64,000 nucleotides of DNA from Luteolibacter luteus (lineage in GTDB: Bacteria > Verrucomicrobiota > Verrucomicrobiia > Verrucomicrobiales > Akkermansiaceae). The notes under the pieces were generated by a model, which saw only the letters and a list, made by a program, of their open reading frames with translations, made no database searches and had not been told where the DNA came from. The stretch covers positions 2,232,001 to 2,296,000 of the forward strand of contig NZ_CP051774.1 of NCBI RefSeq assembly GCF_012913485.1, in the 5' to 3' direction. Both the position numbers and the translations under genes were made by a program. This document shows, one piece after another, positions 1 through 64,000 of the stretch (positions are counted from its first letter, which is position 1; every line of letters begins with the position of its first letter).

Positions 1-1087
1 CCTGCCCATTGAGAAACTTCGGGCCTGCAATCGGAATCGTCTTATTGGTCCCCGGCAGATCCTGATTGTAGGTTTGATAGGACAGCGCCACCGGTCCGAT
101 ATTGAGCGGAAGCGACTGAGGAGGGATGCCAGCAACCTGACCGGCTGCCACGATGCTTCCCGACTTGTTCAGCACCCAATTCTTGAAGGTGGTCCCCGAG
201 GTGGCCGCCGTCTGGAGAACGTAGCCATCGAGCTTCTCTTCGGGGAGGAAAGTATCCAACTCCTTGCCGCTGGCAGTCAGGATCATCACGTGTCCGAGTT
301 CCGCGGTTCCCGCCTTCTGCTCCTGGTAGCGGCGGGCTCCGGTTGGCCCGCGATCATAGAAAGGCACTCGCACTTGGGAGGCCCGGAGCTCATCCATCGG
401 AGTGAGTTTGAACTGGCCCGGCGTGAAGATCGAGGCATCCAACGTTACCGCGGACATCGAGCCGACCGACAAGCCTGCTAGGCGGCGGGTGATGTTGATG
501 ACCGGAAAGCCGGCTCCGGTGTAGTCGAACGATACCACCATGTCGCCGATCAAGCGGACCAATTCTGAGATGGCCTGCGCGCAGCTCCCCTGATTCAGGG
601 TGATGGGAATGCACGCAAAACATGTGGCAATCGTTCCTTTAATCATCGGCACGCCCAAGGCGATGCACCGGTCTATCAACGTGCCTAGGCTGACGGTCAT
701 GCTCTGGGCCGGAAACCCGATCGTGGTCCGAACCCCGGATCCGCCTCCGCTCGCGGCATCGAGGGTGATGGCCGTGGTCAGCTGAATTTTCTCGAGCCAA
801 TGCCAAGGCCCGACGACATCGACATTCACCCGGTTCCCGTTGCGATCAGGTCTGAGCGCGTGCCCAAAAAAGAAGCGCTGACTGTTTCGGTAGAAGCTCA
901 CCGTCTGCCCTTCCTCGGGGAACTCCTCGGCGCCGGGCACGAAGTTCCTCAAAGGCACCTCCCATCGGCACCGGTCAATGTTCAGGGCGATGAAATCGAA
1001 CTGGGCGGAATCACCGGTAAAGGGGCGCGCGTTGCCGTTCAGCCGTTTTCCTGCCTCCCCCGCATAGCTCCAGATATTAGCAGGCAT
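1..1087 (-). CDS. phage tail/baseplate protein, 3' part outside window
   Basis: An open frame starts at the ATG at 1087 and runs without a stop for 362 codons off the left edge. It begins 3 nt after the tape-measure stop, so it is the next tail gene in the minus-strand operon. The N-terminus (MPANIWSYAGEAGKRL) leads into a mixed beta-rich protein with no signal peptide or TM segment. Its place straight after the tape measure suggests a distal tail, hub or baseplate component. No recognisable catalytic motif was seen. The long plus-strand frames over this stretch are shadows. Product class is inferred from synteny. Confidence 0.7.
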   Translation of the reverse strand, partial: MPANIWSYAGEAGKRLNGNARPFTGDSAQFDFIALNIDRCRWEVPLRNFVPGAEEFPEEGQTVSFYRNSQRFFFGHALRPDRNGNRVNVDVVGPWHWLEKIQLTTAITLDAASGGGSGVRTTIGFPAQSMTVSLGTLIDRCIALGVPMIKGTIATCFACIPITLNQGSCAQAISELVRLIGDMVVSFDYTGAGFPVINITRRLAGLSVGSMSAVTLDASIFTPGQFKLTPMDELRASQVRVPFYDRGPTGARRYQEQKAGTAELGHVMILTASGKELDTFLPEEKLDGYVLQTAATSGTTFKNWVLNKSGSIVAAGQVAGIPPQSLPLNIGPVALSYQTYNQDLPGTNKTIPIAGPKFLNGQ

Positions 1088-1090
1088 GGC

Positions 1091-2563
1091 TTATTGCTGG
1101 TTGGGGACCGACTGCATCATTTGCCGGGTCTCCCCGATGATCTTCCGGACGTCGACCATGTCGGATGCCAGGCCATTCACCTGAAGCACCGTCTCGTTAA
1201 TCGTGGTGTTGACCTCTTGGCGCATGCCGATGAAGGACTCCCTAAGCTTGAGAAGCTCGGCCTTTATGGGCTCCAGCTGCTCTCCGTCCGGTATATGATC
1301 GGAAAGGAGGTCTTTGAGAGCTTCCATCGATTCAACCGCCTGCCGCGAAAGCTCTTGGCCGGTTTGCTCCTGAACCTTTGCCACGGTATCAAGGACCTTC
1401 TTCACACCTTCGGTGGCCTTGGTGCTGATTTCCTCCGTGGCATCAGCGTTTATCGCATCGAGCTTGTCACCGGTCGTTGCCACCAGCGCGCGCATTCTTT
1501 CGGTGATGACGCCCGACAAGTTCTCGACATCGGCCTGCGCTTTGTCGGCGGCCGCGCGTGCATCGGTGGCCTCTCTTCGAAGCCCTTCCACGTCAGCCTG
1601 GGTAGTTGCGTCATTTGCCTCTGCGGTTTGCACATTGAGGTCGGCCTTAGCCGCTGCAGCCGTTGCAAGGTCGGCCTTCGCTTTCGCGTCCTCCAGGTCT
1701 CTCTGAAGGCGGGCAAGCTCCGCTTTCAAATCCTCTCGCACGCCCACCGCCTCGACTTCCCGAGGGCTCGCGCCAGCACGCACAGCGGCATTCTGCTGGG
1801 ACTGGCGGACGGCTGCATCGGCATCCGCCGTCGCGTCGAAGAGCTTGCGTTGGCGCTCGATCGCGGCCGTCGCGGCATCGATGGCCTCGCGCCCCCGCTG
1901 GAAGAATTCCACCAAGGAGTTTCGCCGGGTTTCAAGCCGCGCATTGTCTTGCGCCGTCTTCAGGTTCTTTGCCGCGGTGGCCGCATTGTCCTGCGCCGTC
2001 TTCAGCGCCTTGAAGTCCTCTACCGCACCGGTGATCGCCGACCGGAGCTTGCCGGTGAAAAGGCCGGCCAAGCCGCCAATGGCAGCTCCCAGCGGACCGC
2101 CAACCGCAAAGCCCTGAGCGGCACCGGCGGCCGTGGCAGAAAGAGTCTCAAGCCCCGTGGCCATCCCGCCAACGAACTGAGCCCCGCGGGCATTGCTTTC
2201 GCTGAGATTGTTCGCCAAGGTGCGCACGTCCCGGGCAACGTCTCCAATCACCTGGGCGAACTGGGCGGCGACCTGCGCACGCTGCAGCCCGATCAATTCA
2301 TCCATCTTCGGGGAGGCCTCGTCGGCATTGTCCCCAAGGTCCTGAGCGTGCTCCGCGGCATCGCTCACCGAATCGGCAAGCTTGTTCGTGGCCTCGGCCT
2401 GCCGGTTGATCTCGTCCGTTCGCTCCGGGCCCATCATGGAATCCGGCATCGACATGGGATTTGCCGCGGCCTGCTGGATCTCCTTGATCGCCTCCTCCAC
2501 CTTCTCGGCTCCGGAGGTGTCAGCCTCCGTTCCGATCCGGATATTCACGTCCTTGTCTGCCAT
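1091..2563 (-). CDS. tail tape-measure protein
   Basis: 490 aa from the ATG at 2563 (MADKDVNIRIGTEAD). The protein is Ala/Lys/Glu/Asp-rich with long predicted coiled coils (about residues 10-130 and 230-400, many KTAQDNA- and AKADLA-type heptads) and a central Gly/Ala hydrophobic stretch around residues 155-180 (GGPLGAAIGGLAGLF). This architecture is typical of tape-measure proteins, which set tail length and help DNA passage. 490 aa would predict a fairly short tail. The frame continues upstream, but the motif at 2604-2619 and paralogue spacing favour this start. It lies between a two-TM cargo gene and a tail-tip gene. Confidence 0.85.
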   Translation of the reverse strand: MADKDVNIRIGTEADTSGAEKVEEAIKEIQQAAANPMSMPDSMMGPERTDEINRQAEATNKLADSVSDAAEHAQDLGDNADEASPKMDELIGLQRAQVAAQFAQVIGDVARDVRTLANNLSESNARGAQFVGGMATGLETLSATAAGAAQGFAVGGPLGAAIGGLAGLFTGKLRSAITGAVEDFKALKTAQDNAATAAKNLKTAQDNARLETRRNSLVEFFQRGREAIDAATAAIERQRKLFDATADADAAVRQSQQNAAVRAGASPREVEAVGVREDLKAELARLQRDLEDAKAKADLATAAAAKADLNVQTAEANDATTQADVEGLRREATDARAAADKAQADVENLSGVITERMRALVATTGDKLDAINADATEEISTKATEGVKKVLDTVAKVQEQTGQELSRQAVESMEALKDLLSDHIPDGEQLEPIKAELLKLRESFIGMRQEVNTTINETVLQVNGLASDMVDVRKIIGETRQMMQSVPNQQ

Positions 2564-2603
2564 GCGCGCAGGGTCACGCGCGCGGGAGGCTTCCGCGATT
2601 CGC

Positions 2604-2619
2604 CGGAGTGGTCCCCAGC
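2604..2619 (-). promoter_or_regulatory. late-region repeat motif, copy 1 (before tape measure)
   Basis: The minus strand reads ...TGGGGACCACTCCG, matching the shared core GGGGACCACTCC. The core's plus-strand GTGGTCCCC begins at 2608, 45 nt upstream of the tape-measure start. Role inferred from fixed spacing across copies. Confidence 0.6.
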
Positions 2620-2700
2620 TGCTTGCTGGGCCGTCCCTTGTATGCGTGCTAAGCAAGCCGCCGCGGCACTGAATCGGGCGGATGTACTTCCGCGGATTGC

Positions 2701-3171
2701 TTACGCGGAGCGGATGGTCTCTTCCGCCCTCTTGATCCGCCGCGCCCGCCAGAGGAGCAGGAGGGACCACGGGAGAGCCACGGCGAGGAGGAGGAGCCAG
2801 TGGGGAAGAAAAAAGCCCTTTTCCTCATGTAGGAGGAACGGGGGGCATAGCGGGACTGAAGCGTTATCCGCTCTCGGACTGAACCCTCTCAATCGTCCTT
2901 TTGGTGCATAGATTGTCAGTGGCTCCGGAGACTGTAAAAATCGGAAAGACGCTGACGTGTCACTCCACCTACAAACCACTCCTCCCGCAGCCTGACCGAC
3001 CGAAGCTCGATTCACGGTGGCGGATGCGTATCGGGTGAAAGAGTCGCGCCATGCCCAGCAGATGAACCCCATCACCAACAGGCCTGACCAAAACGTGATG
3101 GAGCGATGCAGCGGGCGGGGCTTCACGGGGGCAGGTTGCAGGGACTGACCGCTGGAGACACGCGAAATCAC
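2701..3171 (-). CDS. two-TM protein, paralogue 1
   Basis: 156 aa from a GTG at 3171; a GTG at 3126 is an alternative. The N-terminal hydrophobic segment follows PAPVKPRPLHRSITFWSG, and a second one near the C-terminus (PHWLLLLAVALPWSLLLLW) is followed by RARRIKRAEE. The polar middle should lie outside the membrane. It is clearly paralogous to the protein at 19,433-19,915: both ends match and the middle diverges. Neither looks like a virion, holin or spanin gene. It probably belongs to a host family carried as cargo. It sits between tail genes on the same strand. Function unknown. Confidence 0.75.
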   Translation of the reverse strand: MISRVSSGQSLQPAPVKPRPLHRSITFWSGLLVMGFICWAWRDSFTRYASATVNRASVGQAAGGVVCRWSDTSASFRFLQSPEPLTIYAPKGRLRGFSPRADNASVPLCPPFLLHEEKGFFLPHWLLLLAVALPWSLLLLWRARRIKRAEETIRSA

Positions 3172-3248
3172 CCTTCCTCGCCTGGAATGTTGCCATTCGT
3201 CTCCTTTTCCCGGATCTGGACTGCGATGCTCTGACCTGCACCCGTGGG

Positions 3249-5063
3249 TTAGTTCGTGGTCAGCGTCGTATGGAGCGCTGCCATTTCGAAGAGATCCAAA
3301 GCGCGCTGGATGATCACCACCCGGGCGACGTCGCCGGCCGCGGCATTCGCCCCGCTCACTCCGGCCATGATGCGGGTGATCCCGCTGGAGGTGGCATCGG
3401 TGGTGCCAGAGCTGGTGAGGGCGCCAGACGCGACAAGCACGCCATTTACGAAGAGGGCGGCGGTGCCAGCGGCGTAGTTGATCGAGACGGCCAATGTCTT
3501 GGCATCATACTGCGCGGCAGCCCCGGCGAAGGTGACAGTCGCGGTCGCCTCGCTATCAGTGCGGCGGATGAGAGCTTTCAGGTCGCCACCATCCACCCGA
3601 AGGAGCGAGCGCGGCTGGGTGCTATCGTTCGTCCCGCAGAGCAACAGGTCATTGAGGCCAGTCACCCGATTGAGCGTGCCATACCATGCAAGAGTGAGGC
3701 CGCTCAGGCTCACCAGCTGGAGCGGGCTGGAAAGGTCCATCCGATCATTCGAGCCGTCGAACTGCGCGCGGTAGCCGTTCACGAACTTGGCAGGCGAAAC
3801 GCTGGTGCGATTCAGCGTCATGGTATTCGTACCCCCCATGTCGATCACCGAGGTGGCTCCGGTCACGGCATTGTAGAAGATAAGCCAGCACCCGGTGGCG
3901 GTGGGTGAGTTCACGTGATCGTTCTGCGCGCGGGCCTGCAGGGTGTAGCCCCGCATAAGGTTCGCCGTGCCGGCATCGGTGGCCCCGATCACAAGCGGTG
4001 CGGTCGAATTGAAGATCGCAGTCGAGACGCCGACGACCACCGCCCCGAGTTGGAGCGCCGGAGGAATGAAGAGCTCACCCTGGGGAAAGGCATCCGTGGC
4101 GACATAGAAGCGAATGTTTGAGCCCGTCCGCTCCGCCACCAGCGTGGCCAGCGTGAGCGGCGCAAGGCCTGTCGGTACCGTGCTGGTGTAGGTGAGCACG
4201 CCGCCCGCGGTGCCATCGGTCGAGATCTGCAACTCAACGGTGCCGTTCGGATTGACGAAAAGTGCGTAGCTTCTTTGGTTCCCTGCCGCGGTCCACTTGG
4301 AGACAAGGCAGTACTTCGTTCCCGGGGTGTAGCTATCGAGCTTCCCTTGCCATGAGAGGGCGAAGTTTCCGGAGAAGTCCAAGCCGCCAGTGTCCGGGAC
4401 GCTCCCGTAGTTCCCGGCGATTCCGGGAAGATAGAGGCCGCCGACCCTCACGCCGCTGCGCATCGACCGGGCGATCGCGACCGGCTGGTTCGCACCCGTC
4501 GCTTGCACGGCATCCATCGAGCCGGTGCCGGAATTCGACCAGAGGGAAAGGGGCTCAAGCGTGCCGTTCGAAATGCCGACATCCGCATAGAGGGCAACTT
4601 CCGCGCCTGCTCCAGGCTGGGGGGCATTGGCTTCTGCCACGATCTCCCCGCCGAGGATAACGAGGTTCTGCTTGGTCAGGCGTTCTCTTTGATTGGTTGG
4701 CCACGATTTCACGGCCGCGTTCTTCAGCCTCCACGCTTTGCCCGACTGGAGCGAAAAAACGATGTCCCGCATGTCCCGGGGCAACGCCATTGCCTCATTC
4801 ATCCGCGTTTCGAAGGCATCGTCTAGCGTGTCCTTGATGCGGCACAGTGTGAAGGTCAGCTTGTGGGCTTCATTCCCGCGGGGGAAGTTCCGGACGCCCA
4901 CGATATTGGAGCCCTGCGCGACATCGACGACCTGCTCGCCGTCGATCGCCACCGGGGACCACATGGGATCTCCGATTTCCACGAGCACCTTCTTCGCGCC
5001 GTCCGGATCCCAGACAACGCGCACGAAGGAATCGAGAAGCACCTCGTCGCTTTCCTCAGCCAT
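3249..5063 (-). CDS. tail protein with two LamG/ConA-like domains
   Basis: 604 aa. Residues 1-150 resemble a phage tail structural domain (FVRVVWDPDGAKKVLVEIGD at the start). The rest reads as two concanavalin A/LamG-like beta-sandwiches, about residues 190-390 and 415-600, with typical strands such as FSGNFALSWQGKLDSYTPG and LSGLTLAWYGTL. Such domains bind glycans or other surfaces, so a receptor-contact role is likely. It begins 3 nt after the upstream gene's stop, within the tail operon. Assignment of the repeats is by pattern only. Confidence 0.7.
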   Translation of the reverse strand: MAEESDEVLLDSFVRVVWDPDGAKKVLVEIGDPMWSPVAIDGEQVVDVAQGSNIVGVRNFPRGNEAHKLTFTLCRIKDTLDDAFETRMNEAMALPRDMRDIVFSLQSGKAWRLKNAAVKSWPTNQRERLTKQNLVILGGEIVAEANAPQPGAGAEVALYADVGISNGTLEPLSLWSNSGTGSMDAVQATGANQPVAIARSMRSGVRVGGLYLPGIAGNYGSVPDTGGLDFSGNFALSWQGKLDSYTPGTKYCLVSKWTAAGNQRSYALFVNPNGTVELQISTDGTAGGVLTYTSTVPTGLAPLTLATLVAERTGSNIRFYVATDAFPQGELFIPPALQLGAVVVGVSTAIFNSTAPLVIGATDAGTANLMRGYTLQARAQNDHVNSPTATGCWLIFYNAVTGATSVIDMGGTNTMTLNRTSVSPAKFVNGYRAQFDGSNDRMDLSSPLQLVSLSGLTLAWYGTLNRVTGLNDLLLCGTNDSTQPRSLLRVDGGDLKALIRRTDSEATATVTFAGAAAQYDAKTLAVSINYAAGTAALFVNGVLVASGALTSSGTTDATSSGITRIMAGVSGANAAAGDVARVVIIQRALDLFEMAALHTTLTTN

Positions 5064-5066
5064 AAA

Positions 5067-5858
5067 TCAGATGTCCACCTTGATCGGCGGCTTGGGCAAT
5101 CCGCCTTCGCCACCGGAAAGATATGTTTTGGTCAGGGTCAGCAAGCCGGATCCATTGTTACCAGGCGCATTGGCGATACTCACAAGCGCGTTCGCCGCGA
5201 CGTTGGCCTCGATCGCCGCCTTGATCTGCGTAGCGGTCGAGGTGGGACCGCCCGATCCGTTGGTCGCGAAGTAAACCACGATCTCGAACTTCGATGGAGT
5301 CTCAACCCGCAGCGGGCGATTGATCCCGCCGGGGTGCGTGATCTCAATGGAAATGCCGTCACCGATCCTTCCGGGCTCACGCGCGGTGAACTTGAGGTTC
5401 GCGTTGGGCGTCCCGATGGCAGTGGTCAAGGAAGCGGCGACAGGGTCCACCGCGCCACCCAAATCCACCGTGACCGGCGGTTGCGGATCCCCGCTCTCTC
5501 CCCCTCCAAGGTCCTCGGTGATTGGGGGCGGCGTCCAGTGGGTGAAGACCGGTTCTCCACCGATGATGCCACTCGTCGGCGAGTAGTCATCCACCAGCCA
5601 AGGCCACGGTGCCGGGCCTCCGTTGAAGAGCTTGGTGTTCGACGGGTCGTAGATGTCCCACGTCGGGGCGTCCTTCACGATCTTGGCGGTGCCATTCACG
5701 TGAAGGAAATACGGGTTGCTTGCCTCTCCGGGATCATTCGCGATGCGATAGTTCCCATTGACCGCCGCGGCCTCACCTCCGGTGCACCCGGAGATCGTGA
5801 AGCCCGGCCAAGGACCGGTGAGAACGGACAAGTCGACGGTAACGGGAGCGGAGGGCAT
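5067..5858 (-). CDS. phage tail-associated protein
   Basis: 263 aa. The C-terminal half (about residues 150-255) carries FTAREPGRIGDGISIEITHPG followed by an alternating segment rich in Thr/Ala/Asn and ending LLTLTKTYLSGGEGG. That arrangement resembles the small beta-domain found repeated in phage tail and sheath-like proteins. The N-terminal half is Gly/Pro/Thr rich. Spacing to neighbours is 3-4 nt, so it is part of the tail operon between the tube-like protein and the LamG protein. No enzymatic motif is visible. Confidence 0.65.
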   Translation of the reverse strand: MPSAPVTVDLSVLTGPWPGFTISGCTGGEAAAVNGNYRIANDPGEASNPYFLHVNGTAKIVKDAPTWDIYDPSNTKLFNGGPAPWPWLVDDYSPTSGIIGGEPVFTHWTPPPITEDLGGGESGDPQPPVTVDLGGAVDPVAASLTTAIGTPNANLKFTAREPGRIGDGISIEITHPGGINRPLRVETPSKFEIVVYFATNGSGGPTSTATQIKAAIEANVAANALVSIANAPGNNGSGLLTLTKTYLSGGEGGLPKPPIKVDI

Positions 5859-5862
5859 GGAA

Positions 5863-6387
5863 TCAGGTCAGGTTGGAAACTTCGCCGGTGTTCAGCGTGC
5901 TGATGAGCTGGGTGAGCACGATCGCGTAAGGATCGAGGCCTTCCTTGAAGGTGTAGCCCTCGCAGCTTGCTTCAGCCCACACGTTGAGCGCTACGATCTC
6001 CTGGTCGGTCTGGTCGTATCCCTGAACGATCCACCAGCCGGTTAGCAACTCGCTTGCACTACCAGGAACGAACACGCCGCCGACGGGCTTCTCGCCACCA
6101 AGGACAAGCTCGGCAAGGGTGGTCTCGGTGAACTCCTGAAGCGAGAACGCGTGAGTCACCTCCGTGCTAAGGATGATGGATTTCCGGTTCTGGAATTTGC
6201 CGGGAGCCGGAGCGCGGCGCTTCACGATGTTGCGCGTCACCTTCGGAGCCCAATCCGTGATAGATGGGAATTTGATGTAGTTCCCCGGCGAGGTGTCGGG
6301 CATGGCCTCGGGGCCGGTGGGAATGCCGCCGATGACGGTACCGGCGCGGCAGAAAAGGAGATGGCTACCAATGATGATGTCTTTCAC
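5863..6387 (-). CDS. major tail (tube) protein candidate
   Basis: 174 aa. The sequence starts MKDIIIGSHLLFCRAGTV and is rich in beta-forming segments, with no TM or signal peptide. Size and position, after the gp36/gp37-like head-tail joining genes and upstream of the tape measure, fit the tail-tube protein of a siphovirus. A contractile sheath gene is absent, which supports a siphovirus-type tail. The identification rests on gene order and size, not on a conserved motif. Confidence 0.6.
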   Translation of the reverse strand: MKDIIIGSHLLFCRAGTVIGGIPTGPEAMPDTSPGNYIKFPSITDWAPKVTRNIVKRRAPAPGKFQNRKSIILSTEVTHAFSLQEFTETTLAELVLGGEKPVGGVFVPGSASELLTGWWIVQGYDQTDQEIVALNVWAEASCEGYTFKEGLDPYAIVLTQLISTLNTGEVSNLT

Positions 6388-6401
6388 GGGATCAGGTGGT
6401 G

Positions 6402-6641
6402 TTAGGATTGAACGTCAATAATCTCAGCTTCGCCGGCGTCCTTCAGGAATTTGGCATGTGCGATGGGGACCAACGGGACGACCTGCCCCTTGCCGAACGT
6501 GAAGCCGCGGGCGCGGGTTTTCTTCGCCTTGGTCTCAATGGTCGCGGTTCCCGATTCCTCTGGTGCGGTGTCTTCTGCCTTGGGGACGGCGGCTCTGCGG
6601 CGGCGTGGTGCCGGTGGTGTCGATGATTGCTCTTCGCTCAT
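6402..6641 (-). CDS. small hypothetical phage protein
   Basis: 79 aa from the ATG at 6641 (MSEEQSSTPPAPRRRRAAV). The N-terminal half is charged and low complexity (Pro/Arg/Ala/Glu). The C-terminal half (GFTFGKGQVVPLVPIAHAKFLKDAGEAEIIDVQ) is ordered and resembles short phage proteins that lie between head-joining and tail-tube genes in B3-like phages. It starts 4 nt after the gp37-like stop. Function unknown. Confidence 0.65.
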   Translation of the reverse strand: MSEEQSSTPPAPRRRRAAVPKAEDTAPEESGTATIETKAKKTRARGFTFGKGQVVPLVPIAHAKFLKDAGEAEIIDVQS

Positions 6642-6645
6642 GGGA

Positions 6646-7098
6646 TCAGCTGATGAGGTTTCCGGGCGCTTGCGCGGTGAGGGTAGCGACGTCGTAGACA
6701 GCGCCATCTCTGCCGGTGGCGGCTTCGAAGGTGACGCTGCCGCAGGTGATATACATTGACCGGTTGGAAGGGACTTCGGGCGGCCACCAGCCCTGGAGCT
6801 TCTCCTCGATCTCGGTCATCAGGTCGTCGGCGTCCTTGATGTCCTTCTGTGTGAGAAGGGGCACGGTGAAGAGATCCACGGCATAGTTGCCAACGTAGAA
6901 CGATGTCTTTGCCTTCCCGCCGGTGTTCTGGCCGGTCAGCAATCGGATAATCACCGCCCGGCCCCGGGTCTTCGTCATCCGCTTTTCAAACTCGGTACCA
7001 ACGTTTGCCCGGAAAAACACAACGACCTTGCCTTGCAGCTCCGGAATCTCTTCCAGGCGCGATTTCATGGCGTGGGCGATGGTGCGGAGGCGGAGCAT
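6646..7098 (-). CDS. Mu gp37-like protein (DUF1834 type)
   Basis: 150 aa. Its ATG overlaps the stop of the gp36-like gene in a TGATG arrangement, so translation is coupled. In Mu and B3-like phages gp36 and gp37 are adjacent and lie between head and tail genes; the pair here has the matching sizes and order. The start (MLRLRTIAHAMKSRLEEIPEL) and a central stretch on tail-terminator-like folds (YVGNYAVDLFTVPLL) fit that family. A head-tail connector or tail-completion role is inferred. Confidence 0.65.
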   Translation of the reverse strand: MLRLRTIAHAMKSRLEEIPELQGKVVVFFRANVGTEFEKRMTKTRGRAVIIRLLTGQNTGGKAKTSFYVGNYAVDLFTVPLLTQKDIKDADDLMTEIEEKLQGWWPPEVPSNRSMYITCGSVTFEAATGRDGAVYDVATLTAQAPGNLIS

Positions 7099-7562
7099 CA
7101 GAAACGCAGGTAAGGGTCGCCACCGACGGCGGAGGATGCCGGGGAGGTCGCGGGAGGCGCTTCGGTCTCGGCGAAGGCCGAGGCATTCAGCGACGTGAGG
7201 GAGTTCCGGGTCTTAATCGCGTCGTTGTATTCGTCGCGCCGCGGATCGGTCATCCCTTCGGGGACCGGTGGAATCCCGATGATGGCGTAGCGGACGAGCA
7301 CGGCCGCAGGCCCGATGCACCAGTCTGGCAGCGTGCCGGGAGGGCCGAGGTAACGCACCGCAGGGTTGGCCATGATCTTCCCGCGGAACTCGGCGAGGAT
7401 CTGGTCGCGGATGATCGGCAGGCGATCGGCCGCATCGGGCGGAACCACTGCTTCGCCACCTTCTTCCGGATACTCGGCGTTGGCGACTTCGTTGTAGACG
7501 TCGAGCTCCCGCTGGGAGAACCGGGACTTGGCAAGGTCGGCAGTGAATTCAATCCAAGGCAT
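7098..7562 (-). CDS. Mu gp36-like protein (DUF1320 type)
   Basis: 154 aa from the ATG at 7562 (MPWIEFTADLAKSRFSQREL). The N-terminal helix-rich region with a WIEFTADLAKSRFSQREL-type opening and a central D-Q-I-x-x-E-F-R-G-K-I segment fit the DUF1320/gp36 family of head-tail joining proteins. It is coupled to the downstream gp37-like gene. An upstream in-frame extension exists but lacks family similarity and would run into the preceding gene's terminator region. Confidence 0.7.
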   Translation of the reverse strand: MPWIEFTADLAKSRFSQRELDVYNEVANAEYPEEGGEAVVPPDAADRLPIIRDQILAEFRGKIMANPAVRYLGPPGTLPDWCIGPAAVLVRYAIIGIPPVPEGMTDPRRDEYNDAIKTRNSLTSLNASAFAETEAPPATSPASSAVGGDPYLRF

Positions 7563-7640
7563 GGCAGCTTTTCTAAGAGAACGCCCCGCCCATCTTGCGG
7601 ACGGACGGGGCGTGAGGGTCAGGAGCAAACAGCTAGGCAA

Positions 7641-7955
7641 TCACGGAACAGGCGGATTCCCGGAATCGGTTTCGGGGTCGTCGTTCTCGTCTTCCTCCTC
7701 TTCGGTCCCGGGCTCATCCGCCGTGCCGTTGGCCGCCTTCTTTGCGGCTTTCTTGGCCGCCTTCTTCGCGGCTGGCTTCGGAGGGTCGGCGTCGATCTCG
7801 GCCTTCTCCTTGGTGTCGGTGCCAGCCTCCACCTGCTTGAAGTGAAGGAAGCAATCGAGATCGGGACCGTCCGGAAGCTGAACGGTGGATCCGCTTTTGA
7901 AGTGCTTGCCGCCGTAGTGGATGCCGCGCGGGTCGGTGACTTTGTGGGGATTCAT
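7641..7955 (-). CDS. small phage protein with KKAA repeats and acidic tail
   Basis: 104 aa from the ATG at 7955 (MNPHKVTDPRGIHYGGKHF). The N-terminal 50 residues look folded and resemble small phage capsid-adjacent proteins. The C-terminal part is a lysine/alanine repeat (PAAKKAAKKAAKKAANG) followed by a run of Glu/Asp. It starts 7 nt downstream of the major capsid stop. A head-associated or head-tail joining role is possible; no motif proves it. Confidence 0.65.
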   Translation of the reverse strand: MNPHKVTDPRGIHYGGKHFKSGSTVQLPDGPDLDCFLHFKQVEAGTDTKEKAEIDADPPKPAAKKAAKKAAKKAANGTADEPGTEEEEDENDDPETDSGNPPVP

Positions 7956-7962
7956 GGCAGTA

Positions 7963-8886
7963 TTAGCTGAGGACTGCGGAGAAGTAGTAAGCGGCGCCGG
8001 CAGCCACGACCTTTTCATCGGTATACTGGCGGGCGCGGACGATGCGGGAATCGATCTCGTTTTGATCGTAGGTGAAGGTCGAGATACCAACCGGGCCGGA
8101 GCCATCGGCATGCACCCAGTTGAAGGTGCGGGCCCAATTGAGGTCCGTCATATCCTCCGAAGGATTGGAGTAGCTGAGGAACGCCTCGTTCGACCAGATG
8201 TCACCGAGGGATGGGGTCTGCCCTTCCTGGGCGGTGTTGATGAGGTCACCAGCGACTGCGATCTGGACCTCGAGCACGGATTCGAGCTTCTCCTTGTTCA
8301 GGACGCCGTCGGTGTTGCCGAAGAAGCTGGTCTTGATCTCCGGGGAGAGAATCAGCTTCCGGTAAACATTATAGGGCAGCGTCAGGAGATTCGGCGTTAC
8401 GCCGATCTTGCCACGGATCACGGCCTTCGCCGCTTCAAGGTCCGCGATGATCGTGGTGCCGCTGGAGGCGCCCCACTTCACAGAAGGAGAAGACGTCGCG
8501 GTAGTCGCGCGGGCCATGTCACGGACGCGGATCTCGTGGTTCAGGGCGACCACGCGCACGGCGCGTTGCATCGCGGCCTTGTCCGCTGCGAAGACGTTGG
8601 CGAATTGCCGGATCTGCATCTTGTCCATCGGCTCCTCGATGCCGTAGTCCTGAGCGATATAGGAATCGCTCGAGAGCTTCGACTTGAGGCGCTTGAACCC
8701 GGACGCTGGCGCGCGCTGGATGTTCGTCGGGATGTCCGTGAAGTTGGACGAGTCGTAGACGTAGTATTGCGCGGCGTGATCCTGGACGTTGACCACCGGC
8801 GCGATGCGCGCGCCAACGGTCTGGAGGGTGGCAATGTACCGGCTGGCGGTCTTGGTGAGAACGGGATTGAGAAGTGGAGTCTTCAC
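7963..8886 (-). CDS. major capsid protein
   Basis: 307 aa. It follows the protease/scaffold and decoration genes, the standard order head protease-scaffold, decoration, major capsid. The sequence has the mixed alpha/beta content of HK97-fold capsid proteins, with a long helix region around residues 95-130 (MQIRQFANVFAADKAAMQRAV) and a beta-rich C-terminal half. It has no membrane segments. It is the only gene of right size in the head block, which strengthens the call. Related to capsid proteins of Mu/B3-like siphophages by context. Confidence 0.8.
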   Translation of the reverse strand: MKTPLLNPVLTKTASRYIATLQTVGARIAPVVNVQDHAAQYYVYDSSNFTDIPTNIQRAPASGFKRLKSKLSSDSYIAQDYGIEEPMDKMQIRQFANVFAADKAAMQRAVRVVALNHEIRVRDMARATTATSSPSVKWGASSGTTIIADLEAAKAVIRGKIGVTPNLLTLPYNVYRKLILSPEIKTSFFGNTDGVLNKEKLESVLEVQIAVAGDLINTAQEGQTPSLGDIWSNEAFLSYSNPSEDMTDLNWARTFNWVHADGSGPVGISTFTYDQNEIDSRIVRARQYTDEKVVAAGAAYYFSAVLS

Positions 8887-8907
8887 GATGGCAAATGAGG
8901 GTGTGCG

Positions 8908-9291
8908 TTAGGCGAGGGTGCGGAAGGCGTCCACGATCTCGATGACATCGCCATCAGCGGAGTTTCCTTGAGTGAGTTTCCGGCCGATCGTGTTGCCAGT
9001 GGCAGAATTCACGACCTTGCCGCCAGTGCCCCAGATGACGTTGCCGCCCTTGGCGATCACGCCGCCAGCGACAACCTTGACCGTGCCGCCCTTGCCGAGC
9101 AGGCGGATAGTCACGTGGGAATTGCCCTCCTGCTTCTCGGCTACAACGCCGATGGCATTGTTGGCCGAGGTCGCAATCTGGACGGTGTCGGCAGCTGTGC
9201 CGAGTTCGACGAGGTAACCCTCCTTGTTCAGAAGGGCGTCGAGCACCGCCTCCTTGAAAGGATGGTATGGGGTATCCTGATACGTCTCCAT
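8908..9291 (-). CDS. head decoration protein (DUF2190-like)
   Basis: 127 aa. The protein is glycine/valine/threonine rich with short beta strands (GGTVKVVAGGVIAKGGNVIW), the pattern of DUF2190-type capsid decoration proteins. It lies between protease/scaffold and major capsid, where these proteins are usually coded. It would bind the outside of the capsid to stabilise it. The N-terminus is METYQDTPYHPFKE. Confidence 0.7.
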   Translation of the reverse strand: METYQDTPYHPFKEAVLDALLNKEGYLVELGTAADTVQIATSANNAIGVVAEKQEGNSHVTIRLLGKGGTVKVVAGGVIAKGGNVIWGTGGKVVNSATGNTIGRKLTQGNSADGDVIEIVDAFRTLA

Positions 9292-9326
9292 GGTGAGATG
9301 AGGTGAAAAGTGTGTGGGTGGCGGGC

Positions 9327-10352
9327 TTATTCGGAGAGGGACGCGAGGTAGTCGTTGTAGGCGTCCGGGCTGGAGGCGAGGACCATCTCGCGACCTTCAT
9401 CCAGCGTCTTGGCCTCGCCGGCGGTGACGAGCTCCCGCGCTTGCTTGTCCAGACTCGTGGCGTCTTGCCGGTCGGCACCGCCAGCAATCACGGGCTTGCG
9501 CAAGTCGCCGTTCTTCTTCGGCAGATTGGCCAGCTGCTTTTCGGTGAAGGCATCGCCAGCCGAAATGCGCTCGATGAAGCCGGTTTGGGTCTCCTCGTCC
9601 TTCGGAGCGATGCGGCCATCAGCCACCGCGGCCTCCACAAGATCCTTGGCGCGCTTTTCGGCGGCGGCCTTGGTCGCGGTTTCGGCAGCTTTGACTTGCG
9701 ACTTCAGTTCGCCGTTTTCCTTTTCGAGGACCGGCACGCGCGCGGCAGCGGCCGCAAGTTCCTCGATCTTCTTCACGCCGGAGGATTCGGCGTCCTTGTG
9801 AGCGTCATCGATGCCGAGAGCGGCGAGAAGGGTCTTCATGATTTTGGAGTCTTGTGGTTCAAGCTCGCCAGCATCGGCGGCAGCTACTGCGGGGATTTCG
9901 CGAAATGCTGGATCGTTCACCAGCCCTCCGAGTGGTCCCCGGTTTGGGAGCCCCGCCGGCACATCGTCGTCATCCAGGTCAAAGCGCGGGGAGAAGTACC
10001 GGTACTCCCGTCCCTCGATCGCCGACTTTCCCTTCGCGGACCAATCAACCGAACACATCAGGCCGACGCCGGACTGATAGCGGAAAGCGGTAGGGAAGCC
10101 CGAAGCCGGGCCCGCGGCGATGTGGTCGAAGTCGAGCCGCGGGCCTACATTCTGCAGGTTGAGCTTGTCGAGGTCGCGTTGAAAGGCCGCGGCGACCGCT
10201 TCTCCGCGGTCTGCCGTCATCTTCACCTTGATGCCCTTCGGATGGCTCTGCGGATAGATCTGATGTTCCCCTTCGGGGATGTAGACGATCTCCGTGGGCG
10301 CGGCTTTCACCTTGCCGAACGGGCTGACAATCGCAGTGACCAGTAGACGCAT
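9327..10352 (-). CDS. Mu gpI-like head protease with C-terminal scaffold
   Basis: 341 aa. The N-terminal half (about 1-170) resembles the Mu-I protease family: MRLLVTAIVSPFGKV, then a conserved LDFDHIAAGPASG segment carrying Asp/His, and YRYFSPRFDLDDDD. The C-terminal half (about 172-341) is Ala/Glu/Lys-rich coiled coil, typical of scaffold. An internal in-frame ATG at 9839 (MKTLLAALGIDD) could give a separate scaffold, as gpZ does in Mu. A copy of the late motif (9928-9943) lies 93 nt upstream of that codon. Located directly before decoration and capsid genes. Confidence 0.8.
   Translation of the reverse strand: MRLLVTAIVSPFGKVKAAPTEIVYIPEGEHQIYPQSHPKGIKVKMTADRGEAVAAAFQRDLDKLNLQNVGPRLDFDHIAAGPASGFPTAFRYQSGVGLMCSVDWSAKGKSAIEGREYRYFSPRFDLDDDDVPAGLPNRGPLGGLVNDPAFREIPAVAAADAGELEPQDSKIMKTLLAALGIDDAHKDAESSGVKKIEELAAAAARVPVLEKENGELKSQVKAAETATKAAAEKRAKDLVEAAVADGRIAPKDEETQTGFIERISAGDAFTEKQLANLPKKNGDLRKPVIAGGADRQDATSLDKQARELVTAGEAKTLDEGREMVLASSPDAYNDYLASLSE
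9928..9943 (-). promoter_or_regulatory. late-region repeat motif, intragenic copy
   Basis: A full match to the core (minus strand ACCGGGGACCACTCGG) inside the protease coding region, 93 nt before the possible scaffold start at 9839. It may serve the nested scaffold product or be a chance product of the Asn-Arg-Gly-Pro-Leu codons. Confidence 0.35.
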
Positions 10353-10391
10353 ACAGCCATCTACCGATCACGATGCGCCGATGGAACTCGC

Positions 10392-10407
10392 CCTAGTGGT
10401 CCCCGGC
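10392..10407 (-). promoter_or_regulatory. late-region repeat motif, copy before protease/scaffold
   Basis: Minus strand GCCGGGGACCACTAGG. The core begins 44 nt upstream of the protease start at 10,352. The stop codon of the small gene at 10,393-10,569 lies inside the motif. Confidence 0.6.
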
Positions 10408-10569
10408 TTCAGCCAGGAGCCTTTGCATCTCCTCCATCTCCTCAGGCGTGAAGCGACCGTCTTGCTCTGACAGGTAGTCGATGCCCTCCTGCTCGCCCAC
10501 CAGCGTAAGGTATCGCACCAGCATGGAGCGGTAGTCGAAGGATTTAGAGACTGGCTCAGACATCGTCAT
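10393..10569 (-). CDS. 58-aa hypothetical phage protein
   Basis: A short frame from ATG at 10,569 (an in-frame ATG at 10,563 is equally possible) reading MTMSEPVSKSFDYRSMLVRY and ending at TAG 10,393. It is acidic at the C-terminus (FTPEEMEEMQRLLAEAGDH), resembling tiny accessory proteins of head operons. It starts just after the stop of the 63-aa gene, in the same operon. Codon use fits its neighbours. No function can be assigned. Confidence 0.55.
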   Translation of the reverse strand: MTMSEPVSKSFDYRSMLVRYLTLVGEQEGIDYLSEQDGRFTPEEMEEMQRLLAEAGDH

Positions 10570-10574
10570 GGTTC

Positions 10575-10766
10575 TTACTCGAATTCGTCCGTCGGTAAGG
10601 CGCGAGCCTCGGCCGTCAACTGCTCATACTCCGCAATCTCCTCCTCGGTGGCAGTGCCAGCGCGGACCTTCTCGCCAAGCTCCAAGACCCTTCGAATAAT
10701 CGGATCGGACGACCAAATAGCCTCCGCCTCGTCAGTGATCTGGGTTCTGATGTCGATCCGCTTCAT
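10575..10766 (-). CDS. 63-aa hypothetical phage protein
   Basis: 63 aa, MKRIDIRTQITDEAEAIWSS onward, mostly helical and acidic. Its ATG overlaps the MuF-like stop (ATGA at 10,763-10,766), so it is translationally coupled to that gene. The next frame (10,393-10,569) follows within a few bases. The three form one unit. Function unknown. Confidence 0.65.
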   Translation of the reverse strand: MKRIDIRTQITDEAEAIWSSDPIIRRVLELGEKVRAGTATEEEIAEYEQLTAEARALPTDEFE

Positions 10767-12352
10767 TGCACGATTCCGTAGTCCAGGGCGAGCATACCGG
10801 GGAAATCCCGCTGAATCAATCCCATCGCCGCCCGACGCGCTGGAGCTGTGTCACCGCCCCTTCGGCACAGGATGGCATAGCTGGCGAGCAAGTCGGAGAC
10901 CTTTGCCGGGTCGAACTGCGGCCCGGCCTTAAACCGGAAAAGCTCCAATTCTCCCCGCTCGTTCCTGGTGATCACCCGGAGAATCTTGTCGGCATTCATG
11001 AATACCCACTTGAAATCCCCATCACTGGGACCACGGCCGCCGGGGTGATTGTGCGTCACGATCGATCCCGCCGGCAGGTCAGGCACTTTGATAGAGGCGC
11101 GGCCCCCGACCCCCGCGCGGTAGATTCGGCCCGACGCATCGTGCGCGACCATGATTTCCAGCGGAGATTCGACGATGAGCTTCTCCTCAGGCGTGGCGAT
11201 GAACTCCGAGGCCCCAAGATGCCGTGCGCGGGAAACTCCCCGCTTCTGAGGTGCCGGAAGTTTCCGCTCGATGCGGCTGAAGATCTCCGCCGCCTGCCTG
11301 CTCCAATCCTCGACATTCGGCGCTCGCTCGGCTGCCCGCTTCGACAAGGCAATCCGGTTGTCGTCGATGATCAAAGGCTCCTCGGGAACGCCAAGGTCGA
11401 TCAGCTTTCGTATCCGCGCGGCCTCGGCAAGGTCACCCCGTTGGATCGCCTTCCTCTCGCTGCGCTGCATGGCACTGCGCCGGGCCTTCGCCGCCTCACG
11501 CTTGGCGATGTCCTCCATAGACTCCAAGTCCTCGATCTCTTTCTCGAGGGAATCGACTAGCTCCTTTTTCAGCTCGGGGTCCAAATCCCCGATGTTCGCC
11601 CAAACGCTATCATTAAACGCTGGTTCCGGCTCCGCAGGTGGGGTGACCGGCGCACCGGGCTTCACCAGCCCCAGGCGCTCGGCATCCTCCCTTGAAACGT
11701 CCTCCTGGCCCATCCCGGAATTGAAACCGTAAGGTCCCCACGGGACACCGAAGCCGCCGATTTCGGGATCGTTCTGAAACTTCGCCCAATACTCGTAGTC
11801 GGTCTTTAGCTGAACGTCCCCCTCGCTTACCGCATGCCTGGGCCTCGCCTCCCCGACATCGTGCTCGCGGATGAAGCGGGCTGCGGGGAAGGCTTTGCGA
11901 ACTGCGGGTGACATGCCTTGCCGCCACTTCCCGAAGCCGTAGGCCTGGCGAACGTTGGTATCGAAAATCAATCCGAGGCGCCGGCTGCTGCGGATGTCAG
12001 TGACATCGTTGCGATTCACATCCTTCCAGTCCTCAGGCTTCACCATGCCCTCGGCCTCCATGAATTCTCTCATCGCCACGATAAAATCTGACCGGCTTCC
12101 TACACGGCGAAGCGTGTGTTTGGTGCCGTCCGGGCCGACAACCTCCTCGGTCGTTCCCACGAGATAGTCGAAGATCAGACCTTGGGCTCTATCCAGAAAG
12201 CGGGCGCTTTCTACCCGCGACGAAAACATTGATCGGACCCGGACGGAAGGTTGTTGCGCGGCCCAGTCGGCCGAATCCCACTCTTGAGGATTCAGGTTCT
12301 TCTTGAGGAGGAAAAGGACTGCCTCTTCAAATGGCGTCGGACGCTCGATCAT
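10763..12352 (-). CDS. MuF-like minor head protein with C-terminal JAB/RadC-like domain
   Basis: 529 aa from the ATG at 12,352 (MIERPTPFEEAVLFLLKKNL), coupled by ATGA to the upstream gpG-like gene. Residues 1-170 match the MuF minor head pattern, including RSSRRLGLIFDTNVRQAYGF. Residues about 220-390 are a charged coiled-coil linker. Residues about 400-529 carry THNHPGGRGPSDGDF near residues 433-447, an H-x-H-P...S-x-x-D arrangement like the metal-binding motif of JAB/RadC domains, but with one residue fewer between the second His and Ser than usual. MuF proteins with C-terminal enzymatic domains are known in phages and may be injected with DNA. Confidence 0.75.
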   Translation of the reverse strand: MIERPTPFEEAVLFLLKKNLNPQEWDSADWAAQQPSVRVRSMFSSRVESARFLDRAQGLIFDYLVGTTEEVVGPDGTKHTLRRVGSRSDFIVAMREFMEAEGMVKPEDWKDVNRNDVTDIRSSRRLGLIFDTNVRQAYGFGKWRQGMSPAVRKAFPAARFIREHDVGEARPRHAVSEGDVQLKTDYEYWAKFQNDPEIGGFGVPWGPYGFNSGMGQEDVSREDAERLGLVKPGAPVTPPAEPEPAFNDSVWANIGDLDPELKKELVDSLEKEIEDLESMEDIAKREAAKARRSAMQRSERKAIQRGDLAEAARIRKLIDLGVPEEPLIIDDNRIALSKRAAERAPNVEDWSRQAAEIFSRIERKLPAPQKRGVSRARHLGASEFIATPEEKLIVESPLEIMVAHDASGRIYRAGVGGRASIKVPDLPAGSIVTHNHPGGRGPSDGDFKWVFMNADKILRVITRNERGELELFRFKAGPQFDPAKVSDLLASYAILCRRGGDTAPARRAAMGLIQRDFPGMLALDYGIVQ

Positions 12353-13026
12353 CGCTTCAGCTTGTCTATCAATTCGCGGCGCCACGCAACTCCATAGGCC
12401 TTTTTGATATCCCCGGTGGGAGGCAGCGCCCCCGGCCACGGAGTTTGATCCACTCCCTTGGAAAACGCATAGACCATTCGGATATGACCCCGCGCGGAGA
12501 TCTGGATTTTCTGCCCATTCTTCCGGCGGCCATAGGTGCGGTTGATCACGCTCTCACTTCCAGTCTTCGCCCGTTCAAAGAGGCCCATTCGACCCTTGAT
12601 CGTGAAGAGATCGGTCCCGTAATCCATCTCATAGTCAACCGCCCGCTTGCCATGCGCCTCGGGGACCACGGGAATCGTAAGAAATTGCACCCTTTTGGGA
12701 GTGATCTTCCCTCCGCGGACCTTGTGGCCGAGGTGGGGCGCATCGTTCGCGATCGTTGCACCGTCCCTGTCGGCCACCGAGAGGAACCAGGAATCCGCCA
12801 CCTTGGTGCCGAAGCCGGTACTCTCCCGCCCGGGCCCATGCGTGGGCAAGGCAGGATTCTCCCAACCGCCCCGCGCTTCGAATATCCGGTGATACTCCGC
12901 CGATCGCAGGACAGCCGCACGGCCGGCAACCGCATTCAAGGCGGTGGCCTGCTCGCCCGTCAGCATGGAGATAAGCCGCTTCATCTTCGGCCCTGCCCCG
13001 TCAGTCAGTGAAACGGTGACCTTCAT
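12349..13026 (-). CDS. Mu gpG-like virion morphogenesis protein
   Basis: 225 aa. It lies between MuF and portal genes and is joined to both by ATGA overlaps. The sequence (MKVTVSLTDGAGPKMKRLIS, later GHKVRGGKITPKRVQFLTIPV) has the basic, beta-rich pattern of the gpG/phage virion morphogenesis family that acts in tail completion or head-tail joining. Mu has the order portal (gp29), F, G; here the gpG-like gene precedes F. The family call is by position and general pattern. Confidence 0.6.
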   Translation of the reverse strand: MKVTVSLTDGAGPKMKRLISMLTGEQATALNAVAGRAAVLRSAEYHRIFEARGGWENPALPTHGPGRESTGFGTKVADSWFLSVADRDGATIANDAPHLGHKVRGGKITPKRVQFLTIPVVPEAHGKRAVDYEMDYGTDLFTIKGRMGLFERAKTGSESVINRTYGRRKNGQKIQISARGHIRMVYAFSKGVDQTPWPGALPPTGDIKKAYGVAWRRELIDKLKR

Positions 13027-15191
13027 TTCTCGTAGCGCTCGACGCTGCCGGCGAGCATTGCGGAACCGATCGCGTTCTCCATCGCCTCCCGAAGCGCCTG
13101 GGTGTCGAGGACGCCGAAGAGTTCGGGGAGTTCCCGCTGTGCCTTCTGCAGCACCTCTTGAAAGTCCTCATCGGTGGCGGTCTCATCCATGGCCGCGGCA
13201 AGCAGCTTGTCGAAGAACGGACGCACCGGTCCCAGCCATTGGGACTGCACTCCGGTGAGGCCTTCCATCACGGCTGCCGAAAGCTTCTCCAACGTGGTGC
13301 CCTTCTTCCGTGGCGGGTGGTCGAGCTCGTCCGAGAGGTCTTCCCGCAGGCTGGCCGCTACGGTGGTGCTCGGCATGCGGTGAGCCATCATCAGGCACCG
13401 GGCGATCGGCGCCGCAAGCCGGATGATCCGGATATCCTCCTCGGCCATCACGTGGGCTTGCCACTGGTGGTGACCGTCGATCACGTGGTCGTCCTCGGAA
13501 ACGAGGATCGAGCGATTCCCGCCCTTGTAGTCCAGGGCCGCGCGCACCTTTTCCGGGGAGAATTCCAGCTGTGTCGGCTTCAGGGTATCGGCCGGTACCG
13601 TCTCCTCGCTCGCGCCAATCCCCCGCTTGCGGAAGAACTGAACCAACGAAGCACGGTCACCGCTGCGGATCTGCGGCATCTCGGCTCGGGGCACGCCGAG
13701 GGATCCGCTATTCGCAGGAAAGCGCCGCCAGCTCAAACCGGCGTCCGCAGCCTCGACCTTCTTCTTCTCGGGCTCTTCCTTCCTCTCGGCGGGCGGTTCT
13801 TCTTCGGTCTCCTTCTCTTCCTTGGGCGGGATCGGCTTGCCGGTCTTGGGATCGATCTTTGGCTCTGGGTCCGGCTTCTCCTTGAAGAGCGGAGCACCGT
13901 CCGCAGGGATCGGGATACCGTGCCGTTCATAGAACCATTGCCGTTCAACGGGAGTTTGGCCGCTGGTGATCCCGAGGGCGTTGTCACGCTCGGCCATGGC
14001 CTTTTCATCCCTCGGCTGCTCGTAGACCGCCCAAATACCCGGGATATCGTCGCGGCCGTCGCCGTAGTTCACCGCAACGATTGAGGCGGAAAGCTGGTGA
14101 GTAAGGATCTCGCCGACGAAATCGCACACGCCTTCGACGACCTCCTCGCGAACATCCATGTGCACCTCGCCCAAGGCACGCGCGCCTTTCTCTCCGGAGG
14201 TGGTCGTGAGGTTCTGACCGAGGATGAAGACGGATACTTGCTCATCCGCCATCTTCAGGAGCTCGCGCTGTGGGAGACTGGTGCCGCCGCGGCTATCGCT
14301 TTCGAAATGAAGTTCGGTGCCGGTTGGGAAGATGCCCCATGCCGCGGCCCCGATGTTCTCCATCATGTTCTGAATCTCGGCCTTTGCCGTGGTGTCGCCG
14401 GCAACGTAGTTCGCCCATCGGATCGGTTGCCCGAAGAGCTGCGAGTACTGCATGAACCACTTCAAGCCGAAGACCGCTGCCAGCCAGTAGCCGGTGAGCG
14501 CGCGCAGGGGTGCGGCAAGCGTCGGGTGCCCGGGATGGCTTCCATTCACTGCAATGAGGAAGCGATGCTCCGGGAAATCAATGTAGGCACTCAACCCGGA
14601 CTCCCCGCCCGAGGGGTCGAGCATCAAGCGGTCCTCGTCGTGGAACTCGTAGGGATAGCCGTAGTATCGGGCCGAAATCGGCTTCGTTCCACCTGGTGCC
14701 CACTCCCCTTTCTTCTTGTCCCATTCGATCTGTTGGAGCTGGTGACCGAGGAAATACCCCATCACGAGATCATCGAGCGTCCCTTCAAAGCCGCGGATCT
14801 GCCGGGTTGGGTCCGGCTTCATCGCCCAAATGGAGTTCTCCACTTCCTTGGCAAGCTTCTCCGCCTTGGCGTCGGCCTTCTCGCCGCGCGGTGCCCATGG
14901 GACCACCTTCCAAGGTGCTTTCCGAACCTTCCGTTTGATCTCTGCCAGCGCCTTCGAAAGGAAAGGCCAGGTATCAATCATCGCGTAAAACAGGAGCTGC
15001 TGCAGCCGAAGGTCCCCGGAGATCGATCCCTCGAGCGTGCCGCCGACCTCGCGCGGCAGCTGCTCCCGCTTGAAGATCTCGAGCAAACGCTCCCGCGCGG
15101 CGGGGACCACGATGGAATGGGAAAGCGGGGCCGAGGACGCGGACTGAGGCGTAGCACCTTCGGGGCGGGGACCATTGGACGGGCCGGACAT
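13023..15191 (-). CDS. DUF935-type portal protein with C-terminal ParB-like domain
   Basis: 722 aa. Residues about 30-410 fit the Mu gp29/DUF935 portal family, for example WPFLSKALAEIKRKVRK, the Tyr-rich PISARYYGYPYEFHDEDRLM segment and FILGQNLTTTSGEKGARA. A Pro/Glu/Lys linker (about 430-490) joins a second region near 530-610 with LKPTQLEFSPEKVRAALDY and ILVSEDDHVIDGHHQWQAHV, the pattern of a ParB/Srx-like fold. The final about 110 residues are helical. Portals of this family are usually around 500 aa, so this is a fusion. It forms the DNA channel at the capsid vertex. Confidence 0.85.
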   Translation of the reverse strand: MSGPSNGPRPEGATPQSASSAPLSHSIVVPAARERLLEIFKREQLPREVGGTLEGSISGDLRLQQLLFYAMIDTWPFLSKALAEIKRKVRKAPWKVVPWAPRGEKADAKAEKLAKEVENSIWAMKPDPTRQIRGFEGTLDDLVMGYFLGHQLQQIEWDKKKGEWAPGGTKPISARYYGYPYEFHDEDRLMLDPSGGESGLSAYIDFPEHRFLIAVNGSHPGHPTLAAPLRALTGYWLAAVFGLKWFMQYSQLFGQPIRWANYVAGDTTAKAEIQNMMENIGAAAWGIFPTGTELHFESDSRGGTSLPQRELLKMADEQVSVFILGQNLTTTSGEKGARALGEVHMDVREEVVEGVCDFVGEILTHQLSASIVAVNYGDGRDDIPGIWAVYEQPRDEKAMAERDNALGITSGQTPVERQWFYERHGIPIPADGAPLFKEKPDPEPKIDPKTGKPIPPKEEKETEEEPPAERKEEPEKKKVEAADAGLSWRRFPANSGSLGVPRAEMPQIRSGDRASLVQFFRKRGIGASEETVPADTLKPTQLEFSPEKVRAALDYKGGNRSILVSEDDHVIDGHHQWQAHVMAEEDIRIIRLAAPIARCLMMAHRMPSTTVAASLREDLSDELDHPPRKKGTTLEKLSAAVMEGLTGVQSQWLGPVRPFFDKLLAAAMDETATDEDFQEVLQKAQRELPELFGVLDTQALREAMENAIGSAMLAGSVERYEK

Positions 15192-15232
15192 GCCACGCAG
15201 GGTGGCAATCCCCCTGTGCCGTGTCGCTCGCG

Positions 15233-15248
15233 GGCGGTGGTCCCCGGT
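15233..15248 (-). promoter_or_regulatory. late-region repeat motif, copy before portal
   Basis: Minus strand ACCGGGGACCACCGCC. The core begins 46 nt upstream of the portal start at 15,191, in the only gap of this part of the head operon. Confidence 0.6.
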
Positions 15249-15292
15249 CTACCGCCACGCTATCGGCTCCGGCTGTGATCGGGCTGAACCCG

Positions 15293-16723
15293 TCAGGCTC
15301 CCTGCCACAGCTTCTGGCGGCCCCGGAAAAGGGAGAGGCCGAGCTGCACGTGCCCCGCCTCGTTGAGATGAAGCTTGTCGGGGTTGAAGTAGAGCGGGTT
15401 TGCTTCGTCCCCCTTGTTGCAGAGGTTCGGGATGCTCATCACATCACAGCAGACGATTCCCGCCGAGGCGGACGCCGTCGCTTCCATGAAGGCAATCAAC
15501 GCCAGCCGGTCCGTGTCGAAGCCATCGTAAGTCTGCCCGTTTGTGAAGGTGGAGTTCCGCGGCGTCGGAGGAACAAGGAGGATGCCCCCGAAGGGATCAG
15601 ACGCGCGCACCCGGTTGATGTGGTTGGTGATCGATGTCTCACAGGTGGCCACCGGGACCTTCGCGGCCAGATCATTGCCCTGCGGCATGATGATGTGAGT
15701 GTTCTGTGTTCCGCGGAGCAGCTGCAGGCCGGAGGTGGCGAAGGAATCCGCCTGGATATTCCAGCGCTCGCCGCCCACCGCGTAGGTGGATTGGTGCGCG
15801 CCGATCGCATTCGCAAAGAGCGCCACACAGCCCTTCTGGAATTCTCCGGAGGCCTGTCCTGCAGGTGTCGAGCTGCCAAAGCTATAGACCACCGTGCTGG
15901 GCGGCGAAGTCGGCGCGCCGTAATACGCCGCGATGGATACCACCTCGGATGACGTCAGCGGTCGATTGAAGAAGTAGAGGCCCTGTGTAAGCCGGAAGAA
16001 CGGCGTGGATACACCGTCCGTGGAGCCAAAGATTTTGGTGATCGCCGGCGATGCTGCGGTCATCGGCCCCTTGAAGGTCTGAATCCCGTTCACAAAGAAC
16101 GATGACCGGGCCGCCTCGTAAATCTGGGCATAGATGGAAGGCGCGCCAGCCGGTGCTAGAAGCAGCGGCGGGTTGTAGGTGGTCGCGTTGGATTGGGCCG
16201 CATAGCACCCGTAGGCTTGGAGCCGCAGGCCTGCCTCCAGGAAGACCGCGCCGGAACCATTCACCGGTGAGGTGGATGGGTTCTGCGTGGTCCAGTCCGC
16301 GCCGATCCAGACCACCGTTCCCGCCACGGAACTCACTCCCGCGATGCCACCGCCAGCCACCGAGTAGATGCCGCCCTGTGGGAACATTCCCCTTTCAGTC
16401 CAGATTGCCCGCGTCGCATCCGTCGCATGGGTCCAATGCTTCCCGTTGCCGGACTTGTCATTGACCTGCATGACGCGCGAGCCGTTCAGCTGCACGTCGC
16501 GGAAGTCGAAGCCGCCCACGCATCCGGCAATCTCCCATGGCTTGGAAGATCCGGAAGCGCCGGGCGTGCCGGGATCTCCTTTGTCACCCTTCAGGCTGAC
16601 AAGCCACTCCTCGCGGGTGCCGACGAAGCCCTCGGCAAGGGCCAGCTGGTAGGCGTCGCGGGCATCGGTGTATGGCGCGACGACTTCAAGGGGCATCATG
16701 GTGACAGGTGCGGAAACACTCAT
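15293..16723 (-). CDS. tail fibre with collagen-like, LamG-like and SGNH-hydrolase-like regions
   Basis: 476 aa from the ATG at 16,723 (MSVSAPVTMMPLEVVAPYTD), coupled by ATGA to the upstream gene. A short N-terminal domain with DARDAYQLALAEGFVG is followed by a collagen-like stretch (KGDKGDPGTPGASG, about 50-65), then a LamG-like beta-sandwich (about 70-270). The C-terminal about 200 residues look like an SGNH/GDSL esterase: YSFGSSTPAG at the first block, HIIMPQGND in the middle and DKLHLNEAGHVQLG carrying the D-x-x-H. It probably binds and deacetylates a host surface glycan. Confidence 0.75.
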   Translation of the reverse strand: MSVSAPVTMMPLEVVAPYTDARDAYQLALAEGFVGTREEWLVSLKGDKGDPGTPGASGSSKPWEIAGCVGGFDFRDVQLNGSRVMQVNDKSGNGKHWTHATDATRAIWTERGMFPQGGIYSVAGGGIAGVSSVAGTVVWIGADWTTQNPSTSPVNGSGAVFLEAGLRLQAYGCYAAQSNATTYNPPLLLAPAGAPSIYAQIYEAARSSFFVNGIQTFKGPMTAASPAITKIFGSTDGVSTPFFRLTQGLYFFNRPLTSSEVVSIAAYYGAPTSPPSTVVYSFGSSTPAGQASGEFQKGCVALFANAIGAHQSTYAVGGERWNIQADSFATSGLQLLRGTQNTHIIMPQGNDLAAKVPVATCETSITNHINRVRASDPFGGILLVPPTPRNSTFTNGQTYDGFDTDRLALIAFMEATASASAGIVCCDVMSIPNLCNKGDEANPLYFNPDKLHLNEAGHVQLGLSLFRGRQKLWQGA

Positions 16724-17079
16724 GGTCGGGTAGAATCGAGGGTGACTTTGAAAAATCCGAAATGGTAGGTCTCCGGGGTAGTGTCCTCGCCGGCGTAGTA
16801 TTCGATATCGAAGTCGTAGGTCCCGGCGGGCAGAGAAAGGCCTTTCACCTCGGGAATCATCGCCTCCCACGTGGTGGCGTTCACGATCACGGCAGGAGCA
16901 TCGCCGCTGCCGTTCGAATCGATCGTGAAATGAGCGACGTTCGACTTGCGGAACTGCATCCGCACGCGGGTAAGCGGCCGCTCGGGCTGCGCGCTATCGA
17001 TCAGGATCGGGCCAATCGACGGGATCCCGCGCCAGTTGTCGCCGCGGCGGTGAGGCTTGATGTAGATCTCGGCAGGCAC
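16720..17079 (-). CDS. 119-aa phage tail-fibre-region protein
   Basis: 119 aa from a GTG at 17,079. It is beta-rich without TM segments (PERPLTRVRMQFRKSNVAHF, later AGTYDFDIEYYAGEDTTP), as in small tail or baseplate accessory proteins. The paralogous-looking protein at 18,955-19,308 has a similar layout (input of a parameter, then a final strand pair with a Pro-Ala-Gly-x-Tyr turn). It is coupled to the SGNH tail fibre. A late motif lies 46 nt upstream. Confidence 0.65.
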   Translation of the reverse strand: MPAEIYIKPHRRGDNWRGIPSIGPILIDSAQPERPLTRVRMQFRKSNVAHFTIDSNGSGDAPAVIVNATTWEAMIPEVKGLSLPAGTYDFDIEYYAGEDTTPETYHFGFFKVTLDSTRP

Positions 17080-17120
17080 CCGGGCACCCTGCCACCGCGG
17101 TCCATTACCGGGAAATCAAG

Positions 17121-17136
17121 CGGAGTGGTCCCCGCT
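17121..17136 (-). promoter_or_regulatory. late-region repeat motif, copy before 119-aa fibre-region gene
   Basis: Minus strand AGCGGGGACCACTCCG. The core begins 46 nt upstream of the GTG start at 17,079. Confidence 0.6.
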
Positions 17137-17141
17137 TCGGC

Positions 17142-18698
17142 TCACCGCGCGAGGATGCGGGTGATGGTCATGCGGTACCAATCCAGATAGAGGATATCGG
17201 TCAGCGCCGTCGTCGTGCTCTCCGTGGACAGCAGCCCCAAGCCGGTGTGCCGCCCCGAGCCGGTCGGAATGTTGGACGTACAAGTGCTCGTCCACACCTG
17301 CGTCCCGCTCGAATCGTAAATCGTGAACGTCGCGGTCGTGCCGCCGCTGTTGAGCTCGGCCTTGGCGCGATACCACGCCGAAGCCGTCAGCGTGTAAGTC
17401 GTGCCCGTGGTGGTCTCCGAGCTGTTGGACCGCGTCTTGCCGCTCGCCGTGACCCCGGTGCCATCACCCACCAGGTGGATCCACATGCCATCAGTCGGAT
17501 CGGCAGCAGTGAAAATATCCTGAAACCCCAGCCGGGCCGTCACCGTCGTCGCTGCCGTGGGGCAAAGGAAAACCACCTCGAACGATTCGCCACCCGCCAG
17601 AAGGAAGGGCGCGGAGTTGGTCTGGAAAGCATAGCCGCCGCCGATCGTCGTGGAATCGCGCAGGATCAGGACGCCAGGGTGATCCGCCGCACCGCTGGCG
17701 GTGGAAACCGTTCCGCTCGAAACGATAGTGCCCATCAGGCCCGGTGCACCTTGCGTGGAGGTCGTGACGAAATCGCTTTCGAGGACCACCATCGAGGATG
17801 GCCCGCCAGTGCTTCCGCCCCCCGCCAGCGTCGCCCAAGTCCAATCATCCCGCAGGAACTTCGTGCCGTCCGACGTGCCGCTCGCAAGCGTTCCCCTGAA
17901 GGCGGACAAGGCACCCGCACCCCAGTTATACGTGACACCGTTCAGGGTCAGCGGAGCCGTCACGGTGAAAGCCCCGCCGCCTGTCACCGTCGCTGTAATC
18001 CCCGAGCTGCTACTGAGATTCACCCCGGCCGCGGAGCTCAGGCTAATCTGGTCGCTGCCCGTGGCTGTCCACGAAAGCACGCCCGATCCTCCGACCGCTG
18101 CCATCGTCGCGCCGTTGATTAACGGGCTCGTCAGGGTCTTGTTGGTCAGCGTCGCGCTCGCCGCATTCTTCGTCGCATCGCTGGTGTTGTCGGCATTTCC
18201 GAGCCCCACCATCGACTTGGAGATACCGCCCACCGTTCCCGTAAATGTCGGGTTGTTGATCGGCGCATACGTCGTCGCCGCCGTCGCGCTCTGCAGGTAG
18301 GGAGCAAGCGCCGCGGAGGTGATGAACCCCGAGGGATTCCCGCTCAGGGGATAAGCATCGGTGATCCCGTATCCTCCCAACGTGGTCGGCTTTGAAGTCA
18401 GCGACGCGAACGTGTGCGAATGGCTGATGCCCGCCGCATCCGTGATTCCGTAGCCCGCCAGCGTCGTGGGCGTGTTGGAAATCGTGCTCCAAGCCTGCGT
18501 GTGGCTGGCTAAGGCAAAGGTGCTTTGCGCCAAGGCGATGGGCTGGCCGCTGCCATTCCAAGCAAGGATCGCATTAACGGCCGTCGGTGCGTATTCGTCG
18601 ACGAACTTGGTGCCGTTCCACTTGGAAAGGTAGTAGCTGCCAGGGGCCTGAGCGATGGCCAGAGAGGCGGAGGCGAAGAAAAGGAGAACGGCTTTCAT
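17142..18698 (-). CDS. tail fibre-like protein with N-terminal signal peptide
   Basis: 518 aa from the ATG at 18,698, coupled by ATGA to the upstream 86-aa gene. The first 18 residues (MKAVLLFFASASLAIAQA) form a typical Sec signal peptide. The body has phage fibre repeats: paired TLAGYGITDA / TLGGYGITDAYPLSG units (about 75-120), then NNPTFTGTVGGISKSMVGLG and NKTLTSPLINGAT, common in side-tail fibres, and a C-terminal beta-sandwich. A secretion signal on a virion fibre is unusual; the protein may instead be exported cargo, or the segment may be a mistaken start. Confidence 0.75.
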   Translation of the reverse strand: MKAVLLFFASASLAIAQAPGSYYLSKWNGTKFVDEYAPTAVNAILAWNGSGQPIALAQSTFALASHTQAWSTISNTPTTLAGYGITDAAGISHSHTFASLTSKPTTLGGYGITDAYPLSGNPSGFITSAALAPYLQSATAATTYAPINNPTFTGTVGGISKSMVGLGNADNTSDATKNAASATLTNKTLTSPLINGATMAAVGGSGVLSWTATGSDQISLSSAAGVNLSSSSGITATVTGGGAFTVTAPLTLNGVTYNWGAGALSAFRGTLASGTSDGTKFLRDDWTWATLAGGGSTGGPSSMVVLESDFVTTSTQGAPGLMGTIVSSGTVSTASGAADHPGVLILRDSTTIGGGYAFQTNSAPFLLAGGESFEVVFLCPTAATTVTARLGFQDIFTAADPTDGMWIHLVGDGTGVTASGKTRSNSSETTTGTTYTLTASAWYRAKAELNSGGTTATFTIYDSSGTQVWTSTCTSNIPTGSGRHTGLGLLSTESTTTALTDILYLDWYRMTITRILAR

Positions 18699-18955
18699 GG
18701 CTGGTCTGAAACGGGGAATTTGTAGTCGGTGCCGGCGTAGGTGAATCGGCCGAATCCAGCGGAAACGGTGATGGAAGTTCCTCCCCCGCCGCCCGTGCCT
18801 TCGGGCGCATCCACCCACACCGTGTGGAAATCGCGGTCGCTGGCCTTTGCAAGGATCTGCCCCGCGGTCCCTCCAGGCGGAACCGAAACGCCCTCCAAGA
18901 TCACCAGTTGGAAGACGTCGGGAGTATCGACCGATTGAAGTACGAACGTGTCCAT
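18695..18955 (-). CDS. 86-aa tail-fibre-region protein
   Basis: 86 aa from the ATG at 18,955 (MDTFVLQSVDTPDVFQLVIL); the start overlaps the preceding stop by one base (TAATG). A Gly-rich hinge (PEGTGGGGGTS) separates two short beta segments. Such small proteins often precede fibre genes as attachment or connector pieces. Coupled to both neighbours. Function inferred from location only. Confidence 0.6.
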   Translation of the reverse strand: MDTFVLQSVDTPDVFQLVILEGVSVPPGGTAGQILAKASDRDFHTVWVDAPEGTGGGGGTSITVSAGFGRFTYAGTDYKFPVSDQP

Positions 18956-19308
18956 TAGAGGCGGCTCACGTTGGGGTTGATGGTCCATTCACCGGTCGGG
19001 AACTGGATCTTCCGACCGGAGGCCAAGACGACGAGGACGTCGTGCACGTAGGACCCCGCTGGCCATGTGACGTCCCGACCGAGGATCTGGAACCAGCCAT
19101 CCCCGGGGACCGTGGGAACGATCGTGCCGTCGGCGGTGCTCCACTCGGCGGTGACGCCCGAGGTCACAGAGGACCGCAGCTGCATCAGGATCGTGGCGCC
19201 GGTGATATCGATCGGCACGCCGTTCAGCTTCGCCTGGTGCTGGCGTCCCTGCCATGTGGCACCGGTCTTGATGCTGGGGATGACGTTCTTTGCCACGTGG
19301 CGGACCAT
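18955..19308 (-). CDS. 117-aa tail/baseplate accessory protein
   Basis: 117 aa, MVRHVAKNVIPSIKTGATWQ onward. It resembles small phage proteins with an N-terminal beta-sandwich of the baseplate-upper-protein kind (LNGVPIDITGATILMQLRSS, then PAGSYVHDVLVVLASGRKI). It is the first gene of a four- to five-gene fibre operon joined by 1-4 nt overlaps. No enzymatic signature. A late motif lies 35 nt upstream. Confidence 0.65.
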   Translation of the reverse strand: MVRHVAKNVIPSIKTGATWQGRQHQAKLNGVPIDITGATILMQLRSSVTSGVTAEWSTADGTIVPTVPGDGWFQILGRDVTWPAGSYVHDVLVVLASGRKIQFPTGEWTINPNVSRL

Positions 19309-19338
19309 GCCACCGCGTCGTGGAAGGAATCACCCCTG

Positions 19339-19354
19339 CCGAGTGGTCCCCGGT
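19339..19354 (-). promoter_or_regulatory. late-region repeat motif, copy before fibre operon
   Basis: Minus strand ACCGGGGACCACTCGG. The core begins 35 nt upstream of the ATG at 19,308, shorter than the 44-47 nt seen at other copies. Confidence 0.55.
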
Positions 19355-19432
19355 CTGTTACTTGCTGTCGCAGCACGCTGCCGGGCTTAAATCCCTTGCC
19401 CGACGATGCACGTGGCACTGCCCCGCGAATTC

Positions 19433-19915
19433 CTATCTTTCTTTCGGCCAAAGCCACGATTCCACACCCTCGTTAGCCTTCTTGGTTCGCCTCGCCCGCC
19501 AGAGGAGAAGCACGGACCACGACAATCCCGCGGCGAAAATGATTAGCCAATGCGGGATGGCGAGAACCCAGGCGCCGGGGCTCTGACCACTCATCGCCAC
19601 TTTCGCGATCTCCCGGAAAAGCCGCGGCGGCTCTGGTGATGAGACCGGTTCCCCTTTGCCGCGGAGAAAGAGTGGCGGCGGGAATCTCTCCCAGGTTTTA
19701 ACCGACGGGAACCGCGTGGTGCTCCAGCGATCGCCGCTGCTGTATCCGGGGGACCGGCTGATGTGGAGTACGCCATCGGCGCTCGCCACCGCGTAGGGAT
19801 CGTAGGCGAGGGAACGGTACATGCCTTGGGAGAGCCACGAGCCCCAGAAAAGGAAGCTCATCACGAAGACGCCGGACCAGAAGGTTATGGAGCGATACAG
19901 CGGGCGGGGTTTCAC
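19433..19915 (-). CDS. two-TM protein, paralogue 2
   Basis: 160 aa if translation starts at GTG 19,915, whose GTGA overlaps the stop of the small upstream frame. VKPRPLYRSITFWSGVFVMS opens an N-terminal TM segment, and PHWLIIFAAGLSWSVLLLW near the C-terminus forms the second, followed by RARRTKKA. Both ends match the paralogue at 2,701-3,171. The middle (about 50-120) is polar and Pro/Arg rich. Function unknown. Two copies in one prophage, on the same strand and at module borders, suggest cargo or duplication. Confidence 0.7.
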   Translation of the reverse strand: MKPRPLYRSITFWSGVFVMSFLFWGSWLSQGMYRSLAYDPYAVASADGVLHISRSPGYSSGDRWSTTRFPSVKTWERFPPPLFLRGKGEPVSSPEPPRLFREIAKVAMSGQSPGAWVLAIPHWLIIFAAGLSWSVLLLWRARRTKKANEGVESWLWPKER

Positions 19916-20106
19916 GGGGGCAGGATGAGCGGGCCGATCTCGGCCTGACAAGGTCCGCTAGCCACAGTCTCTCCCGGCTTGCCAAAATTCTGCGGTTCTG
20001 GCAAATGCTCGCGAACGCGGCCCATGAACAACTCGCCCTTGATGACCTTGCCGGAAAAGGCCTTCGTGGCCGCTGTTCTGGCTGTAGGAGCCCTCGCCGG
20101 AGTCAT
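19912..20106 (-). CDS. 64-aa hypothetical protein coupled to two-TM protein
   Basis: 64 aa, MTPARAPTARTAATKAFSGK onward, ending in LPP then TGA that overlaps the GTG of the two-TM gene. The N-terminus is basic and low complexity; the centre (GELFMGRVREHLPEPQNFG) could be structured. The overlap is the main evidence that it is a real gene. Function unknown. Confidence 0.4.
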   Translation of the reverse strand: MTPARAPTARTAATKAFSGKVIKGELFMGRVREHLPEPQNFGKPGETVASGPCQAEIGPLILPP

Positions 20107-20349
20107 TGCGTTCTCGCGATGCACGCTCTTCTGACTTTCCTGGGTAGTCACATAGTTGCTCGGCGGGTCGGGCTCTCACAAGCATGGAGAGGCAGCACCG
20201 GCCCGCCGTCTGCCGCATCAACGCCTGAAAAACTTGCATGGCTAGGTCCCGCAAATGATGCGGATTGATCGTTCTTGCAGCCTCAACATGCCTGAGTTAT
20301 TGACGAAGCCCTGCTATCACCCGGCCTGCAACTTCCCACCCCGATTGCA

Positions 20350-20466
20350 ATGCCGAGACACTTCCAATACTCAAAAAAGGCGACTCACCTTTGCGGTGAG
20401 ATCGTGGCTTTTATCGTAACTGCGGCCCTCTTTGCGGCGGCGATCCTGTTCGTGATCTTCCGCTGA
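20350..20466 (+). CDS. 38-aa single-TM peptide
   Basis: A frame of 38 codons from ATG 20,350 to TGA 20,466. Residues 1-15 are polar and basic (MPRHFQYSKKATHLC) and residues 17-37 form one hydrophobic helix (IVAFIVTAALFAAAILFVIF). The stop overlaps the next ATG (TGATG), so the peptide is coupled to the WYL-like gene. It is transcribed against the late operon. It could be a membrane-acting small peptide or toxin-like product. No clear Shine-Dalgarno site is seen. Confidence 0.5.
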   Translation: MPRHFQYSKKATHLCGEIVAFIVTAALFAAAILFVIFR

Positions 20467-20774
20467 TGCGTACCAAGCCCAGTTTACAGCAGATCCGGGA
20501 CGCTATTACCCGGAGGAAGGTCGTCGCATTCCAGTGGCGAGGCATGGATGTGAAAGCCGAACCGAGGCTCTTAGGGCTAGGCGGTCGGTATCGCACCTAC
20601 CTGCTCTTGGCTTGGCAACTGGAGGCCGACGAAGGCTGGCAACTCTTTCGCTTCAGCGAGATTTACGAGTTCTGCGTCCTCCCGGAAATGGTCCAGATCC
20701 ATCGTCCGGCCTGCGGGCGACTCAAGCGGGAGATTCACGAGTTTGATACGTGGGGCACTCCAGTGCAGGAATAG
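20466..20774 (+). CDS. small WYL-like domain protein
   Basis: 102 aa. The pattern (IRDAITRRKVVAFQWRGMDVKAEPRLLG...YLLLAWQLEADEGWQLFRFSEI) matches the short WYL-type beta-sandwich: an N-terminal helix, a basic strand, then the aromatic W-x-L-F-R-F-S-E-I segment. WYL domains sense ligands and act in phage and defence regulation. It lacks the HTH normally found upstream. A similar 96-aa protein lies at 35,710-36,000. Cargo on the opposite strand from virion genes. Confidence 0.55.
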   Translation: MRTKPSLQQIRDAITRRKVVAFQWRGMDVKAEPRLLGLGGRYRTYLLLAWQLEADEGWQLFRFSEIYEFCVLPEMVQIHRPACGRLKREIHEFDTWGTPVQE

Positions 20775-21174
20775 CCCTCTCAACGAGACGACGAGCGAGG
20801 AGCCGCCGAGGCGTCGTTTAGCCGGAGGGGTCTTGCGTTTGGATCGATACGGCTTCCGGGAGAAGTAAAGTCCCCGCCCAGAGCTTCCTACCTTAAGAGG
20901 CCGCTCCAAACGACGGGTGCGAAGTGTTGGTTCAAGAGACTCTGCGCTACACGGTCCGGCCAATCCGGCTGGGGTCAATGATCCTTCGGATAGCTAAAAG
21001 AGAGAGGCCCCCGCAGCCATGCCGGGACCCCTCACGCCGGGCGACAAACGAGAAGCCCGAGCGATCACAATCGTTCGCAACCGGGCAATAGCAACGAATC
21101 CCGCCTACGAATTCGGCTTACCTCTCGCTCGCCAGAAAAACAGGCCTTGCCACGGGAAAAAAGCCTCCGACAGC
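20775..21174. other. intergenic stretch without a supported gene
   Basis: Both strands were read; the short frames here lack convincing composition or starts. A palindromic G/C-rich stretch occurs near 20,800-20,850. Nothing further can be supported. Confidence 0.4.
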
Positions 21175-21402
21175 TCAGGAGATCCGGACCCAGACAAGCA
21201 CCTTGTCTACGCCATCGTCAATCAGTCGCCGTTGGACCGAGAACAGCGCGCTCTTGATGGCTGTCGGATCTCCGCCCGGTGGAATTAGAGTCCATTGAAT
21301 CTCCGCCCCTTCGCGTAGTGGCCATTGGGCGACGTGACGAGGATCAAGGTGGTCGCCGACCTCGCAAGCGGCTGGATCGGTGCGGAGCGGAGGCATTTCC
21401 AC
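21175..21402 (-). CDS. 75-aa CEVGD...W-family protein, copy A
   Basis: 75 aa, MEMPPLRTDPAACEVGDHLD. It has the C-E-V-G-D motif at 13-17, a Trp about 10 residues later and a VLVWVR ending. It is the same length and layout as the 75-aa protein at 21,463-21,690 and the 71-aa host protein at 45,612-45,827. The conserved N-terminal Cys-Glu-Val-Gly-Asp and C-terminal W-x-R suggest a small folded domain. Function unknown. Tandem neighbour 60 nt away. Confidence 0.6.
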   Translation of the reverse strand: MEMPPLRTDPAACEVGDHLDPRHVAQWPLREGAEIQWTLIPPGGDPTAIKSALFSVQRRLIDDGVDKVLVWVRIS

Positions 21403-21462
21403 GAAGGCAATTTCGGTCAGAAAGGTGCGGGCGAGCCAGTAAAAAGTGAAATTCCACCACCG

Positions 21463-21690
21463 TCACTCCATGCGGACCCACACCCAGGTGAGCTTGTCGT
21501 GTCGATCTTGTCGAACGCCGCGACGGCGGAAGATCCATCGCGGTTCACCCGTCTCGTTCGCGATTACCTCGGGAAGTTCGAATGACCGGAATTCTGGATC
21601 TAGGTCCCATTCCTTTACGGCGATTACTTCGACCCAATCCCCGATTTCACAGTCCACTCTGAACGCTCGCTTCCTTCCCATCTGCAGCAT
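21463..21690 (-). CDS. 75-aa CEIGD...W-family protein, copy B
   Basis: 75 aa from the ATG at 21,690 (MLQMGRKRAFRVDCEIGDWV), chosen because it gives the same length as copy A; the frame is open further upstream to 21,795. It has C-E-I-G-D-W, a central VIANETGEPRWIFRRRG and the ending LTWVWVRME. Its central G-E/K-P-R/W-x-F-I-R segment is closest to the host protein at 45,612-45,827. The two prophage copies are tandem on the minus strand. Function unknown. Confidence 0.6.
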   Translation of the reverse strand: MLQMGRKRAFRVDCEIGDWVEVIAVKEWDLDPEFRSFELPEVIANETGEPRWIFRRRGVRQDRHDKLTWVWVRME

Positions 21691-21795
21691 CCCGGACCCC
21701 AACGTCTGACCGTGAATTTTGCAAGCCTTGTCGGCGATCGTATGCCTCTGCACTGGAGGCGGGAAAGCCCTGCCCGCTCTATTCCGCCCATTCAT

Positions 21796-22034
21796 TCAGC
21801 AGCCGCTTCCCCAATTCATTTGCTCCTCCAATAAAGCATTGGAGGGGGTCCGCTGATGATAAAGCACCGAGCCGCCTCCGTGGGTCAGGAGCATGTATCC
21901 TGCGGGGGGACTTGCACATTGGTCAATCCGCCTCTCCCTAAATCGCGGATTTTGCTCTAACGACCCCGCGTAATTTCGGGCTAAGATTTTTAGGCCATCT
22001 TGACTTTTTCTCCGCGATTCACTATTCGCGATAC
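21796..22034. other. intergenic stretch with possible plus-strand promoter
   Basis: No gene is supported here; the minus-strand frame across it runs through a terminator hairpin. A plus-strand TTGACT at 22,000-22,005 followed after 17 nt by TATTCG at 22,023 could be a weak sigma-70 promoter for the small RNA candidate that follows. Confidence 0.35.
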
Positions 22035-22118
22035 GCACCGTGATTCCGGGGGGACCTTCCGGTGCGCCATGAACATGTCCGGCCCCGGTAGCTCTCCGCT
22101 GCCGGGGCCGGTTCTTCT
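22034..22118 (+). ncRNA. candidate small RNA of two hairpins ending in a terminator
   Basis: From about 22,034 a 7-bp hairpin (CGCACCG with CGGTGCG, 22,034-22,040 and 22,060-22,066) with a G-rich loop is followed by a very strong 14-bp hairpin (22,079-22,092 with 22,098-22,111, loop TCTCC) and TTCTTCTTT. The T tract is on the plus strand only, so this ends a plus transcript rather than the lysis operon. A possible promoter lies just upstream. It could also be only a terminator. Confidence 0.4.
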
Positions 22119-22215
22119 TTGTGATAATACCCAAGGGGCTCGTCGCAGCCCCCCTTGGGCTTCGCCTCGCGGCGGGTCGCCAAGGGGTTCTCCGTACGAA
22201 AATCTGCTAGATGGC

Positions 22216-22572
22216 TTACGGCAACCTCATCGGACATCCGGGCTTGGGACACTTGGTCAGCCGGTCGACCCTCTCGCTTAGCGTGGCAACGTCGGTACGC
22301 AGGACGTCCCGATCTTTCTCGCAGGCTTCGTGCTTCTCCTCCGAGGTGGATAGGCGTGTCTCGATGGCGAGTCGCTCCTCCACCCTCTCCTTGTCCCGCT
22401 GCGCGAGGAGGGCGTCGTGCCTTCGGCGCTCACCCATGAAGAACTTGAAGCCAAACCCGGCCATAGCTGCGACTACCGCGGCTAGGCCGAGCACGAAGAG
22501 GAGTAGGATCGCCACGATTGGCAGGATCCCCATGCCGACAAGGCGCTCCAGATTGTTGATGAATTCGGGCAT
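22216..22572 (-). CDS. membrane lysis protein (holin or i-spanin-like)
   Basis: 118 aa. One strong TM helix (residues about 14-40: GILPIVAILLLFVLGLAAVV) is followed by a long charged coiled coil (about 48-105) and a C-terminal CPKPGCPMRLP. A single N-terminal TM plus periplasmic coiled coil is the i-spanin layout; a one-TM holin is the alternative. It follows the endolysin by 12 nt in the lysis cassette with a lipoprotein at its other end. Confidence 0.65.
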   Translation of the reverse strand: MPEFINNLERLVGMGILPIVAILLLFVLGLAAVVAAMAGFGFKFFMGERRRHDALLAQRDKERVEERLAIETRLSTSEEKHEACEKDRDVLRTDVATLSERVDRLTKCPKPGCPMRLP

Positions 22573-22584
22573 GTCTGGGTGAAA

Positions 22585-23175
22585 TCAAAGGGTGCGGACA
22601 ATGGGCTCCGCCTCGCCGAGGAAAAGGCGGCGCTCGGACCTGCGACGGCGGGTCAGGCCTGAGAGGGTGCGGCCTCCAGCCTTGTCCCACTTCAGCAGTT
22701 CGTCGGCCGCGGCAGCGTAGAGGCCTTGATTCAGCTTCGCGCGCAGAGTCGATTTCAGGAAGCCGCCCGTGTTGAAGTCGAAGGAGACCAGAGCGGCGAA
22801 TTGATCGTCGGTGAGCGGGGCCGTTGTTCCCTCCTGCACGCGTTTGGCAAAGTTGCGTAGATCGTAGCGCAGCAACTCCTCTGCTTCTGCCTGGGTGATC
22901 TTTCGGCCCGCCTTCACGGTGCCATCCTTGTGGACAAGGCCAGTGTGCCCGTAGCCGATGGTCCAGACCCCCACGCTGTCCTTGTAGGCGGTGAGATAGC
23001 AGCCCTCGAAATGCTTGATGAGGTCGATTCCCCTTTGGGAAATATACCGGCTGTCGTCGCGCGTGTCCCCGCTTGCTGGCTTGGCGTAGGTGTCGAGGCC
23101 TCGGTCCTCGGGCGCGCGGAAGGGATCGAAGGCCTTTTGCCAGAGCACGGAGAGGAGGGAGCGGAAGCGAATCAC
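22585..23175 (-). CDS. endolysin, GH24 lysozyme
   Basis: 196 aa from the GTG at 23,175, which overlaps the lipoprotein stop (GTGA). Residues about 50-190 form a T4-lysozyme-type GH24 domain. The catalytic E-8-D-5-T arrangement is present in IKHFEGCYLTAYKDSVGVWT with GYGHTG after it. The N-terminal 45 residues are basic and partly hydrophobic (MIRFRSLLSVLWQKAF) and could act as a signal-arrest segment, though weakly. It degrades peptidoglycan for lysis. The frame extends upstream, but overlap with the previous gene fixes this start. Confidence 0.9.
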   Translation of the reverse strand: MIRFRSLLSVLWQKAFDPFRAPEDRGLDTYAKPASGDTRDDSRYISQRGIDLIKHFEGCYLTAYKDSVGVWTIGYGHTGLVHKDGTVKAGRKITQAEAEELLRYDLRNFAKRVQEGTTAPLTDDQFAALVSFDFNTGGFLKSTLRAKLNQGLYAAAADELLKWDKAGGRTLSGLTRRRRSERRLFLGEAEPIVRTL

Positions 23176-23462
23176 TTGCCACCCCCTTCCTGTGGGACGC
23201 GGAAGTAGTAGCGCGCGCCGGTGTCGATCGCTCCGAATGCCCGATCGGTCAGGCCGTAGGATTGCACGCGCTCCTCGCCTCCACCGGGGAGCGGGCGGAC
23301 GGTCGAAGTTTGAACGCACCCGGCTGAAGCCCACGCCAAAGCGAGGACAACGCAGACCAAGCCGACATCGAGGAGCGGCCGGCGGCGCTTCTTCCGAGGC
23401 GGCGGCGCTGGCACGTGCCGAGCCTTCTCCCATCTCACGTCCGGATTCAGAGCGAAGTTCAT
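23172..23462 (-). CDS. small lipoprotein, o-spanin (Rz1)-like
   Basis: 96 aa from the ATG at 23,462 (MNFALNPDVRWEKARHVPAP). A basic patch (RKKRRR, about 25-30) precedes a hydrophobic segment ending in a lipobox (ALAWASAGC, Cys near 48). The mature part is short. The length of the N-terminal arm is unusual for a lipoprotein. In a lysis cassette this fits an Rz1-like outer spanin, paired with the single-TM coiled-coil protein. Coupled by GTGA to the endolysin. A late motif lies 47 nt upstream of this start. Confidence 0.6.
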   Translation of the reverse strand: MNFALNPDVRWEKARHVPAPPPRKKRRRPLLDVGLVCVVLALAWASAGCVQTSTVRPLPGGGEERVQSYGLTDRAFGAIDTGARYYFRVPQEGGGK

Positions 23463-23504
23463 GGCTTGCACCCTGCTCCCGTCTCCCGATCTCCTGCCAC
23501 CCGT

Positions 23505-23520
23505 CGGAGTGGTCCCCGGT
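23505..23520 (-). promoter_or_regulatory. late-region repeat motif, copy before lysis cassette
   Basis: Minus strand ACCGGGGACCACTCCG. The core begins 47 nt upstream of the lipoprotein start at 23,462 and abuts the terminase stop codon at 23,520. Confidence 0.6.
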
Positions 23521-24923
23521 CAGAACCGAATGGTCGGAGTGTGGAACGGCGATGCCGGCACGTGGGATTGCTTGGTGCTCTCCGGGGTCATTGCCTTGCT
23601 GAGGCGGGCACCGCACATGATGGCACCGATGAAAGAATCGGCACGGTCGGGGCTCTTCACCCCGCGGGCCTTCATGTCCTCCTTGCTCTCCACCCGCAGC
23701 CTTCCCTTCCCGTCCCACTCAAGGCGGCGGGTCGTCAGCTGCTCGTAAAGTTCGGCGCTGAACTTGTCCCGGGGTCCAAGGTGGAGCTTGCCCCGCTCGA
23801 TCAGGCGGCATCCCTCAATCCAGAACTGTGAGATCAGGTTGGCGTAGCGTTCAGGCTCGAGCGAAGGCAGGCCGCCGCGGAACTCTTGGATCCGGAAACC
23901 CTCGTCGGCCATGTCCTTGATGATGATCGTCCCGATCCCGTCCGCGTCGCCCCACACCTGGCCGGGAAGGATGTTGAGTTGATTGCGGTACCCGTCGATG
24001 TGCCGCCGCCGTGACTGCACGGTCTCCTTCTGCCGCCAGGCATCATGCAGCTTCACCACGTTACCGTGGCGCCATGAAATCGTGTCCTCGTCTCCGCCGG
24101 CCGCGAAGTCGGAGAAGCCGACCAGCTCGCCCGATGGGTCTGGGTGCGCCTGGATCAGGAACGCATGCGTCAGGGCCTCGGGTGAGAGCACGACGCGATT
24201 ATCGAGGGAGGTAAACTCCGCAAGGTGCATCGACCGGTAGAGCGGGGAATCCTCGCCGAGTTCCTCCCTGTCGATATCCCGCTTGCTGGCCGGGATGTGC
24301 GGGCACTCCATCGAGGTGACCTTGCGCGTCCAGTAGAGCGCGGCATTGCGGTGGAAGGCTTCGAAGAAGCGGCCGGCGGGCTCACCCGGGCTCGATACCC
24401 ATAGTTGGAAGAGACGCGTGCACCGCTGGAACGCGCCGAAGATCGCGTCAGGCACACCCTTCGCCTCGTCCACGATGATGAACACCGGGTTATCAAGGCC
24501 CGGCTTTGGGTGCCAGCCCTCCGCCCGGTTCGCATCATTGGTCGAGAAGCCGATCGCTCCGCCGATGCCATGCTCCCGGCTCTCCGGAGTGGAGACCACG
24601 CACTCGGCACCGCGGAGCACCTTCCAGCCCGGATTGAACGGACGAAGGGCGGAGAGGCTCGGCCAAAGCTGATTCTTGAGCTGGTTCCACGATCCCGAGG
24701 TGATGACCACCCAACCGTTCGGAAACCGCTTCAGGAACCAAGAGACCGCGACGGCGACGAGGTCGGAGGTCTTGCCCGATCCATTGGCAGCGGCCACGGC
24801 CACGGGCTTCCCGCCATACTCCTGAAGGCCGATCGCCTCGAGGGCCTCGATCTGCCAGTCGTAGGGATTCCGGCCAAGCTCAAGGATGGCATGCTCGGCA
24901 GGGCTGAGGGTGTAGGCGCTCAC
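23520..24923 (-). CDS. terminase large subunit
   Basis: 467 aa from GTG 24,923 (SAYTLSPAEHAILELGRNPY), coupled to the small subunit by GTGA. ATPase domain: Walker A AAANGSGKTSDLV near residues 45-58 and Walker B VFIIVDEAKG near 150. C-terminal nuclease: acidic residues in FSDFAAGGDEDTISW, GDADGIGTIIIKDM and DRADSFIGAIM. It translocates and cuts phage DNA into proheads together with the small subunit and portal. The longer upstream frame lacks the expected similarity. Confidence 0.9.
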   Translation of the reverse strand: MSAYTLSPAEHAILELGRNPYDWQIEALEAIGLQEYGGKPVAVAAANGSGKTSDLVAVAVSWFLKRFPNGWVVITSGSWNQLKNQLWPSLSALRPFNPGWKVLRGAECVVSTPESREHGIGGAIGFSTNDANRAEGWHPKPGLDNPVFIIVDEAKGVPDAIFGAFQRCTRLFQLWVSSPGEPAGRFFEAFHRNAALYWTRKVTSMECPHIPASKRDIDREELGEDSPLYRSMHLAEFTSLDNRVVLSPEALTHAFLIQAHPDPSGELVGFSDFAAGGDEDTISWRHGNVVKLHDAWRQKETVQSRRRHIDGYRNQLNILPGQVWGDADGIGTIIIKDMADEGFRIQEFRGGLPSLEPERYANLISQFWIEGCRLIERGKLHLGPRDKFSAELYEQLTTRRLEWDGKGRLRVESKEDMKARGVKSPDRADSFIGAIMCGARLSKAMTPESTKQSHVPASPFHTPTIRF

Positions 24924-25576
24924 TTCGTCTGGTCGGCTTGCACCTTCTCGCGAGCGCCGCGCACGCGCTCGACCTGGGCGAGTTGCTCCGGCGAAAGTGT
25001 GGTGGCAGTCGAAACGATGGGGCCGCCGTTCAAGCCGCTGTGTTCCTTCACGTCGACAAAGAGACGGAGATGCTTGCCGAGGTTCTCGAGGGCCTTGTTC
25101 TTGTCCCAAAAGCGGACCTTCTTACTCTGGCCGATGGCCTCCCGATCCTCCCCTCGCCCGGCGTATTCCTCGTATACCTCGATGCCGGCGATGGCCCGAC
25201 GAACGTCCTCGGGGATCTCGTGAATGGGCTTCAGCCGGCCATCCTCGGTGAAGGCCTGGGCAATGTCGGCGGTGGCGATCTTGAGCAATTCCCGGAGCAC
25301 CGTGTCGGCGGTGATCTCGGTCCGCTTCTCTCGCTCCTTGGACAGCCGTGCGATTTCCTCCTGAATCTCAGGTTTCGTCAGGTTCTCTTGGCCGATGGAG
25401 GACGCCGTCTTCGCACTGTAGCCCGCACGGATTGCCGCCTGGGTCGCGTTCAGGTCGACCAGATACTCGGCGCAGAACTGCAGCTGCTTCGGCGAGAGCG
25501 TGCCCGTTTTCGACTGCTTTCCGCCGCGTGAGTTCGATGAGGCCTTGCCCGGCTTCGCTGGTTCCGTGAACGCCAT
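24920..25576 (-). CDS. terminase small subunit (Terminase_2 type)
   Basis: 218 aa. Residues about 25-100 contain LSPKQLQFCAEYLVDLNATQ and AAIRAGYSAKTASSIGQENL, the signature of Terminase_2 small subunits, which bind pac or cos DNA by an HTH. The remaining part is charged and helical, likely for oligomerisation and contact with the large subunit. It starts the packaging operon; a late motif lies 45 nt upstream. Confidence 0.9.
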   Translation of the reverse strand: MAFTEPAKPGKASSNSRGGKQSKTGTLSPKQLQFCAEYLVDLNATQAAIRAGYSAKTASSIGQENLTKPEIQEEIARLSKEREKRTEITADTVLRELLKIATADIAQAFTEDGRLKPIHEIPEDVRRAIAGIEVYEEYAGRGEDREAIGQSKKVRFWDKNKALENLGKHLRLFVDVKEHSGLNGGPIVSTATTLSPEQLAQVERVRGAREKVQADQTK

Positions 25577-25607
25577 GGTTGCAGTACGCCCATGACGCGG
25601 AAAACGG

Positions 25608-25817
25608 TCAATTCGTCGGGGTGGTCCCCGGATCGGTTACCTGAGCTTGCAACGTTACAGTGTTCGCCTCTCCGAGCACCTCCTTCAGCAATCTCTCCGT
25701 GATCTCCCGAACGAGATCCGGCGACGCGGTGAAGGTTTCGAGGTCAATGGTCATCGTACGCTTTACCTGCCTGCCATCCGCCTGCGTTTCCACCTCGATG
25801 GTAATGGAAGGGCTCAT
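25608..25817 (-). CDS. 69-aa hypothetical phage protein
   Basis: 69 aa, MSPSITIEVETQADGRQVKR onward. It has alternating beta-like residues then a helix (DLVREITERLLKEVLG) and a Thr/Pro-rich tail. The late motif falls within its last codons. It lies 6 nt after the 87-aa gene in the same direction. Function unknown. Confidence 0.55.
   Translation of the reverse strand: MSPSITIEVETQADGRQVKRTMTIDLETFTASPDLVREITERLLKEVLGEANTVTLQAQVTDPGTTPTN
25617..25632 (-). promoter_or_regulatory. late-region repeat motif, copy before terminase
   Basis: Minus strand ATCCGGGGACCACCCC (core GGGGACCAC). The core begins 45 nt upstream of the terminase small-subunit start and overlaps the last codons of the 69-aa gene. 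Confidence 0.6.
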
Positions 25818-25823
25818 CCCGGT

Positions 25824-26087
25824 TTACTTGAGGACCTTCCCTGCCTTCCGTAGCACCTTCAAAGCGAAGTCGCGGCGCGAGCGGGCTTCTTCAGGTACTT
25901 TCGTGTCCAAACCAAAGACCACGCGCTCACCAACGAGCTTGGGCCCACGATCAATTGTAACGCGAAGCTGGTAATACCCGTTCTTCTTCCGCCGGAGATG
26001 ATGGTCCGGGTCCGAAAGCTGGGCGGCAGCGCATTGGATCCTGCGGTAGAAGCGCAGGGGCAGTTCGAGTTGAACGGCTGGGATCAT
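25824..26087 (-). CDS. 87-aa basic protein with integrase-arm-like pattern
   Basis: 87 aa, MIPAVQLELPLRFYRRIQCA. The centre (KKNGYYQLRVTIDRGPKLVGERVVFGLDTKVPEEARSR) resembles the small three-strand plus helix AP2/arm-type DNA-binding module seen at the N-terminus of tyrosine recombinases, but there is no catalytic domain. It may be a stand-alone DNA-binding protein. It is upstream of the 69-aa gene by 6 nt. Low-certainty call. Confidence 0.45.
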   Translation of the reverse strand: MIPAVQLELPLRFYRRIQCAAAQLSDPDHHLRRKKNGYYQLRVTIDRGPKLVGERVVFGLDTKVPEEARSRRDFALKVLRKAGKVLK

Positions 26088-26199
26088 TCGCTTGAAGTGA
26101 CTTTTACCGGATCGCGGTGTGTTTGGCGACGAGATTTCCGAGAATGGCGGGTGTTCGTGTTGATAGAGGTCGGACAGGGGCGCCCGGGAGAAATGAAAT

Positions 26200-26237
26200 A
26201 GGGGCCTCTGCGGAATGATTTCATTCCCGAGGCCCCT
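26200..26237 (-). terminator. terminator of the PEP-CTERM gene
   Basis: Minus strand hairpin of AGGGGCCTC with GAGGCCCCT enclosing a second stem (GGAATGA with TCATTCC), followed by ATTTCATTTC on the minus strand. It lies 18 nt after the PEP-CTERM stop. Confidence 0.6.
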
Positions 26238-26255
26238 GTTGATGAAGGTGATCGC

Positions 26256-26876
26256 TCAGCGGCGGCGACGCAGCAACGCTAACAAGCCCATGCCGCTCAA
26301 GAGCAAGCTGCCGGGCTCCGGAACCGCTACAAGGCTGAATGTCTGCGGGCCGTAAACGATGGACTCGAGAGCCTCGCCAACGGGTAATTCGCCGGGGAGA
26401 GGGTCGCGCGGGGTAAGGATGTAGTTGAAAAGCGCCGACCCATCCTCATTCACAAACGTGGGAGTCGGGGACTCAATGGTGAAGGTATAGGTATTGATGC
26501 CATCAAAGGTTACCACCACCGGAACGGGAGTTGCTGGGGGACCGCTTGAGCCTATCAGCGACAACCTGAAATCAGTGACCAAGGGGGCGGGGCCGGTGGT
26601 CGACGTCCGTTCCAATTGAAAGGAGATACCTTGGGGAGGCACGCCCTCGCTATCGGAGAAGTTAATGAAATTTTGGAGTCCGCCTCCGATCGAGAAGGAA
26701 GCAGGTAGAACGGAACCACCGGACACGGGTGGGCCGCCGGATTGCGAAAATGTCGTGACGCCGGCAAAAGCGAGCGCAGCGTTTGCCGGTGCTGCCCCTA
26801 CTACGGCAGCTAGTGCCGTGAGAACCAATGCGTGAAGGGCGGAAGGCCGGGGAAAAAAGAATGTCTTAGATTTCAT
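26256..26876 (-). CDS. PEP-CTERM exported protein in prophage
   Basis: 206 aa from the ATG at 26,876 (MKSKTFFFPRPSALHALVLT). A signal peptide spans about 1-36 (VLTALAAVVGAAPANA, cleavage after ANA). The C-terminus VAVPEPGSLLLSGMGLLALLRRRR is a PEP-CTERM sorting signal: V-P-E-P, TM helix, Arg cluster. The middle is a beta-rich domain. It has its own terminator and flanking gaps, so it is a separate unit between helicase and terminase modules. PEP-CTERM needs the host exosortase. Uncommon in prophages; a moron is the simplest view. Confidence 0.8.
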   Translation of the reverse strand: MKSKTFFFPRPSALHALVLTALAAVVGAAPANAALAFAGVTTFSQSGGPPVSGGSVLPASFSIGGGLQNFINFSDSEGVPPQGISFQLERTSTTGPAPLVTDFRLSLIGSSGPPATPVPVVVTFDGINTYTFTIESPTPTFVNEDGSALFNYILTPRDPLPGELPVGEALESIVYGPQTFSLVAVPEPGSLLLSGMGLLALLRRRR

Positions 26877-27016
26877 GGGAGAGCAGGCTATAGAATCATC
26901 TGAAGATGGTAGGTTTAGAAATAGGTGCTCCATCTCGGGACGCAATGAAATATTATCCTGAAAGATGCGGATATGTACTCCCGCGGCGGGAGGGATTCTT
27001 CGCGTTCTGAGTGGCT

Positions 27017-28357
27017 TCAGTCCTTGTACTGCTTCGATCCGTAGTTCCTATTGCCCTTCCTCCGCTGCTGCTCCGCGGCGGCATCCGCGGCAGCTTGAAC
27101 GGCCGCCTGCTCTTCCGCTGTGAAGGGCACAAAACTCTGAAACTCGCCCGTGAGCTTGTAGGGCAACACGCCGCCCCGCGGACCGTTGCGGTTCTTCGCC
27201 ACCTTAAGCCCGTCGTCGGCGATCATGAGCACGACGTCCGAGTCGAAAGCGATGGCTTCGGACTCCCGCGCCGTGAACTGCTTGTTCACCTGGGCGGCGG
27301 TGATCACCGGGCAATTCATTTCCTTGGCGAGCTGCTTCAGTCCGCCGGAGATGCCCGCGATTTCCTCTTCGCGGTTCTGGCCCTTCGATCTCATCCCTCG
27401 AACAATTTGTACGTAGTCCACGACGATCAGGCCAAGGCCTCCATGAGCATCCGCGAGGCGTCGGCATTCCCCCTCGACGTGGGAAAGGCTCATCCGCGGG
27501 GTGTCGTCGATCGTGCATGGCATCGACGCCATGAGGCGGATCTGCGCCTCCAGTGCCCTGACATCGCGCTCCAGCGTCAGGGTGGCGGGCTTGGTCATCC
27601 TTTCGAGGTTCACCCGGCCATGACGGGAGACAAGACGGGCCATGATCTCCGGGAGCATCATTTCCGCCGAGAAGATCGCGGTCCGCTCGTCGGTGCTGAA
27701 CGCCTCGATCGCGAGTTGCTGCAGAAGTACAGACTTCCCGCCGCTGGTTTGGGCAAGAATCACCCACAGCTGGCCCGGACGCATCCCACCGGTGAGCGCA
27801 TCCAGATCCTCCATGCCCGTCGGAATCCCAGGAATGGCACCGGCCTTTCTCATCTCGACCATCCACTCGATAAGGGCGGATCCAGCCTCCGCGAGAGTCT
27901 TCGACCGGGTAGGACCGGCAATCGCCGCCTTGATGGCTTCCATGCCTGCGGTCGCAGCCTCGAGGGCTTCCTGCGGGTCGGTGGCACTCGCCATCCATTC
28001 CGCAGACTCCTGGGCAATGCGCCGGGCGTGCGCTCCTCGAAGGTCGCTCAGGTGCTGGGACCAGTTTGCCGGTACCGCGTCGGCTCCCGCGACATCTGAC
28101 ACGCCAGCGTGGCCGCCCACTTCGAGGATCCGGCCCTCTCGATCAAGCCAAGCCGAAAGGGTGGGTGCGTCAATCGGCGTCCCGTGTCGCGCGAGCGTGA
28201 TGATCGCATCGAAAAGCGGACGCAGCGTGACGAAGTGCTCCGACTTCAGGCCATCGCCGAGAGCGCGGCGACGGAAGTCAGCGTCGCGAATCATGAGGCT
28301 GAGAACTGCACGCTCAACCAAGGGAACGTGTGGTTTCTCAGGCGAGGCCGATGTCAT
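27017..28357 (-). CDS. replicative DNA helicase, DnaB type
   Basis: 446 aa. An N-terminal helical domain (PLVERAVLSLMIRDADFRRRAL) is followed by a RecA-like motor: GGMRPGQLWVILAQTSGGKS with Walker A around residues 210-220, LIVVDYVQIVRG as Walker B, and a later SDVVLMIADDGLKVAKNRNG with the arginine-finger region. This is the phage replicative helicase. Its start overlaps the end of the replication/loader gene. It would be loaded by that protein and shares hosts' DnaG, or the nuclease/DnaG-C-like protein at 34,039. Confidence 0.9.
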   Translation of the reverse strand: MTSASPEKPHVPLVERAVLSLMIRDADFRRRALGDGLKSEHFVTLRPLFDAIITLARHGTPIDAPTLSAWLDREGRILEVGGHAGVSDVAGADAVPANWSQHLSDLRGAHARRIAQESAEWMASATDPQEALEAATAGMEAIKAAIAGPTRSKTLAEAGSALIEWMVEMRKAGAIPGIPTGMEDLDALTGGMRPGQLWVILAQTSGGKSVLLQQLAIEAFSTDERTAIFSAEMMLPEIMARLVSRHGRVNLERMTKPATLTLERDVRALEAQIRLMASMPCTIDDTPRMSLSHVEGECRRLADAHGGLGLIVVDYVQIVRGMRSKGQNREEEIAGISGGLKQLAKEMNCPVITAAQVNKQFTARESEAIAFDSDVVLMIADDGLKVAKNRNGPRGGVLPYKLTGEFQSFVPFTAEEQAAVQAAADAAAEQQRRKGNRNYGSKQYKD

Positions 28358-29189
28358 GGACGGAAACGGGTGAAGTCAGGGAGAAGTTTTCAGCGGAGAG
28401 CCCGCTGGGTTGGGTGCGAATCGCAGGGCGCTCCTTCGGACGGTCGTCATAAGCGCCTGCGAGGGTTTTCTCGAAGCCGGTGGGTGTGAGCAGGAAATCG
28501 ATATCGGCTTTCCAGCCCATCGCGCCACCGCCAGTGGCAAAACTTGAACTCGAAAGCCTGCCGACCGCCTCGCGCCAGCGAGGTGCCCAGTCGGGAAGAG
28601 CTTCCATCACGCGGAGCGCCTTCGTGCGCTTGGGTCCGAACGTGATGATCTTCGGCAACGGGGGGTGTTCGTTCCAGAATGCCGCCACCTCTGGAAGTCC
28701 GTTCGAAGCCGGGGACGTACTGTCTTTTAAAGAACATTCTATGTTAGTGGCCCCTGTTAGGTCCGAAGCTTGGCCCTTTGGTTGGTCTTTTGGTTGGCCC
28801 TTTCCTTGGCCCGTTGCTTGGCCCTTCGTCAAAATCGCGACGGCAAAAATCTTTGAATCCAAGAGGGTTGCGATGGTCCCGCGGTTGGCCCTTTGGTTGG
28901 CCCCAAGCTCGGCCCTTTGGTTGGCCCCAAGCTTGGCCCCTTCGAAGCGGCATGCTTGGCCCCTCTCCAAAATCTCCATCGCCTTGCGGTACGCCTTGCG
29001 AGTCGCAATTCCCGCATTCTCAAAGTCTCCTACGAATGCCTGCCCGTATTCTAACCCGGTCTTCGGACACCGCTTCTTCTGCCAGCGGGCGCGCTGGAGG
29101 ATCTGCAAAAGCAGGAGGAAGGCGTTCGGGTGATCGCGCTGAAGTTGGGCTGCCTCAGGGCAGCGGTGAATGGCAAACCAGTTGGTCAT
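28338..29189 (-). CDS. phage replication protein, O/DnaD-like helicase loader
   Basis: 283 aa. N-terminal part (MTNWFAIHRCPEAAQLQRDH...AFLLLLQILQRARW...ATRKAYRKAMEILERGQ) is a winged-helix replication domain. The C-terminal 90 residues (LRVMEALPDWAPRWREAVG, GWKADIDFLLTPTGFEKTLAG) match the conserved tail of phage replication proteins that bind the helicase. The middle holds low-complexity GQ/PK and GANQRA repeats, encoded by DNA repeats. It is a likely origin-binding or loader protein in an operon with DnaB. Confidence 0.75.
   Translation of the reverse strand: MTNWFAIHRCPEAAQLQRDHPNAFLLLLQILQRARWQKKRCPKTGLEYGQAFVGDFENAGIATRKAYRKAMEILERGQACRFEGAKLGANQRAELGANQRANRGTIATLLDSKIFAVAILTKGQATGQGKGQPKDQPKGQASDLTGATNIECSLKDSTSPASNGLPEVAAFWNEHPPLPKIITFGPKRTKALRVMEALPDWAPRWREAVGRLSSSSFATGGGAMGWKADIDFLLTPTGFEKTLAGAYDDRPKERPAIRTQPSGLSAENFSLTSPVSVHDIGLA
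28767..28965. repeat. tandem repeats inside replication gene
   Basis: A 24-bp unit (GGCCCTTTGGTTGGCCCC plus AAGCTC/T) occurs twice head to tail at 28,887-28,934, with decayed TTGGCCCTTTGG-like units either side from 28,767 to 28,965. The unit encodes the L-G-A-N-Q-R-A segment of the minus-strand protein. Direct repeats within replication genes often mark a phage origin (as in lambda O); that role here is an inference. Confidence 0.5.
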
Positions 29190-29614
29190 TGCTGGGTCTT
29201 TGGAAAACGAAAGGGTGAAAGCTGTTGGTCCCAGTACTCCGAGAATTGTCGGGACCGGCTGCGCTCCTTGGCTTCGCGGATCATCTCGGACTCAGTGATC
29301 GCGATGTCGCGCTCCAGGTGTTCGAAGTGCTCGCGGTACCGCTGCTGCTCGTAAGTCATCTTCTCGGCGGGCGCGCTGACGATCGCGAGCCAAAGGCCCG
29401 TCGTCTCCGCCTCAGCGGCGCGCATCGTGGCCATGGTTCGCTCGGCATAGGAACCCTCGCCCCGCCATACAGCGGCAATTCGCTGCATGACGGGGGTCTT
29501 GAGGTCCGCGACGACGCCGGCAGTCATCTCGAAGGCGAAGGCGAGGTATTCCGGATTCGGCCCGGTATACTCCACCTGCGACACCTCGGGACCGCTATGG
29601 AGCTCGATGCTCAA
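29186..29614 (-). CDS. hypothetical phage early protein
   Basis: 142 aa if it starts at the TTG 29,614, whose TTGA overlaps the stop of the previous gene; longer frames upstream lie inside that gene. Helical and charged: EYLAFAFEMTAGVVADLKTP, later REHFEHLERDIAITESEMIR. Its end overlaps the replication gene start. No recognised motif. It looks like an early regulator or accessory replication protein by position. Confidence 0.55.
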   Translation of the reverse strand: MSIELHSGPEVSQVEYTGPNPEYLAFAFEMTAGVVADLKTPVMQRIAAVWRGEGSYAERTMATMRAAEAETTGLWLAIVSAPAEKMTYEQQRYREHFEHLERDIAITESEMIREAKERSRSRQFSEYWDQQLSPFRFPKTQQ

Positions 29615-30336
29615 AGAGAGGAGGTTTCGGTGAGCTTCCAGCCCTTCGACGAGCAGACGGCAGAGACGAACATTCGGATCATGTTCGCCGACACCCACGT
29701 CTTGCCGCCGACGTGCTCGATCCACTTCAAGAGCGCCCCCTGATCCGGGATCCGTGCCAGCTCGATTTCGTAGTACTCGCCCACGCCGTCGTGGTGAAGA
29801 CGGACACAGGTTTCGGTGGTGCTGACCACCAGCGGGCGGCCTTCACCCAGCTCGCCCTCGAAGTCCTCCGTGAACTCGGCGGCGGGGTCCTCATCGATCT
29901 CCGCCTCATCGCTGGCGAGAACGCCGAGGATCATCGGCAGAAGACGATTAAACCCGTCCGACTCCGCCAGCTTCCAGTTGTCACGCTGCTTCACCTCCTT
30001 CGCGCCGAGGTCGGCATTCCGGCAGGTCTGCCCGACAAGCTCGATTGCTCGCAGCATCCGGGCATGAGGCACATTGTCCTTTCGTCCGTAGCGCATTGCG
30101 GTCCCGTTCAGCGATTCCACGAGCCAAACGATCTCCGGCCCGGACTCCAACTCGCGCGCCTGCTCCATTGTTTCGGCGAGGTCCACGCAGGCACGATAGA
30201 TTTCGTGCGCTTGGCCCACCGTATACGGCGCAGTGTGCGGACGGATTTCGTCGTCGGACGGAGGCGGGATAGGGCTGGGTTTCTCCCGCAGGAACTGAGC
30301 GGGGTTGAGGATGCCTGGAATGAATAGAATGATCAT
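29611..30336 (-). CDS. hypothetical phage early protein, 241 aa
   Basis: 241 aa, MIILFIPGILNPAQFLREKP. It has a helical region (about 40-130) followed by a long acidic patch EAEIDEDPAAEFTEDFEGEL (about 145-170) and an ordered end GGKTWVSANMIRMF. No known domain. It lies in the minus-strand early operon between the ribbon-helix-like regulators and replication genes, with 24 nt before it. Confidence 0.6.
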   Translation of the reverse strand: MIILFIPGILNPAQFLREKPSPIPPPSDDEIRPHTAPYTVGQAHEIYRACVDLAETMEQARELESGPEIVWLVESLNGTAMRYGRKDNVPHARMLRAIELVGQTCRNADLGAKEVKQRDNWKLAESDGFNRLLPMILGVLASDEAEIDEDPAAEFTEDFEGELGEGRPLVVSTTETCVRLHHDGVGEYYEIELARIPDQGALLKWIEHVGGKTWVSANMIRMFVSAVCSSKGWKLTETSSL

Positions 30337-30360
30337 AATTTTGTGATTCGTTGATGGGTT

Positions 30361-30843
30361 TCAATGAGACAGAGGTGGCGGCATCGGCGTGCCCGTGGCA
30401 TCGCCGCGCCGATGTTGAAGGCCCTGCCACTTAGGGAGAGGCCACGGATAGCGAGACCGAAGAGCTTCAAAGCGTTCCGGAGTAACAGTGCGGAGGTGCT
30501 GCCGGTAGAATCCCGGCTTCTCCTCGGTGACGCTGAAGCGCAGAGGCAGGGTCAGGCCATCGCCGGTCTCCAGCTTCACGAGGATGGCCTCGATGCCGGC
30601 GGCGACGATCATGCGAGCCATGCCGGTGCGATGAACGTCGAGAGCCTCCGCAATCCTCTCCACCTGGGCGGCGAGTTCGTTCGGGAGCTTGACGGCGTTC
30701 CACGCGTGACCGCGGCCCTCTTCCACCTCGGTATCCTGCTTACGTGGTCGTCCGGGCTTCTTGCCATTGGACTTCCCACCGAAGACCTCGGCGGAGTCAG
30801 CGCGGAGCCCGCGTTCAAATGCAGCGAAAGGAGATGTCCTCAT
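30361..30843 (-). CDS. RHH-like regulator/early protein 1
   Basis: 160 aa from the ATG at 30,843 (MRTSPFAAFERGLRADSAEV), coupled to the preceding gene by ATGA. Residues about 50-85 (AWNAVKLPNELAAQVERIAE, then ALDVHRTGMARMIVAAGIEAI) have the pattern of a ribbon-helix-helix: a beta strand then two helices. GKKPGRPRKQ before it is an AT-hook-like basic patch. The rest is strand-rich. Could regulate the early operon. Confidence 0.55.
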   Translation of the reverse strand: MRTSPFAAFERGLRADSAEVFGGKSNGKKPGRPRKQDTEVEEGRGHAWNAVKLPNELAAQVERIAEALDVHRTGMARMIVAAGIEAILVKLETGDGLTLPLRFSVTEEKPGFYRQHLRTVTPERFEALRSRYPWPLPKWQGLQHRRGDATGTPMPPPLSH

Positions 30844-31307
30844 TTCCCCACCTCCATCTTGAAGATGTTCTCCGCAATCCAACGTTCGGCGGCGTCCTTG
30901 CTGTGGCGGATTCTCTCCTCCACTGCCACGCTCGCGAGCCGCTTGATCTGCTGCTTATTGCTGTCGGTGTTCCGAATCAGTGTGCGTGCGACAGAGTCGA
31001 TGATGATCTCGGGATTGATCCATGTCTCAAGCCCCAGTTCGACAAGCCCTTCGGTGTAGCCCCCCGCTTCCGCCAGCCTCTCTAGAGAAGCGCGCAAGAA
31101 CTCCGGAACGTCAATGAAAACGCGGCCTGTGTCACCCTCTGGACGGTCGCATCCGTGCTCGCACCAGCCCTCAGCGATCATTTGAGGAGTGCGGCGGGAA
31201 TCCCGTGCAGCAGCTCGGATGGCTTCCGCCATTTTCCCCGTAAAGGTCACCGTTACCGGAGCCGCGGATCTCTTCTTCGGGGTTCTGGTTTGGGTCGCGG
31301 TGCTCAT
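30840..31307 (-). CDS. RHH-like regulator/early protein 2
   Basis: 155 aa from the ATG at 31,307 (MSTATQTRTPKKRSAAPVTV), joined to neighbours on both sides by ATGA overlaps; a longer upstream frame is rejected. The part VTVTFTGKMAEAIRAAARDS and later VFIDVPEFLRASLERLAEAG look like two ribbon-helix segments. It is one of four genes of similar style in this operon. Likely DNA-binding, not proven. Confidence 0.55.
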   Translation of the reverse strand: MSTATQTRTPKKRSAAPVTVTFTGKMAEAIRAAARDSRRTPQMIAEGWCEHGCDRPEGDTGRVFIDVPEFLRASLERLAEAGGYTEGLVELGLETWINPEIIIDSVARTLIRNTDSNKQQIKRLASVAVEERIRHSKDAAERWIAENIFKMEVGK

Positions 31308-31936
31308 CGCGCACCTCCCTTCTCTACTCCCTCGCGTTCGTCGAAGCGCTTCAGCGACCTCACGCGGTTGAAGAGGCCTGCCCGAACCATTGCCACAGGC
31401 TCGACCCCAAAAGCCTTGCTGACCGAGAGGACGCATTCCCACTCGAAGCGCTGAAATTCCACTGAGATGGGCGCCGCCTTGTATCCCCTCAACGACGAAA
31501 ACGCAGTGGAGATGATCAGAGCATCCTGCAACTCCTTTGATGTATCGACAGTCTTCCCGTATTCGAGTGCCCCATTCAGCGGAATGCAGTAAGCGGCGAC
31601 GTCGAAGCCGTACCGGGAAATGATATAGGGGTTTCTCGCGAGGAGGAATGCGGCATCTTCGCTGTCGATGGTGAGCGCGACCCTCACAATCTCGACCTCA
31701 TTGAGGTAAGAACGAACGTCGATCACTTTGTTCTTTGGCAGCGGAGCAATCGCCAAGCAGATGTCGCGGATCACTCGCGACTGATGGCTGAGGGCTCGCC
31801 CGGCCAACCTCGCCGGGGTAGTTTTACTCAGTCGAGCGGCATCGTGAATTGCTGCCAGGGTTGACTGGTCGACAACGGTGATCGTCAGCGGTGCGAAGCG
31901 CGTGCGAACCGGCTTTGATGGGGAGACAGTTCTCAT
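31304..31936 (-). CDS. RHH-like regulator/early protein 3
   Basis: 210 aa, MRTVSPSKPVRTRFAPLTIT. After a basic N-terminus, ITVVDQSTLAAIHDAARLSK then TTPARLAGRALSH has the strand-helix-helix spacing of ribbon-helix-helix domains, and EIVRVALTIDSEDAAFLLAR repeats the pattern. It overlaps neighbours by ATGA at both ends. Function unknown; probably an early regulator. Confidence 0.5.
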   Translation of the reverse strand: MRTVSPSKPVRTRFAPLTITVVDQSTLAAIHDAARLSKTTPARLAGRALSHQSRVIRDICLAIAPLPKNKVIDVRSYLNEVEIVRVALTIDSEDAAFLLARNPYIISRYGFDVAAYCIPLNGALEYGKTVDTSKELQDALIISTAFSSLRGYKAAPISVEFQRFEWECVLSVSKAFGVEPVAMVRAGLFNRVRSLKRFDEREGVEKGGAR

Positions 31937-32472
31937 TCTTCCCCCCCTTCCACGGAAGCGGCGGCTTCCTGCTTAAGTTCTTGCTGGTACCGGAAGGCGA
32001 CCTCGCGCATGCGCTCGAATAGAGCGTCCTCTTCTTCCGTGGTTCGCTCGACCTCCTCGACCACGATGTCGTGGCAAAGGCCAATCTGGGCCACGTCAAG
32101 TCGGCCGGACAGCGCGTCGTGGACTTGGCCTTGCTCGCCATCGTCTCCAATCCACTTCTCGGCCCACTCGCTGAGATCCACGCCGGCAATGGCGCAGCAT
32201 TCCCGCATGTATCGGACGGTCCGCTCCTTCAGGAAGAGCGGGCCCTTTCCGGAGGGAACGACGGCAAAGCTCAGGGGGACAGTAAGCTCCCCGTTGGCCT
32301 TCACCTGATCCAGAACAGCCTGGATGCCTGCCTTGAGTATCGCTCCTTCGAGTTCCCCGATATCTCCGAAGCCGATCTCTTTGAGAAAATCTTCAAGCTG
32401 ACTATCAGTCTCGCGCTTGATGGTGGAAACATTGCCGGGGTTGACCCGGCTAACAGATGCTGCTAGTTTCAT
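31933..32472 (-). CDS. early protein 4 of the coupled regulator operon
   Basis: 179 aa, MKLAASVSRVNPGNVSTIKR. First of four genes linked by ATGA overlaps (32,472 to 30,361). FLKEIGFGDIGELEGAILKA and ELTVPLSFAV recur in modified form in the gene at 30,361 (GIEAILVKL then GLTLPLRFSV), so the two share ancestry. The C-terminus is acidic. Probably a phage early regulatory protein. Confidence 0.55.
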   Translation of the reverse strand: MKLAASVSRVNPGNVSTIKRETDSQLEDFLKEIGFGDIGELEGAILKAGIQAVLDQVKANGELTVPLSFAVVPSGKGPLFLKERTVRYMRECCAIAGVDLSEWAEKWIGDDGEQGQVHDALSGRLDVAQIGLCHDIVVEEVERTTEEEDALFERMREVAFRYQQELKQEAAASVEGGEE

Positions 32473-32515
32473 TGTGTGGATGCCCTAACGGGCTTTTACT
32501 GGTTTCACTTCTTCG

Positions 32516-32546
32516 AAAGGTCGGTGCTAGGAACACCGGCCTTTCT
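32516..32546. terminator. hairpin between regulator genes
   Basis: An 11-bp stem (AAAGGTCGGTG with CACCGGCCTTT, one G-T pair) with a short loop, followed on the plus strand by CTGCTTT. It lies just after the HTH gene end at 32,550 and before the early operon, so it could attenuate early transcription. Confidence 0.4.
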
Positions 32547-32549
32547 GCT

Positions 32550-32864
32550 TTAGGAGGTGGCGCTCTCTGCTTGTTCGAGAGCGACCACGAGAGATTTGCG
32601 GCGGATGAACCACGCCTTACCTAGTTGGTATGGCTGACCTCCAAGGTCGCGGAGACGGTTGACCATGGCGCGCTCGCCGATGCCGTGCTTCTTTGCGAGT
32701 TCCTCGACCGACACCTCGTCGGAAGGATCGACCGTCGAAGCCTTCATGTGGCTCTGGATGATCCGCGGTAGTTCACGATCAAGAACGAACCACCGATCAG
32801 TTGGGGGCAGGTCAGCGAACTTCATAAGCGGCGAAGGAGGTTCGGCGCGACGAAATGCCGCCAT
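32550..32864 (-). CDS. small winged-HTH/excisionase-like DNA-binding protein
   Basis: 104 aa (or 91 aa from the ATG at 32,825, MKFADLPPTDRWFVLDRELP). Residues about 48-95 form an MerR/Xis-like winged helix: VSVEELAKKHGIGERAMVNR then QLGKAWFIRRKSLVVALEQ. Such proteins regulate phage early genes or assist excision. It is second in the leftward operon after the 64-aa gene. No clear Shine-Dalgarno site marks the start. Confidence 0.65.
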   Translation of the reverse strand: MAAFRRAEPPSPLMKFADLPPTDRWFVLDRELPRIIQSHMKASTVDPSDEVSVEELAKKHGIGERAMVNRLRDLGGQPYQLGKAWFIRRKSLVVALEQAESATS

Positions 32865-32894
32865 TGAGATAGAAACTTTGGGACCTCATTTGGT

Positions 32895-33089
32895 TCACTT
32901 GTTGGTCACAGGTTTCTGCTGGGCGTCGTCAGTGGTGAGGTCGCGGGCTGCTTTGACCGTCCATTCTTTGACCAACGCGGAGGGCCGAATCCCGCGGCGG
33001 ATCGCTTCTTGGCGTACCGTGCTGACGACCTGCTCCGGCAATCCATCAGCCCATTCCGGAAGGTTTGGATTCACAATCTGTGATTGCAT
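32895..33089 (-). CDS. 64-aa Cro-position protein
   Basis: 64 aa, MQSQIVNPNLPEWADGLPEQ. It is the first leftward gene, divergent from the repressor, where Cro or an anti-repressor usually lies. Contains VVSTVRQEAIRRGIRPSALV, a helix-turn-helix-like or RHH-like stretch, but no clear HTH score. A repressor-type operator overlaps its start codon region. Function as Cro analogue is inferred. Confidence 0.55.
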   Translation of the reverse strand: MQSQIVNPNLPEWADGLPEQVVSTVRQEAIRRGIRPSALVKEWTVKAARDLTTDDAQQKPVTNK

Positions 33090-33174
33090 GGGCTTAATTC
33101 ATCCCAATTTGTGAATTCGCGCAATCGTAAATCACGGTTGATGAAAAAAAGTTGCCCAAAGTTCACAAACTGTT
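33070..33174. promoter_or_regulatory. putative repressor operators, three copies
   Basis: Three related sites flank the divergent starts: TTCACAATCTG at 33,070-33,080, the reverse of TTCACAAATTG at 33,105-33,116, and TTCACAAACTG at 33,161-33,171 on the plus strand. The shared core is TTCACAAnnTG. They sit between the leftward Cro-position gene and the rightward repressor, as expected for a lambda-like operator region. Confidence 0.55.
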
Positions 33175-33190
33175 AAGTTTGGGCAGGGAG

Positions 33191-33970
33191 ATGGCTAACG
33201 AATCTGAAATAACCGCCGCCGAGATCACGAATTGGCTGTCTGAGAACGGTCATTCACGGGAGTGGCTAGCAGCCCAAACGGGAACCTCTGTTGGCACGGT
33301 TGCTAACTGGCTCGCTGCAAACAAGCCTCGACCCATCCCGGTCCCAACGCTCAAGCTCATCGAGCGCCTGATGTGCGACGATCTTTTGGGTGCGCCTCAA
33401 TACTCGTACTCCGACGCAAAGGTGATCCGGCGCGCCATGGCCCAAGAAGGCTACACAAGTCTGCACGACTTCACTCGAGACGCCGTCGTAGCTAACGCAA
33501 AGAAGATCATGGGCGCACGCGAGAAGATTGTCGAGTTGCAGACCGAGGCCGCAGACCCCGCGGCGAAGCGCTTCTGGAAGACGATGCTTGGTGGTGTCGC
33601 AGCCGGCGCACCAATCGCCTATGTGGCGGAAGCGGAGATTGAAGTCGGGAAAGAATACCCCGAAGGCTGCTACGCGCTGAAAGTCTTCGGGGCTTCCATG
33701 GAGCCGAAGGTTTCCGATGGGGCCACGATCATCGTCGAGCCCTGGGATCGGACTAGAACGCCAAAGAAGGGCACCATCGTGGTCTACTCGGACGCCAGCG
33801 GCTCGAGCCTGAAGGAATACGGGTACCGCGCCGCCACCGAGGCTGATGATCCGGAGAGAGTCAACTCTGTGGGAAAGGTCGCAGTGCTCAGGTCTCTTAA
33901 TCCTTCATTCCCCGACATTCAGACCATGGAAGAGGGTAGAATCGACGCTGTGCTGGTGGATATATTGTAG
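33191..33970 (+). CDS. CI/LexA-type phage repressor (S24 peptidase)
   Basis: 259 aa from the ATG at 33,191; a TTG at 33,152 would extend it by 13 codons but would overlap an operator. HTH: about residues 8-50 (ITNWLSENGHSREWLAAQTG then TSVGTVANWL). C-terminal S24 domain: AAGAPIA as the self-cleavage site, FGASMEP with catalytic Ser, and SSLKEYGY with catalytic Lys. It represses lytic genes and should be inactivated by RecA-stimulated cleavage. It is the only plus-strand regulatory gene among early genes. Confidence 0.85.
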   Translation: MANESEITAAEITNWLSENGHSREWLAAQTGTSVGTVANWLAANKPRPIPVPTLKLIERLMCDDLLGAPQYSYSDAKVIRRAMAQEGYTSLHDFTRDAVVANAKKIMGAREKIVELQTEAADPAAKRFWKTMLGGVAAGAPIAYVAEAEIEVGKEYPEGCYALKVFGASMEPKVSDGATIIVEPWDRTRTPKKGTIVVYSDASGSSLKEYGYRAATEADDPERVNSVGKVAVLRSLNPSFPDIQTMEEGRIDAVLVDIL

Positions 33971-34038
33971 ACCCGGATTTAGCGGGAGCATGAGTGTTTG
34001 CTAAAGATCTTACAATTACGCTAGCCTAGCGGCTGAGG

Positions 34039-34917
34039 ATGAGAACTCCCACTCCAACAGACTACCACGGAGTTCGTTTTCGGTCTAAAACCGAGGCTGC
34101 GTATGCGAGGATGTTCGACCTCGCCAAAATGAAATGGACTTACGAGCCGGATCTAAGCGATGGAGCGCCTCCGCCCGACTTTATTACAGTCTACTTGAAC
34201 GATGAAGGCTGCGAGTGCACCGCCATCGTTGAGGTTAAGCCTGCGTTGCCAACGCAGGCCGTCATGGACTCCTACGCCCGTAGAGCAACACGATGGATAA
34301 AGGAAGCTGACAGTCGCATTCCGAAGCGAGAGGCTTTCATCTTTCAAGGTTCCCCGTACTCGGATGAAGCAATCAAGCTATTGAAACTTGAAGAGGGCCA
34401 ATGGAAGGAGGTGAAAGTGACCTCGTGGCGACGTCATGCCGTCCAAGCCGCGAAGTATCGCTTTGATCTCAATGATGGTTCGATAGCACCGCAAGCACGC
34501 GCCCCGTATGTTCCTCCTCGAATCGATTCCGTAATTTGCTACCTTTACTCCTTGGTCACCAAGTTTCCAGGCGTGGTTGGCTCATTGAGAGAGCGTCCTG
34601 AGATTTCGCGAGGAGTTGCTTGGGTGCCCGGAGGAGACGTTCTTCAGCGTTTTCTTTCTGGCGAAACTGTAAACGATGAGGACCTCGTCTTCATGATGGA
34701 GGATCCGACCTTCGCCCTCGATCCTCCAGACAATTACGATCTCCCAGGGGCGATTGAGGAGGCAGTAACGCACCTTTTATCAAAGGCACTCAGGCGGGAA
34801 GCTGAACAGATTAGGATTGATCTGGCTCATCCGGAACTTACGGCGGATCAAATGTTGTCACTACTGAAGCGGAGCAGTGAAATAGCCGAGATTCTCCGAG
34901 GCTTGCCCATCGCCTGA
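34039..34917 (+). CDS. PD-(D/E)XK nuclease-like protein with C-terminal helical domain
   Basis: 292 aa. The N-terminal 130 residues fit a restriction-endonuclease-like fold: FRSKTEAAYARMFDLAKM with the first acidic residue, then PPPDFITVYLND with Asp, then CTAIVEVKPA with E-V-K. The C-terminal half (about 165-292: YLYSLVTKFPGVVGSLRERP to SSEIAEILRGL) resembles the DnaG C-terminal helicase-binding domain in style, but this is uncertain. It lies 68 nt after the repressor on the same strand and is probably expressed in the lysogen. A defence or exclusion role is possible. Confidence 0.6.
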   Translation: MRTPTPTDYHGVRFRSKTEAAYARMFDLAKMKWTYEPDLSDGAPPPDFITVYLNDEGCECTAIVEVKPALPTQAVMDSYARRATRWIKEADSRIPKREAFIFQGSPYSDEAIKLLKLEEGQWKEVKVTSWRRHAVQAAKYRFDLNDGSIAPQARAPYVPPRIDSVICYLYSLVTKFPGVVGSLRERPEISRGVAWVPGGDVLQRFLSGETVNDEDLVFMMEDPTFALDPPDNYDLPGAIEEAVTHLLSKALRREAEQIRIDLAHPELTADQMLSLLKRSSEIAEILRGLPIA

Positions 34918-34935
34918 CCCACCCTAAGCGGGGCC

Positions 34936-35571
34936 TCAGGTTATGGGCGGAAATCTATGTGTCCAAGCTATAGCAATCGGCCGCTGGGGGTACAATCCTT
35001 CAGAAACTTGATCTCCACTGTCGTTAGGACTATCGTAGGCTCTCCAAGCCTCTCCGGAGAAAAACATACTCCAGTCGCGAAGAGACTCACGTCTTTGCGA
35101 AATTGGTAGAGTCCGAGCGGACAGGTTGAGCCGACCACGCTCGGAGAGAAGCCAAGGCTCACACAGTCCGAGCAGGTCTATCACCTCGAAGGGGTGCCAA
35201 CAAATGTCCGCGCCCTTGAGCCGGTATACCCTCTCTATGGCACGGGTTGCTACTATAGCGGAGTCGCGACGCGCATCACGTTCTGCTTCGTGGAACTCTT
35301 TCCCATCACATTCAACGGCGATCTTTCGTCCACCTGCGGGCCATTCCATGACAAAGTCGGGACGAAACAATCCGAGACCAGTTCGGATTTCAACTTGGCG
35401 GGAGACGTTTACCTCGGGGTTAACGACTTTTCTGAACTCCCAATAGAACTCGTCCTCGATCGGGCTATCACATTTTTCGAGCGGAACCTTCTCCGAGGCA
35501 TGAGCGAGGAGATAGTCGGCGACCATCCTGTTCTGAGCCTGAAGGGCCTCGTAGGAATCCTCCCTTTCCAT
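34936..35571 (-). CDS. Vsr/DUF559-like predicted nuclease
   Basis: 211 aa. Residues about 30-140 contain the restriction-like motif set: CDSPIEDEFYWEFRK (first Glu), TGLGLFRPDFVMEW (Asp) and RKIAVECDGKEFHEAERDAR (E-x-D and H-E), then RVYRLKGADICWHPFEVIDLL. This matches DUF559/Vsr-type single-strand or mismatch nucleases. It faces the previous nuclease gene tail to tail with 18 nt between. Typical moron or defence cargo. Confidence 0.7.
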   Translation of the reverse strand: MEREDSYEALQAQNRMVADYLLAHASEKVPLEKCDSPIEDEFYWEFRKVVNPEVNVSRQVEIRTGLGLFRPDFVMEWPAGGRKIAVECDGKEFHEAERDARRDSAIVATRAIERVYRLKGADICWHPFEVIDLLGLCEPWLLSERGRLNLSARTLPISQRRESLRDWSMFFSGEAWRAYDSPNDSGDQVSEGLYPQRPIAIAWTHRFPPIT

Positions 35572-35709
35572 TTATCCAAAGTGGCCTCAATCCACCAAGT
35601 GGGTCAAGCCACCGATATCCAGAGCACTCCTTATTGCAGAAATCTGTACCCGGGGCGGGAATGAGGAGAGGCGAGATGAGGCTCCCGCCTCTCCCCTTCT
35701 CCTGCCGTG

Positions 35710-36000
35710 TCACCCAGCAAAATCCAGTGTCTGCGGAGCAATCCGCCGTGGAAGGAACTTGTCGGGCATCACCTCCAATCCCCTCACCTTCCAGTAGTGG
35801 AAGGTCTTCCAGGTCGGCAGCATGCCATACGGACCACTCCTCACCCAGGCGGTGAACTCGTAGGTGCCCGTGACAGGATTCCGGCCTAGTTCGTGTGGTT
35901 CGACTACGTAGTTCCGGCCTTCGTAGGTAAAGCGGATCACGCGCTCATGGCGGATCGCCCCCCGAAGGTCGGCCATCAATGCATTTTTGTGCAGTGCCAT
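35710..36000 (-). CDS. small WYL-like protein
   Basis: 96 aa, MALHKNALMADLRGAIRHER. It contains VIRFTYEGRNYVVEPHELGRN then YEFTAWVRSGPYGMLPTWKTFHYWKV, a short WYL-like beta-sandwich; compare the plus-strand protein at 20,466-20,774. It has no HTH. It might sense a nucleotide ligand. It lies alone between a nuclease and a plus-strand gene. Regulation unknown. Confidence 0.6.
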   Translation of the reverse strand: MALHKNALMADLRGAIRHERVIRFTYEGRNYVVEPHELGRNPVTGTYEFTAWVRSGPYGMLPTWKTFHYWKVRGLEVMPDKFLPRRIAPQTLDFAG

Positions 36001-36121
36001 AATTCCGAAAAATATTCAATTCCGCGCGTCGTCAAGGGATCTGCTTAAGATTTTTTTGGGAGGCCGCGCAGTAGGCCAGCCGGTTGAAAACCGCTGCCAC
36101 TCGCGCTAGAATTCGCGCGCT

Positions 36122-36553
36122 ATGTCAGAGAATCAATTCAGTGAAGTGATCGCCTCCGCACAGCAAAGCGCTAGCGAGCGTAAGGCGAAAATCGCAGCAC
36201 ACCGCGAGACGTATTCGGAATCGCTGAAAACCAAGCATGAGGTGCTCCACACCGTCATCAGCAGGACTCTCCTGCAGGCTTGGAAGGATCTCGAGGCGGC
36301 AGGGGTCCAAGCGTCGATCGAAACCGATTCCACATCTCATGGAGATTGGAGGATCTCTCTGGGCATCCCTTCGAAGCCATTCAAGGGCAAGTTGGTCTTC
36401 TCAGTACGGACCGCGCTGGTCCCACACCTCGGCTACAGTGTAATCCCTCAAGGGCCAGTCGACGAGATCGAGTTCAATCAGATCTCGGACGACGTTACCC
36501 CCGTGGAGGTCGCACAGATCGTCGCCGGCTACCTTTCGAACACGCTGGGATAA
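36122..36553 (+). CDS. hypothetical cargo protein, 143 aa
   Basis: 143 aa, MSENQFSEVIASAQQSASER, with a long N-terminal helix (about 5-55) and a beta-rich C-terminal half (GDWRISLGIPSKPFKGKLVF). No TM, signal or known motif. It converges with the zincin-like gene at 36,559, 5 nt apart. Function unknown. Confidence 0.55.
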   Translation: MSENQFSEVIASAQQSASERKAKIAAHRETYSESLKTKHEVLHTVISRTLLQAWKDLEAAGVQASIETDSTSHGDWRISLGIPSKPFKGKLVFSVRTALVPHLGYSVIPQGPVDEIEFNQISDDVTPVEVAQIVAGYLSNTLG

Positions 36554-36558
36554 GAGCA

Positions 36559-37020
36559 TCACTGATAAGCATTGCGTCGAGCCTCGAGCTCGAGCGGTGC
36601 TTGATCATACCCGAATTGTAGCACCTCTGTGAGGTATTGGGTCAGGAAGGGCAGGATGCCGCCGAGCCTCTCATATTGCGCCACATGCACGCATTCATGA
36701 GACGTGGTCGTGAGGTTCGATATTTGATCCTCGCGTAGGAAGATTCCGTGCCCCACTGCCAAGCCCCACGTGTGAGGACCTAGGAAACCAACTGCTTCCG
36801 CTGCTTGCCGCAGGTCCGGCTGAGAAGGAGCCGGAATAACGGGCACCACAAGGACTCGAATCTTCTCGGGGTCTCTGACGCCCACCCTCCTCGCCTCTGC
36901 TATACCATCAGGGTTGAGAGGGACGCCTGTCGCCAAGGCAATCTGCTCTTGCTCCGCCGCCCAGACGGCGGCCGCGGGGAGAAGGCTAGGTAGAGCATGC
37001 AGAAGTTCTTGGTGGGTCAT
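36559..37020 (-). CDS. zincin-like (HEXXH) protein
   Basis: 153 aa from the ATG at 37,020 (MTHQELLHALPSLLPAAAVW). The motif TTSHECVHVAQYERLGG near residue 110 has H-E-C-V-H with a following Gln/Tyr, like DUF4157-type or phage-linked zinc peptidases. The N-terminal part is helical. It could be a metallopeptidase or a degenerate binding protein. It is convergent with the gene at 36,122. Confidence 0.55.
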   Translation of the reverse strand: MTHQELLHALPSLLPAAAVWAAEQEQIALATGVPLNPDGIAEARRVGVRDPEKIRVLVVPVIPAPSQPDLRQAAEAVGFLGPHTWGLAVGHGIFLREDQISNLTTTSHECVHVAQYERLGGILPFLTQYLTEVLQFGYDQAPLELEARRNAYQ

Positions 37021-37242
37021 AAAAGTTTCCTCGGCGCCTATCTCAGATCGCTCTCCAGCACAAGTCAGCAGCACGGCTCTTTTGCGGTCGACCCTGAATT
37101 ATAAACGGAATTCTTCCGCTCCTGTCCTGGTTCTGGGACTTCTCCAAACCACGCGCCTCCAGCCGGCGCGGCCCGGAATTTGCCCGACGACGCCCCTCGG
37201 ATCGGCACCGAGTTCAGGAATAAGATTGGCGCCGAAGATCCG

Positions 37243-37710
37243 TCACTTGGTGATCCCTTTGCAGGCCGCTGCCAGCCGAAGTCCTTGAGCAAGCTGCGCA
37301 GATCGCTCAGAGGGCCAACCCACAATGTCTGCGTGGTTTCGGGGAGGTTCGTCCGAGGTCGCGCTTAATCCTAACGGGAGGTTGCCAGCGCAGACCTCAG
37401 CTCGGCCAAATAGAGTGCGACCTTGTTTGGCGGCGACTATTTCGCCGCAACGCCAAATTTCGTCACGAGAAAGTCCTTTATGACGGGTGACGGAAAGTCC
37501 CTCGTGAGGAAACGGTATCACGGCCTCTGGGCGAACAGTTCCGTCGGCGCGCAACTCCTTTCGAAAAAGGTAATGCGAGAGCATCTCGTCATCGGACACC
37601 TCGGTACCAGACAACGGTCCTGTTTCTTCCCAGTCCACGCTACCGGGCGAGACGTCGAATATTTGACAGAACTGTTGCCGGAAGGCTCCCAAAAAAGGGA
37701 GCGCTTCCAT
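37243..37710 (-). CDS. TIGR04255-module protein C
   Basis: 155 aa from the ATG at 37,710 (MEALPFLGAFRQQFCQIFDV); the GTG at 37,638, one base after the upstream stop, is an alternative. The section PHEGLSVTRHKGLSRDEIWR and GRAEVCAGNLPLGLSATSDE then NHADIVGWP is a recognisable pattern in many uncharacterised bacterial proteins. It overlaps protein B by 71 nt. Third gene of the operon. Function unknown. Confidence 0.6.
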   Translation of the reverse strand: MEALPFLGAFRQQFCQIFDVSPGSVDWEETGPLSGTEVSDDEMLSHYLFRKELRADGTVRPEAVIPFPHEGLSVTRHKGLSRDEIWRCGEIVAAKQGRTLFGRAEVCAGNLPLGLSATSDEPPRNHADIVGWPSERSAQLAQGLRLAAACKGITK

Positions 37711-38107
37711 GGATGATTTCGCGACCGCGCACGATCGCGTAGTCGACTCCATTGTTAGCATTTGGAACCACCATTACAACACGGCGGGGGCTACGGTACC
37801 ATTCAAAGGTCATCAGCCCTTCAGGGAGGGCCCCTAACGAGGGATCGGGCACGTCAGCAGGCAAATGCTCGATGAGCTTTGCCGCCGCAGCGGCAGCATC
37901 GCGACGGATCGCAAGGGACCGCTCTCCGCTCCAGCCCGACACAGAGCATTCAGCCAAAAGCTCCGAGTATTCCGCCCTCAAAGCGGCGCGCATCGAAACC
38001 GGCCAGAATGAAGCAGAAGCAGTCTGTTTCGGGCGTTTGAATTCGGAGAGACTCACAGACCATCCGTCGTGGTCACACGGGGCAGGGCAAGCTGCTAGGT
38101 CCAACAT
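37640..38107 (-). CDS. TIGR04255-module protein B
   Basis: 155 aa, MLDLAACPAPCDHDGWSVSL. Central SGWSGERSLAIRRDAAAAAA is followed by LPEGLMTFEWYRSPRRVVMVV, a segment with conserved E-W-Y-R, and an ending GSAPFFGSLPATVLSNIRRL. This resembles a small family of about 150 aa that I associate with TIGR04255 genes. It begins 2 nt after the TIGR04255 stop and overlaps protein C. Function unknown. Confidence 0.6.
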   Translation of the reverse strand: MLDLAACPAPCDHDGWSVSLSEFKRPKQTASASFWPVSMRAALRAEYSELLAECSVSGWSGERSLAIRRDAAAAAAKLIEHLPADVPDPSLGALPEGLMTFEWYRSPRRVVMVVPNANNGVDYAIVRGREIIHGSAPFFGSLPATVLSNIRRLAR

Positions 38108-38109
38108 GA

Positions 38110-38859
38110 TCAGAGGTAGGGGGTGAGGGCTTCCTCGGTGAGCTTGGAGAAGAATGCTTGATTCTTAAGAACTCTCATCTCACCAAGCAACTGGTCAAGG
38201 TCTGCATCCAGTTCTGCGAAAGGATATACCGGGGAAATCGTTAGATCTAGCAGAAATTCAGCTGTTTTCGGAGATTCGCCATCCTGCTCACGGGAAAATA
38301 CCGACTCGATCGTATAACGCCCGTCCGGAGGGCAGTAGAAGTGATGTTCTCTGAATATCTTGAAACCCCACCCCGTGCCGCTCGGGGGGGCGGGAGGTGT
38401 CTCAAAGTAATGGCTAAGACGAAAACCTTCCGTCGGGTAAGAGAGTCGGTTGATAAATCGGACGAAGACGGAATACGGCTCATCCACTCCCAGCCACTTC
38501 TGGAAAATGCTCCACTGCTCGAGCGCTTCAGCGATGAAGTGATCCCATCCCGGATACGGCATTAACTGGCTAAATGCGAATCCATCTCGTCGGAGCTGGA
38601 TCGCCGCAGTCCGATCACCCTTGTGCAGCAGAAAAATCCCCGCCGGATTAGTGTGGAAAGAAGGACGAGGTTCCTCACCTTGAACAATTTCCAGCGCAGC
38701 TTCAAAGGTTCGCTGCTCTTGGATTTCGGGGAATCCCGGAAAATGAATCGGAAGCCCACCCCGGATGTCCTGACTATCCCATTGCGACGAGATGTCCGCC
38801 TGAAATGCGAGAATCGCCTCAATAACCGGGGCTTGGGCTAAATGTCGGATTTCTGCCAT
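38110..38859 (-). CDS. TIGR04255 family protein
   Basis: 249 aa, MAEIRHLAQAPVIEAILAFQ. The opening L-x-x-A-P-V-I-E-A and later AAIQLRRDGFAFSQLMPYPG with WSIFQKWLGVDEPYSVFVRF fit the TIGR04255 family (sporadically distributed, about 250 aa). It heads the operon and is the last prophage gene before the attachment remnant. This family occurs in mobile and defence regions. Biochemical role unknown. Confidence 0.7.
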   Translation of the reverse strand: MAEIRHLAQAPVIEAILAFQADISSQWDSQDIRGGLPIHFPGFPEIQEQRTFEAALEIVQGEEPRPSFHTNPAGIFLLHKGDRTAAIQLRRDGFAFSQLMPYPGWDHFIAEALEQWSIFQKWLGVDEPYSVFVRFINRLSYPTEGFRLSHYFETPPAPPSGTGWGFKIFREHHFYCPPDGRYTIESVFSREQDGESPKTAEFLLDLTISPVYPFAELDADLDQLLGEMRVLKNQAFFSKLTEEALTPYL

Positions 38860-39077
38860 CGATGCTTCTGCGAGGAAAGCGATACATCCGCGGCTGCTTG
38901 TTCAAGGCGAATCATCCGGCAGACGGATTGATCGACGCCGCCGTTGCCCCCTCCCCCCATGCCTCATACCATCCGGGCGGACCCGAATTGCGCCCGAATC
39001 AGGGCCCGAATACCTGGCAAAAGATGGCGATTCCGATATGAATTTAGGGGCGATGACACGAAAAAGGCCATTAGGGG

Positions 39078-39126
39078 CACCTTGCCAAGGTGGATGTCGT
39101 GAGTTCGAATCTCATCGCCCGCTCCA
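39078..39126 (+). other. prophage attachment remnant: 3' half of tRNA-Gly(GCC)
   Basis: CACC TTGCCAA GGTG is a tRNA-Gly(GCC) anticodon arm, followed by the variable loop, a 5-bp T arm with GAGTTCGAATCTC and 3' acceptor CGCCCGC then TCCA. The matching 5' half (GCGGGCG and D arm) is absent in the 100 bp before it. This is the fragment left when an element integrates into a tRNA 3' end. The intact tRNA should lie beyond the left edge. Confidence 0.75.
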
Positions 39127-39141
39127 ATTTTCTGAATGATG

Positions 39142-39165
39142 AGGCCAGCATCTGCTGGCCTTTTT
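39142..39165 (+). terminator. stranded tRNA-Gly terminator
   Basis: AGGCCAGCA TC TGCTGGCCT followed by TTTTC, a 9-bp perfect stem 15 nt after the tRNA remnant. It was probably the terminator of the original tRNA-Gly gene and now marks host DNA. Confidence 0.7.
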
Positions 39166-39293
39166 CATTTCCTAGAGACGGCCTCTGGAATCCACCGGCC
39201 TCTGGTTTCAGCCGTGTCTCTTCCGGTAAAGAGACGTGGCCATCGGCCCCTTCCGGACCGACGACCACGAGAGCGAGCGAGGATGGATGGATC

Positions 39294-40454
39294 TTATCGT
39301 TGGTTCTGGTTACCTTGATGGCCTTGGTTGCCCTTCTTGCCTTGCGACTTCGGCACGGTCACATCGACGGTGCCGGTGGTGCTGTTGCCGGATTCATCGG
39401 TCGCCTCGACGGTGATCGTGTAAGTCCGTTCGCTATTGCCGGCGCGCTTCGCACGAAGCTGGACGGTATCTTCGTCAACGATCACGAAGTCAGCCGTGCC
39501 ACCATCGCTCAATACAACAGAGACGATCTCGGTGGTCACATCGCCACAGGCGTCCTTGGCTTTCACGTCCAGATTGACCTTCCGCATCTTTCCATTCGGC
39601 GGCCAGAGGGTTTCCGGATCCGCTTTGATGCGGATGATTTCCGGGGCGACCGTATCCTCGACGGTCACGGTGGTCTCGCAGCTAACAGCGACATTCGTTC
39701 CATCCGAAACGGAGACGGAAACCGTATGTTCGCCCAAGCCAAGATCTACTTCGAAGGGAACTTCCGCGCTGGTGGTCGCACCGCCTGAAGGAACTTCGAT
39801 CTCAGGCTGAGCTTCCCCATCGATGGTCCACACGACGATCAAGGAATCCCCATCGGGATCTCCCACCCGGGCGACCAATTCCACGGGGGTGTCCTCGTGA
39901 GAGGAACATTCCACCGTAGTCTCTTCCGGACAGGTGACGGTGGGAGATCCTGTGGATTGGACCAGTTGTCCGCGGATCTCACCATTCGCGTTGGCAGCGG
40001 TGTGAATGTTCACGTAGAGGAGACCGCCTAACAGGCTGGCCTCATTCGCGGCGTTCAAGGTTACCGATCCGACGATGACCCCGCCCTCCGCCGGAACCGG
40101 AGCGGCCAGGTGTTGACCTGCGGAGAGGAAATCGTGGATCGGAGGTGCAGTGGCGGTGGTGGATGCCGGGCCATGGATGTGGGCCGCGGTCGCAGGACCC
40201 GTCAGGTTCGTAAAGCCTCCGAAGGAGCCGTAGGCGATCGGTAGGGAGAGGAGCTTCGTGGTGGTATCGAAGGTGATCCCGCCAAGGATCTCACCACCGC
40301 TTCCGGTGCCTGACGCGGCGGGGACTTCATTGGCGGGACTCAGACCCACCGCGGGACTTGTGCCGGATGGAGAGAAGTCGAATTGCAGGATTTCCGCCTG
40401 AAGGGGTAGCGCCACCGACGCGAGGATCACGGGGATCAACAGTTTGTTTTTCAT
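39294..40454 (-). CDS. secreted CHRD-domain protein with Ig-like region
   Basis: 386 aa. Signal peptide 1-20 (MKNKLLIPVILASVALPLQA). Residues about 30-165 form a CHRD domain (LSPANEVPAASGTGSGG, AAHIHGPASTTATAPPI, LLYVNIHTAANANGEIRGQL). Residues about 170-370 are two Ig/PKD-like beta domains (VTCPEETTVECSSHEDTPV, EIIRIKADPETLWPPNGKM). The tail is KGNQGHQGNQNQR. Likely an extracellular or surface protein. First host gene after the prophage end. Confidence 0.8.
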   Translation of the reverse strand: MKNKLLIPVILASVALPLQAEILQFDFSPSGTSPAVGLSPANEVPAASGTGSGGEILGGITFDTTTKLLSLPIAYGSFGGFTNLTGPATAAHIHGPASTTATAPPIHDFLSAGQHLAAPVPAEGGVIVGSVTLNAANEASLLGGLLYVNIHTAANANGEIRGQLVQSTGSPTVTCPEETTVECSSHEDTPVELVARVGDPDGDSLIVVWTIDGEAQPEIEVPSGGATTSAEVPFEVDLGLGEHTVSVSVSDGTNVAVSCETTVTVEDTVAPEIIRIKADPETLWPPNGKMRKVNLDVKAKDACGDVTTEIVSVVLSDGGTADFVIVDEDTVQLRAKRAGNSERTYTITVEATDESGNSTTGTVDVTVPKSQGKKGNQGHQGNQNQR

Positions 40455-41131
40455 GTTTTTTGGTTTTCTGGTTTGTGCCGCTTGCCGACGGCAGGTCGTC
40501 GCTGTGCGGTCCTGCTTCCGGCGAGCAGCCCGGGGTCTCGCAGCCCCTACGCCACGGGGGTCTCTGGCGCTGTATCCTTGAAGCCCGAATGATCCCTGCG
40601 GAAAGCAGCGCCAAGGCTCCGTTGCAGATCGCTCGGCGCTTCTGCAAATTGTCGATCCGGGAGCACGCCTGCACAGGAAGGCCCACGCTGCCGCACCTTG
40701 GCAGGAATACCCTGAATCTCCTTCAGCTCCTTGGATTGTCGGCGACTTGAACGCCGAATCCGGAGAGTTCCCGCACTTCGGCTGCGTGAGGAAAGAATGG
40801 CAAACCCCTTGCTAGATGAAGGCGACGATCACTCTTCTTCCCCTTGGACGAGAGTGGCGGCTCCTTCTCTTGATGGCGATGGAGGAGGAGCCGCACCCAT
40901 TTCAGATTCTCCACCCCGAGGCGAGGCGGTGCACTTGGCATGGGCTGTGACGGGTGCACTGCCCGCCAGAGAGTGTCGAGGACAGGGTCCAAACAGCCGG
41001 GGAGAGGCCTCCTTTCTTGAAAGAACCGATGGTTCCAAATTGCTCAAAACCAAGGCGGTGTGCTGCCAAAAGGGGAAGCTCACTACAATTCTTCCCCCTT
41101 GACGCTTCGAAATCTTTGCCTGAAATATGCG
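40455..41131. other. 677-bp intergenic region, no supported gene
   Basis: No frame has a convincing start and composition. A GC-rich imperfect hairpin (GCGGCTCC with GGAGCCGC) occurs at about 40,857-40,895. Before the porin-like gene there is TTGACG at 41,099-41,104, but no good -10 at the right distance. Otherwise nothing seen. Confidence 0.4.
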
Positions 41132-41137
41132 ATGCCT

Positions 41138-41734
41138 ATGAAAACCACCACTATTGCACTGACCGCAGCACTCGCTCTCGGCCTCCCCTCCGCGCTGATG
41201 GCGGGTGATGCCGTGACGACCACCACTGGTACCACGGGAACCATGACCACGGATTATGGCACCAGCCCCCACTGGTTCATTGGTGGTGGTGCGGACTACA
41301 TGGTCGACTCCGAGGAAGGCTTTTACAACGGCCACCTCGGCTACGACTTCGGGAACGGCCACGCCATCTTCCTGGAGTCCGGTTGGATGGGACAGGAAGA
41401 GACGACATACCCGTTCCTGGTAAACATCGACGTGGACATCGTCCCGATCACCGCAAACTACAAGTATCGCTACAATTTCAATGAGTCCTTCGGCTTCTAT
41501 GCCGGTGTAGGCCTCGGCGCTTCCAGCGTCGATGTGAATGCCGGCTTCGCCAGCGATGATGATTGGGTCTTCACTGCACAGGTCTTCGCCGGTCTCGTCT
41601 ACAATGTGAACCCGAACTTCGAAATCTACGCGGGTGCCCGCTACCTGTGGATGGATGACGTGAGCCTCTTCGGCGCCAACATCGATGACCTCGATGATGT
41701 GGGCATCGGTGGCGGCATTCGCTTCAACTTCTAA
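41138..41734 (+). CDS. outer-membrane beta-barrel protein
   Basis: 198 aa from the ATG at 41,138 (MKTTTIALTAALALGLPSAL; an ATG at 41,132 is possible). Signal peptide about 1-22 (cleavage ALMAG). The mature part has alternating aromatic/polar strands (NGHLGYDFGNGHAIFLESGW, TANYKYRYNFNESFGFYAGV, FEIYAGARYLWMD) and ends GIGGGIRFNF, with a terminal Phe as usual for barrels. About eight strands. A small porin or OmpW/OmpA-like barrel. Confidence 0.75.
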   Translation: MKTTTIALTAALALGLPSALMAGDAVTTTTGTTGTMTTDYGTSPHWFIGGGADYMVDSEEGFYNGHLGYDFGNGHAIFLESGWMGQEETTYPFLVNIDVDIVPITANYKYRYNFNESFGFYAGVGLGASSVDVNAGFASDDDWVFTAQVFAGLVYNVNPNFEIYAGARYLWMDDVSLFGANIDDLDDVGIGGGIRFNF

Positions 41735-41877
41735 ACGGCCCGCTTTCAAAGCATATCAAGGTGCCACTCTTCCTATCCGGGGGAGTGGCATTTTCATTCC
41801 CATCCATCGCAAGGACAGGACGCGAAAAAAGGGCGCATCAGCGCCCTTCTCAAAAGCGGGTTCGAAGTTCCGGCGAT

Positions 41878-42129
41878 TTATTCCTGAGGCTTCCACATGT
41901 AACGCAAAGTCGATCCTTCGACTTCCCCGATTACATACATGCCGAGCAACTCCAGTTCCTCCCCATCGGCGGGAATCGTGCCCTCACCGATAGCAACGGG
42001 CATGGGAGGCTCTCCGACACTCTCCGTCATGGCCTCCCATCCGCGGAACTGATCCGCATTCACAATCCGGCCGTCTTCCGGACCACCGACGAATTCCACA
42101 CGGGCGATTTGGGTAGTTTGAGCGAGCAT
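41878..42129 (-). CDS. GGPEDGR-family small protein, copy 1
   Basis: 83 aa from the ATG at 42,129 (MLAQTTQIARVEFVGGPEDG). Contains VEFVGGPEDGR, then a helix and the ending ELELLGMYVIGEVEGSTLRY. It is paralogous to the 85-aa protein at 45,232-45,489 (same spacing of VEF-x-GGPEDGR, ELELxGxYV and TLRY). The frame is open further upstream but the paralogue supports this start. Function unknown. Confidence 0.65.
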   Translation of the reverse strand: MLAQTTQIARVEFVGGPEDGRIVNADQFRGWEAMTESVGEPPMPVAIGEGTIPADGEELELLGMYVIGEVEGSTLRYMWKPQE

Positions 42130-42393
42130 ACCGCTCTCTTCGCAAGGAAAGTGCCAATCTGCCGACTTCATTGACGCAGCAAGGATCCGGCCGGTTACAA
42201 ACCCGTTTCGATGGACGCACACAGGGCTTTTCGCACCTCGGGCGAGCGGTCCACCCATGTCGAATGCAACGCCTGTTTCCATATAAATCATATATCGAGG
42301 CCCAGGATTACAATCTGCTTCTCATCGCCGCCTTGCTTTCGATCCTGCGCCCTGACACAGTGGCCGATGTTGGTTCCCCCCTTGAACACAATG

Positions 42394-42429
42394 GGACGGC
42401 CCCAGCGGATCCTCCCGTTGGGGCCGTCC
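42394..42429 (+). terminator. strong plus-strand hairpin terminator
   Basis: A 12-bp stem (GGACGGCCCCAG region at 42,394-42,405 with the matching arm at 42,418-42,429) followed by TCTTT on the plus strand. No plus-strand gene precedes it, so it may end a short RNA starting near 42,270-42,300, or act for readthrough from the left. Confidence 0.5.
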
Positions 42430-42472
42430 TCTTTCCATCCGGCTCTGGTCGGACATCGCTGTCCGGAGCCGT

Positions 42473-42952
42473 TCAATCATCAACGGTAATCTTGATGGAA
42501 GGAATTTGGACCGAGTCGACCACTCGGTATTCCTTGTCCACGGCGACGACATTTCCGCCCGCCACATAGTAGCGAACTTCATCACGAGCAGGGAGAACCT
42601 TGATGAGCTCCGGAGGAGCAGTAACGAGATAAGGACGCTCCTTCTCGGTGATGACTACGCCCGTGTTCAGCGCAGAGGTTCTCCATGCCACCGGCATTTC
42701 CTTCACCTTCACGCTGGTGACGATCGCCGGCGGGAGACCGTAGCGTTCTTCCTTGTACGGGTCGAAGTATTGCACCACACGCTTCTGCACAGTGGCATCG
42801 AAGGTCTTTGTGGTTGTCGTGTGCTTCTCGGTCACGCTGCCGTCGGGATTCTCCTTGGTCTCGGTCTTTTCACGGGTCTGGGTGACTTGAGCACTCAGCG
42901 GTAGTACGAGGCCTACCGAGGCAATGACAATTGCTTGGGTCAGTGTTTTCAT
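42473..42952 (-). CDS. DUF1236-like periplasmic protein
   Basis: 159 aa from the ATG at 42,952 (MKTLTQAIVIASVGLVLPLS). Signal peptide about 1-21 (LPLSAQ). It has low-complexity Thr/Lys (KTETKENPDGSVTEKHTTTT) and a C-terminal DEVRYYVAGGNVVAVDKEYRVVDSV module like DUF1236, which recurs in envelope proteins. It is transcribed away from PhoD. Function unknown. Confidence 0.65.
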   Translation of the reverse strand: MKTLTQAIVIASVGLVLPLSAQVTQTREKTETKENPDGSVTEKHTTTTKTFDATVQKRVVQYFDPYKEERYGLPPAIVTSVKVKEMPVAWRTSALNTGVVITEKERPYLVTAPPELIKVLPARDEVRYYVAGGNVVAVDKEYRVVDSVQIPSIKITVDD

Positions 42953-43376
42953 GTTTCGTTTCAGGTTTGCGCACCCGGAGCGCTCTCCGGGCGGAACCAC
43001 TGAAATCGCAGGTCGCATACCAAGGGATTTCCTCTACCTCGCGAGAGCTTCCTGCTTCCAATCCGCGAACTGCCAAGCGGAGGGATCCACGGTAGATCCA
43101 GCATTGGCGGCGGAAGAGAAGCATCCTTTCCAATCTCCGCCTTGTCCACCAAGCGACGCGCACTCTGCAAGAGCCATCGACATTTTGCAAAGGCCACAAC
43201 GGAGCATGAATCGAAGGGGCTCAAACGCTTCCCCCGCGCCATGTGGAGCGGTCCGCATTCCAAGCGATGTCCGGATTCGGGAACGCCCGTTGCTCATGAA
43301 ATACAGGCGCGCCTGGCCCCTGCTTTGAAGGTCCCCTGGCAGGTGCGCCACTTCACTGCACAAACCACAAACCCAA
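42953..43376. other. divergent intergenic region without gene
   Basis: A 424-bp spacer between the minus-strand DUF1236-like gene and plus-strand phoD-like gene. Frames seen here are not convincing; promoters for both directions are expected but no clear -35/-10 pair was identified. Confidence 0.35.
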
Positions 43377-45053
43377 ATGAAACCAGCAATCCTTGTATGG
43401 CTTGTTGCCGCATTCTTTGCGGCATTTACCCATCCGGCCCATAGCCAGATCCCGTTCAAAATCCAAGACCTCTATGATCCCGAACTCGCCCCCTTCTACC
43501 ATGGGGTCGCGTCAGGTGATCCCTTGCCTGACGGCTTCATCATCTGGACGCGGGTGACACCCCCGGGAAAGCCGCGAGCTACCACCAACCGCAGGGTGCC
43601 AGTAAAATGGACTGTCGCCACTGACCCCACGCTCTCCCAAATCGTCGCCAGCGGGAACACCCTGACCAGCGGAGCCAGGGACTTCACGGTAAAGATCGAT
43701 GTCCGCGGCCTAACTGCAGGACAAACCTACTACTATGGCTTCGAGGCTTTCGGACAGCAGTCCCTAACCGGTAAGACCAAGACCGCACCGAACGGCCCGG
43801 TGGATCAACTGAAGTTCGCCGTGGTCTCATGCTCGAACTACGAGTGGGGATACTTCTCCGGCTACGAACAGATTTCCCGCCGCACCGATATCGATGCGGT
43901 CATCCACGTGGGCGACTACATTTACGAGTATCCGGACAATCATTCGTATAGCTCCGAGCAGATCCGGGATGAACGGGTACTCTTCCCACACAACGAAACG
44001 GTCACGCTGAAGCACTACCGGACCCGCTATGCGAACTACCATCTGGATCCGAACCTGCGGCGGGCTCACCAGCAGCATCCATTCATCGCCATCTGGGATG
44101 ATCACGAGTTTGCCAACAACGCGTGGAAGGGCGGAGCGGAGAATCACAATCCGCGGAAGGAAGGACGCTGGAAGACGCGGAAGGCGGCAGCCATCCGGGC
44201 CTATCTCGAGTGGATGCCGATCCGTGAGAATGGCAGCAGCATCGTCCGCTCGCTGAGCTACGGCCCCCTGATGGATCTAGTCTTGCTCGATACCCGGGTC
44301 GAAGGCCGGAACATCCAGATCGAAGATGTGAACAGCCCGCTCTTGTACTCACCCGACCGCACGATGTTAGGGGCAACGCAAAAAGAGTGGCTGAAGGACG
44401 AGCTCAGGAGCTCCACTGCGAAGTGGAAGATTCTCGGGAACCAAGTGATCTTCTCGGAATTCAACATCGCCTATGCTGCCGCCCTGGATCCACTGGTGAC
44501 CGGTGATTTTCTCGAAAGCCAATTCCTCGACATCTGGGATGGCTATCCCGCTGAACGGGCGGAGTTAGTGAATTTCATCGAGACGGAGGACGTGGAAAAC
44601 GTGGTGATCCTCACCGGTGACATCCACTGCAGTTTCGCCTTTGAAGTGGCTGATCCCGTCTTGGGAAATCCTGCCTACGATCCGGCGACGGGTGCAGGTG
44701 CAGTCGCCGTGGAATTCGTCACCCCGAGTTTGTCAGCTGCAAATTTCGATGAGGAGATGGGCGAGTTCTTCAGCGGACTGCTGGAAGATTCCATCAACAA
44801 GCCCTTCCCTCCAACGGGCGTTAACAACAATCCGCACATGAAATTCGCGGATCTCGACCGCCATGGATACCTCGTGCTCTCCGTGACAGAGCAGCAGGTC
44901 CAAGCAGACTACTACTACCTCGAGGATATCTTGGTGCCGCAGACAACGGAAGTTTGGGGAGCCGGGATGATCTCCGCCTCGGGAAGCAACCACCTGGTGC
45001 CTGCATCGGCCCCCGCTCCGCCGAAGAACGTTCAGGACACCCCCGCGCCCTGA
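43377..45053 (+). CDS. phoD: PhoD-like alkaline phosphatase
   Basis: 558 aa. Signal peptide about 1-23 (ILVWLVAAFFAAFTHPAHSQ). An N-terminal fibronectin-like domain (about 40-145, WTRVTPPGKP) precedes the metallophosphatase core: HVGDYIYEYPD, IWDDHEFANN and LTGDIHCSFAF, with the conserved Asp, Asn and His that bind Ca/Fe. It hydrolyses phosphodiesters and monoesters outside the cytoplasm in phosphate starvation. No pho box was identified upstream. Confidence 0.85.
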   Translation: MKPAILVWLVAAFFAAFTHPAHSQIPFKIQDLYDPELAPFYHGVASGDPLPDGFIIWTRVTPPGKPRATTNRRVPVKWTVATDPTLSQIVASGNTLTSGARDFTVKIDVRGLTAGQTYYYGFEAFGQQSLTGKTKTAPNGPVDQLKFAVVSCSNYEWGYFSGYEQISRRTDIDAVIHVGDYIYEYPDNHSYSSEQIRDERVLFPHNETVTLKHYRTRYANYHLDPNLRRAHQQHPFIAIWDDHEFANNAWKGGAENHNPRKEGRWKTRKAAAIRAYLEWMPIRENGSSIVRSLSYGPLMDLVLLDTRVEGRNIQIEDVNSPLLYSPDRTMLGATQKEWLKDELRSSTAKWKILGNQVIFSEFNIAYAAALDPLVTGDFLESQFLDIWDGYPAERAELVNFIETEDVENVVILTGDIHCSFAFEVADPVLGNPAYDPATGAGAVAVEFVTPSLSAANFDEEMGEFFSGLLEDSINKPFPPTGVNNNPHMKFADLDRHGYLVLSVTEQQVQADYYYLEDILVPQTTEVWGAGMISASGSNHLVPASAPAPPKNVQDTPAP

Positions 45054-45149
45054 ATCTCTCGCCCATCCCAGCCGCCCGGCTTCGAAGATTCTCCGCAAGC
45101 CGGGCCCTTCCTTTTCCATGGTGGGGGCTGCCCCCCCTTAAAAAGAAGC

Positions 45150-45181
45150 GGCGGTCCGGTATCGCCATCGACCGGACCGCC
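45150..45181 (-). terminator. bidirectional-looking hairpin, likely terminator for 45,232 gene
   Basis: An 11-bp stem GGCGGTCCGGT with ACCGGACCGCC. On the minus strand it is followed by GCTTCTTTTTAAG, fitting termination of the gene at 45,232-45,489; the plus side lacks T residues. Confidence 0.55.
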
Positions 45182-45231
45182 AGACCGCGGGGCAGAGCCC
45201 CGCTTCCAACCACGGAATCTTTCCTGAATGC

Positions 45232-45489
45232 CTATTCGGCAAACTCCCAACGATAGCGAAGGGTGCCGCGCTTCACATTCTCCATCACGTAATATCCGAT
45301 GAGTTCGAGCTCCGAACCGGACCTCGTTTCATCCCGGATCATCAGCGGGAGAACCTGTGCCATGCCGCCGCATTCCATTTGAAAATCCCGGAACACTTCG
45401 GCGTCGATGACCCGACCGTCTTCCGGACCTCCATAGAATTCCACGTGAGCAATTTGAGGCGCATTCACGTCTCTTGTGTTTGCACACAT
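45232..45489 (-). CDS. GGPEDGR-family small protein, copy 2
   Basis: 85 aa, MCANTRDVNAPQIAHVEFYG. It repeats the features of the copy at 41,878-42,129: HVEFYGGPEDGRVIDAEVF, ELELIGYYVMENVKRGTLRY. Such small proteins occur in several copies in related genomes by pattern. No signal or TM. Function unknown. A minus-strand terminator follows it. Confidence 0.65.
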   Translation of the reverse strand: MCANTRDVNAPQIAHVEFYGGPEDGRVIDAEVFRDFQMECGGMAQVLPLMIRDETRSGSELELIGYYVMENVKRGTLRYRWEFAE

Positions 45490-45611
45490 CGTGCCAGCCT
45501 CGAATCACCCCTTTTTTCAGAGACTTGGAACGGGACGGCCCCCCTTCACCGCAACGGCTCGAGTCGGCATCGCGCAATACGCACGATCTCACGATGCAAT
45601 GCTGCTTAGCC

Positions 45612-45827
45612 CTACTCCACGCGCTTCCATAGAGTCTGCATGGTGCCTCCACCCTTGCCGAAGCCGCGAATGAAAAGCCACGGTTTCCCAGCTTCCGGGG
45701 ACGCATACTCTTGCGTCGGCAGCTTCTTGTTCCAGTCCTGCACTCGGCTGCTCGGGATCCAGTCCCCGACTTCACAATCGGCGATCTGGCTTTTCTCTGT
45801 GGGGGCGGGAATCTGCAGCGAGGTCAT
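45612..45827 (-). CDS. CEVGD...W-family small protein, host copy
   Basis: 71 aa from the ATG at 45,827 (MTSLQIPAPTEKSQIADCEV). It has C-E-V-G-D-W, then EAGKPWLFIRGFGKGG and the ending MQTLWKRVE, matching the two 75-aa prophage proteins at 21,175 and 21,463. The upstream frame is open, but length conservation supports this start. Function unknown. Confidence 0.6.
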   Translation of the reverse strand: MTSLQIPAPTEKSQIADCEVGDWIPSSRVQDWNKKLPTQEYASPEAGKPWLFIRGFGKGGGTMQTLWKRVE

Positions 45828-45974
45828 GCGAGAAGATCGGACGCCTTGCATGGTTCGCAACCGCGCCTTTTTCCCAAAGAGAGGGTGGATGTGCGTAAGT
45901 AGAAATCCCCACATGCATCGATTTGCGCACCAGCGATTTCCGCGTATCGGTAGAACTACAATGCGGCAACGCAT

Positions 45975-46095
45975 GGTGCCCGTGGTTTGGGAGGGCTGCG
46001 GGCACCTCCACTTTCAAAGTGGTTCGCAAGTAATCGCGAATCGTTTGTGAGAGAAAGCCCGCGGTTTGGGAGGGCCGCGGGCTTTCCATTTTCTC
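45975..46095 (+). ncRNA. structured RNA element A (candidate small RNA)
   Basis: Plus strand: an 11-bp hairpin at 45,975-46,006 with the 10-nt loop TTTGGGAGGG, a CTTTCA segment, a stem TTCGC/GCGAA (46,023-46,027 and 46,036-46,040) and a 12-bp terminator-like hairpin at 46,053-46,086 whose loop is the same TTTGGGAGGG, then CCATTTTC. The same order, with the first 32 nt identical, recurs as element B. Both lie in intergenic DNA. Confidence 0.5.
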
Positions 46096-46112
46096 CGGGC
46101 TGCGCTTTTCCC

Positions 46113-47408
46113 TCAAGGATTTCTCACAGCGGCGCTGTCTTCCTCTGGAAGGCCATCGAGCCACCTGTTTGCCGCCGCTGAACTTTGCTCGCTGTATTTT
46201 CGATAGACCTCGCGGAGGTACTTGTGGCGACGGCCCGAGTCCTCGATCGAAGCGCTGAAATCGGCGGCCTTCGGCACGTAGAAGGCCAACAGGCTTTCCA
46301 TCAAGGTGTCCTCGAATCCTTCCCGGGCTTTTCCCGATGGCAAATCCCGGACCCACCCGGTGGCAAGCTCCGGATCTTGCATCCCCATCATGAACATGCC
46401 TGCCGCCAAACCCCTCGGTGGAGCTTCCTGCCGGTCCAATGCGATCCACCATTCAATGGCCTCCTTCGGGTTCTTCTCCGACCAGTGGACCAAGGCCTTG
46501 TCATAGAGCGCATCCTTGCTTGCTTCCGGCAGATCGGCAGCCTCTACAAATTCCACGGCTTCCTTCGGAGAGCGTGCCGCCATGGTTCCGGTGAGCTTCC
46601 TGTAAACATCCAAGCGAACTTCCTCGTCGCCATTTTCTTCCAAGAGGCGCAGCAACTCGGAGCGACGGACGGGATCATGGGCAAGGACCTCGCCCCACTC
46701 GACCAAGACCTCTTCGCGACTCTTCGGGTCCAGTTTGCTCCAATCCTTCCGGGCAGAATCAAAGTCGTCCGCTACCTTTTCCTTAAGGAAGCTTTTCTGA
46801 AGCTTATCCAGCGCGACCTTGTCATCCGGGGTGAAGGCTCCGCTCTTCAACCACGCTTCCGCTGCCTGGAGATCCCGCTTTAGCCAATCCTCGAAGACCT
46901 GGCTGGCTGGCCGCTCCGGATGCCTTGCGGCATCGAGGCTGGCAGCAGAAGGGTCCTTGAGGGCCCACTGGCGCATGATCTCACGCAGGAGTGCATGATT
47001 GGGTGTCGTCGGCGGGAAGCGCTCGTTTCCCGGCTCCTTGTCGAATTCCCGAGCGAAGGTAGCCAGCTCGTCCGCACTCATGGTCGACAGGATCGCTGCC
47101 GTTTGTTCTCGCAAGGCGAAATCCACAAATGCATAGGGGCTGGTTTCGAAGCGGCTCCTGAGGTCGTGCTTCAAGGCAAGCAATTCCACCTCGGAGCGAA
47201 TCCGTAAAGCACGCCGTGGATCCTCCGAGTTGAAAGCCCGGCCAGGCGCATCGCCAAGGAAAAGTCCGGCCTCGACTCTTTGCTTCGCAGCTCCAAATGA
47301 AGAGTTCTTTCCCCATGGAGGTCCGCCTCCCGCAAGCAGATAGCCCAAACCCGCAGCGCCCAAACAGAGCACTGCAATCAGCATCCAACTTCTACCATGG
47401 ATCATCAT
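46113..47408 (-). CDS. membrane-anchored helical-repeat protein, second of pair
   Basis: 431 aa from the ATG at 47,408, coupled to the previous gene by ATGA and preceded by AAAGGAG. N-terminal TM anchor (about 9-27: LIAVLCLGAAGLGYLLAGGG), then an alpha-helical repeat region with WALKDPSAASLDAA, WLKRDLQAAEAWLKSG and WWIALDRQ units. Paralogous to the upstream gene. The repeats resemble verrucomicrobial proteins with W-x(3)-DP-x-A-A signatures; they may be protein-interaction scaffolds in the periplasm. Confidence 0.7.
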   Translation of the reverse strand: MMIHGRSWMLIAVLCLGAAGLGYLLAGGGPPWGKNSSFGAAKQRVEAGLFLGDAPGRAFNSEDPRRALRIRSEVELLALKHDLRSRFETSPYAFVDFALREQTAAILSTMSADELATFAREFDKEPGNERFPPTTPNHALLREIMRQWALKDPSAASLDAARHPERPASQVFEDWLKRDLQAAEAWLKSGAFTPDDKVALDKLQKSFLKEKVADDFDSARKDWSKLDPKSREEVLVEWGEVLAHDPVRRSELLRLLEENGDEEVRLDVYRKLTGTMAARSPKEAVEFVEAADLPEASKDALYDKALVHWSEKNPKEAIEWWIALDRQEAPPRGLAAGMFMMGMQDPELATGWVRDLPSGKAREGFEDTLMESLLAFYVPKAADFSASIEDSGRRHKYLREVYRKYSEQSSAAANRWLDGLPEEDSAAVRNP

Positions 47409-48598
47409 GGGGCATCTCCTTTCCTGGTAATGCTCTCCCTGACCTCGGGCTTCGCTCCATCCAACCAAAGCTCCGCGGCCTTGGGATCCTTCGCTTGCCA
47501 TTCGGCCCAATGCGATGCGAGTTGCTCCTCCGAGGCGTCGCGGGGTCCTGCCTTACCCTTGGCAATGTCCCTGACCAATTGCTTTGTTAGAAAGTTGGCG
47601 ACCGCGCCCTGCTGCCCGTCGTCATTCCACGACTTCGTCTGCGAAGAGAGCCAGGAATTCGCGGCTTCCGGATCGGAGAGATACCAATTTTCGTAGCCTG
47701 CTTCCCAAGAGGGCTGCGGCTTCATGCCATGAGTCACGGCCCACGGCATCGCATTCGCGGCATCGACGTTCATGGTCGCGTCGATGATCTGTTCTTGAAG
47801 CCCTTCAACGCTCTGCTTTTCCGCAGACTGCATCGCGGCATCGAAGTCCAGATAAGACCATGAGCGGAAGAGCTGGTTGAAGCCATCATTACCCCTACTC
47901 AGATCTTTCCGTTCGTGGAGCAAGCGAATCGCGGAATCGCGTTTCTCGGGATTCTCAACGCATGAGTTGAGGCACGAAGAGAGCAACTCATCGCGCTCCT
48001 GCTTGTCCGGAAAGCTGTTGAGATTCTCGAGAAGGTCGTCCTTAGTCCAAGTGCGAGCCAAGAGTTGCTTCGCGAGAAAGCCAAAGTCCTCCACTTGCTT
48101 CATTTCCTGATAAGCGGGCAACCCGCCGGTCTTTAGCCAGGCCGTAAACACCACTCTTACCATGCGATACTGGTCGACCTCCACCGGCCTCTTGAGCGCG
48201 TCTTGCACAGCAGCACGAGGATCCGCCTCCGCCCAGTGGAAGTACATCGCCTCCGCGATCTCGCGAAGCTGCTTGGGGTCGATCCCATTCGGGGGATCGG
48301 CCATGATTTCTTTGAGCCGATCGAGCAGCTCCGGCAGCTTCGCCGGAGGAATGCGGGAGATCACTGCGCCGATCTCCTGATATTCGCCTTTTCCGGTGAG
48401 TAGCCTCTCGAAGGACCTCAAGGGATCCGCCTCGATTTCGCGTGCTTTCATCGCGGTCCCTTGGCGGCTCGCCGGTAGTACTGCATCGGGCGCAAAGGCT
48501 ACCGCCTTTGACTCGCGCGTCTTTCCCAAGGAAAAGCCGGCAATCCCCGATGCGAGCACCATTGCTCCGATCGCCAGCACGCGCCATGACTCCTTCAT
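47405..48598 (-). CDS. membrane-anchored helical-repeat protein, first of pair
   Basis: 397 aa from the ATG at 48,598 (MKESWRVLAIGAMVLASGIA); a longer start at 48,661 is possible. N-terminal signal anchor (about 6-23), then helical repeats with AEADPRAAVQDALKRP, WSYLDFDAAMQSAEKQ and EAANSWLSSQ. Paralogue of the downstream gene. Both are likely exported to the periplasmic face. Coupled in one operon. Function unknown. Confidence 0.7.
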   Translation of the reverse strand: MKESWRVLAIGAMVLASGIAGFSLGKTRESKAVAFAPDAVLPASRQGTAMKAREIEADPLRSFERLLTGKGEYQEIGAVISRIPPAKLPELLDRLKEIMADPPNGIDPKQLREIAEAMYFHWAEADPRAAVQDALKRPVEVDQYRMVRVVFTAWLKTGGLPAYQEMKQVEDFGFLAKQLLARTWTKDDLLENLNSFPDKQERDELLSSCLNSCVENPEKRDSAIRLLHERKDLSRGNDGFNQLFRSWSYLDFDAAMQSAEKQSVEGLQEQIIDATMNVDAANAMPWAVTHGMKPQPSWEAGYENWYLSDPEAANSWLSSQTKSWNDDGQQGAVANFLTKQLVRDIAKGKAGPRDASEEQLASHWAEWQAKDPKAAELWLDGAKPEVRESITRKGDAP

Positions 48599-48752
48599 CT
48601 TCGGAGATATGGCTCGCAGCCGTGAGATTGGGAAGGATTCAGTGCGTTCCCGGACCGCCATTCTAAGTAAATTCCCCCACTGAACCTCCGATTTCCCTCA
48701 GACAGTTCCTGCCACCCGGCGACGCTTCTCCTGTAAGCTAACACGAGTAGCG

Positions 48753-48868
48753 GGTGCCCGTGGTTTGGGAGGGCTGCGGGCACCATCTCTTTCAGGTAGT
48801 TCGTGAGGCGTTTCACGAATGGTATGTGTGGAAGACCCGCGGCCAGCGATGACCGCGGGTCTTTTTCT
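48753..48868 (+). ncRNA. structured RNA element B (candidate small RNA)
   Basis: Plus strand: the 32-nt hairpin of element A is repeated exactly at 48,753-48,784, followed by CTTTCA, a stem TTCGTGA/TCACGAA (48,800-48,806 and 48,813-48,819) and a terminator (AAGACCCGCGG with CCGCGGGTCTT, 48,832-48,842 and 48,853-48,863) with TTTTTCTT. The middle stem differs in sequence from element A but keeps pairing. It ends before the prmA-like gene, so could instead be its leader. Confidence 0.5.
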
Positions 48869-48950
48869 TGGGCCGCTCGCGCCATCTCACAGCGAGCCGG
48901 TTCGCACTTGGAACTTGGCACCAAGGCCCGACGTCCTCAAAAACGCGGTG

Positions 48951-49799
48951 ATGTTCGTCTGGTCGAAACTCTCCGCCTCCAAGTGGCTCGATGCTTGGGA
49001 AGACCGCTTCCATGGGAACCCGAATTTCGTGCTGCACGTCCTGAAAGGCGGCAAGTCCGTCCGGGTGGAAGTTTTCTGCTCCACGAAGGGGGAGGCCGAG
49101 GCAATCGCGAAGCAATTCGGCGGCAGCGTCCGCAAGCTCACCTCGGATTGGAAAAATGCCGGCCCCGAGATTCCGCCACCGCTGAAGGTGCGGGATGCCT
49201 TCGTGGTAACCCAGGCGGCGAAGGCGAAGGACCTCAAGGATCTCGCGAAGGAATTTCCCGGCCGGGACGTCATCAGCATCCCGCCGGAAATGGCCTTCGG
49301 GACCGGAGATCATGCGACCACCGCTACCTGCCTCCGCTTCCTCGTCGACATCGGCCGCGCCCGCCCGGCGGGCTGGAGCTGCGCGGATCTCGGCACCGGC
49401 TCGGGCCTTCTCGCCATCGCGGCGAAGAAATTGGGAGCCGGGGATACTTTCGCCTGCGATCACGACCCCTTCGCGGTCGCGGTGGCGGAGCGGAATTTCC
49501 CCCGCAACGGGGTCGAGGGGATCGAAACCAAGGAGCTCGATATCCTGACCTGGAAGCCGCGAAAGAAGTATGACGTGGTGCTGGCGAACATTTTCTCCAC
49601 GGTGCTGATCCAGGCTTTCCCCGTGATCACCAAGACCCTGAAGCCGGGCGGGGACATCGTTCTTTCCGGGATCCTGGCCAGCCAGGCTTGGGACGTCTTC
49701 ACCGCCGCTGCCAGCCATGGGCTTGGATTCCCGGAAGTGGTCACCAAGGGAAAATGGGTGACTGCGCGTGGAGGCTGGATGAATGACCTGACCGCTTGA
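48951..49799 (+). CDS. prmA: PrmA-like ribosomal protein L11 methyltransferase
   Basis: 282 aa from the ATG at 48,951 (MFVWSKLSASKWLDAWEDRF), placed after the terminator of element B. A short N-terminal domain is followed by the SAM fold: MAFGTGDHATTATCLRFL (the F-G-T-G-x-H-x-T-T signature), CADLGTGSGLLAIAAKKLG (motif I), CDHDPFAV and YDVVLANIFSTVL with the N-I of PrmA. It should methylate ribosomal protein L11. Slightly short for the family (about 290). Confidence 0.75.
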   Translation: MFVWSKLSASKWLDAWEDRFHGNPNFVLHVLKGGKSVRVEVFCSTKGEAEAIAKQFGGSVRKLTSDWKNAGPEIPPPLKVRDAFVVTQAAKAKDLKDLAKEFPGRDVISIPPEMAFGTGDHATTATCLRFLVDIGRARPAGWSCADLGTGSGLLAIAAKKLGAGDTFACDHDPFAVAVAERNFPRNGVEGIETKELDILTWKPRKKYDVVLANIFSTVLIQAFPVITKTLKPGGDIVLSGILASQAWDVFTAAASHGLGFPEVVTKGKWVTARGGWMNDLTA

Positions 49800-50026
49800 G
49801 GCCTCCGTCACGGCTCATTGGTCATAAGTCATTGGGAAAAGGAGGGAGAAGTTACAAAAGCCGCCTCTCCTTCCCGGTGGCCAATGACTTGTGACCATTG
49901 CCTTCCACCATTTCACTTGCGCCGGAAGCGGCTGGAAGTCAGAAAAGCCCCCCGCTCCACCGGGGGCTGCGCGACAGACTGTCTCTCCGCGCCCGCGGGG
50001 CGAGAAACACCATCCCGCGCGCTTCC

Positions 50027-51193
50027 ATGGACAGCATTTCATCCCGAGTCAACGAGGTCACTCCGTCCCTCACCCTGGCCGTCACGAATCAGGCCAAAGC
50101 CATGCTCGCCCGCGGCGAGGAGGTCTACGGTCTCGCCGGTGGCGAGCCGGAAGTCGACACCCCGGAGCACATCAAGGCAGCCGCCATCGTGGCGATGCAG
50201 CAGGGCCGCACCAAGTATACCCCGGCTGGCGGCATCCCCGAGCTGCGTGAAGCCCTTTCCGCGAAGTTCATCGCGGACAACAATCTTACCTACGACGCCA
50301 AGCAGATCTGCGTGACCTCCGGTGCGAAGATGGCCTGCTTCAACGCGATCCTCGCGATCGTGGAGGAAGGCGACGAAGTCATCATCCCGACTCCCTACTG
50401 GGTGAGCTACCCGGAAATGGTGAAGCTGGCAGGCGGCAAGCCGGTGCTGGTGGAAACCAAGGAGTCCAACGGCTGGAAGATGACCGCCGAACAATTCGAG
50501 GCCGCCATGACCCCGGCGACCAAGATGGTCATCCTCAACTCGCCCTCGAACCCGACTGGCGCGATCTACACCGAGCAGGAGCTCCGCGACATCGGTGAAG
50601 TGGCTCTTTCCGAGGACATCATCATCCTTTCCGACGAGATCTACGAGAAGCTTGTCTACGGCAACAACAAGCACACCTCGATCGCTTCCCTGAGTGACGA
50701 GCTCTACAACCTGACGATCACCGTCAATGGCTTCTCCAAGGCCTACTCGATGACCGGCTGGCGCCTGGGCTACACCGCCGCTCCGAAGGCAATCGCCGAG
50801 GCGATCGACAAGATCCAGAACCACACGGTTTCGAATGCCACCACCTTCGCCCAGTACGGTGCCATCGCCGCCCTGCAAGGTGACCAGACCTTCATCAGCG
50901 ACCTGCGCGACGAGTACGATGTGAAGCGCCAGTTCGTCCTCGGTCGCCTGAAGGGCATCAATAACATCCGCGTGGTGGAACCGAAGGGTGCCTTCTACTT
51001 CTTCGTCTACACCGGCAACCTCGGCCTGAAGTCGATGAACCTCACCGACAAGCTGCTGAGCCGCTACAAGGTGGCTGCCGTTCCGGGCGTCGCCTTCGGC
51101 TACGACGAGGGCATCCGCCTGAGCTACTGCACCACGCTGGACGTGCTCAACGAGGGTCTGACCCGCTTCGAGCAGTTCTGCCGCGAGCACTAA
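50027..51193 (+). CDS. PLP-dependent aspartate aminotransferase (class I)
   Basis: 388 aa from the ATG at 50,027 (MDSISSRVNEVTPSLTLAVT). Fold type I: GEPEVDTPEHI at the N-terminal loop, ILNSPSNPTGAIYT, LSDEIYEKLVYG and the PLP-lysine region NGFSKAYSMTGWRLGY. C-terminal PGVAFGYDEGIRLSYCT binds the substrate carboxylate by Arg. It fits class Ib aspartate transaminases of bacteria. A terminator follows. Longer upstream frame is rejected because the family starts near this Met. Confidence 0.85.
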   Translation: MDSISSRVNEVTPSLTLAVTNQAKAMLARGEEVYGLAGGEPEVDTPEHIKAAAIVAMQQGRTKYTPAGGIPELREALSAKFIADNNLTYDAKQICVTSGAKMACFNAILAIVEEGDEVIIPTPYWVSYPEMVKLAGGKPVLVETKESNGWKMTAEQFEAAMTPATKMVILNSPSNPTGAIYTEQELRDIGEVALSEDIIILSDEIYEKLVYGNNKHTSIASLSDELYNLTITVNGFSKAYSMTGWRLGYTAAPKAIAEAIDKIQNHTVSNATTFAQYGAIAALQGDQTFISDLRDEYDVKRQFVLGRLKGINNIRVVEPKGAFYFFVYTGNLGLKSMNLTDKLLSRYKVAAVPGVAFGYDEGIRLSYCTTLDVLNEGLTRFEQFCREH

Positions 51194-51221
51194 AGCTCCG
51201 GAAACGCCATAGCCTTCCAAG

Positions 51222-51254
51222 AAGCCCGGGACCGCAAGGTTCCGGGCTTTTTCT
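51222..51254 (+). terminator. terminator after aminotransferase
   Basis: AAGCCCGGGACC GCAA GGTTCCGGGCTT then TTTCTTTC; a 12-bp stem with one mismatch. It lies 28 nt after the stop and touches the convergent FUSC gene end. Confidence 0.75.
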
Positions 51255-51255
51255 T

Positions 51256-53424
51256 TCAGCGCTTTGCCGACTTGGCTGCGAGGATCATGGCTCCCAATTC
51301 GGTCACGATGCGGGCGATCTGCGGATAGACCCAAGGCTCTCGGAAGCGGCTGGCATCGCGATGATCGCTATCGATTTCCGGCAGGCGGAAGGATTCCAAG
51401 GAAAAGAGCACGGCATCGACTTCCGCGACCGGGGCACCCTTGGTCATGGATTCTTCCAAGGCCCCAAAAGCTGAGTCACTGGAGCGGAGGAAGTCCGCGA
51501 CGAACTCGGGATGCCGGCTCACCTGATCGTTGAGATGCACGGCGATGACGTTCAGGGCATTCGTCACGCGCTGGTTGCCATTTGCCAAAGCGGCAGCTTG
51601 TTCGAGCCCGGCGCGATGGATCTTCGGATCCGAGGACATGCGGCGCAGCGAGGAGAAAGCATCGGCATTCGCGGACTCTGCCTCCTTCTTCGCGTCCATC
51701 ATCGGCTCGTCGTAGGGGCCGCCTTCCTTCAGTCGATCGGCCACCAGACGCAGGTAATCGCGGTTTCTCGCGAGGGCATTTGAAAGAATCCCCGGAAAGC
51801 GCCCCCGCTCCCAGACCGGCCAGAATAGAAAGGCCGCGACAAGCGCCAGCAGGCCGCCACCCAAGGTGCAAGCCATGCGCTCGATAGTAAAAGCAATTGT
51901 CACCGGCTGATGCGCTTCCATCAACAGCACCACCACCAGCGTGATGAAGAAAACCGCCACCCCGTAGCGGCGCTTCACCAGATAGGAAAAGATCGCGATG
52001 GTGGCGGCCACCGCAACGTGGATCACCGATGGATCCGGGCGCAGCCAAAGCAGGCTGCTAGCGAAAAGCCCGCCCGCCAAGGTACCAATGACGCGCTCCG
52101 CCGCCTTCTTCCGCGTGGACCCGAAATCCGGCTGAAGTACCACGATCATCGTAAACGGCAGCCAGTAACCATGGGGAATCCCGCTGAGCTTGAAGACCAG
52201 CACGCCAATCAATGAGAGCACCATGATCCGGAGCGTGTGGCGGACGAGCGCTGGATCGACACGGCGGCTGAAATTCAGCGAGGAAGCCAGCGGCCGAAGC
52301 GTCAGGGTCTGGAGATCGAATAGCTCCATCGAGAAGGTGGTGCGCTCATCCGCCCTTTCAACGGTAGTGCGCAGGGCCTGATGAACGATTGGCAACTGCG
52401 CGGTGATTTGTCCGATGATCTCGACGAGCTGCTCCGCCATCGCGGAGTCCGCGCCCTGTGAACGGATCTGGGACTGGAGCACCGTAAGCAGGTTCTCCAA
52501 GCGGGCCAGCCGCACTTCGAAGGCTGCCAGGTGCGAGGGCTGGCGCGACACGGCGGCCAGCGCCACCATTCGCGCCGCGTTTCCGAGCGAGGCCTGTGCG
52601 GGCGCGAGGGAAGCTTCGAGCTGCTTGAAGGCAGGCTGCTGCATGGCGGCTTCCACCGCGGTATTGAAAACGATCACACGCATCGCCAAGCGAGCCGCGG
52701 CAAGATTGAGCAGTTCGAGCTGGCGCAAGAGCTTGCTCGAGAGACGGCTGGAGGCAGCCAAGGTGGCTTGCGATTGATTCAGGGCCGCGCGAAGGTCCGC
52801 CTGCTTTTCCGCGACAGTTTGGTTACGGTCCTTCGTGCCGGATGCCATCGCGTCCAAGAGATCCGCCAAGGCGATCCACGACTCAGCCACGGTCCGGCGC
52901 ATCGGGTGCTGCGGATGAATCGGCCAGAGGATGATCTGGGACAGGACGCCGAAGAGCGCGCCGCCCAAGGCCGAGAAGGCGGGATGAATCCCACCGGGCA
53001 TCATCACGTGGGGCGATAGGGAAACAAAGAACATCAACCCTGTGGAAACGGCCAGACCCGCGCCATAGTCACTGCTCAAGTGGCGCCACAGGCCGCTGCC
53101 CAATGCCACCAGCACGGTACCGAGAAGGGCCAAGGGCAAGCTGGTGGAGCCCAAGGTACCCAACACCACGGCGATCACCAGCACCATGGTCATGCCGAGC
53201 AAAAGGCCCAGCCGGAAGGAGTAGGCCCCGCGTACATCCACCAGCGAGATCGTATGGGCCGCAATGCAGGCGAAGGCCGGATCGATCTTTACCCCGCCGT
53301 AATAGGAGGCCAGCAGCGGGACCATGAAGGCCACTGTGCCGCGGATGGCGCGGTTCAGATCGGGGCGCAGGGACTCTTGTTCCGCAATGCGTTGGATAAG
53401 CCCCCCGGGCGCGACGGCCGACAT
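51256..53424 (-). CDS. FUSC-family transporter (aromatic acid or efflux type)
   Basis: 722 aa. Two blocks of TM helices (about residues 25-170 and 390-530; YYGGVKIDPAFACIAAHTIS and PHGYWLPFTMIVVLQPDFGS with TRKKAAERVIGT) carry the FUSC signature in the second block. A long cytoplasmic helical region lies between and after. Related YccS/FusC/AaeB proteins export aromatic acids or envelope metabolites. It is monocistronic and convergent with the aminotransferase. Substrate unknown. Confidence 0.8.
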   Translation of the reverse strand: MSAVAPGGLIQRIAEQESLRPDLNRAIRGTVAFMVPLLASYYGGVKIDPAFACIAAHTISLVDVRGAYSFRLGLLLGMTMVLVIAVVLGTLGSTSLPLALLGTVLVALGSGLWRHLSSDYGAGLAVSTGLMFFVSLSPHVMMPGGIHPAFSALGGALFGVLSQIILWPIHPQHPMRRTVAESWIALADLLDAMASGTKDRNQTVAEKQADLRAALNQSQATLAASSRLSSKLLRQLELLNLAAARLAMRVIVFNTAVEAAMQQPAFKQLEASLAPAQASLGNAARMVALAAVSRQPSHLAAFEVRLARLENLLTVLQSQIRSQGADSAMAEQLVEIIGQITAQLPIVHQALRTTVERADERTTFSMELFDLQTLTLRPLASSLNFSRRVDPALVRHTLRIMVLSLIGVLVFKLSGIPHGYWLPFTMIVVLQPDFGSTRKKAAERVIGTLAGGLFASSLLWLRPDPSVIHVAVAATIAIFSYLVKRRYGVAVFFITLVVVLLMEAHQPVTIAFTIERMACTLGGGLLALVAAFLFWPVWERGRFPGILSNALARNRDYLRLVADRLKEGGPYDEPMMDAKKEAESANADAFSSLRRMSSDPKIHRAGLEQAAALANGNQRVTNALNVIAVHLNDQVSRHPEFVADFLRSSDSAFGALEESMTKGAPVAEVDAVLFSLESFRLPEIDSDHRDASRFREPWVYPQIARIVTELGAMILAAKSAKR

Positions 53425-53545
53425 GCGGAAAGAATCGCGGGAGAACCCACCGCGATCAAAGGAGAAATCCCATCATCGTTTTTCCCGATGAATACTACTA
53501 CCCTATCGATTCGGAGAATCCCGCTCGCCGTCGCAGGCTGTCGTC

Positions 53546-54490
53546 GTGATCGAAACCGCAGTCATCGGTATTCGCAGCTTGGCAAGCGCGCTTCCCTCCC
53601 GCTTTGCGGAGGTGGAGACCTTGCGCACCTCTTCCGCCGCCGGGACCCTACGCAGCTTCGGATTCCCCGGAGCCTGGGTGGAAGGCAATGCCTCTCAGCT
53701 GGCTTTGGCCGCGGCGCGCAAGGTGGTTCCCGGGAAGAAGATCGATGCGTTGCTATGGGTGGGTGCCCTCTCGGGGAGTCACGAGCATGCGAGCGCATCC
53801 GGGATCTCGAAAGATAACGTGCTCCACCGCTTCTGTTACCCGGGCAGCTGGCTTCAGGAAGAACTCGGGCTGGAACAGGCGACCGTCAGCGGAGTCGCCC
53901 AGCAAGGTTGCGCGGGGATGTTCTCCGCGATGCGCCATGCGCGGGCCCTGCTGGTAGCCGAGCCCGAAGTAAAGAACGTCCTTTGTGCCGGGGCAGACGC
54001 CCTGCCGGAGAATGCAGAGCGTGAGCTGCTCTACAATGTGATCAGCGATGCCGGCTGCGCCTGCGTGCTTTCGCATGAAGAACTGCTCTATCGCTGGATA
54101 GGCTACCACCAGATCAGCCGGGGTTACTACTGGGACGTCCCGGCAAAGCAGAGCGAGATCATCGCCGCCTATTTCCCTACCGCAGCGCTTACGATCCGCG
54201 GCGTCTTGAAGAAAACTGGCATCCGGGCGGAGGAGATCGATCTCGTAATCCCCACGGGCGTGAATCGCAGTAGTTGGCCGATCCTGATGCGGCTCTGCGG
54301 CATCCCGGACGAGAGACTCTATCAGCCGGAGAAATCCTTCGGGCATACCATCGCCGCGGATAGCGTGCTGATCCTTGAGGAAGCACGGGAGCGGGGAGTG
54401 TTGAGACCCGGCATGAAGCTGCTGCTTTTCGCCTACGGCTTCGGGTCGAGCTGGTGCTCGCTGATTCTTGAAACCACGGACCTGATATGA
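53546..54490 (+). CDS. KASIII-like ketoacyl synthase with altered triad
   Basis: 314 aa from GTG 53,546. Thiolase fold; nucleophile in VAQQGCAGMFSAM (Cys122). In canonical FabH the later motifs are P-H-Q-A-N and G-N-T; here they read IPTGVNRSS (Thr236 where His is usual) and FGHTIAADS (His266 where Asn is usual). GFGSSWCSLIL ends the C-terminal domain as in KASIII. It may condense a carrier-bound amino acyl or acyl group, or transfer without decarboxylation. First gene of an eight-gene operon; coupled to the SDR gene by ATGA. Confidence 0.75.
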   Translation: MIETAVIGIRSLASALPSRFAEVETLRTSSAAGTLRSFGFPGAWVEGNASQLALAAARKVVPGKKIDALLWVGALSGSHEHASASGISKDNVLHRFCYPGSWLQEELGLEQATVSGVAQQGCAGMFSAMRHARALLVAEPEVKNVLCAGADALPENAERELLYNVISDAGCACVLSHEELLYRWIGYHQISRGYYWDVPAKQSEIIAAYFPTAALTIRGVLKKTGIRAEEIDLVIPTGVNRSSWPILMRLCGIPDERLYQPEKSFGHTIAADSVLILEEARERGVLRPGMKLLLFAYGFGSSWCSLILETTDLI

Positions 54491-55482
54491 AGATCCTCCT
54501 CACCGGATATACTGGAAACCTCGGTCCCGCGATTGCCAGGGAACTCTCGGAGCACGAGGTGATCGCGTGTGTTCGCAATCCGGAAGCGGCTCCGAAGATG
54601 GGGCATGTCCGCTTGGTTCAAGGCACGCTGATGGAGCTGCCACGATCCGTCGCCGGCGAGATCGAAGTAATCATCCACGCTGCGGCAAACACCTCCTTCG
54701 TCACTCCGCTCGATGACCTGAGGATCACCAACGTCGAGGGAACGCGGAGCATCCTGGAATTTTCACGCGCCCGTCCGCGTCTCGAGAAGATCATCCATGT
54801 CAGCACTGCCTGCGTTTGCGGAAAGCAGTCGGGCTCCGTGCCCGAAGCACGCCTCCCAAAGCCAGCCTCCTTCGTGAATGCCTACGAAGAGAGCAAATGG
54901 GAAGCAGAAGAACTCGTTTTCAATAGCGACCTGCCGACCGAGGTCATCCGGCTCTCCATCGTGGCAGGAAGCGAAACCGATGGCTCCGTCCGGCGTACCG
55001 GCGCTCTCCATCACACGCTCTACTGGCTGTGGAAGGGCCTCATCCCGATGATGCCCGGATCTCCGGATTCCTTGGTGGATCTGATCTCCACGGAGCATGC
55101 GGCACAAGTCGTGGCGGGCCGTGCGGTCGCCGGATTGCAACCGAAACAGGTGACCCATGGCTGTGCCGGCGAAGCGGCTCCGCGCTTGGGCGAATTGCTG
55201 GATCATCTCACCACGATCTTCTCGAAGCGATCCCCCGCATGGGAACGCGGCAGCATCACGCCTCCGATGATTGTCGATGCGGCGACCTTCGCGCTCTTCG
55301 AGGAAACGGTGGCGCAGAGTGGCGACCTCCTCTTCCGCCGCATCTGTCAGGACTCCAGATCCTTCCTGCCCGGACTTCTCCATCCGCGCCAATACGAAAC
55401 CACAAACTCCGGAACTCCCGCCACCGATTGGCGGCATCTCGCAGAACTCGTCACAGGCCATGTCATTGATTCACGATCCTGA
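54487..55482 (+). CDS. extended SDR/thioester reductase-like enzyme
   Basis: 331 aa. Rossmann motif LLTGYTGNLGPAIAREL at residues 4-20, IIHAAANTSFVTPLDDLRI in the middle, IHVSTACVCG then YEESKWEAEELV with the Y-x-x-x-K catalytic pair. It matches NAD-binding_4 or thioester-reductase domains that release carrier-bound acyl groups as aldehydes or alcohols, or reduce ketones. No carrier domain is fused; a separate ACP follows and overlaps by 23 nt. Confidence 0.8.
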   Translation: MKILLTGYTGNLGPAIARELSEHEVIACVRNPEAAPKMGHVRLVQGTLMELPRSVAGEIEVIIHAAANTSFVTPLDDLRITNVEGTRSILEFSRARPRLEKIIHVSTACVCGKQSGSVPEARLPKPASFVNAYEESKWEAEELVFNSDLPTEVIRLSIVAGSETDGSVRRTGALHHTLYWLWKGLIPMMPGSPDSLVDLISTEHAAQVVAGRAVAGLQPKQVTHGCAGEAAPRLGELLDHLTTIFSKRSPAWERGSITPPMIVDAATFALFEETVAQSGDLLFRRICQDSRSFLPGLLHPRQYETTNSGTPATDWRHLAELVTGHVIDSRS

Positions 55483-55747
55483 TTCTTTCCGCGCCGCGAT
55501 GCTGCACTTCGTGAACGAGGTGCTTCCCACGCTGGATGCGAACAAGCCGCCTCACTCCGATGCGGTTCAAGCGGACACACCCCTCTTCGAGAACAACCGT
55601 CTCGATAGCCTTTCCATCCTGCATCTGATCGCCGCGATCGAAGACCTGACCGGTGAAGCCGTACCGGATGCGAAGGTCACGATGAAATATTTTCAGAACA
55701 TCGAAACCATCACCGCCACCTTTTGCCATGAGCACGCAGCTTCTTGA
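55460..55747 (+). CDS. acyl carrier protein 1
   Basis: 95 aa from the ATG at 55,460 (MSLIHDPDSFRAAMLHFVNE). The 4'-phosphopantetheine motif is in LFENNRLDSLSILHLIAAIE (Asp-Ser-Leu, Ser near residue 50), followed by a helix with GEAVPDAKVTMKYFQNIETI. It overlaps the reductase end by 23 nt and the ligase start by 20 nt. It needs a host PPTase. Likely carrier for the amino acid loaded by the next enzyme, or for the acyl chain. Confidence 0.8.
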   Translation: MSLIHDPDSFRAAMLHFVNEVLPTLDANKPPHSDAVQADTPLFENNRLDSLSILHLIAAIEDLTGEAVPDAKVTMKYFQNIETITATFCHEHAAS

Positions 55748-56456
55748 ACACACCGACATCACGTCCATAGATTCCCGTCTCAAGGCGTGGACGACCGGGC
55801 GCGGGGGCAGAGAGCAAGACTGGCCGGTGCTGATGGATGAAGAAACCCTGAAACGCGCGGGTTATCCCGATGCCTTCCCGCATCTGATGATGACGGCATG
55901 TGTGGGCACCGATCCGGAATCCGCGCCGGGCACCCTCTCCTCCTCCGGGTGGTGCCTCTCCCCTGCCGTATGCTACCACGCGTATGCGGCGCTGGAGGGA
56001 AGCATCATCCACGGAGGGCTGCGCCTGGCGGCACGCGGCCACTGCTTCCGGAATGAAGCGGCAGACGAACTTAGCCCCGGACGCCGACAGATTGAGTTCC
56101 AGATGCGCGAGCTGGTGTTGATCGGCAGCACGCAGTGGATCGAGCAAGAGCTGGCCGGGGTGCAGGGCGAGATCGATACGATCGCGAGCAATCTGGGAAT
56201 GCCAGGCAGCTGGGAAATCGCGAACGATCCCTTCTTCCTCCCGACAGCCAAGGGCAGGGCTCACATGCAACGGCTGATGGAGACCAAGCGCGAGTATTGC
56301 CTCCACGACGGCCTCGCCATCGCCAGCATCAATCGCCACGGAAATTTCTTCGGCGAGAGATTCCACCTATCCCTTTCCAATGGGCAGGCCGCCAGCTCGG
56401 CCTGCATCGCTTTCGGCCTCGACCGCTGGGCCGCTCATGCCAAGCACGCGCTATGA
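55728..56456 (+). CDS. amino acid:[carrier protein] ligase homologue
   Basis: 242 aa. A class II aaRS-like catalytic core without tRNA-binding domain. GLRLAARGHCFRNE (motif 2, residues 97-110), IEFQMRELVLIG, NDPFFLPTAKGR and SINRHGNFFGERFHL precede SSACIAFGLDRWAAH (motif 3). Cys82, Glu128 and Cys226 are placed like the zinc ligands of characterised aa:CP ligases. These activate small amino acids with ATP and attach them to carrier proteins. It is between two ACP genes. The N-terminus is shorter than in known members. Confidence 0.8.
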   Translation: MSTQLLEHTDITSIDSRLKAWTTGRGGREQDWPVLMDEETLKRAGYPDAFPHLMMTACVGTDPESAPGTLSSSGWCLSPAVCYHAYAALEGSIIHGGLRLAARGHCFRNEAADELSPGRRQIEFQMRELVLIGSTQWIEQELAGVQGEIDTIASNLGMPGSWEIANDPFFLPTAKGRAHMQRLMETKREYCLHDGLAIASINRHGNFFGERFHLSLSNGQAASSACIAFGLDRWAAHAKHAL

Positions 56457-56459
56457 ACC

Positions 56460-56702
56460 ATGACCACGATCTCACCTGAAGACGTCATCTCCCGGTTGAA
56501 GCGCCGGTTGCCAAAACTGGATCCGCTTCTCGACGAGGACACCCCGCTCCACGCGCTGGGCCTCGATAGCATGGACACCGTGGAACTGCTCTGCGCGATC
56601 CATGAGGAATTCAACGTGCGGCTCTCCGAGCGCGAATTCCTTCCCCACCAACGCCTCCGCGATCTAGCGCAAACAATCGCAAGCAAACAAGAACTCTCAT
56701 GA
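56460..56702 (+). CDS. acyl carrier protein 2
   Basis: 80 aa, MTTISPEDVISRLKRRLPKL. The carrier motif is in HALGLDSMDTVELLCAIHEE (Ser near residue 38), with the acidic helix typical of ACPs. It starts 3 nt after the ligase stop and is coupled to the first diiron gene by ATGA. Two ACPs of different type in one operon suggest separate acyl and aminoacyl carriers. Confidence 0.85.
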   Translation: MTTISPEDVISRLKRRLPKLDPLLDEDTPLHALGLDSMDTVELLCAIHEEFNVRLSEREFLPHQRLRDLAQTIASKQELS

Positions 56703-57412
56703 ACTACGGAGACTACCTCACCACTTCCGAGATGACCCGATGGATGCTCGATACGGACATCGCCTGGGACGAGATCGACGCCGCGAAGGCGCTCGCCCAA
56801 CCGGAACTTCTCGACCGCGTGCGCGAATCTGCGCTGATCGAATCCTTCTTTCCCATCTTCACCCCGCGGGTCCTTGATCTGCTCTGGGATGACGTCACCA
56901 GCACCGCGGTCTACAGCGTGCAGCTGTATGAGAGCTACAAGCACTTCCATGTCTTTGCCCAGTATCTCGACGCGGTCGGCTATCGCCCCATCAAGGACGA
57001 GGAGATTGTGGCAATCCGCAAGAAGAACCTCGGCCTGAAGTTCGATCACCCCTCCCGCCTGCTCACGCGCTACATGATGAGCGAGCACTTTGCGGCGCAT
57101 ACTTTCTTCAAGGACTCCCGCCGCTGCGCCGAGCCGGTCCTCGCCCACATTCTGTCGCTGGTGGCGAAGGACGAGGTGCGGCACTGCCAGTTCGGCTACG
57201 AGTTGCTAGCCATGCGTCTCGCAAAGCATCCGGAGGAGATCGACGCGGTGATCGATGAGGCCGCGCACTTCAAACATCTTGGCGAGCTCGTGGTACCAGA
57301 TGTCCCGATCGCGGAGAAGAATGACTTCTCCGCGATCCTCGCCATCAACCGCAAGATCGCCCGTCTCACGGGTCGGAAGATCTCATCAACCCTGTCGGAG
57401 GTTCTGGCATGA
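56699..57412 (+). CDS. ferritin-like diiron oxygenase candidate 1
   Basis: 237 aa, four-helix ferritin-like. Ligand motifs: SALIESFFPIF (Glu), QLYESYKHFHVF (Glu/His), MMSEHFAAHTFF (Glu/His) and AKDEVRHCQFGYE (D-E-x-R-H). The set of E, E-x(n)-H, E-H-x-x-H and D-E-x-R-H resembles carboxylate-bridged diiron oxygenases such as AurF/CmlI-like N-oxygenases. It probably oxidises a carrier-bound amino or acyl group. Coupled to neighbours by ATGA. Confidence 0.65.
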   Translation: MNYGDYLTTSEMTRWMLDTDIAWDEIDAAKALAQPELLDRVRESALIESFFPIFTPRVLDLLWDDVTSTAVYSVQLYESYKHFHVFAQYLDAVGYRPIKDEEIVAIRKKNLGLKFDHPSRLLTRYMMSEHFAAHTFFKDSRRCAEPVLAHILSLVAKDEVRHCQFGYELLAMRLAKHPEEIDAVIDEAAHFKHLGELVVPDVPIAEKNDFSAILAINRKIARLTGRKISSTLSEVLA

Positions 57413-57987
57413 ACCGACGGAATCTTGCTTGGAAGCTCGGCTGGTATCGCCAGAGCGAGCTGGATGGGGCCCTGCTGCTCGGCCGGATGGTGGGGCAGAC
57501 GGAGGATGCCTACATGATCGAGCGGCTCACCCGTCACTGCGCGGAGGAAGCCGAGCATTCAAGGCTCTGGGAGGAAGTCATCCGCGAACTGGATCTCCCG
57601 CATATCACGATCCGCCGCAGCTTCCAATCGTTCTACATGCGCCACACGGCACCGCCGGCTTCCTTGCTGGAAGTGCTGTGCTTCACGCAGATCTTCGAAC
57701 GTCGCGTCCACAAGCGCTTCATCGCTGAGGCCGCTGATCCCGCCACGCCTGAAGCGGCACGGCGGGCCTTCTTGAAAATGATCGAAGATGAAAAGGATCA
57801 CCTGGGCTGGGTCGCCCATTGGCTGAAGGACCAGCCCGGTGCCCTTGCTTGCCTGACCCGCTTCCAAACCGCCGACCAAGCTGTCGCCGATGAACTCCTT
57901 CCCTATGAACACCGCATCCATGACATCCCGGATCTCGGAAAAGAAAGCCTCGCAGCGGCCCGCCAACTTCACCCGGCGCACGGTTGA
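57409..57987 (+). CDS. ferritin-like diiron protein 2
   Basis: 192 aa, MNRRNLAWKLGWYRQSELDG. Helical with AEEAEHSRLWEEVIREL, IFERRVHKRFIAE and MIEDEKDHLGWVAHWLK; these supply E-x-x-H and E-x-x-H ligand pairs. Resembles small ferritin-like or MiaE-type proteins. It may act as a second oxidation step or as partner for the preceding protein. Coupled to it by ATGA and overlapped by the methyltransferase start. Confidence 0.6.
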   Translation: MNRRNLAWKLGWYRQSELDGALLLGRMVGQTEDAYMIERLTRHCAEEAEHSRLWEEVIRELDLPHITIRRSFQSFYMRHTAPPASLLEVLCFTQIFERRVHKRFIAEAADPATPEAARRAFLKMIEDEKDHLGWVAHWLKDQPGALACLTRFQTADQAVADELLPYEHRIHDIPDLGKESLAAARQLHPAHG

Positions 57988-58762
57988 CCTGGCTGGCAAG
58001 CTCCGCCGCGAAGGGCGATGGCATCTTCTCGTGCTCTACCATCTCGTGCGTTTGAGCGACTTTGGCCGCGAGGGCATCGAGCGATCTGGCAGCTACCGCT
58101 TTGCGGATCACCTTTATCAGAACGAGGCATCCGGACGGGGTAAATTGGGGCGCTGGCTCGACCGCAGGCTTCTTGACCTCCCTTCTGCCAAAGCCATGCG
58201 GCGACGTTATCAGAAAGCAAAAGATGAGATCATTCGCTTGCTCCATTCACGGTCGGGGCCTCTGAAGATACTGGCAATTCCCTGTGGCATCCCTCGCGAT
58301 CTCTCGGAGGTGGCAGCCACCTTTCCTGAAGCAGCGAGGGGGATTCATTACACCGGAATGGATCTCGATCCGGAGGTGCTCACGGCTGCGGAGCAACATC
58401 TCGAAGATGTCTCGCTGGGATCGACCGAATTCATCGAGGGAAACGCCCTGATCGCCACCAGCTATCCCAAGGAGCGCTTCGATCTCATCATTAGCACCGG
58501 ACTCGGTGAATTCCTGGATGATCCGGATCTCGACCGCTTCTACTGGAACGTCTTCGACGCGCTCGAGGAAGGAGGAATCTTCTTCACCAGTGCCACGGCT
58601 TTCGAACACCGCTCCGACTTCCTCATGAAGGCTTTCGAGATGGAAGCGCACTATCGGAACAAGGAGCAGATCGAAGCGATCCTGCGAACCTTGCCCTGGA
58701 AGCAGATCGATCTGGAGATCGACGAAAGCGGACTACAGACCTTTGTCAGGGCGATAAAGTAA
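57890..58762 (+). CDS. class I SAM methyltransferase
   Basis: 290 aa from the ATG at 57,890; starts at 57,905 or 57,920 are equally open. The SAM fold begins near residue 125: LKILAIPCGIPRDLSEVA (motif I), IHYTGMDLDPEVLTAAEQ (acidic ribose-binding Asp) and FDLIISTGLGEFLDDPD (motif IV). The N-terminal 100 residues are helical and basic and may contact substrate. It overlaps the second diiron gene by up to 98 nt. It would methylate the pathway product (O, N or C unknown). Confidence 0.75.
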   Translation: MNSFPMNTASMTSRISEKKASQRPANFTRRTVDLAGKLRREGRWHLLVLYHLVRLSDFGREGIERSGSYRFADHLYQNEASGRGKLGRWLDRRLLDLPSAKAMRRRYQKAKDEIIRLLHSRSGPLKILAIPCGIPRDLSEVAATFPEAARGIHYTGMDLDPEVLTAAEQHLEDVSLGSTEFIEGNALIATSYPKERFDLIISTGLGEFLDDPDLDRFYWNVFDALEEGGIFFTSATAFEHRSDFLMKAFEMEAHYRNKEQIEAILRTLPWKQIDLEIDESGLQTFVRAIK

Positions 58763-58765
58763 GAT

Positions 58766-59521
58766 TCAGACCGCAAACTCCCTCGCCCCTTCATCCTCCT
58801 TCTTGTCACCCGCGAGAGTTTCGATGAGGTCTTTCTGGATGACCGCGGCCTCGGACTCCCGGCATTTTACGAAGCGCATGATATCCCCTTTTGTAAGACC
58901 GCCGTAGCTCTTCCTCACCCGCTTTGTCGTATTGGTCGCATCCCCGTCGATCTCGATGAACTCATCCATCGTGCGGAAACGCTTCTTAGGGCAAGAGGTG
59001 CGTTGAGCTTGCCACGCGGTGACATGTCGCTCATGCGCGGCAATCATCTCCTTCATGCTGATATCCGGAGAAAGGTAGTGCCGGTCTTCATTGGGCGGTG
59101 ATTCGAGCATGCTCATGCTCGCAAGATTCATGGTGAGCACGCTCGTTTCGTCCGCAAAGAAGGTCTGCAGGGCAACGCTTCTCAGCGTCGAAGGAGCCTT
59201 GGTGAGGAACCTCAGGCACAGCCGGGTCCAGAGGCGCGGATGAGTCCGGAAAAGCGTAATCGCGGTATCTTCCCGTCCGTTCACCATGCAACGGACAAAG
59301 GTTCTCTGCTCATCTGATGACGACTGGCCGGAAGGGGACACCATGTGCCCATCTCCAAGGAGCCTCGCACCCTCCGCTTCGAACTCTTTCTGAATCCTTT
59401 CATACCACCGGAAGTCCTGTCGAGGATACTGCTTCCGGGCATCACAAGTCACCATCACCTCGGTATTCGGGGTAACGAGTTTCATAGCCATCGACAGGAG
59501 GATCTCGAATCGCTTGTCCAT
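58766..59521 (-). CDS. hypothetical protein, convergent to the operon
   Basis: 251 aa, MDKRFEILLSMAMKLVTPNT. VMVTCDARKQYPRQDFRWYE, ALQTFFADETSVLTMNLASM and RSESEAAVIQKDLIETL are mixed alpha/beta and polar. No motif was recognised. It ends 4 nt from the methyltransferase stop, tail to tail, so its relation to the operon is unclear. ATG at 59,485 is an alternative start. Function unknown. Confidence 0.55.
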   Translation of the reverse strand: MDKRFEILLSMAMKLVTPNTEVMVTCDARKQYPRQDFRWYERIQKEFEAEGARLLGDGHMVSPSGQSSSDEQRTFVRCMVNGREDTAITLFRTHPRLWTRLCLRFLTKAPSTLRSVALQTFFADETSVLTMNLASMSMLESPPNEDRHYLSPDISMKEMIAAHERHVTAWQAQRTSCPKKRFRTMDEFIEIDGDATNTTKRVRKSYGGLTKGDIMRFVKCRESEAAVIQKDLIETLAGDKKEDEGAREFAV

Positions 59522-59643
59522 GATATTTCATCGGAGTTGAGTGATACCACTGACACTTGTAAAGCGCTGGCTAGTTCCCCGAGCGAGATCCGGCGAGGAA
59601 GACTCGCTCTTGCATTCCGATCCGCTCCCGCCACGTTCCCGGC

Positions 59644-60192
59644 GTGCATCGCAAGCCCCTGCTCGACCAACTCGCCGTCTATGCGGAAACGCATCCGGAG
59701 GAAGCCGCCACCATCCAGCGTTTCATCGCCTTCGTGGAGACCCGGCCTGAGTGCTTCGAGCGCTCCTTGCTAGAGGGCCACATTACCGGATCGGCATGGA
59801 TCGTCGATCAGGGTGGAGCGAAGGTGCTCCTGACCCATCACCGGAAGCTCGACGCCTGGCTTCAGCTCGGTGGACATGCCGATGGCGATCCCGATGTGCT
59901 GGCGGTCGCGCTGAAGGAGGCGGAGGAAGAATCGGGTCTCAATGGCTTCGAAGCAGTGACGGAAGGAATCTTCGATTTGGATATCCACCCGATCCCGGAA
60001 CGAAAGGGCGTGCCGGAGCATCTCCACTACGATGTGCGCTATGTCCTGCGAGCTACCGGGAGCACCGACTATGTGGTGAGCGAAGAGTCCCATGACCTGC
60101 GGTGGGTGTCGCTGGACGAAGTCGCCACTCTTACGACGGATGCCTCGATGCTTCGGATGGTCGAAAAGTGGCGGTCAAAAATCGCCGGTTGA
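59644..60192 (+). CDS. Nudix hydrolase
   Basis: 182 aa, MHRKPLLDQLAVYAETHPEE. Nudix box: LQLGGHADGDPDVLAVALKE followed by AEEESGL, with the G-x5-...-K-E-x-x-E-E-x-G-L order; the usual Glu after G-x5 is Pro/Asp here. The C-terminal part WVSLDEVATL supports the fold. It hydrolyses a nucleoside diphosphate-linked substrate. A promoter for the next gene overlaps its last codons. Function generic. Confidence 0.75.
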   Translation: MHRKPLLDQLAVYAETHPEEAATIQRFIAFVETRPECFERSLLEGHITGSAWIVDQGGAKVLLTHHRKLDAWLQLGGHADGDPDVLAVALKEAEEESGLNGFEAVTEGIFDLDIHPIPERKGVPEHLHYDVRYVLRATGSTDYVVSEESHDLRWVSLDEVATLTTDASMLRMVEKWRSKIAG

Positions 60193-60218
60193 CATGCAAC
60201 CATTTGGTTGCCTATTTT
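60189..60218 (+). promoter_or_regulatory. ArsR promoter with overlapping operator
   Basis: TTGACA at 60,189-60,194 and TATTTT at 60,213-60,218 (18-nt spacer) surround a perfect inverted repeat GCAACCA-TT-TGGTTGC at 60,196-60,211. The ATG at 60,225 is 7 nt past the -10, so the mRNA may be leaderless. The repeat is a likely ArsR binding site for self-repression. Confidence 0.65.
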
Positions 60219-60224
60219 CCCGAC

Positions 60225-60536
60225 ATGGATGACGTCTTCAAGGCCTTGGCTGATGAAAGCCGACGGGCATTGCTGGACCGGCTCCATGCCCGGAACGGAC
60301 AGACGCTTGGCGAACTGTGCGACGGGCTCGACATGACCCGGCAGGCGGTGACGAAACACCTCGGGATTCTCGAGGCCGCGAACCTCGTCGCCACCGTGAA
60401 GCGGGGTCGAGAGAAGCTGCACTATCTCAATCCGGTGCCGATCCATGAGATCGGTGTCCGCTGGATCGGGAAATTCGAAGTGCAGCGTCTCGACACCCTC
60501 GCCGAACTAAAACGCAACCTCGAACGAGACCAGTAG
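60225..60536 (+). CDS. ArsR-family regulator
   Basis: 103 aa from the ATG at 60,225 (MDDVFKALADESRRALLDRL). Winged HTH: LGELCDGLDMTRQAVTKHLG and ILEAANLVATVKRGREKLHY. The C-terminal VRWIGKFEVQRLDTLAELKR fits ArsR members linked to AHSA1/SRPBCC genes. It precedes two such genes by 2 nt, forming the usual cassette. Confidence 0.85.
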   Translation: MDDVFKALADESRRALLDRLHARNGQTLGELCDGLDMTRQAVTKHLGILEAANLVATVKRGREKLHYLNPVPIHEIGVRWIGKFEVQRLDTLAELKRNLERDQ

Positions 60537-60538
60537 CC

Positions 60539-60991
60539 ATGAGCACTCCGAAACTTGTTTACGTCACACAGATCCGCACCACCCCCGCGGAGCTCTGGAA
60601 AGCCCTGACCGATCCGGATTTCATCCGCCAATATTGGTTCGGCTGCACCAACACATCCTCTTGGAAAGAGGGGGACCCGATCGAAAGCCGGGATCCCGAT
60701 GGATCAATCGCCTGGCAGGGGAAGATCCTGAAGAGCGTACCCGAAGAGGAGCTCGTCTTCACCTTCGACTCGAAGAACATCGAGCACTCCGAGAAGCCCT
60801 CGCGCGTCAGCTTCAAAATCGACCGGCTGCCGCAAGCTATGCAGCTCACGATCACGCATGATGAGTTTCCGGAAGTCAGCGCCGTCCGCGACCGCGTCTC
60901 GAATGGCTGGCCTTCGATCATCGAGAATATCAGGTCCCTCTTGGAAACCGGGCAACTGGTGGATCACAAAGTCTCCTGCAAGGCATCCTAA
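60539..60991 (+). CDS. AHSA1/SRPBCC-like protein 1
   Basis: 150 aa, MSTPKLVYVTQIRTTPAELW. START/AHSA1-like fold with PAELWKALTDPDFIRQYWFG, SWKEGDPIESRDPDGSIAWQ and LLETGQLVDHKV. It lies 2 nt after arsR and is about half identical to the next gene: a tandem duplicate. It may bind a hydrophobic ligand sensed with ArsR. Function uncertain. Confidence 0.8.
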   Translation: MSTPKLVYVTQIRTTPAELWKALTDPDFIRQYWFGCTNTSSWKEGDPIESRDPDGSIAWQGKILKSVPEEELVFTFDSKNIEHSEKPSRVSFKIDRLPQAMQLTITHDEFPEVSAVRDRVSNGWPSIIENIRSLLETGQLVDHKVSCKAS

Positions 60992-61002
60992 ACACCACTG
61001 CC

Positions 61003-61467
61003 ATGAGTGCTCCAAAACTTGTTTACGTTACCCTGATCCGCACCACGCCAGGGGAACTCTGGAAGGCCCTGACCGATCCGGACTTCATCCAGCAATACTG
61101 GTTCGGGCGCCGGAACACCTCGTCTTGGAAAGAAGGCGAAGTCATCCAGAGTTACGGGCCGCAGGGCGAGCTCGAATGGGATGGCAAGATCCTCAAGAGC
61201 GTGCCCGGGAAGGAAGTCGTTTTCACCTTCCACGACCTGGAAACCGACGAAGCACCCTCGCGAGTCAGTTTCAAGATCGAACCGCTCGGTGGCGGCACGA
61301 TGCCTCAGGGCGATGCCGTGCAGCTCACCGTGACTCATGATGACTTCATCGAAGACAGCAGGGTCCTCGAGGGCGTGTCCCATGGCTGGCCCGCGATCCT
61401 CAGCAGCTTGAAATCGCTCCTCGAAACGGGACGTTCGCTGGATCTCGGCTGGAAGGGAGACGAGTGA
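61003..61467 (+). CDS. AHSA1/SRPBCC-like protein 2
   Basis: 154 aa, MSAPKLVYVTLIRTTPGELW. Tandem duplicate of the previous protein: ELWKALTDPDFIQQYWFGRR, SWKEGEVIQSYG and ILKSVPGKEVVFTF match at once. It starts 11 nt later. Same inferred role. Confidence 0.8.
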   Translation: MSAPKLVYVTLIRTTPGELWKALTDPDFIQQYWFGRRNTSSWKEGEVIQSYGPQGELEWDGKILKSVPGKEVVFTFHDLETDEAPSRVSFKIEPLGGGTMPQGDAVQLTVTHDDFIEDSRVLEGVSHGWPAILSSLKSLLETGRSLDLGWKGDE

Positions 61468-61495
61468 ATCAGCTCCCTCCCGGCGGAACGGGCTG

Positions 61496-62809
61496 CTAGA
61501 CCGCCATCTCCAGCCCGTTCCGATGAGCCCACTCTTCAATGATGGAGCGCTCGAGGGGAAACGGCCAACGATTCCACTTTCCGCGGAGCTGCACGATACG
61601 ACGGCTTTCGCGGTGAACCTCGATGGTGACGTGAGGAATGATCTTGTCGCTGTCCTCCCCGGCAGGTCGTCTAGCCAAGCTGAAGATCGCGCATCTTCCT
61701 GCATGGCAGGCACGCCAATAGCCCTCGACACAATGCCTCATTGCATCCCCTTCCCGCGCCAATCTGGCGTGGCAACGAAGTTCCACAATCGTCCATCCGA
61801 AGAGCTCTCCAAGCCCGGTCCGGCGGATGATTTCGAAAGCGGAAACACCCTCCATCGGATCCCAGCGGGAGTTGGAAAAATGCCTCAGCTCCGCCCTCAG
61901 GCCTGAGCGTGTCAGCTGCTTGTCGCGAAAGCGGATCCCGTTTGCCTCAGCGGCATTCAACAAGGATTGCCAACGGCGATAGCAGTGACCTCTCAAGTCC
62001 GGAAGCGAGTGATCGAGCAACCAGCCGGCACGCTGCTCGTGCCCGTGATCCAGCAGATCCACCACGAGATCCGCAATGATCCCGAAATCGGAGGGCTCAA
62101 ACCCGGGACACGCGGCGACTTTCTCCAGAAGCCTCGACCAGATCGCCTCGTTCGATAAGCGCTTGGCCATCGAGCTTGCGAGAACCTCACCGACCAATTC
62201 CTCCTTCGCGCCCAAGGCCCGAAGCTGCCCCCATCGGAACGCTTGTACGAGATCCAAATGTGCCGGCGAATCCATCGCAAGATGGATGGCCCGGCGGGAG
62301 AGTCCGCGGGGAAGGTCCAAGGCACTACGCCAGCTTCCTCCCTCCGCGATGTGGCAATACCAACGACGCTCCTTCCGGACGAGGTCTCCGGGTAGCATCC
62401 AGACCGAATCCATAAAGGCGGGCACCGGCCATTTCGCAAAAAGATGCCGCAGCAGGCTGGACCACTGCTCTTCGACTGGAAGATCGGAGCCGGGATTCCA
62501 ATCCTGAGGTGAGCGGATCCAATTGCATGAAAATGCTGCCACCCGGATCAATGCAGGGACCATCTGGCGGCTCAAGGTGTGAGCTGTTGAAAGCAAATCG
62601 CTCTTTCTGGCTACCGGCAGGAACAGCTCCCTGCAAAAAGGGCGCAAGAGATCCGTCAACTTGGCCTTCCTGTAGAAGGCGCGGTTAAGAATGCGACAGG
62701 ATTTACGAAAGTGAAGATTGCGGATTTTGGACGCAATCCAAGGCTGCCCTTCGATGATAGGGACAAGCACGGACACGTCCGCCTCCCGCGAGGCGGAAGA
62801 TGGATTCAT
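61496..62809 (-). CDS. PcfJ-domain protein
   Basis: 437 aa from the ATG at 62,809 (MNPSSASREADVSVLVPIIE); a TTG at 62,866 would extend it. The C-terminal part has LAREGDAMRHCVEGYWRACH then CAIFSLARR and VTIEVHRESRRIVQLRGKWN, the PcfJ domain found in plasmid and mobile-associated proteins. The rest is helical. PcfJ proteins have no firmly known activity. Monocistronic on the minus strand. Confidence 0.7.
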   Translation of the reverse strand: MNPSSASREADVSVLVPIIEGQPWIASKIRNLHFRKSCRILNRAFYRKAKLTDLLRPFCRELFLPVARKSDLLSTAHTLSRQMVPALIRVAAFSCNWIRSPQDWNPGSDLPVEEQWSSLLRHLFAKWPVPAFMDSVWMLPGDLVRKERRWYCHIAEGGSWRSALDLPRGLSRRAIHLAMDSPAHLDLVQAFRWGQLRALGAKEELVGEVLASSMAKRLSNEAIWSRLLEKVAACPGFEPSDFGIIADLVVDLLDHGHEQRAGWLLDHSLPDLRGHCYRRWQSLLNAAEANGIRFRDKQLTRSGLRAELRHFSNSRWDPMEGVSAFEIIRRTGLGELFGWTIVELRCHARLAREGDAMRHCVEGYWRACHAGRCAIFSLARRPAGEDSDKIIPHVTIEVHRESRRIVQLRGKWNRWPFPLERSIIEEWAHRNGLEMAV

Positions 62810-63061
62810 AACAAGACCAATTCGGATTCTCGAATCAGCCCGCACACAGTCCTGCACGGAGAGCAAGAGTGGTCAGGCCAAGAGGCATCCCTCCTCAAAT
62901 AGGGATGCACTTCCAAAGGCCGCACGAGATCGCGCGGCCCTTAGAATCACGAATGGTAAGACGCCAGAAGCATGACGGGACGGGACATACACGGAGCTCC
63001 CTGCCGAATCAATCCGAAACCCTCAAGGCGGACGGGGCTCGACTCGGCTGCCGCCATCTGG

Positions 63062-63424
63062 ATGGATCGGCCCATGGAAATTGACGCGGAGCTGGAAGCG
63101 GCAGCACGAGCCGCAGGAGTAGGCCGCGGGGAGAAACACATCTTCCTCTGCGCCGATGCCTCGAAGCCGAAGTGTTGCGATCCCGCGATTGGCCTGCAGT
63201 CGTGGGACTTTCTCAAGCGCCGGCTCGGGGAGCTTGGCAAGGAAGCGCCGCTCATCCTGCGCACGAAAGCGGATTGCCTTCGCGTGTGCATCCGGGGGCC
63301 TGTCGCGGTCGTTTATCCGGACGGCGTGTGGTATCACTCCTGCACGCCAGAGGTACTCGATCGCGTGGTCACCGAGCACCTGTTAGGCGGATCGCCCGTG
63401 GAAGAATTCCGGATCCGGGCCTGA
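63062..63424 (+). CDS. thioredoxin-like 2Fe-2S ferredoxin
   Basis: 120 aa from the ATG at 63,062 (MDRPMEIDAELEAAARAAGV); an upstream start at 62,972 is also open. Cysteines in HIFLCADASKPKCCDPAIG and ADCLRVCIRGPVAVVYPDG fit the thioredoxin-fold 2Fe-2S family, with the final HSCTPEVLDRVVTEHLLGG helix. It acts as an electron carrier. Genomic partners are not evident here. Confidence 0.75.
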   Translation: MDRPMEIDAELEAAARAAGVGRGEKHIFLCADASKPKCCDPAIGLQSWDFLKRRLGELGKEAPLILRTKADCLRVCIRGPVAVVYPDGVWYHSCTPEVLDRVVTEHLLGGSPVEEFRIRA

Positions 63425-63428
63425 GAGA

Positions 63429-64000
63429 TCATTCCCATTCCATTTCCAAAAGCGTCACCCCTTGCCTTGGCAGGGTGAGCATCACGGCGGAGAGATTCTC
63501 TTCTTCGATGAAGCGCGGCTCCTCCTTGAGCTCCGCAAGCTTGCAAGCGTCTTCAAGCTCCGTGATCTGCTGAGCGGTCGGCTGCTGCGGTGAACCCATC
63601 GCTTGCCACGCCGTGAAGGAATTCGAATGCGTCTCATCGACAAGGTAACGCTTCACTTTCGGCAAGCCCTTCGGTGCCCCAAGCAAATCGACACGCACCT
63701 CGGCATCCGGGCCCCGGAGATCGTCATCATGATAGTGCCAGACGAGCACGGTCATCTTCTTGCCCTTCATCGCCGCGAGCGCCGAGACATCCGGCTTGCC
63801 GCGGACTCCGGAGCGCAGCATGTCCGGCAGCGACACCGCGGAATCGCTCGCCACCGGCAGCCGCAGTCCATCCATCTTCGAAAACATGCGGAAGACATTC
63901 AGCACCGGCTTGTCGATGCCATTCGTCGCGAGAGAGCGAAAGCCCGCGAAGTAAGGTTGATCTTCGAACTCAAAGGCCCAGGTGAGTGCCCCTTCCAGAT
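63429..64000 (-). CDS. GH39-like glycosidase C-terminal part, start outside window
   Basis: An open frame continues to the right edge, so only the C-terminal about 190 residues are seen. FEFEDQPYFAGFRSLATNGI, DKPVLNVFRMFSKMDG and VLVWHYHDDDLRGPDAEVRV are typical of GH39 beta-xylosidases, with the C-terminal beta-sandwich. It likely hydrolyses xylosides. The ATG/GTG near 63,905 is internal, not the true start. Confidence 0.65.
   Translation of the reverse strand, partial: LEGALTWAFEFEDQPYFAGFRSLATNGIDKPVLNVFRMFSKMDGLRLPVASDSAVSLPDMLRSGVRGKPDVSALAAMKGKKMTVLVWHYHDDDLRGPDAEVRVDLLGAPKGLPKVKRYLVDETHSNSFTAWQAMGSPQQPTAQQITELEDACKLAELKEEPRFIEEENLSAVMLTLPRQGVTLLEMEWE

Follow-up and report, generated by a model that had tools for sequence, protein, structure and literature searches.

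The locus described here raises the question of what can be made by eight genes that encode a homologue of amino acid:[carrier protein] ligases together with a KASIII-like protein (KAS), an SDR, two ACPs, a ferritin-like pair (FER1 and FER2) and a methyltransferase. An earlier note, made from the sequence alone, had listed this gene content as eight contiguous plus-strand genes at positions 53546-58762 of the window, i.e. of the whole 64,000-nucleotide stretch of Luteolibacter luteus DNA that was analysed. All eight open reading frames were found there (Table 1) and the listed content was borne out. The note's proposal of a ligase-based carrier protein pathway is also supported: none of the eight genes encodes an NRPS, a PKS module or an adenylation domain.

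Table 1. Genes of the operon (positions are those of the window)
Gene product	Position	Strand	Features
KASIII-like acyltransferase (putative)	53546..54490	+	314 aa; GTG start; ACP_syn_III_C
Extended SDR, thioester-reductase type	54487..55482	+	331 aa; NAD_binding_4
ACP1, probable carrier of the ligase	55460..55747	+	95 aa; PP-binding; DSL serine S50
Compact class II amino acid:[carrier protein] ligase (predicted)	55728..56456	+	242 aa; PRK07080, 4h2w
ACP2, fatty-acid-type carrier (predicted)	56460..56702	+	80 aa; PP-binding; DSM serine S37
FER1, ferritin-like (predicted)	56699..57412	+	237 aa; ligand motifs and structure prediction
FER2, ferritin-like (predicted)	57409..57987	+	192 aa; ligand motifs and structure prediction
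SAM-dependent methyltransferase (predicted)	57890..58762	+	280-290 aa depending on start; Methyltransf_12

The genes are tightly packed: overlaps were observed at the KAS/SDR (4 nt), SDR/ACP1 (23 nt), ACP1/ligase (20 nt), ACP2/FER1 and FER1/FER2 (4 nt each) junctions, and the ligase and ACP2 genes are separated by 3 nt. The methyltransferase gene has three candidate ATG codons (57890, 57905 and 57920), which give overlaps with FER2 of 98, 83 or 68 nt, respectively. A survey of gene neighbourhoods, which the earlier note had suggested as a check, revealed that these neighbours are conserved together, with the order of all eight genes identical in six genomes from four families and two orders of Verrucomicrobia. 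The order was complete in G000, G061, G071, G072 and G138, and the locus of G005, which ends at a contig end, comprised seven complete genes and part of the KAS gene. Since the eight families recur in unchanged order in five further genomes, the operon is more than a chance arrangement. The genes flanking it mostly differed between the loci, and no regulator or exporter common to all of them was found. Matches to FER1 were detected in 4 of 386 and in 1 of 223 genomes, in every case within the operon.

The ligase matched PRK07080 (1.9e-28) over profile positions 68-293 of 318 only, and its score (99.4 bits) was below the 357-bit cut-off of the NCBIfam equivalog, which rules out membership and indicates a divergent relative; the same profile gave 510.9 and 523.4 bits for the Shinella and Rhizobium proteins, and 134.7 and 143.8 bits for two AurF-type ligases. 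Residues 15-238 were matched by PDB 4h2w (E 4.9e-21), i.e. by homology to the class II catalytic core. C82, E128 and C226 (which we take to be the zinc ligands), as well as R108 (motif 2 position) and R233 (motif 3 position), aligned with the Bradyrhizobium chain and were invariant in 6/6 copies. Judged from its sequence, the protein is related to class II amino acid:[carrier protein] ligases but compact and divergent. It is placed at the start of the proposed pathway, where we consider it likely that it would use ATP to activate an amino acid and attach it to a carrier through the phosphopantetheine arm. Two phosphopantetheinyl transferase matches are present in the genome.

The carrier used by the ligase is quite probably ACP1. 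This protein barely exceeded the PP-binding cut-off (3.6e-4; 21.2 bits versus 20.8), and a profile built on it gave 39.2, 28.9, 24.4 and 15.5 bits (the last for Agrobacterium vitis) with the carriers of four operons encoding an AurF oxygenase, and 9.4 bits with the fatty-acid-type ACP of its own genome. The classic-type Caballeronia carrier scored 24.3 bits, about the same as one AurF-operon carrier and more than that of A. vitis; ACP1 resembles the AurF-operon carriers, which come from other phyla, most, though not exclusively. The second carrier was clearly recognized as PP-binding (1.8e-12) and is most like fatty-acid-type ACPs: its profile ranked two ACPs of its own genome highest (30.5 and 30.0 bits, the latter for the fatty-acid-type ACP compared above), followed by two classic-type carriers and that of Priestia (23.5-25.7 bits), and gave 10.5, 6.1, 5.1 and 4.2 bits with the four AurF-operon carriers.

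KAS matched the Pfam model ACP_syn_III_C (7.8e-17), and C122, H267 and D272 were invariant in all five full copies. When its C-terminal part was aligned with chain 4wzu of FabH, which required no gaps, PTGVN fell on PHQAN and GHTIAAD on GNTSAAT. At the position that we take to be His244 of FabH, KAS has Thr237 (Thr in four of the five copies, Asn in one), and at the presumed Asn274 position all five carry His, with Asp at +5. The Cys-His-Asn triad of a FabH-type condensing enzyme is therefore absent. A GHxxxxD-like motif was also detected in distant homologues of KAS, several of which still have the FabH histidine that the operon protein has lost. In its Cys-His-Asp residues, with Asp five positions after His, KAS fits the acyltransferases ChlB3 and CerJ, for which such a triad is reported in the sections of PMC9573744 on these enzymes. 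The link to ChlB3 is suggested by this residue spacing and by a match at profile level (7eqi; 3.7e-11, best stretch N-terminal). Since the triad is Cys-His-Asp and not Cys-His-Asn, KAS is likelier to catalyse acyl transfer than C-C bond formation, and a reading of the joining step of the earlier note as condensation by the KASIII-like enzyme is not supported. An acyl group held on Cys122 would, somewhat more plausibly than not, be moved between ACP1 and ACP2, or to another acceptor, without formation of a C-C bond.

An aminoacyl/acyl hybrid as suggested in the earlier note, in which KAS would join the acyl group of ACP2 to the aminoacyl group of ACP1 by C-C condensation or N-acylation, with the SDR perhaps acting as a ketoreductase or OleD-like enzyme, is rather unlikely. 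The KASIII fold with its invariant Cys122 is compatible with it, and the likeness of ACP2 to fatty-acid-type ACPs leaves room for such a product. Condensation is also still conceivable after loss of the usual triad, because DpsC, a KASIII with Ser-His-His, does condense, as stated in the part of PMC9573744 on that protein. However, the substitutions at both FabH positions are shared by all five copies of KAS, and the SDR, although it matched the OleD model (E 3.1e-12), favours thioester reductase families. We consider it very unlikely that KAS hands an oxidised aminoacyl group to a sugar or lipid in a surface or lipid decoration pathway. There are precedents in CerJ, which moves malonyl to a sugar hydroxyl (in the corresponding part of PMC9573744), and in the surface-sugar ligation proposed for the classic ligase operons in the note in proof of PMC2922099. 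Against this, no glycosyltransferase, glycosidase or DUF1839 gene occurs among the eight, the classic-type ligases form a different clade (support 100/100), and a thioester reductase would not be expected alongside a transfer of this kind.

This reductase assignment is suggested by several matches of the SDR: NAD_binding_4 (5.5e-29), Thioester-redct (TIGR01746; 8.2e-24, but with 84.5 bits below the 213-bit cut-off) and, as the best PDB match, the reductase domain of MxaA (4u7w; 2.4e-19, profile positions 2-224 of 336). The protein carries TGxTGxxG and Tyr-x3-Lys, and S106/T107, Y133 and K137 were invariant in 6/6 copies. In its sequence, the SDR thus matches thioester reductase domains, and it would probably free the product from its carrier as an aldehyde or alcohol.

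FER1 and FER2 were classed as ferritin-like from their ligand motifs and from structure prediction; no Pfam model was matched above its cut-off (best E 0.036 for FER1 and 7.2e-4 for FER2), and neither protein matched the AurF family (PF11583) at E up to 1. In FER2 the six diiron ligand positions (E17, E47xxH50, E97, E128xxH131) were invariant in 6/6 copies and form a complete two-His/four-carboxylate set. FER1, with the motifs ESxxH and VxxDExxH versus DExxH and HxxDExxH of the AurF family, lacks such a set. When FER1 was aligned with two AurF proteins and with a homologue from Cupriavidus, its ligand positions were E48, (S79), H82, E129, E159 and H162, in which Ser79 replaces a ligand Glu (the AurF E136 position) in all six copies and the other five are invariant; E78 could stand in for the missing residue. 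Of the two diiron proteins of the earlier note, FER2 thus has all its ligands and FER1 is one Glu short. FER1 seems to resemble acyl-ACP desaturases and AurF; it gave sub-threshold E 0.036 with the desaturase family PF03405, E 0.0012 with DesA2 (1za0) and, from a poor model (mean pLDDT 64.5), a VIA Z of 14.8 to acyl-ACP desaturases. We slightly favour the view that FER2, with or alongside FER1, would use O2 to oxidise the carrier-bound aminoacyl group at N or C.

The two proteins may also form one heteromeric oxidase, with FER1 as a structural or ACP-docking subunit, which is doubtful but would be compatible with the preferred reading. PaaC is the non-catalytic partner of PaaA and provides a model for this arrangement. 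Both are among the structural matches (Z about 14 to FER2), the two genes share 4 nt in three loci and are no more than 11 nt apart in another two, and FER1, despite the lost ExxH Glu, shows the highest conservation among the eight proteins, with a mean column identity of 83%. On the other hand, the genes are 69 or 288 nt apart in locus L020, depending on the start chosen, and the invariance of five of the six FER1 ligand positions is unlike a decayed site. It is most improbable that FER2 acts on the released aldehyde, cleaving or oxidising an amino aldehyde much as in the cyanobacterial pair of acyl-ACP reductase and aldehyde-deformylating oxygenase. Its model (pLDDT 92.5) gave a VIA Z of 16.7 with these oxygenases (167 residues, 2.6-2.7 A) and 16.2 with the AAR-ADO complex entry 6jzu, and a reductase gene lies in the same operon, but MiaE scored equally (16.8), identities were 8-19%, and helical bundles often reach Z values of this size.

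The methyltransferase (Methyltransf_12, 4.6e-11; Methyltransf_20, 1.9e-9; PDB 3ocj, 2.7e-8) is encoded in all six loci and may cap a heteroatom at some point in the pathway. What was observed directly is which genes are present, how they are ordered and conserved, and which catalytic residues they encode; from this we infer the activities of the preferred reading: ligase loading, diiron oxidation, acyl transfer by KAS, reductive release and methylation, to which as a whole we assign a probability of about 0.48. The putative product would then be a modified amino aldehyde or amino alcohol of small size that may carry an acyl group, or a derivative formed from it. In the best reading, the operon would do with separate, non-modular proteins what an adenylation-thiolation-reductase assembly line does. 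A bolder version is distinctly unlikely: an NRPS-free line in which a tRNA-synthetase-derived ligase replaces the adenylation domain, a Cys-His-Asp KASIII shuttle links unlike carriers, and FER1 is a new carrier-dependent ferritin-like oxidase, in which loss of one ExxH carboxylate would free a coordination position where a halide or other ligand could bind, and reactions beyond hydroxylation might become possible.

Searches keyed on adenylation or modular NRPS/PKS would probably miss the operon, since no AMP-binding protein or modular NRPS/PKS is encoded by the eight genes. At about 5.2 kb the set is small enough for whole expression in E. coli, and FER1 is a ferritin-like protein in which one of the metal ligands has been replaced naturally. 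The biological role of amino acid attachment by these ligases is still described as unknown in the relevant part of a 2022 review (PMC9437257); the operon, together with those encoding AurF, a carrier and a ligase, suggests a testable one, in which the amino acid is kept on the carrier so that it can be oxidised and released.

Among 17 ligase neighbourhoods with annotation, chosen so as to be diverse, the ligase was paired with an oxidase in 13, i.e. with (i) a Pfam AurF oxygenase (4/17), (ii) acyl-CoA dehydrogenase and DUF1839 (6/17) or (iii) acyl-CoA and 3-hydroxyacyl-CoA dehydrogenases (3/17); the remaining four had no such pairing. The classic operons (Shinella, Rhizobium, Azospirillum, Caballeronia, Mycetohabitans), composed of ACP, acyl-CoA dehydrogenase, ligase, DUF1839 and GH2 genes, have in common with the Verrucomicrobial operon a SerRS-like ligase (solved relative 3mey/4h2w) and an adjoining small carrier and oxidase. 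However, their oxidase is an acyl-CoA dehydrogenase homologue instead of a ferritin-like protein and their ligases, of a separate clade, are longer (302-304 aa), whereas the Verrucomicrobial operon lacks DUF1839 and the glycosidase and adds the reductase, KASIII, second ACP and methyltransferase. The AurF operons (Tistrella pTM2, Streptomyces NBC_00335 and NBC_01431, A. vitis) share the ligase, a small carrier (24-39 bits with the ACP1 profile in 3/4) and a diiron oxygenase, and in Tistrella a methyltransferase gene follows, as in the Verrucomicrobial set. That the carriers nearest ACP1 occur in these operons, and that the ligases group likewise, if weakly (71/88), is consistent with the ligase/carrier pathway. 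They differ in having an oxygenase of the AurF family and, in 3/4, a nitronate monooxygenase, and no KASIII or thioester reductase is annotated in the same gene run (NBC_01431 has a KASIII on the opposite strand, and Tistrella and A. vitis more distant SDR genes). ChlB3 and CerJ share with KAS the Cys, the His and the Asp five residues beyond it, but are distant in sequence, and KAS adjoins a ligase and two ACPs, not a polyketide system. Likewise, the SDR is a free-standing protein that aligns with part of the myxalamid MxaA reductase domain. Similar in outline is the ham/pvf pathway (fragin, valdiazen), which uses an NRPS-like protein and no SerRS-like ligase; according to the sections of PMC11659414 devoted to it, an AurF-related N-oxygenase oxidises the carrier-bound amino acid and reductive release is postulated, although the same paper casts doubt on the reductase step.

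The eight contiguous plus-strand genes described in the earlier note are indeed present, with neighbours that overlap or are separated by at most 3 nt (see the table). Both ferritin-like proteins (FER1 and FER2) fell under every Pfam cut-off, and the methyltransferase gene, whose start is ambiguous, overlaps the FER2 gene by 68–98 nt. The host genome consists of a single contig of 6.41 Mb. The G+C content is 60.2% in both the operon and the window, and thus there is no sign of recent import. Scans for promoters and terminators gave no excess over shuffled sequences.

Positions of the operon and of other features in the window, the host genome and fetched loci
Feature	Sequence	Position	Strand
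Operon (Pfam and NCBIfam): KASIII-like enzyme (KAS), extended SDR of thioester-reductase type (SDR), ACP (ACP1), SerRS-like amino acid:[carrier protein] ligase, second ACP (ACP2), two ferritin-like proteins (FER1, FER2), SAM methyltransferase	window	53546-58762	plus
Upstream gene compared with L018	window	49898-51193	
Divergently oriented FUSC-type transporter gene	window	51256-53424	
Gene of a 251-aa protein	window	58766-59521	minus
Two neighbouring ~150-aa genes	window	60102-61467	
Carrier-protein domains within open frames of 622-3061 aa	host genome (L001, L002, L004, L005, L007)	666-681 kb and ~5.25 Mb	
Operons of AurF oxygenase, small carrier and ligase, other phyla	L033; L035; L037; L040	8691-11973; 8777-11514; 6824-9772; 5723-9644	
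Ligase homologues beside 3-hydroxyacyl-CoA dehydrogenase, ACP, acyl-CoA dehydrogenase and acyltransferase	L038; L039; L042	7638-8831; 7581-8780; 7659-8792	
KASIII with GHxxxxD and its neighbours, Streptomyces decoyicus	L053	5743-11233	

The neighbours of the ligase are conserved together in related genomes, so that the refuting case named in the earlier note did not arise on this point. The set was detected in six genomes, in five of which all eight genes keep the same order; in the sixth (G005) the contig starts inside the KAS gene. In partly coinciding samples, whose counts therefore overlap, the ligase was present in 8 of 97 relatives (own genome counted; five close copies and three distant ones, in G087, G090 and G093) and in 4 of 387 genomes of the phylum, one of them new (G138, from another order of the same class), and FER1 in 4 of 386 genomes of the order and 1 of 223 of the order of G138, always within the operon. 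The other seven genes were absent from the 13–16 kb around the distant ligases of G087, G090 and G093. Family f4, to which the operon carriers G061 and G072 belong, includes three genomes that have a ligase of the classic clade defined below and lack the other seven genes in the 13–16 kb around it (L023, L024, L025). Within the genus the distribution is patchy (2/18 genomes, some of them incomplete); the nearest named carrier is an Akkermansiaceae MAG, followed by a Verrucomicrobiales MAG.

Identity to the window proteins ranges from 36% (SDR, G138) to 90% (FER1, G005). Spacing varies: the FER1–FER2 gap is 69 or 288 nt in locus L020, 50 nt precede ACP2 in L021, and a longer gap precedes the methyltransferase gene in L022. 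The flanks are mostly unlike (the FUSC-type transporter gene at the window; polynucleotide phosphorylase, GDSL lipase, sulfatase, phosphoglucomutase and 2-oxoacid dehydrogenase E2 genes elsewhere), and the persistence of the eight genes between them indicates a conserved unit. The transporter was rejected as the exporter, since no homologue turned up in five related loci, one of which covers hardly any flank. A common regulator was likewise discarded: a divergent LysR gene (60% identity; Pfam run on the L020 gene) occurs in L020 and L021 only.

Several other genes were recorded around the operon. The 251-aa protein encoded just downstream has no Pfam family (best E 0.14) and gave no hits in the related loci. 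The ~150-aa genes, alike by eye and preceded by a small gene that resembles ArsR regulators by eye, are presumably SRPBCC/AHSA1-like and probably reflect tandem duplication. At locus L018 an upstream aminotransferase-family gene is 22% like a gene of the window. The long frames with carrier domains point to distinct modular NRPS/PKS loci in other parts of the host genome.

Judged by sequence, the operon ligase is a divergent relative of amino acid:[carrier protein] ligases. Residues 15–238 align with the solved Bradyrhizobium ligase (E 4.9e-21) and the protein covers positions 68–293 of the 318-position family profile, with a score of 99 bits against an equivalog cut-off of 357 (511 and 523 for classic ligases). 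C82, E128, C226, R108 and R233 are invariant in all six copies, both arginines lying on motifs 2 and 3. The first three align to C131, E176 and C279, which we take to be the zinc ligands (numbered as chain position minus a 20-residue tag, an inferred offset). A tree of 28 sequences placed the operon ligases in one clade (100/98), AurF-partnered ligases with that of S. clavuligerus in a second (98/99), and classic ligases, with those of G087, G090 and G093 inside, in a third (100/100); the first two were joined weakly (71/88).

Ligase matches were found in 94 records of the plasmid collection, from which 19 loci (17 annotated, two without annotation) were chosen for diversity, i.e. non-randomly. 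Among the 17, the classic order of ACP, acyl-CoA dehydrogenase, ligase and DUF1839 occurred in six, an AurF-family oxygenase in four (Tistrella, two Streptomyces and A. vitis; Pfam AurF 2.9e-26 to 3.8e-36), a set of 3-hydroxyacyl-CoA dehydrogenase, ACP and acyl-CoA dehydrogenase in three, and none of these in the remaining four. Three of the four AurF neighbourhoods include an annotated nitronate monooxygenase, and this operon type looks like a module for carrier-bound N-oxidation. The sets with 3-hydroxyacyl-CoA dehydrogenase presumably resemble the zwittermicin aminomalonyl-ACP set, with the ligase standing in for the adenylating enzyme; the amino acid loaded would then be serine.

The two carriers differ in their relatives. 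The ACP1 profile scored 39.2, 28.9, 24.4 and 15.5 bits against the four AurF-operon carriers, 27.8 against the S. clavuligerus carrier, 24.3 against a classic-type Caballeronia carrier, and 15.2 and 9.4 against two ACPs of the host genome. The same two ACPs were the top matches of the ACP2 profile (30.5 and 30.0 bits), followed by classic-type and Priestia carriers (23.5–25.7) and AurF-operon carriers (4.2–10.5). These scores point to ACP1 as the ligase-type carrier, and the likely partner of the ligase, and to ACP2 as the fatty-acid type.

The assignment of two diiron proteins held for FER2, in which all ligand positions (E17, E47xxH50, E97, E128xxH131) are invariant. It was weakened for FER1, whose mean column identity of 83% is the highest among the eight proteins: in an alignment with two proteins of the AurF family and a homologue from Cupriavidus, it retains E48, H82, E129, E159 and H162, and in all six copies the first ExxH has Ser79, preceded by E78, in place of its ligand Glu. 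For CylC-type dimetal halogenases, an open coordination site that arises by the shift of a different Glu has been put forward (PMC12101540, excerpt). In fold-match lists, where absence of a family does not exclude it, the confident FER2 model (pLDDT 92.5) matched MiaE (Z 16.8, 2.5 A, 162 residues), aldehyde-deformylating oxygenase (Z 16.7, 2.7 A, 167 residues) and PaaA/PaaC (Z ~14), and the poor FER1 model (64.5) was closest to acyl-ACP desaturases (Z 14.8, 3.8 A, 220 residues). By sequence, the best FER1 match was DesA2 (E 0.0012). Foldseek gave no match below E 0.001 for either model, and membership of the AurF family was rejected for both proteins in the absence of a Pfam match. FER2 was unmatched at E 0.01 among the plasmid records, where FER1 had three matches, at 29%.

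In a gap-free alignment of KAS with a FabH structure, PHQAN is replaced by PTGVN and GNTSAAT by GHTIAAD, and C122, H267 and D272 are invariant in all five full copies. ChlB3, which moves an acyl group from ChlB1 to the ACP ChlB2, has the triad Cys113, His296, Asp301, common to CerJ, which transfers malonyl to a sugar (PMC9573744, excerpt). The His–Asp spacing is equal, and H267 would occupy the place of ChlB3 His296. An Asp five residues after the His also occurs in five distant homologues (Streptomyces, Rahnella, Burkholderia), of which one lacks the Cys and at least three retain the FabH His; a FabH-like protein from Vibrio carries the usual Asn. The S. decoyicus KASIII, beside a PLP enzyme, an ACP and an ATP-grasp-like protein (by eye) and adjoining an NRPS, is a candidate for another case of KASIII-type aminoacyl transfer.

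The triad moved condensation to second place, transfer being the likelier role on these residues. We consider it unlikely that KAS joins an ACP2-held acyl to the ACP1-held aminoacyl group, by C–C condensation or N-acylation, even if DpsC, a Ser-His-His protein, condenses; the same source also has relatives other than CerJ condensing, and separates transfer from condensation loosely (PMC9573744, excerpt). Among solved relatives of SDR, the MxaA reductase domain ranked first (2.4e-19) and a type I PKS chain second (2.8e-16), followed by epimerase-like proteins and then the AusA reductase (2.2e-10); S106, T107, Y133 and K137 are invariant.

The best explanation, to which we assign a probability of slightly under one half, is that the ligase would load an amino acid on a carrier, the ferritin-like enzyme(s) would oxidise the loaded aminoacyl group, KAS would move the acyl group, the reductase would reduce it and the methyltransferase would add a methyl. 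No title or abstract among open-licence PMC papers dealt with this eight-gene set. Its outline is like that of ham/pvf, in which an AurF-like enzyme oxidises a carrier-bound amino acid (PMC11659414, excerpt), but the operon uses discrete proteins, and a ligase instead of an adenylation domain. The principle is not new, since modification of the aminoacyl group by a redox enzyme was proposed for the classic ligase operons in 2010 (PMC2922099, note in proof); it is the ferritin-like oxidases, the Cys-His-Asp KASIII and the reductase that make this operon a new variant.
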